Source: Parvularia atlantis
Taxonomy: Eukaryota > Opisthokonta > Rotosphaerida
Direction of reading: 5' to 3'
Length of the DNA: 23,032 nt
Assembly (NCBI GenBank): GCA_943704415.1
Contig: CALSCO010001426.1
Span: 1 to 23,032, forward strand
Shown here: piece after piece, positions 1 through 23,032 of the stretch
How positions within the stretch are numbered: the stretch's first letter is position 1
Layout: each line of letters opens with the position of its first letter
Notes under the pieces: model-generated
Told to the model about the DNA's origin: nothing
What the model saw: only the letters and a program-made list of their open reading frames with translations
Database searches by the model: none
Made by a program: the position numbers and the translations under genes

Positions 1-395
1 GGGGGGGGCGGAGCGCACACCCGGCGCCATTTGTGGGCTTAAGGACGTCGACCCGCGTGCGCCGGGATCTCGCCAGGAGGCGGCGCGCGGCCAGGCCGCA
101 CGTGTCGCACGAGGGTGCGCGCGGCCCGCCGCCGCGGCCCCGTCCGTCCCAGCACCACAACCGCGGCAGCAGCAGCGAAGTCGCACCTCAGCGGTCGTTT
201 TGGGGGGGGGGTCGTCGGGTGATCGGCTCAGCTGGGCTCTCGCAGGACTCTCGCTGGCGACACGTGCGGCACGGAGGCGCGTGCGACGCGGGCGGAATGT
301 GCGGTGCTGCCTGCGGCACCGCGTGCGGCTCGCAGCCGCGCAGGCTGCTCCACCGTCGGCCATGATGGCAATTGCGCAGTCACGGCGATCCCGTC
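1..395. other. upstream region of the LanC-like gene, no gene seen
   Basis: No reading frame here resembles a known protein; the open frames are those expected in GC-rich DNA. The stretch opens with a G8 run and carries a T4G10 run at 198-211. Two ATGs at 362 and 365 lie just upstream of the chosen LanC-like start at 396 but are in another frame. They may lie upstream of the transcription start or act as short upstream ORFs. It probably holds the promoter and 5' leader of the LanC-like gene. No TATA-like box was seen. Confidence 0.5.
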
Positions 396-1836
396 ATGCT
401 GACCGCGCACAACGAGCGCTGCCTCGCCAACCCGTGGCGCGACGCGGCGATGGCGCGCGCGGGCGCGGGCGCGGGCGCGGGCGACGGCGCAATCGACCGG
501 CAGCGCGCGGCGCAGCTGCGCGACGAGGCGCTGGCCGCGCTCGCGGCCCAGGTGCCGCGCGACGAGCTTGTGACAGCGCGGGACCCGACCGTCTACACGG
601 GCCTCGCCGGGCGCGCGCTCATGTACGCGCGCCTGCGCCGCCTGGACGCGGCGGACGCCTACGCGCGCGCCGCGCTCGAGCGTGTGAGCCTGCATGCCGC
701 CGACGGACAGCCCGACACGTTCCTCTGCGGCACCCTCGGCGTCGCGGTGGTGGCGGCTGCTGTGGCGGCGCGGCGCGGCGCGCACGACGAGGCGGCGCGG
801 CTAGTGCGCCACGTGCGCACGTCGCTGACGGCCGGCGGGGCGGTGCCGGCGACGGTGCACGCGTCCGACGAGCTGCTGTATGGGCGCGCGGGGTGCGACT
901 CGCACTTTGCGTGCGGTTGCGATGCTGACGGGCACCGCAGGTGGCTGGCCGCGGCACACTTCCTCAACGCGGGCATGCCGCCCGACGCGTCCGACCTGCG
1001 CATCGCCGACGGCGTGCTCCGGCCGATCGTGCGCGCGGTGGTCGAGAGCGGCCAGCGGCGCGCGGCGGCCGAGGTACGCCTGCCGACCGAGCGGCCGTGG
1101 CCGCTCCTGTTCAAGTGGCATGGAAAGGCGTATCTCGGCGCTGCGCACGGCATGTGCGGCATCCTCGCAACGCTGCTGCACCGCGCCGACCTGCTGGCGC
1201 CAGACGAGCTCGCGCTTGTGCGCGCAACGCTCGACCAGCTCGTGCAGCTCGCGGATGCGCACCGCGGCCATCTCGCCAACAGCCTCGAGGGTGACTGCTC
1301 CAAGCCGCTCGTGCAGTGGTGCGCGCGCCGCTCAGCGCGGTCGTTGTCGCCGACGGCCTTGCTGACGGCCAGCGCAGGTGCCACGGCAGCCCGGGCCTCG
1401 TGCTGCTGCTGTGCCGCGCCCTGCGCGTGTGGCCTGGCGATGCGCAGCTGCTCGCGTGCGCCCAGCGCGCGGCCGATGTCGTGTGGCACCGCGGCCTGCT
1501 GCGCAAGGGCGTGGTGCACGCGCTGTCTTGCGATTGCACACACCCAGGCTGCTGACGTGCGGCCGTGTCACGCAGGGCCTCTGCCACGGCATCTGCGGCA
1601 ACGCCTACGCCTTCCTGGCGCTGCACCGGGCAACGGGCGCGCAGGAGATGTGGGAGCGCGCCACGGCGTTTGGTGAGGCGGCGGCGCAAAGGGCGGACCT
1701 GGAGCGCGACGAGCGCCTTTACGTGCCCGACCGCCCGCTGTCGCTGTTCGAGGGACAGGCGGGCGCGGTCTGCTTCTTCCACGATCTCGCGACGGGCTAT
1801 CAGGGCGACGTCGGGCCCGAAATGGGGTTCATGTGA
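396..1836 (+). CDS. LANCL: LanC-like protein (LANCL family)
   Basis: Four exons are read: 396-892, 941-1318, 1378-1513 and 1576-1836, giving about 423 residues, the usual family size. Eukaryotic LanC-like proteins are cytosolic or membrane-associated zinc proteins that add glutathione to dehydrated Ser/Thr residues in damaged proteins. The family landmarks appear in order: VYTGLAGRALMY, LLYGRAGWL (joined by splicing intron 1), WHGKAYLGAAHGMCGI, QWCHGSPG (joined across intron 2), GLCHGICGNAYAFL and SLFEGQAG near the end. The Cys of WCHG and the Cys-His of GLCHG form the known zinc site, so it looks catalytically complete. ATG 396 is chosen because RCLANPW after it matches the usual N-terminal RYFPNP region. 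Intron 1 is 48 bp with no stop, so its retention would keep the frame. It is not a bacterial lantibiotic enzyme, because introns interrupt it and no precursor peptide is nearby. Confidence 0.93.
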
Positions 1837-2032
1837 GCAGTCGCGCCACTGAGAGAACATCGATCGATCGCGATCGACCAAACAGGTTTTCGCATGGACG
1901 CGCACTCCAAGCCTTGGCACACCCGCGCACTTCCGCGTGACTCCACGCGCACCTCCTCTACCCGTGCCCCCGGCGTGCCGCCAGCTCGTGCCGCCAGCGC
2001 GTGCGCTGTTCGGCGCGGCTCTCCGTTTTCTT

Positions 2033-2036
<4 letters not shown>

Positions 2037-2104
<68 letters not shown>
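2037..2104. repeat. (TC)34 microsatellite
   Basis: A perfect 68-bp TC repeat sits 247 bp upstream of the SIT-like start codon. On the minus strand it creates an artificial Arg-Glu repeat frame that is not a protein. The purine/pyrimidine mirror structure could adopt triplex DNA or act as a GAGA-type promoter element, but nothing in the sequence proves that. Confidence 0.97.
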
Positions 2105-2109
<5 letters not shown>

Positions 2110-2295
2110 TCCCGCGCGGGCGCGCGGCGTCACTTCAGTGTCGCAAGGGAGGACGGCCATGTGGGATGCAGGCGCGCGCTGGCGCTGTGCTGGCCGGGCG
2201 AGGGGCCGGGCGAGGGGCTGCGCGCTGGACCCTGCCCCGGTGCGCTGTGCCTGACGTCCGTGTGCGCGCGCGGAGGGGGGCCAGCCGTCTGCCAC

Positions 2296-2302
2296 ATAAA
2301 AG
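2296..2302 (+). promoter_or_regulatory. possible TATA-like box of the SIT-like gene
   Basis: ATAAAAG stands out in GC-rich surroundings and lies 48 bp before ATG 2351, a sensible distance for a core promoter with a short leader. No second example at a fixed distance was found at the other genes, so this is tentative. Confidence 0.3.
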
Positions 2303-2350
2303 ACCGCGCTGGGGATGTGCGCTCAACCAACTCGCCCACCGCGCGCTCAG

Positions 2351-3895
2351 ATGTCGTCCTCAAGCAGTGTCCAGACCGACCTACGCAGCGACACGACGTC
2401 GTCGACCGCCGGCATGAGCGCAAGCGCGAGCTCGGCCAGCCTCGTCGCAACCAAGGTGCGCTTTCGGCCCCGTGAGAGCGCCGGCTGACGCGCCGTGCCG
2501 CGCCGCTCTGCAGCCCGCGCGCAAGCCTTGGACGGTCTTGCGCGTGCTCAACCGCGTGTGGAAGGCCATCAAGTACACCTACAGTTGCGCCCTGCTCGGC
2601 ATCACCCTCGGCGTGTGCTTCTACAACATCGGGCTCAACACGTCGAGCTTCTTCCCGGGCGTGCCGCTGTGGTGCGCCGCGCGCCGCGTGCACCGCGACC
2701 GGCCGCTCACCACCGTGCAGGGTCAACTACATCCTCTTTGTCGTGTTCACGTTCCTGCTGGCCGTGCTCGAGGGCACGATGATCTCGCTGTCACAGGTGC
2801 GCGCCAGCCCCGCTCTGCGCCCCAACACCGCGTCCTCACACACGCGCGCAGCTGCGCCGCGTCTCGGCCGCCAGCTACGCCAAGACGCACCCGGCCGCGT
2901 ACCTTAACACGGAGCTCGCGTTCCGCCCCGACTACCTCGAGAAGGTGCGCGCGTCTACCCGCCCCGTTGCGCGGCCCGCCGCTCACGCGCCCGCGCCTGC
3001 GCAGTTCCTCATGGGCCGCCAGGCCAACGTGATCGTGCTCGTGTTCATGCTCTCGCGCCTGCTGTCGACACCGAGCTCGGTGACCGAGGTGGGCACGCTC
3101 GGCGGCTGGATCATCAGCGGCTTCCTGCAGACGGGCCTCTTTGGCGCGTTCATCGTGCTCATCATCGGCAACCTGGTGCCGCAGGTGACCGCGGCCAAGT
3201 TTCCCGTGCAGTTCATCAACTTCACCGCGATCAACGTGCTCATCCGCTGGTGCCTGTTCATCCGCTGGATCGGGCTGCCGCACGCCTGTTGGCTCTGCGC
3301 CAAGAGCATCGCCTTTGTCCTCGGGCTCGACTGGAACGCGCCCCTGCTCGGCGACGCGCCCAAGACCGTCGGGACGCCGACCAGCAGCACGCCATCGAGC
3401 GCGCTCACGCCGTCAACCGAGGGCTCGTCGGCGCCGTCGCCGCAGGATGAGACGGCGGGCATCGTGGCCACGGGCGACGACAAGGTCTACGCCGACGACT
3501 ACGACGGGTTCATGGCCAAGCACGCCCTCTCGACGTCTGTGCGCGCGCTCAAGGCCGAGCTGCCCGCCGGCGTGCGCAAGGCCCTGACCACGCCCGAGGG
3601 CGCGCGCGACTCGTTGCACTGGGCCAGCCCCGAGCGCGTCTCCGAGGTCTTCACCACCGGCAGCCTCTCCACGCCCGACTTTCTCCGCCCGCCCACGAGC
3701 GCCGCGCACGTGCCCGCGCACATCGTCGCGTTCCAGCTCGCGGCCGAGCACCAGCGCCTCCTGCGCGAGCTCGAGGCGGCCAAGGTCGACCTGCGCAGCG
3801 CCGAGGCCAAGGCCGTGACCACGCCCCTGTACACCAGCCTTAAGACCGTCGTGGACGCGGCCGCGCTCGAGCGCCTGCAGGTGCTTGAGGAGTGA
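2351..3895 (+). CDS. SIT-like (silicon-transporter-like) membrane protein
   Basis: Five exons (2351-2455, 2514-2671, 2721-2796, 2852-2944, 3005-3895) give about 440 residues. A Ser-rich N-terminus is followed by about five hydrophobic segments near residues 56-78, 89-110, 151-166, 178-203 and 213-250. A long hydrophilic tail ends in a coiled-coil-like segment (about 385-435). Segment 2 ends LEGTMISLSQ, and the loop before segment 3 reads FLMGRQ. Diatom silicon transporters carry EGxQ after their second and GRQ at their third membrane segment and end in a coiled coil, and SIT-L proteins have one five-segment unit, so order and size agree. The GRQ motif is intact but EGxQ is only partly kept (EGTM), so substrate is not assured. 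By inference it acts at the plasma membrane or a vesicle membrane. It could instead be an unrelated five-pass protein with a chance GRQ. Confidence 0.6.
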
Positions 3896-3971
3896 GCGTT
3901 CAGTTGGAACTGGATTTGTGGTGCCTACTGCATTGCCGTTGACGTTTGGTCGACACGTGTCACCCCTACCT

Positions 3972-5643
3972 ATGAACGCGCTCTTGAACCCCGAGGCGCT
4001 GCTGCTGCCGCGGCGCTCGTCCGGTGCGGGCCCCCCCCGTGCGCGCGCCGCAGCGCACACGCGTGTTCTCACGCCGTCCCGACCCGCCAGCCGACGAGAC
4101 CTTCTCGCTGCACGCGTCTTCGGTCAACGACGCCAAAGTGCGCAAGTTCAAGCAGGTGCGTGTTTACCGCTGCCGCGCGCGCGCGCCGACGACCGACGCC
4201 GACGACGCGCCCGCCCGGCAGCTCGTCATCTCGTGGCTCAACATGTACCTGCGCGAGGACAAGGTGTACGTGCGCGACCTGATCGAGGACCTGCACGACG
4301 GCCAGCTGCTGCTGCTCTTCCTGGGTGCGCCGGAGCCCTCGCAGGCGACCAGCGGCTGACACGACGTGCGCGACAGAGAAGGTCACCAAGACCGATCTGG
4401 GCTCGCACGTTGGCGCCACGGCCGAGACGTCCAAGCGCGAGAACTTGCACATCGTCATGAAGGTCTGCCGCGAGCGCCTCGGCATTATGATGGAGGAGGG
4501 CATCGTCGACGGTGCGGCGCGGGTTGCCCGCCCGCCCGCGCCCGGCCGACCCGTCGTCGTGCGGCAGGCATCGTCGAGAAGGACTTTGTGTCGATCGCGC
4601 GGCTGTGCGTCGAGCTCGCGCACAAGCTCAAGTGCCCGTACCAGCTGCCGTCCAACATCGAGGTGGTCGTCGTGCATCGCGAGGTGCGTCTCGCCCGCGC
4701 CGCCGCCCGCTGACCGCCCGCACGCGCTCACACGCCCACGCCGCTGGCCTGCGCAGTCGATCAAGAACGTCGGCTCGGTCACCAAGACGTCGCGCCACCG
4801 CATCACCAGCGACGAGAGCAGTGCGCCGCTTCCGCACGCTGTCGTTGCCCGCGCGCTCACTGGCCGCGGCCAGGCTACGGCACGCCCGAGGCGGAGCTCA
4901 TCGACCGCGTGCAGGCCATGTCAACGACGGCGCCGTCGCTCGGGTGCGCGGATGTCGCGCTTGTTGTGGCGCGGTCTGACGAGGCGCCCGACGCCCAGCG
5001 AGCACGTCATCGCGCAGCCCGTGCGCGATGCGTTCGACGAGCTGTTCGAGCCCGCGCAGGCCGAGAAGCTCGAGTCGGTCAAGAAGGTGCGCGGGCGGCA
5101 CTGCCCGCGGGCGGCACTGCTGACGGTGGCTGCGCGGCCCAGCTGCTCACGGCCTTCGTGAACAAGCACCTGGCGCCGTGCGGGCTGCAGGTGCGCGCTC
5201 TCCATGCTTGCGTGGCCCAACGCCTGACGAGCGAGCGCGCCGCGCCAGGTGTCCAACCTGGGCCTGCAGTTCCACGACGGCGTGTACCTGGTCGTGCTCA
5301 TCGGCGCCCTCGGCAACTTTTTCGTGCCGCTGTACAACTACCACATCGCGCCGACGACGACCGAGATGAAGGTCGCGGCGGCGGCTGGCAGCGGCGGGCG
5401 CACGCGTGATGACACGCCGCACGTGCGCACGCGCGCTCAGGTGCACAACGTCAACTACGCCTTCAAGCTCATGTCGCAGATCAACGTGCAGCGCGGGGTG
5501 TGGTCAGCAGAAGGTGCGGGGCGTGTGTGTCTGTGCGCGCACGTGTGCTCAAGCTGCCAGCAGACATCGTCCGGCAGGACCAGCGCACGACAATCAGGGT
5601 GCTCTACAGCCTGTCGACCGCGTTCAAGAACGCGCCAGCATAA
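3972..5643 (+). CDS. PARV: parvin, two-CH-domain actin/ILK adaptor
   Basis: Twelve exons (3972-4023, 4091-4155, 4222-4324, 4377-4511, 4568-4683, 4757-4820, 4874-4943, 4999-5086, 5143-5190, 5249-5371, 5441-5513, 5561-5643) give about 339 residues; animal parvins have about 370. In animals parvin binds integrin-linked kinase and PINCH at adhesion sites and links them to actin. CH1 (about 40-157) has ISWLNMYL, VRDLIEDLHDGQLLL and LPSNIEVVVVHRE. CH2 (about 203-335) has RDAFDELFEP, KLESVKK, FVNKHL, FHDGVYLVVLIG, FFVPLYNY, NVNYAFKLM, ADIVRQDQRTTIRVLYSL and a TAA stop. Almost every splice junction joins family residues. The 69-bp intron at 5372-5440 lacks a stop in frame. ATG 3972 is the first in frame and leaves 76 bp after the SIT-like stop. 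The intron at 4024-4090 holds a C8 run. Confidence 0.93.
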
Positions 5644-5742
5644 CGTTGTCGCGCCGCTGTCTGTGTGCTTGCAAAGCAAAGAGCCAGAATCCGCTGGCGA
5701 CACACGACCGCGCTGCTGCGCCCCCCCCCCCCCCCCCCCGTC
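5644..5742. other. convergent 3' spacer between parvin and DnaJ-TMEM gene
   Basis: The 99-bp gap must hold both transcript ends. Its main feature is an unbroken C19 run close to the DnaJ-TMEM stop. No gene, hairpin or recognisable poly(A) signal was seen. Confidence 0.8.
5721..5739. repeat. C19 homopolymer
   Basis: Nineteen consecutive C residues (G19 in the DnaJ-TMEM transcript) lie 4 bases past the TGA of the minus-strand gene. The length should be treated with care, because sequencing and assembly errors are common in such runs. It could form a G-quadruplex in the minus-strand 3' UTR and slow polymerase. Confidence 0.95.
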
Positions 5743-7586
5743 TCAGACCATGTTGACCGTCCAGTTGCGCTGCGGCACGCCGTCTGGGGAGGCCTCGATG
5801 TAGAGACGCGTCTTGTACAGCGACGACAGCACGTCCTCGGCGTCCTCGGGCACGCCGCCGAGGTTGAAGATGCACAGCTGCGCGGCCCCCGCGCGTGTGA
5901 GGCCCACCCGACCTGCCGCATCCTGCGCGCCGCGCACACCATGCACGGCAGGCAGCAGCAGCAGCAGCAGAACAGGAAGCCCGTGATGATGAAGATCGGC
6001 ACCAACATCTGCGCGCGCTTGTCAGCACGCCCGCTCAGACGCCGCCGGGCACCGGGGCGCGCGCACTACTGGCATGGCGTACGACGGCGCCGGGCTGGTG
6101 TTGAGCCGCACGATGAGCATGCCGACGAACGCGAGGATGAGGACGAGGAAGACGGCCGTGCAGGTGATCTGCGCGCGGGGCGCCGGGCTCAGTCACACAC
6201 CCCTGCGCAGCAGCAATAGCAGCGGCAGGCAGCGCACCTGGAACACAGCCGAGTTGTACACCTGCGAGCGCTCCTCGTCCGACGACGACATGGCCATCAG
6301 CGCCCACGCGTTGGCCACGTCGAGCACGAGCGACGAGACTACGCCGATGAAGAGCGGCAGGGCCACGAGCGCCCAGTTCCACCTGGCGCGACACGGTCAG
6401 CCGACACCGGTCGCACGCACGCACGCCGGCACGCGCGCACCCGATGATGCCGTCCGCGCGCAGGGCGACAAAGACGATGAGCGTCGAGCGGATGACCCAC
6501 CACCGCAGCCAGTACAGCGCGATGAGCATGCGCTCGCGGAAGGTCTGCGCGGTGGCGTGCGCGTGAGCGGCCGCGTTTGTCCGCGCGACACGGCGCACCG
6601 GCCCGGGCATTTCCGAGTCGGGTGGCGGCGTGAGGTGCGCGCGGATGTTGGCGAGGGCGCCGAGCAGGTTGAAGAACTCCCACACGAACAGCGGGATCCA
6701 CACGTACAGCCAGCGTGGCGCGCCGTACTCGAGGTGTACAACGATGAGGATCTGTGCGCGCACAGTCAGTCCCGGCCCGCGCGCACAAACCAGCCCGGCC
6801 GCGCACCTGGAACGCGAGCACGCACACAATCGAGACGGCGTTGCTCAGCGCGGCGCTGACCTGCTCGCGGTGCTGCTCCGCGATGGCTGGGTCGTTCTGC
6901 TCGCGGTCGGCCTCCTCCTCGTCGGTTGGGCGGGGCCGCCGCAGCTGGCCCGGGAAGTTGTAGAGGAAGTAGAGCACGACGAGGGCGTCGACGACCCACA
7001 GCGGCGCGAAGGTGGCCTGCCACGTCCAGCCGACCGTGCCGTCGATCTTGACGGCGAGGAAGGCCGGGAAGGTCACGAGCATGCCCGTGAGCACGACCAT
7101 GACGAGCACGAAGCAGCACGCGAAGGAGGGGTTGAACAGGACGCTGCTGATGAACGAGCGCTCGCCAAACTGCGTGTACATCTGCAGCCCCATTGCGCCG
7201 TAGCTGTCGTAGATGGACCGCTTGCGCGGGTCCGACAGGACGTCGTACGCGTTCGTGATCTCGCGGAACTGCGGACGGCGCACGTGTCACGAACCGCGGA
7301 TCCGCTTTGGGGAGGCCCAACGCAGCCGCACCTTGTCCTCGTTGCCCGGGTTCTTGTCCGGGTGGTACACGAGCGCCAGCTTGCGGTACGCGCGCTTGAT
7401 GTCCTCGGCCGAGGCGTCGCGCGGCACCTGCAGCAGGTCGTACAGCTCGGCCCCGGCCGGCGCCGCGGCCTCGCCGTTGACGCCGCTGGCGCCGTCGTCG
7501 CCCGGCCGCCCGGCCATCCCGCTGTCGCTGCTGGTGCTGGTCGTCCGCCTGTGGCCACACACACGCAAACCGCGCACCGCGAGCAC
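5743..7586 (-). CDS. DnaJ-domain protein with TMEM185-like membrane region
   Basis: Eight exons on the minus strand: 7586 or 7517 to 7332, 7268-6807, 6751-6599, 6544-6441, 6382-6238, 6168-6067, 6008-5940, 5877-5743. The product has 474 or 451 residues. An N-terminal J domain reads [27 protein letters not shown] and, across intron 1, [17 protein letters not shown]; the HPD motif needed to stimulate Hsp70 is present. Many membrane segments follow. Two carry the TMEM185-family signature: [19 protein letters not shown] and, across an intron, [20 protein letters not shown] Cys-rich membrane end (six Cys in a row in exon 7) precedes a short tail. It is probably an ER or endomembrane co-chaperone; its clients are unknown. 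The second Met (7517) may be the better start, since the residues before it look like leader. The 54-bp intron at 6545-6598 has no stop in frame. Confidence 0.85.
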
Positions 7587-7684
7587 GGCGCATCGCGGTC
7601 AGGGCCGACCGTGGCGGCACGGCGCCCGCGCACCCTGCGCGCAACAGCGGCTCGCGGTCTCGGTCCAGCGTGGCGCGGCCACAC

Positions 7685-10600
7685 CTAGCGTTTCACTGCA
7701 AGTCGACGCGAACGCGCCAGCTCTTCGCCGTCCGACTCATAGCCGCCGCCGCCGCCGCCGCCGCCGCCACCGCCATCGCCGCCGTAGGCGGCCGACAGCC
7801 GCGTCATGCTGCCACCACCACCGCTGCCACCGTTCATGAAGCCGACGAGCGCCGCGCACGAGTCGCACACGCGCACTGGCGCCGCGCCGATGAGTTTTGC
7901 GCGGCAGATGCGCCGCCGCCCGCGCACCGGGCGAGGGGAAGCCGAGCGACGGCAGGGCCGCGCGGCGCGACGAGCACGAGCTGCAGAAGATGCGCCCGCA
8001 GCAGCGGCAGTGGTGCTTGCGCACGGTCTGGTCGAAGCGCTGCGAGCCGCGGCCGTGAGCGACCCCCGTTCACCGCTCCATGTGCGCTCACCTTGCCGCA
8101 GTTGACGCCAAGGCACACCGTCACAAACTGGTCCGGCACCCACGTGATGCGCCGCGTGCGCAGCTGCGAGCCAAGCAGGTCCTGGCGGGTCTGCGGCGCG
8201 CCCGTCAGCAGCACGCCGGCTCGCGGCCAGCGCCGGCCGCACCTGGTCGGCCTCGGCCAGCTCGGCCTGCACCTGCCGCATCGCGACCTCCATTTCCTGG
8301 TTGAGCTTGGTCAACTTGTTCATGAACGCCGACTCGAGCTGCGCGGCGGAGCGTCAGCGACCTGCGCACGACGCAACCCCCGCAAACGGACCCGCGTGCG
8401 AGAGCCCTCCAGGTCCTCCATTGTCGCCTTGCGCTCCTCCTCGCTCTTTGCGAGCCGGCTCTCCAGCTCGGAGATGCGCCGCTCAGACTCCTGCAAATGC
8501 GTGTGCGCGCGCATGTGTTTCAGCGGCGCTTCCCGCCCGGCCGCGGCCGGCGCACCTGCGCGCTGCGTGCCACCGCGTTCATCAGCTTCTTGTTGCGCGC
8601 CGTCAGCTCGTCGTTGGCCGCGGTCAGTCGGGTGATCTGGTACGAGCTCTGGACGCAGTTGTAGCAGTTGTTCTTGGCGGCCGCGGGCATGACGGCCGAC
8701 GTCAACAGCGCCGCCTTCCTGCCGTCTGCGAGTGCGCCCGACGGGGTGAGTGCGCCACCACACGCCTCGGCCAACCACGCCGCACCTGCTCCATCTGCGT
8801 CGCCCGTTGGCGAGGCAGTGCCGACGGCTGCGGCCGCGGCGGCGATGGCCGAGCCGCTGCCGTTGACGGAGGCGATCGCGGCTTTGGCGATAACGTCGTT
8901 GGCTGCACTCAGCGACAGCGTCAACTGCGTGACGAGCCGCCGCTGGTCCTCGAGCTCGGTTTGCACGCTGTCGAGGTGGTCCAGCACCGCCTGCAGCGCC
9001 GTCGCCTTGTCGCCGTCGAGCGCTGCACGTGCGCCGCGCCGTCAGCAGCGAGCGCGCGGAGCGCAGACACGCACGGCCCGTCGCGACCAGCTTGCGTATC
9101 TCGGCCACGCAGGCATTAACTGTGCGCGGTCAGGCATTTTCTTCGTGCGCGGAGGGGGCACGCACGCGCAGCACGCTTGAGCAGGTTCTGCAGCTCCTCG
9201 GGCGCGTTGCGCCGCACGGCGATCTGCAGCGGTGTCTCGTTGTTTGCGTTGACGACGCTAAGCTGCGCGCCGCTCTGCTCGGCCAGATTGTCAGCGCGCG
9301 CGTTGTGCGCAGCGCAGACCGCACCTCGATCAGCATGCCCGCGATCAGCTCATGCTCCTTTGAACCGCCGATCACGGCCGCGTGCAGCGCCGTCCACCCG
9401 TTCTGTGTGCGCACCAGGGTCAGCTGCTGCGCGCGCATGCACGGCAAGGCCGCACATCGTTGGTCAGATTCACGTCGCAGCGCCGCTCGATGCACAGCGC
9501 CACGCACTGCACCGAGCCGACCTCGGCCGCGCAAAACACGGCCGTGTTGCCTTCTGGGTCTGGCCGCAGAGCGTGAGCACAGTGCCCGTGTTGCGACGCC
9601 GCGCAGCGCACCTCGCGCGTCCACAGCCTCGCCCTTGTTGAGCAGCGTCACGAGCTCGTGCGGGTTGTTCGCCTTGGCGGCGGCGACCACGGGCGGCATA
9701 ACGCCGGAGCGGTTGTCTGGCGCGTGCAGCCGTGAGACAGCCGCACTGGGTCGCTCGCACGTGTTCCCACCCTTGCCGCGGCCCAGGCCAAAGCGCTTGG
9801 CGATGCCGCGGTTCGCCGTCGTATTGGCGCGTGGAATGTCCTTGGGCGTCGGCGCAGGCACGGGCACGCCAACTGATACCTTGGGTGCGGGCGCGGGCGC
9901 AGGTGCAGGTGCGGGCACGGGCGCAGGGGCGGGAGGCTGGGCTGGCAGCTCCACGACAGGCGACGTCGGCGGTGAGGATGCCGGCGCGGCCGCGGGTGGT
10001 GGCGCGATCGTCACGGGCGACAGGGCAGGCCGTGCAGGCGCTGGTGCCTCGGCGGGCGCAGCGGCGGGTGCGGCGGCGGGCGGGATGGCCGACGATGGCG
10101 CGGCAGCTGGGCTGGCCGGCGACGGTGCGGCAGCCTGAGTCGATGCAGCTTGCACAGCAGCAGGCGCCTGAACAGCAGCCGGCACAGCAGCAGCAGGCGC
10201 TGGCACAGCAGCCGCGGGGGAAGGCGACGCGCCGCCGCCACTCGTCGACCGGCCGTTCACGCCCAGCGGCGCTGCCGTCGGCCGCCGCGCGTACGGCTGC
10301 CGCGCGCCTGTGCTCGGCGCGCCCTTGCGCGCGGCCGTGATGGCGGCGACGATGTCGTCACGCCCGGAGCGCTCCGCATAGACCAGCGGCGACAGGCCCT
10401 GCGCGTCGGCCGCGTCGACGCTCGTGCTCTTGCCGGCCATGAGCGCCTCGACGCACTTGAGGTAGCCGAGGATGACGGCGCGGTGCAGTGGCGTGAGCCC
10501 CTTTGCGGTCGCGGCCCGCGGGGGAACGTGAGCGCGCAGACGTGAAGGTGGCGCGCGCGCGCATGCGCACATTGTCGTTGTCCTTCAGGTTCGGGTCGGC

Positions 10601-10863
10601 CCCGGCGCGCACGAGCAGCTCGACGATCTCGCTCGCGTTCTGCGTCGTTGTCGCTGAGCTCAGCAGCCCGCAACGCGCGGCGGCGGCGGCCGGGGCCCAC
10701 GCACCCGCTCGACGGCGATGTGCAGCGCGGTCAGCGAGCGCGAGTCGCGCGCGTCCAGCTCGACGCCATACTCGAGCAGGCGCGTCACGCCCGGCACGTT
10801 GCCGCGGCGCACCTCATCCAGCAGGGACATTTCGCCTAATCCAAGCTGCGCGTCCGCCAGCAT
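7685..10863 (-). CDS. ankyrin-repeat, coiled-coil, FYVE-domain protein
   Basis: One minus-strand gene of about 15 exons: 10863-10705, 10639-10571, 10500-9771, 9716-9612, 9559-9456, 9402-9325, 9274-9175, 9119-9075, 9022-8786, 8725-8556, 8490-8392, 8338-8243, 8190-8092, 8039-7928, 7875-7685; about 797 residues. Ankyrin repeats fill about 12-140 (SLTALHIAVER, GLTPLHRAVILGY). A 175-residue Ala/Pro linker follows, then more ankyrin repeats to about 450 (GNTAVFCAAEVG, GWTALHAAVIGG, ETPLQIAVRR). A coiled coil spans about 455-665, the FYVE domain about 681-748 (WVPD, RKHHCRCCG, RVCDSC), and a poly-Gly tail ends it. FYVE domains bind PI3P on endosomes, so it is probably an endosomal scaffold. The first zinc-binding pair is spaced Cys-x4-Cys, not the usual Cys-x2-Cys. 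Two in-frame introns (9717-9770, 8726-8785) are less sure. MSLLDEV at 10830 is an alternative start. The ankyrin and FYVE halves look like two genes unless the 9120-9174 intron is removed; the phase fits. Confidence 0.85.
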
Positions 10864-10864
10864 G
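10861..10864. promoter_or_regulatory. shared CATG start of two head-to-head genes
   Basis: The palindrome CATG gives the SCO1 ATG on the plus strand (10862-10864) and the first ATG of the ankyrin-FYVE frame on the minus strand (10863-10861). If the ankyrin gene uses its second Met (10830), the starts are still only 31 bp apart. Either way, promoters and 5' leaders must lie inside the other gene's transcribed sequence. Confidence 0.7.
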
Positions 10865-11968
10865 GCCGCTCTCGTCGTCGCGCGTCACCGAACCCGCGCC
10901 CTCGTGGTCAGCGCGGCGCTCGCGCGGCCGTTCGCCTCGACGCGCCCGCTGCCGCCCGCGCCGCCGTCCCAGCGCCCGCACGGGCAGCCGCAGCGCCCCG
11001 GGGTGCGTGCCGGGCCCGGTGTGAGGGGCGTGTGCGCGTGCTGACGGGACCGCCGGCAGCCCGTGACTTGGGCGGGCCTCGGCGTCATGCTCACGGTCGG
11101 CGTCGGCCTGACGTACTACTTCGTGCAGGAGCGCAAGAAGATCACGGAGCGGGGTGCGCATGCACGCAGTGTGGGTGCCGTGGCGGGCCGCCTGAGACAG
11201 CGCGCTGCCGGCCTCACAGCGCAGCTCGGCAATCGCTCCATCGGCAAGCCGCGCATCGGCGCCCCCTTCAACCTTGTTGACCAGGACGGCCAGGCGCGCA
11301 CCGACAAGGACTTTCTCGGCAAGTTCCCGCTCATCTACTTTGGCTTCACCTTCTGCCCCGACATCTGCCCCGAGGAGCTGAACAAGATGGTCGAGGTTGT
11401 CGACAAGCTCGGTGCGCCCCTTCTGTGGGCGTGCTCGCGTGACCGCGCCTGACCACACGCCCCGCCCGCGCGCAGACGCCACCGCGAGCGTCGGCCAGGG
11501 CAAGGTGCAGCCCGTGTTCATCTCGGTCGACCCAAAGCGCGACACGCCGCAGCTCATGCGCGACTATCTGCGCGGTGCGCGTGTGCAGCTGTTGCGTCTC
11601 AGATCGCTCACGCGGGCGCCGCGCCAGACTTCTCGCCCAAGATCGTCGGCCTGACGGGCCCGACGAGCGAGATCGCGCGCGTCGCCAAGGGCTACCGCGT
11701 CTACTTCTCGGCCGCGCAGATGGACGACAGCGACCCGAAGGCGGCTGAGTACCTGGTCGACCACTCGGTCTTCTTCTACCTGCTAGACCCGGAGGGCCAC
11801 TTCCTCGAGTACTACGGACCGCAGAAGACCGTAGCCGAGATCATGGACTCGGTCACGCGCTACGTGAACGAGTGGCGCCCGAGCGGCCGGCTGGCGTGGG
11901 AGGCCGCGCCTGCACCGACCGCTGGCACGAACGCGACGGCCGCCGCACCTGCCACACCTGTCACTTAG
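10862..11968 (+). CDS. SCO1: SCO1, mitochondrial copper chaperone for cytochrome c oxidase
   Basis: Five exons (10862-11002, 11060-11153, 11220-11411, 11476-11574, 11628-11968) give about 288 residues. SCO1 sits in the mitochondrial inner membrane and delivers copper to the CuA site of cytochrome oxidase subunit 2. The N-terminus (MAALVVARHRTRALVV) is Arg/Ala-rich without acidic residues, like a mitochondrial presequence. A membrane segment around WAGLGVMLTVGVGLTYYF follows, and then the thioredoxin-like domain: IGKPRIGAPFNLVDQDG, LIYFGFTFCPDICPEEL with the CxxxC copper ligands, FISVDPKRDTP, KGYRVYFS, and VDHSVFFYLLDPEG with the third ligand His. An Ala/Thr/Pro-rich tail ends at TAG. No other in-frame Met precedes the membrane segment, so ATG 10862 is firm. 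The intron at 11154-11219 is 66 bp and stop-free in frame. The stop lies only 43 bp before the next gene. Confidence 0.96.
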
Positions 11969-12011
11969 AAGGCTGCGTGATGTATACAGCGCAGATGCAC
12001 ACGCATTTGCA

Positions 12012-15000
12012 ATGGCAGCGCTCGTGCGACGCGCGGCCGCGTTGGCGCTGCGCCGCCCGCTCGCGCCCACGCCGCGGCTGCTGGCGACGTCGGCGGGCAG
12101 CAGCGGCGGCGGCGCGGCCGGCGAGGGCGACCAGGAGCACGGGCCGCCACTGCGCGCGCCCTGGGCCGAGCTGCACGAGGCGGCCAAGCAGCACCAGCAC
12201 CCGCACCCGCACCCGCACCCGCACCCGGAGCTCGCGGGACCGCCGCCGCCGTCGTCGTCGTCGGGCCCGCCACCGCGCGGCGACGGTGCGCGCACACACG
12301 CATACGCGGCGCAGCTACTGAGCGACGTACTGCGCCAGCCATGGCCCACCGCCCGCTCAGGGGGCAGCCGCGCCTGGACGAGCGCATCGTGCCGTACAAG
12401 GACCTCCCGCCGCCGCTTACGTCGCCCGCCTTCCCGTACTACGTCAACCCGACCTCGGCCGACGAGGTGCACGCTCGCGCGCACACGTGCACACCCGCGC
12501 GCCAACACGCCGCGCGCCGCACGCCGCCCGCAGCTGCTCTCGCTTGCGCGGACGTTCATGGACCCGATCGCGCACGTTCGCCACGTCGCGCAGTTTGGCC
12601 CGCAGGCCGGCAGCGTGCTGCTGCTGACGTGCCCGATGCCTGGTGCGCCCGTGTGGACGCATCCGGCGCATCGCGGCTCATGTGGCTGCAGGCTCGCAAA
12701 CGTACATGGAGACCGTGGCAAAGGGCCTGGCGCGGAGCCTGCGCCTCGACTTTCTCGCAGTTCACAAGACCGACCTGTTCATCTACGTGCGTGTGCGCTC
12801 GGCCCGCATGCGCCGTTTGAACCGCTTCGGCGCAGGGCACGCCAGACACGTTCAGCCAGCCCGCGACAGCCGCCGTGGACGATGCAGCCGAGCCATCTGT
12901 GCCACGTGCGCGAGCCTGCCGGCGCAGCGCTGTGCTGTTCTGATGTGCGCCCCTCGTACCGTGCGCACCGCCACAGCTAGCGTTGACGCCACGGTCAAGG
13001 AGGCGATGAACATGATTATGAACGACGGCGACCGCTTCATGCAGTTTGCCAACCACCTGCGCTCGGTGCGTCTGTTGCGCCGGCAGAGGGCCCGTGCTCA
13101 CCGCGCACGCTGCGGCCGGCACACGCTGCGCCGGCATGCAGAAGCTGCAGTCGAAGTACAGCGGCCTGCGCGTCCTTGCCGTCACGCGCGGCGGGCCGGA
13201 GGAGGTGCGCTACGCGTTGCTCGCCGCCGGCACGAACTCAACGACAACGCAGGACACCGAAGCAGCCGCCGCAGCCGCATCAGCCGCACCCAAGGACGCC
13301 CCCGCGGCTGACATCAGCAACGCAACGCCGCGGGCGCAAGGGAGAGCGGCGCGAGCGCGTGCCGTCGGTGCGGGCGCGCCCTCGCGACGTGCTGCTTCTC
13401 ACCGCGGGCACAGGTCGGACGGCGACGCCGTTTGGCTCACGCCGCGTGCCGCAACTAAGCCCGGCGCAGCTGTTTGCTAACGCGCTCAAGAACGTCCTGC
13501 GCGCGCTCAGCCTGCACGAGCCGTGCGTCGCTGTCGTGCCGTTCGTGCGCCATGCTGCTGACTGGACGCCGCGCGCTCGCAGCTCGCCGACCGACGAGAC
13601 CGGCAACGCGGCGCACGCCCGCGGCAAGCTGCTGTACGTGCACGACATGAACGCGATCCTGCGCTCGGCGTCGCACAGCGAGAGCTTCCGCAAGCTTGTG
13701 ACCAAGTACCGCGAACGGTACCACAACCTGGTATGCCCACTGCGGGCGGGCGCTGGCAGCTAGCCCTGACGACCGCGCGCCGCCAGATCATCGTCGGCGG
13801 CCTCGCGATGACCAAGGAGGGCATGCTGCAGCAAGACAGCGACCGCCAAGGCGAGCGGACGCGGGACGACGACGACATCATGAGCTTCATCAAGAACCTG
13901 TCAGTGAATCTGCCGCCGGGCATCTTCGGCGGTCCGTTTGAGCCGTGCGCTTGCGCCGCGGTGCTGGTGGCTGACGCGTCAAGCCAGGCGAGCTGATGGG
14001 CGGCCGGCGGCGCGGCAGCGACAGCGACAGCGGGTCTCCGACGGGCACGATGGACGACGCGAACGGCAGCGACAACGACGAGAGCCAGGCGACGGCCAAC
14101 GACGACAATGGGAACAGCGATGAGGTGGAGCAGAACACGCTCACGCGCAAGATGACGCGGGTGACGTGCCAGAGTGCCTCTCTGGCGCCTGCTGACGGCG
14201 ACGCGGTGCAGGTGGCACTGCTGCCGCCGCGCGACCGCACTCTGCGCGTTCAGTGGGAGACGCAGCTGCGGGCTGACGCGCAGAAGGTGTGCAACGGCTG
14301 ATTGCAAGCGCAAGCTGATGCACGGTTGCGTGCACGGGCAGTTTTCGAGCGCGCAGAACCGCGTGCTGCTCGTGAACGCACTCGCACGGTCGCGCGTGCA
14401 GCACGAAGACCTGAACGAGCTGATCAACCTCGACGGCGAAGAGCTGAACCGTGACGCGCTTGCTCGCATCGTGGCCGTCGGTGCGCACACGCGCGGCTGA
14501 CGTCGTGCGGAGCACGCGCTCATGCCGGGGTGCGCGCGCGCAGCGATCGGCATGCAGCTCGCCGAGGAGGATGCCGGCGCGTCCCTGGCCGACGACTTTG
14601 TGCTGCAGCTGCGGCACGCGCAGGCGGCCGTGGACGTCTGGAAGCGGTCACAGGAGGTGCGCCGGCGGCCGTGCGCTGTCGCAGTCACATCACGTGGTGA
14701 CGCACGCACCTGTGTGCGCAGAACACGCGCTCGTTCGTGCACGGTGATCAACTGACGCACGGCATCATCGATCGCGCGTCGCTAAGCATGCACGAGCAGC
14801 GGCTGCTGCCGAGCATCGTCCCGCCGCGTGCGTTTGCGCTCATGAGGGCGTGTCGCGCGCGGACTGAGCCACCGGTCGCGATGGCGCCAGACGCGGTGTC
14901 GGTGCGCTTCGACGACATCGGCTCGCTTGACAAGCAGAAGGCGACACTGCACGAGCTCATCTCGCTGCCGCTGCAGCGGCCAGACATCTTCAGCAAGGCG

Positions 15001-16182
15001 CGATGCGCGCATACACGCTGACGACGTGTCTGCTGACGGACCGCGTCGCGGTGCCAGGGTGTGCTGCGACAGGCGGTGAGTGGCGTGTTGCTGTTTGGCC
15101 CGCCGGGCACGGGCAAGACGATGCTGGCCAAGGCCGTGGCGGCTGAGTCGGGTGCCAACTTCCTCGCGCTGACGTCGTCGAGCATCATGGACAAGTACGT
15201 GGGCGAGGGCGAGAAGAACGCCAAGGCAACGCGCGCGTGTACGATCGCGCCCAGTGTACACGGCGTGACGCGCGTGTGCGCGCGCAGGCCGTCTTCACGC
15301 TCGCGCGCAAGATCGCCCCGTGCGTGGTCTTCCTGGACGAGGTGGACGCGCTGCTGCAGGGTGCATGGCTGCTGCGGCACGGCTGCAGCCGAGCTGAGCA
15401 CGTGTGCCCACGCAGCGCGCGGCGGGCCGTCGTCCAACTACGCGAGCTCCAAGCGCGAGATCATCAACGAGATCATGACCGAGTGGTGCGCCCGGGCGGG
15501 CGCGAGGGGCGTGGTCGCAGCGCGCTGACGCGTCCACGGCGCACAGGGACGGCGTCAACTCGCGCAACGACGGCGTGATCGTGATGGCCGCCACCAACCG
15601 TCCGTTCGACCTGGACGACGCGGTGCTGCGACGTGTGCCACGACGGCTGCTGGGTGCGTGGCGGGCGCGGCGGTGTGGGGCCGAGCTGACGCGGTCCGCA
15701 GTCGATCTTCCGGACGAGGTCGCGCGGACGAGCATCCTGCGCATCCTGCTGAAGGACGAGGTGCTGGCGGACGGCGTGACCGTGGAGCAGCTGGCAGCGC
15801 AGACGCACCTGTACTCGGGCTCGGACCTGAAGAACATGTGCATCGCCGCGGCGATGAACGCGGTGCGCGAGAAGCTGGCGAGCGAGGGCGCGGCGGCGTC
15901 GAGCGACCGCGTTCTGGCGCTGCGGCACTTCACGCGGGCCCTTGAGGACGTGCGTGCGGGGACGGCGCGGGTAGGTGGCGCTGCTGACGCCGCGCACAGG
16001 TCAAGTCGTCGCTCGCCGAGGAGGCCGAGTCGCTGCGCGAGCTGCGCAAGTGGAACGACATGTATGGCGAGGGCCGCAAGAAGCGCAAGATGCTCATCGG
16101 CTTTGAGCACGACGTGGTGCACGCGCAGCACCAGACGGAACAGCGGCGCGGCGGGAAGACCGTCGCCGGCGGCACTGTTTGA
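12012..16182 (+). CDS. mitochondrial AAA ATPase, Msp1-type with long N-terminal region
   Basis: Twenty-one exons: 12012-12285, 12339-12466, 12534-12642, 12692-12786, 12836-12905, 12977-13065, 13142-13204, 13253-13367, 13414-13730, 13787-13931, 13988-14286, 14342-14480, 14544-14656, 14722-14827, 14891-14997, 15058-15225, 15288-15360, 15416-15485, 15547-15653, 15702-15949, 16000-16182; about 1005 residues. An Arg/Ala-rich presequence and a His-Pro repeat precede a degenerate first AAA-like region ([40 protein letters not shown]). The C-terminal AAA domain is complete: [13 protein letters not shown], Walker A GPPGTGKT, pore loop [10 protein letters not shown], Walker B VVFLDEVD, sensor [14 protein letters not shown], Arg fingers [18 protein letters not shown]. 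This matches the large plant and fungal AAA proteins related to Msp1/ATAD1, which remove mislocalised membrane proteins; that role is inferred. Introns 14998-15057 and 15226-15287 begin with GC. The least certain exons lie at 12836-13413. Confidence 0.88.
14998..15057 (+). other. GC-AG intron in the AAA ATPase gene
   Basis: The exon ends FSK at AAG, directly followed by GCGCGATGCG. There is no GT between this point and the next in-frame TGA. The downstream exon begins after GTGCCAG with GVLRQAVSG, as the family needs. A CTGAC motif lies inside. GC-AG is the only fit that keeps the conserved AAA sequence. Confidence 0.85.
15226..15287 (+). other. GC-AG intron in the AAA ATPase gene
   Basis: AAG is followed by GCAACGCG, and splicing to CGCGCAG makes [17 protein letters not shown], which aligns without a gap to the family. 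The two GT choices inside the intron give the wrong phase for this acceptor. The site resembles the standard AG|GCAAGT pattern of GC-AG introns. Confidence 0.85.
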
Positions 16183-16436
16183 TGTGTACACAAGAGAGCC
16201 GAAAGGTCTGGCTCAGCAAGAAGCGCGCACGCGCACAACGGGCAGCAATGTTTTTTGGGGGGGCACACAACAGGAGGAGATCGGGGGAGTTGCGGCGACG
16301 ACGGACGCAGACATGACACGGCAAGCGGTGGACGAGCGGGCGAGGGAGGTCACGGGGAGGCAGCAGCGCTTCTGGGGCGCCGGACAGCGGGGAGGGGATG
16401 TCTGCAGGTGTTTTCTACATGAGGCGACGACGATAA
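16183..16436. other. convergent 3' spacer between AAA and PITP genes
   Basis: A 254-bp non-coding stretch. It includes a TGTACA palindrome just past the AAA stop (16185-16190), a T6G7 run at 16251-16263 and purine-rich GGAGGAG patches. No gene or RNA was recognised. Confidence 0.7.
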
Positions 16437-17698
16437 CTATGCTGTCAGCTCCTTGCCCTTCTTGCCGGCGCGCTGAGGCGCGCAGAGTGTGAGTGCGCCA
16501 GCCACGCAAGCACACGGCCGCACGGGGCCAAACGCACGTCTTTGGCGAACTTTTCTGCCAGCTCGCGCTTGGTGTGCTCCTCGATCTCGCGCATCTGCTC
16601 CATCGTCAGGTCGACGTAGTTGTCGAGCCAGCAGAATATCTGCGCACGCGTGGGGCCGCTGCGTCGGCGCAAGCGCACCCGACGGGGCCAAGCGCGCAGA
16701 CACACCTGCCGGTGCAGCTTGAGCATCTGGTAGCGGCTCGTCTTGTGGATAAAGTTCTCGACGCGGTTCTGCACGCCCATCAGCTTGAACTCGACGGTGA
16801 TGAGCTTGTAGCAGCACATGACTTGCTGCATCGGCTAAGGTGCGCGCGTTCGCACACACGAACAGCGTCAGCGGCGGGGCGCTCGGCGGCGGTCGGCGCG
16901 GCCGGCGCACCTTTTGGCGCCAGCCGGGCGAGAGCTGGCCGCGGTCGGTCTTCATCGACTTGTACTTGCTCGGGTCGGTCTTCTCGTTGTAGTCCTTGGA
17001 CTCAACAGGGTCCTGCGAGGCGTGTGCGCGCGTGCGCTTGGTCAAGGGGGGGGGTGGCTGATGGGCGACGACAGTGGCGCAAAGGCGGCGCGAACGTTAA
17101 CGATGTCGATGTAGTCGACCGTCCGCTTGGCGAGCAGGTCGGGAGGAAGGTTGTGGATGTTCTCAGTCGTGCCGGCGTCTGGTGCGTGGCGCGTCTCGAC
17201 GATGAGCGAGAACTTGTCGTTCATGAACTGCGCGCCGGCGTGCGCGTGTGAGCGTCTGTGGCGTCGCTGGGAGGCGCGCACCTGGTTGGTCATGACGGTC
17301 TTGCAGTACGGGTAGGCATTCCACGCCTTCTCGTCAATGTTGAGCGCGCTCGAGGGCGCGAGCAGCCGGATCCATGTCGGCACGCGTGACGACAGGTGGT
17401 AGACCTTGTGAGTGAACTGGCCGGACTGTATGCGTGCGCGTGCGCGGGGTTGGTGTCGGCGTGCGCGCGCACTCGCACGGCGCACCGCGACCGCGTCCGA
17501 GTAGGGCTCGTTCACGAGGATCTCGAGGCCCTCCCCGCCGTGCGTCTCGTTCTGCGCGCGCGGGGATAGTCAGCAGCGCAGGCGACGCGCGTCACGCCGG
17601 CGCCGCACTTTGCTCATCTCGGCCACGCCGTACAACTGGCCGATCTGGTACTCCTGCACCGTGAGCGGCATGACAATGCGATACTCGATGACGATCAT
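16437..17698 (-). CDS. PITPN: phosphatidylinositol transfer protein, class I
   Basis: Eight exons on the minus strand: 17698-17609, 17551-17486, 17425-17282, 17227-17096, 17012-16911, 16834-16706, 16639-16538, 16472-16437; about 266 residues, against 271 in mammals. Such proteins exchange phosphatidylinositol and phosphatidylcholine between membranes and feed phosphoinositide signalling. The chain follows the START-like PITP fold from the first residue: IEYRIVMPLTVQEYQIGQLY, GGEGLEILVNEPY, FTHKVYHLSSRVP, WNAYPYCKTVMTN, VDYIDIVN joined to DPVESKDY, LSPGWRQK, CYKLITVEFK, VQNRVENFIHK, FCWLDNYVDLTMEQMREIE. A basic tail (RAGKKGKELTA) precedes TAG. ATG 17698 gives the standard MIVIEYR start. The intron at 17013-17095 is 83 bp with a G/C9 run; that at 16835-16910 ends TAG, or CAG if the exon starts at 16825. 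The donor at 17485 could be six bases upstream. Confidence 0.96.
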
Positions 17699-18205
17699 GG
17701 TTCGGAGGGGGGCGTGGTGGTGGTCCGGGGGTGTCCGGGTGAACGAGTGGCGTCTGCGCGTTGCCGTGTGCGCTGTCAGCAACCCCGCGAGCGGCGACGA
17801 CGCGGCGTGCGCGTGGCCCCCACGCCACCGCCCACAACAGCGCGCGCGCACGGTCGCGAGCACGAGCACGAGCAAGAGCACGAGCACGACAGCGCGCCCG
17901 AAAACGGCCGACACCGAGGGCCACGAGGGCCGGCGGCGATTAAACGCGCGCGTCACTCCGGCGGCCGTGCGCAGCGGCGTGCGGCGGGGCAGCAGCGGCA
18001 GCCACGTGCGCCGTGCGAGCCGCGCGCCCGCGTCGCGTGGGGGAGCGGGGAAGGGGGGGGGGGGAAGGGCGCGGTTCAACAGAAAAGAACTGCGCGTCGG
18101 CCGCATCGCTTCCCACGTGTAGGGCGAGCACGGCACCAGGCCGGGGCACGCACTGCACGCACGGGCGGCACGGCGGCCGGAGGGAGCGACGGCAGCAAGG
18201 AGGGA

Positions 18206-18239
<34 letters not shown>

Positions 18240-18320
18240 AGTGCAGACTGACGCGAAAGTGGGTTCGGCGTGGCCGATGAACGGCGCGATGTGAGCTCAT
18301 GTTTCAGCGAGCGCTCAGCA
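17699..18320. promoter_or_regulatory. divergent promoter region between PITP and syntaxin genes
   Basis: This 622-bp gap lies between two genes that point away from each other, so it should hold both promoters. It contains repeated short GAGCACGAGCACGAG-like units around 17858-17886, a G12 run at 18053-18064 and a GA repeat at 18204-18239. The frames here translate to low-complexity Arg-rich sequence and match nothing. No TATA-like element was seen. Confidence 0.65.
18204..18239. repeat. GA microsatellite with one interruption
   Basis: About 36 bp of GA repeat, broken once by a C near 18218, about 80 bp upstream of the syntaxin ATG. It is the same dinucleotide class as the TC repeat before the SIT-like gene but in the opposite orientation relative to its gene. 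Confidence 0.95.
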
Positions 18321-19125
18321 ATGGCGGCGAAGGCGCTTGCGGTTCTTCGCGACCGCGTGGCCGACGCGCGCGACGAGCTCGAGCGCCTGGGCGGGCTGCC
18401 GCTGGCGCGCCAGCAGGCCGTGCTGCACGCGGTCAAGAATACGATCGTCGAGGCGCAGCTCAAGGTGCGCGGCCGCCCCGCGCAGCCGCACGGCGCCCTG
18501 ACACGCCGCCGTGACAGCTCAACGCGCAGGCGGACGAGCTGCAGCGCGCGGACCGGCGCGAGACCGACCGCCTGCAGGCCGAGGTCTCGGCGGCCTTTGC
18601 GCTATTTGAGCGCGAGTCGCGGCGGATCATTACGGCCGTGCAGCCGGCGGGCGGGCAGCGCGGGCAGCAGCTCGGAGGCGCACTAGCCGAGCTAGCCGGG
18701 AGCGAGTCGCAGCCGCCGGCCTACCAGCTGCAGCCGCAGCAGCAGGTCCAGCAGGCGCACGGCATTGACCTGGACGAGTACACCGCGCGCGACGCCGAGC
18801 TGCACCAGCTGCACGTGGACCTGCAGGAGGTTTCGCTTATGTTTCGCGACCTGCAGGGTGCGGCGGCGTGCTGCGCGAGCGGTCCCGCGGCTCACGGCAG
18901 CGCCCAGTGCTCGTGCACAAGCAGCAGGACCAGCTGGATACGATCGAGGCGCACGTGACGCAGGCCGCGCAGGACACGGCCGGAGCGCGCGACGAGCTGC
19001 GCAAGGCCGGGGCGCTGCAGCGGCAGGCGCGGCGGCGAATGTGCTGCCTGGGCGCGGTGCTGTTTGTGGTGCTGGCCGTGCTCGTGCTGGCGATCGTGCT
19101 CGGCGTCGTTCTGGGGCGGCGATGA
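18321..19125 (+). CDS. syntaxin-type Qa-SNARE, C-terminally anchored
   Basis: Three exons (18321-18464, 18518-18857, 18908-19125) give about 233 residues. Qa-SNAREs sit on target membranes and form the four-helix bundle that drives vesicle fusion. The N-terminal 100 residues are helical and charged (DARDELERL, LQAEVSAAFALFE), like an Habc domain. A Gln-rich linker precedes the SNARE helix: RDAELHQLHVDLQEVSLMFRDLQ continues across intron 2 into VLVHKQQDQLDTIEAHV. The zero-layer Gln falls in HKQQ, where syntaxins have HEQG. Arg/Lys residues and CC then lead into one membrane anchor (VLFVVLAVLVLAIVLGVVLG) that ends the protein. It is somewhat short for a syntaxin (about 250-300), closest in style to the endosomal syntaxin 7/12/Pep12 group, but the subgroup is not certain. 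ATG 18321 is the only in-frame ATG before the helical region. Confidence 0.88.
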
Positions 19126-19170
19126 AGCAAGCGATATTCTTGTTCTTTGTACACCACATCATGCGGGCCC
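19126..19170. terminator. 45-bp convergent 3' spacer, syntaxin and APH-1
   Basis: Only 45 bp separate the two stop codons, so the 3' UTRs must overlap antisense. The spacer is locally AT-rich and carries the palindrome TGTACA at 19148-19153, readable as a UGUA-type 3'-end element on both strands. The function is inferred. Confidence 0.4.
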
Positions 19171-20239
19171 TCATGCGTGGCGCAGCTGCCACGGCGGGCC
19201 AAAAACGAGCACGTGGGCGAGGGCGCTGACGGCGATCAGCTCAAGCCCGAGCAGCGTCAGCGCGACCGCACACCCGCCCTGGAACGCGCCGTTCATGACG
19301 GTCTGCGCGCGGCGTCGCGCGGTCAGCCGGGCGCACGCGCGGCAGCTGGCGCGGTCGCGCGGCGCACAATGTATGACGCGACCAGATGCATCACGACGAC
19401 CGAGGCCGCCAGCGGCCAGCTGCGCTTGTAGAACGCCTCGAACGCGATGACCATCCAGCCGACGTGCATGAGTGAGAAGAGCATCGTCGTGAGCGCTGCC
19501 ACGTGTCTCAGATGGCGACGCTGCAGGCGGCGCGATCACGGAGCGGGCGCACCCAGCACGTAGTACTGCGACAGCGCGGGGCAGGCCGTGCTCGGCAGCA
19601 GGCCCGGCCCGGACGACTCGGCCAGGACGGAGATGTACGAAATGAGGCTGCTCATCATGCCGAAGCCGATGCCGCTCACTGCCGCGGCGTCCCTCAGCAC
19701 GCGTTGGGCGCACATGGGCGGGGCGCACCAAAGGCGTAATTGGCCTTGTTGTACTTGGACGTGGGCGTGGCCGAGACCATGTTGAGGCTCGGCTCAGCGC
19801 GCCTGGCGTACGCGAGTCGGCACGCCAGCGCCACCGCCAGAGCCGCCCGCACGCGCGCACCGGAAGACGACGAAGAAGAGCCAGCGGAAGAGCTCCTGGA
19901 AGAGGACCGACGCGACGATCGTGAAGTAGTACACGTCCCACAGCGGCGGGATGATGTACCAGAAGACGGACGCGAACAGGATGCTAACGAGCCAGAAGAA
20001 GGCGCTGCGGGGGGGCGCGCGCGCGCGCGTGTGTGAGCGACGTCGGCTCGTTGGCGTTCGCCGACCTCGAGATGAGCAGGATCACGAGCTGCGCGCTCGA
20101 CGCGACGTGCGTCACGAAGAGCGTCGCGAGCGGCCCGTACGCCGTCAGCAGGCAGCCGAAGAACGTCAGCAGGCCCACTGCGGGCGCGAGCGCGCGGGTC
20201 AGAGCGAGCGGCCAGACGCGGCGCGCGAGTGTACGCACT
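19171..20239 (-). CDS. APH1: APH-1, gamma-secretase subunit
   Basis: Seven exons on the minus strand: start base 20239, then 20177-20066, 20004-19861, 19802-19729, 19678-19553, 19495-19368, 19302-19171; about 238 residues. APH-1 is the seven-pass scaffold of gamma-secretase, which cuts membrane proteins inside the bilayer. The spliced chain reads GLLTFFGCLLTAYGPL, LLISSAFFWLVSILF, LFQELFRWLFF, VSGIGFGMMSSLISYI, SSGPGLL, ALTTMLFSLMHVGWMVIAFEAFYKR and VVMHLVASYI. The two membrane His residues important in human APH-1 are present (LMHV, VVMHL). In the segment-4 glycine motif the third Gly is Ser. No in-frame ATG precedes the conserved start; splicing the 61-bp intron 20178-20238 (GTGCGTAC to CGCAG) joins A to TG and creates MGLLTFFG. 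A longer leader exon therefore lies above 20239. Confidence 0.93.
20178..20238 (-). other. intron that splits the APH-1 start codon
   Basis: On the minus strand GCTAAGA is followed by the donor GTGCGTAC. The 61-bp intron has the usual length and ends CCCGCAG before TGGGCCTGCTG. Joining gives AAGATGGGC, whose ATG begins exactly where APH-1 proteins begin. The unspliced frame runs upstream without a suitable ATG near the conserved start. Confidence 0.75.
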
Positions 20240-20295
20240 CTTAGCAGTCGAGAGCTAGTTGCGACATACGCCGCATATCTTGTCTGTTTTCCGAG
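20240..20295. promoter_or_regulatory. 56-bp bidirectional start region, APH-1 and Rab
   Basis: The head-to-head gap between the APH-1 start base and the Rab ATG is 56 bp and clearly less GC-rich than its flanks (CATACGCCGCATATCTTG). It must serve as promoter or leader for both genes. The APH-1 leader exon lies here or inside the Rab gene. Confidence 0.55.
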
Positions 20296-21352
20296 ATGGC
20301 CGACGAGGATGCGCCGTATGACTTCCAGGCGCGTGCCGGGCGCGGGCGAGCCAAGCACAAACCCTGACGTGCGCGCGCACACACACGCAGATGAAGCTGC
20401 TGCTCGTCGGCGACATGGCCGTGGGCAAGACGTCAATCCTGCTGCGGTGTGCGCCCGGCGGGGGGCTAGCGTAGTCTCACGGCACACACGCACAGCTACG
20501 TCGATGAGAGTTTCCGTGCCATGTACATGTGCGTGCCGCGGGCGGGCAGCGCCTGCGCGGTGCTGAGCTGCGGGTGTGCGCACAGCTCGACGATCGGCAT
20601 CGACTTCAAGGTTAAGACGATCGAGGTCGAGGGCGTGCGCGTGCGGCTGCAGATCTGGGACACGGCCGGCCAGGCACGCGCTCCACCGCGGACGGTCGCC
20701 GGGCGCGCGCTCACCCCCCGCGCAGGAGCGATACCGGTCGATCGCGGCGTCGTACTACCGCTCGGCTATGGGCGTGCTGTTCGTGTACGACGTGACGAGC
20801 CAGAAGTCGTACGCGTCAATCCAGACCTGGCTGCGCGACACGTCGCAGAAGGTCGACGGCGGCCCGACGCCGCCCGTGATCAAGGTGCGCGCATCACTGC
20901 ACGCATCACGTTGCCCGCACACGCGCTCACACGGCGGCCGCAAGTACCTTGTCGGCAACAAGTGCGACCTCAACTCGCAGCGCGTGGTCGAGCAGGCGAC
21001 CGCGCAGGCCTTTGCGACCGAGCGTGGCATGAAGTTCTTCGAGGTGCGCGTGCGCCGCTGCGGCTGTTGCTGGGCTGTGAATACCCAGCCGCTGGGGCGC
21101 CGCAGGTGTCGGCCCGGGACGGGACAAACGTGCGCGAAGTCTTCCGCTCCATAGCACTGGACATCAAGCGGCAGCGTGTCGTCGACCCGCTGCCCGGCAA
21201 GAAGGTGTGCCCACGTGCACGCGCGCACGTTGCGCCGTGTGTGTGACACCGCGCAGCAGGAGGCGCTGCCCGGGCCCGCAGACGGGACGGTCAACGTTAC
21301 CCCGGCCGCGACCGCCGCGCCGCAAAACAGCGCGGAACGGTGTGCGTGCTGA
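20296..21352 (+). CDS. RAB: Rab-family small GTPase, C-terminal CAC prenylation motif
   Basis: Eight exons (20296-20328, 20391-20446, 20496-20528, 20586-20673, 20726-20884, 20945-21043, 21106-21204, 21257-21352) give about 220 residues. Rab proteins recruit effectors to vesicle membranes when GTP-bound. Spliced motifs are [19 protein letters not shown] (P-loop), [10 protein letters not shown] (switch I, typical of Rab1/8), WDTAGQERYRSI (switch II), [22 protein letters not shown] and VSARDGTNV. The protein ends ERCAC, a Cys-x-Cys signal for double geranylgeranylation. The P-loop has Met-Ala where most Rabs have Ser-Gly, which may affect GTP hydrolysis; the switch II Gln is kept. Introns 20329-20390 and 20674-20725 begin with GC, and that at 20885-20944 ends AAG and is stop-free in frame. 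ATG 20391 is an alternative start but would drop the usual residues before the first beta strand. Confidence 0.93.
20329..20390 (+). other. probable GC-AG intron in the Rab gene
   Basis: CAG is followed by GCGCGTGCC; the intron holds CCTGACG and ends CACGCAG before ATGAAGCTG. Splicing gives [12 protein letters not shown], the normal Rab N-terminus. It is less certain than the other GC-AG introns, because translation could begin at ATG 20391 instead. Confidence 0.65.
20674..20725 (+). other. GC-AG intron in the Rab gene
   Basis: DTAGQ ends at CAG, followed by GCACGCGC. The intron carries CTCAC and ends CGCGCAG before GAGCGATAC, giving the invariant DTAGQERYR. The only GT inside would leave a 31-bp intron and add seven residues into switch II. 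Confidence 0.85.
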
Positions 21353-21500
21353 GCGCGCCGCCGTGTTTTTTGCTACCGAAAGGATGCCCGCTGCGAGCAG
21401 ATTGACCAATGGCGAGGACGCACACAAAGCACAACGAGAGAGGGCGCAGGAGGAAATTGGAGTGACGGCACTACGGGGTCCCACGCGGCGACAGAGCCCG
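21353..21500. other. convergent 3' spacer between Rab and EF-hand genes
   Basis: A 148-bp non-coding gap with a T6 run at 21365-21370 and otherwise mixed sequence. No conserved 3'-end motif or gene was recognised. Confidence 0.7.
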
Positions 21501-23032
21501 TCACAGGTTGCGCTGGGTCACCTTGATGTTCTTCTTCCAGTTGGGCTCGGCGAGCATCTCGTTGGCCTTTTGCGTCCGTGGCATCGCTGTCAGCTGCCGA
21601 CCTCGCGCCGCGCCGCGCACGCACCGCCGCCTCGTTCTGCTTCCGCGCCTCCTCGAGCTTGCGCTGGCGCTCCTCCTCACGCTTTCGGCGCTCCTCCTTG
21701 TGGCGCTCGGCCATGATCTTCTGCAGCTGCTCCTCGGCCTCCTTGCGCTTGCGCTCGCGCTCCTTCACGGCGCCCGCGCGCGCTCAGCGGGATGCAGGCG
21801 CGACGGCATGCGCGTGGGCCATACCTGGTCGTGCTGCGACACGGCGTTGAAGCCCGCGCGGCTCAGGCCCGACCCCTTGCGCGTCAGGTCTGAGGCGTTG
21901 TCGCGCATCTGCCCGTCGCGCGACTGCATGAGCGAGGCAGCCCTGCGCATCACGCGACGGCGCACCGCCCACGACGTGTTGCGCGCGACCGATGCCCCGC
22001 CGGCCCTGTGCACCGCGCCGCTGCTCAGCACAAGCTGGGCGAAAATTGCCCGCGACAGCAACGCGCACGCACGCGGCCAACTGCGGCGGCTCGTCGGCGC
22101 TCGGGCTGGGCTTCTCGACGGGCGTCGCCGGCGTGACGTTGACCTTGAGCTGGGCCCTGCGGCGGCCCGGCATCAGGCGCGCGTCCACACACACGCAGGA
22201 GACAACGCGGAACGCACGAGCTGCGCTCGCGGCGCGTGAAGGTGGTCGGTGCGGCCAGCGACCTGCCGTGCGAGTGAGCGAGGCGCCCCGCGGAGAGAGT
22301 GCGCTGCGCACTTGGCCTTCTCCATGCGCTGCTGCTCCGCGACTTGCGCCGTTGAGCGCTCGTCCTGCAGGATCTTGTCGAAGAAGGCGACGGCGGCCGA
22401 GTTCTTGAAGCGGATCGTGTTGTACTGTCCGCCCGCGTCAGCGTATGTGCCCGTGCCTCGCGCACGCGCGTGTCCCCCGCCGCCGCACTGAGTTCGCGTC
22501 CTCGCCCGAGATCGGCGCGGGGATCTTGACGTGTGACTCGGGCACGGGCGCGCCATTCTCGACCGCGTAGAAGTAGTGATCGTAGATCTTCTCGAGGCCG
22601 CTGCGTGCGCGAGGCGGGGCGGGGGGCGGGCGCGCTCAGGGCCTGCTCACCCGCACACGACGGGCCTGGCGCGGCGGCACGCACGCGCAGAACTCCTGGA
22701 AGTCGACGCTGCCCTTCTCGTTCACGTCCATCGCCTTCCAGCACGAGATCATCTGGCCCTCGTTCAGGTTGTAGCCCGACTCGGACTTGAGCTTCCACAG
22801 GAACTGACGCGAGGCGGTGCTGAGCACGCGCGCACACACAGCGAGAGCACGCGGGCGAGCGCACCCCGAAGAACTCGCTGCGCGAGATTCGGCCGTCGTG
22901 GTCGAGGTCGTACTCGTCAAAGACGAAGCGCAGCGCCTCGTCCACGAGGACGTTGGCGCGCTCGATGTCGTCCTGGGTCAGCGGCTCGCGCTCGGGCTGC
23001 CCGGCGCGCGCGCGGTGCGTGAGCGGCCGCCC
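21501..23032 (-). CDS. EF-hand protein with charged coiled-coil tail (5' end missing)
   Basis: Nine minus-strand exons are visible: 22996-22865, 22803-22685, 22600-22489, 22424-22312, 22262-22218, 22156-22073, 22005-21825, 21762-21625 and 21566-21501. Bases 22997-23032 are the end of an intron, so the N-terminus lies beyond the window. Two EF-hand loops are seen, DLDHDGRISRSE and DVNEKGSVDFQE, both with the normal acidic and Gly positions; the second starts D-x-N. They suggest calcium binding. After EKIYDHYFYAVENG comes a region of unknown fold with basic and Ser-rich stretches. A highly charged helix (RKREEERQRKLEEARKQNE) and a short C-terminal exon ending VTQRNL and TGA finish it. I do not recognise the whole protein; the tail could bind other proteins or microtubules. 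Introns at 21763-21824 and 21567-21624 end AAG. The longest intron is 84 bp (22601-22684). Confidence 0.8.

Follow-up and report, generated by a model that had tools for sequence, protein, structure and literature searches.

The APH-1 gene and its neighbours

The window, by which we mean the whole stretch of 23,032 nucleotides of Parvularia atlantis DNA that was analysed, carries a complete APH-1 gene of 238 amino acids on its minus strand (19171-20239), with six short introns of 61, 61, 58, 50, 57 and 65 nt in order. When the exons are joined, which was done by hand, they form a single frame of 238 aa that begins with the A at 20239 and the TG at 20177-20176 and runs to the TGA at 19171.

The A at 20239 is the last base of the leader exon, and the spliced start would have the context TAAG-ATG-G, with an A at -3 and a G at +4. 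Intron 1 (20178-20238, 61 nt, GTGCGTAC...CGCCCGCAG) lies in phase 1 of codon 1, that is, after the first base of the ATG. Exon 2 (20066-20177, 112 nt) provides the TG of the start codon and goes on with GLLTFFGCLLTAYGPL...; it is followed by intron 2 (20005-20065, 61 nt), which has the weak donor GTCGGC. The remainder of the gene consists of exon 3 (19861-20004, 144 nt), intron 3 (19803-19860, 58 nt), exon 4 (19729-19802, 74 nt), intron 4 (19679-19728, 50 nt), where an AG is again followed by TG, exon 5 (19553-19678, 126 nt), intron 5 (19496-19552, 57 nt), exon 6 (19368-19495, 128 nt), intron 6 (19303-19367, 65 nt) and the coding part of exon 7 up to the TGA stop (19171-19302), all on the minus strand.

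The Pfam Aph-1 profile (PF06105) matches residues 3-224 of the protein with a score of 198.5 bits, compared with a curated cut-off of 25.6, and is covered from position 2 to position 220 of its 231 positions. Among solved structures, the nearest relative is APH-1A (PDB 5a63, chain C), with an E-value of 1.5e-29; we take it to be the human protein. The alignment includes residues 1-205 of the 238; the predicted Met1 pairs with residue 1 of APH-1A, and both Met1-Gly2 and the FFGC motif are aligned. Typical of APH-1 are a pair of conserved histidines, in transmembrane helices 5 and 6, and a GxxxGxxxG motif in helix 4. Both histidines and the first two glycines are aligned with those of APH-1A, and the third glycine is replaced by a serine.

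In the genome, Aph-1 was matched at one place only. A search for the other gamma-secretase subunits, with which APH-1 works, found presenilin at two loci and a match for nicastrin. PEN-2 had no match in the genome, and since the control set was equally without a match, this search is uninformative. The two presenilin loci (C372 and C261; L064-L067) belong to a genome of 16 Mb.

Divergent from APH-1 lies a Rab-like GTPase gene, modelled at 20296-21405 of the plus strand with an inner structure that is approximate. A gap of 56 bases separates its ATG from the A at 20239. As the predicted head-to-head gaps (n = 23, including APH-1/Rab) range from 1 to 720 bases, a gap of this size is not exceptional here. 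The Rab-like gene contains apparent GC-AG introns (20329-20390 and 20674-20725, plus strand): one has the form CAG/GCGCGTG...CGCAG and joins in frame to MKLLLVGD, and the second junction, called by homology, is GGCCAG/GCACGC...GCGCAG. On the other side, a predicted gene with two introns and a hydrophobic C-terminal tail (18321-19125, plus strand), presumably SNARE-like as judged by eye, is convergent with APH-1, the stop codons of the two genes being separated by 45 bases. The start of a further predicted gene (16437-17698, minus strand) resembles, as we presume, that of phosphatidylinositol transfer proteins.

Directly upstream of the split start there is a possible short ORF of 11 codons, MRRMSQLALDC (20241-20276, minus strand), which the mRNA would include only with a leader extending as far as 20276. 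A single base lies between its TAA and the split ATG, giving TAA-G-ATG once spliced. If it is transcribed, the two would possibly form a re-initiation arrangement.

Splice signals of the genome

The splice signals were first learned from 35 intron positions anchored by homology to Ras, kinase, APH-1 and presenilin proteins. The 35 intron pairs were derived from 66 matches (45 of 86 for Ras, 10 of 170 for the kinases and all 11 for APH-1 and presenilin), and those with a posterior of at least 0.9, 27 in number and with the APH-1 locus left out, made up a small training set. The large set is that of a two-strand gene model trained on 197,629 bases, namely the window and 55 of 67 loci, the other 12 being overlaps. 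Of 135 predicted genes, 125 passed the score cut of 20.

Among the 669 predicted introns, 511 have a GTGCG donor and 619 a CAG acceptor. Their median length is 59 nt (5th-95th percentile 47-100 nt), and 523 of them measure between 50 and 75 nt. CTGAC is present in 215 of the 669, versus 13 of 669 reverse-complement controls. The donor consensus (GTGCG) is strikingly GC-rich, and CTGAC or CTCAC appears as a branch-like motif in many introns.

With its GTGCG donor, its CAG acceptor and its 61 nt, intron 1 of APH-1 has the profile of a spliceosomal intron of this genome. It also contains a CTGAC whose A is followed by 21 nt, a distance within the usual range. The splice-site score of intron 1 corresponds to the 38th percentile of the 669 predicted introns. 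The donor is preceded by an unusual A at -1, a base found there in 51 of 669 introns, and with the small training set it scored 3.7, lower than 24 of the 27 training donors.

The split start codon

According to the original prediction, no in-frame ATG exists near the conserved N-terminus of APH-1, and a 61-nt intron is placed such that its removal creates the ATG exactly where APH-1 proteins begin. We could reproduce each of these points. The APH-1 frame is open and free of ATG upstream to 20418, the limit of the translation, and the first ATG of this frame in the unspliced sequence is found at 19296, past a stop. The coordinates of the intron are correct: the segment 20238-20178 parts the A (20239) from the TG (20177-20176) and lies inside the ATG. 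The position of the spliced ATG agrees with the pairing of Met1 and the first residue of APH-1A. We regard the split start codon as confirmed at the level of the sequence and of the gene model, from which we infer the splicing.

The two-strand model, which made no use of APH-1 homology and to whose 669 training introns APH-1 contributed 6, arrived in its last round at six introns and a protein identical to those of the hand model, and it called the split start in both its first and its last round. An earlier one-strand model fused APH-1 with the adjoining genes and did not call the split start. The two-strand model, for its part, joins one intron of the adjacent Rab gene wrongly, by which a homology-supported segment is lost, and for most genes its starts are predictions.

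How easily could such an arrangement appear by chance? Among 2000 dinucleotide shuffles of the 119 nt upstream, none produced a split ATG of equal quality; with the last 12 bases, containing the acceptor, left in place, 37 of 2000 did. The CTGAC branch motif is outside the shuffle score. When real leaders of other genes were combined with the APH-1 acceptor, none of 98 did as well, these being the genes out of 125 that have a full 119-nt leader. Furthermore, when the gene model was applied to the 124 other genes with the start of each one masked, it gave 4 of them a split start, so it does not make split starts freely.

The two-strand model finds 6.03 introns per kb of coding sequence in the window and the 55 loci. 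Taking the two positions inside an ATG, our own arithmetic gives an expectation of about 1.2% of genes with a start split by chance. A split start was called in 1 of 125 predicted genes, which is APH-1, and in 0 of 28 genes from another 53 kb of sequence, taken from 6 of the 7 loci L068-L074; this rate is rough, since the gene starts are predictions. Introns close to the start are common in this genome: first introns preceded by at most 15 coding bases are seen in 10 of the 121 intron-bearing predicted genes, APH-1 included.

Alternative explanations

The start codon would be unsplit if the intron began at a different donor, one that the original prediction leaves unmentioned, the GTATGT at 20269 (C/GTATGTC, 20263-20269, minus strand), which would join a contiguous ATG at 20276 to exon 2 and give a protein starting with MRLGLLTFFGC. 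Frame and acceptor are compatible with this structure, the model chooses this very donor when split starts are forbidden, and in many eukaryotes GTATGT serves well as a donor. In this genome, however, GTATG donors account for only 4 of 669, and the resulting gene model reaches 158.7 as opposed to 166.5 for the split one, which is 7.8 bits worse. It would also put two extra residues ahead of the position that matches Met1-Gly2 of APH-1A. On account of the rare donor type and the lower score we disfavour this donor and consider it unlikely.

There may also be no intron at all in this place. Translation would then begin at a GTG (20178-20176), or else one base of the assembly is wrong and the true genome has an ATG. 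The GTG is found exactly at the Met position, with a G at -3 and a G at +4, and if the assembly had a G at 20178 where the genome has an A, this one wrong base would be enough to hide a contiguous ATG. On the other hand, GTG starts are inefficient in the eukaryotic cytoplasm, and the intronless reading turns the A-preceded donor, the CAG, the CTGAC and the 61-nt length into coincidence, all of them together. The chance tests put numbers to this coincidence, the CTGAC aside: free shuffling never produced the arrangement in 2000 trials, shuffling around the fixed acceptor did so 37 times in 2000, and none of the 98 leaders of other genes did. Based on these shuffle and leader controls the unspliced GTG start was set aside, and we find the intronless reading quite improbable.

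A different kind of explanation leaves the gene structure unchanged and adds to it: the split start would be a true regulatory gate, in which the cell regulates how far intron 1 is retained and in this way controls APH-1 and, through it, the assembly of gamma-secretase. That unspliced RNA would have no proper start, as was originally proposed, is correct insofar as there is no in-frame AUG near the N-terminus; if intron 1 is retained, in-frame ATGs are available only from an internal Met that leaves 145 aa. The short upstream ORF that stops one base ahead of the AUG would also suit a gate. The proposal is weakened by the GTG at the Met position (GCA-GTG-GG), a near-cognate codon in good context from which RNA that retains intron 1 may leak. 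In the best-supported gene model a start codon arises only through splicing. The statement that splicing gates expression is true just in the way in which it would be true of every intron here. Each of introns 2-6, if retained, would likewise break the frame and shorten the protein (5 of 5). Intron 1 therefore has no special role as a gate, and we rejected gating as a special property of this intron. In addition, the splice signals of intron 1 are about typical (38th percentile), and the rate of split starts matches the chance expectation, which we count against a special regulatory role. All in all, a regulatory gate appears very unlikely.

A longer leader could begin at an ATG at 20416, in an exon antisense to the Rab gene that is spliced to 20177. 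On the small training set and by splice sites alone, three such models, whose introns measure 205, 181 and 211 nt, reach 12.2, 11.2 and 9.7, compared with 9.6 for the split start. With the larger set and no length term the values are 11.3, 10.8 and 7.2 against 14.2, and with the length term they are -7.4, -5.5 and -12.1 against 8.6, that is, 14 to 21 bits worse. Introns of at least 181 nt make up only 4 of 669, the longest having 200 nt (the limit of the model is 220), and these structures add an N-terminal tail and would have to be transcribed across the opposite Rab gene's first exons. We rejected the upstream ATG exons because of the larger-set scores and the intron length, and this reading is highly improbable. 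Equally hard to believe is a switch in which the split AUG, the upstream ORF and a divergent promoter shared over 56 nt together set gamma-secretase through the splicing rate and re-initiation, such that APH-1 would be made only from correctly initiated and spliced transcripts.

Discussion

The explanation that we consider very likely is the simple one: a normal APH-1 gene in a small, GC-rich and intron-dense genome, in which a constitutive intron happens to separate the A of the start codon from its TG. The spliceosome would remove the 61-nt intron 1 along with the other five introns, the mature mRNA would carry AAG-AUG-G, and ribosomes would start at the Met that is homologous to Met1 of APH-1A. 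The structure of the gene, its homology and its fit to the splice signals of the genome can be read from the sequence. Intron 1 would then be spliced, presumably constitutively. Its position is probably a by-product of the high intron density and not a regulatory switch; the split start would gain biological weight only if retention of intron 1 were regulated.

There is also a practical side. Annotation pipelines that demand a contiguous ATG would miss the APH-1 gene here or give it a wrong start. At a density of about 6 introns per coding kb, roughly one gene in 100 is expected to have a start codon split by chance, so split starts should be modelled explicitly in such a genome.

Compared with APH-1A (5a63, chain C), the homologue described here is somewhat shorter (238 versus 265 aa). 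The comparison with APH-1A is made at the level of the protein, whereas the interruption of the start codon by an intron is a property of the gene.

Introns that disrupt the start codon, in phase 1 or 2 of codon 1, are described as relatively rare in the cited portion of an earlier study (PMC1626468, 2006). An intron inside the ATG is common to that report and to our case. The subject of the paper, as far as this portion goes, is a phase 0 peak right after the ATG, and unlike the introns of this peak, intron 1 of APH-1 is in phase 1, between A and TG. PMC7055050, PMC2664464 and PMC10182648, in the portions consulted, deal with subjects other than split start codons.

For Yarrowia lipolytica, the cited part of another study (PMC13309789) gives 42 introns with a 5' splice site directly after the A, T or G of the start codon. 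This group shows high splicing efficiency and belongs to genes with the highest expression (PMC13309789). The number pools the three positions, and in that part of the source the share that follows A or T rather than G is not separated. As reported there, Yarrowia introns have a median length of 196 nt and are overrepresented close to the start codon (PMC13309789); introns in the genome studied here are shorter, at about 60 nt, and dense throughout, with no excess seen inside the ATG (1 of 125). In the light of the cited parts of both papers, the split start codon of APH-1 is a rare arrangement that is already in print (PMC1626468, PMC13309789).
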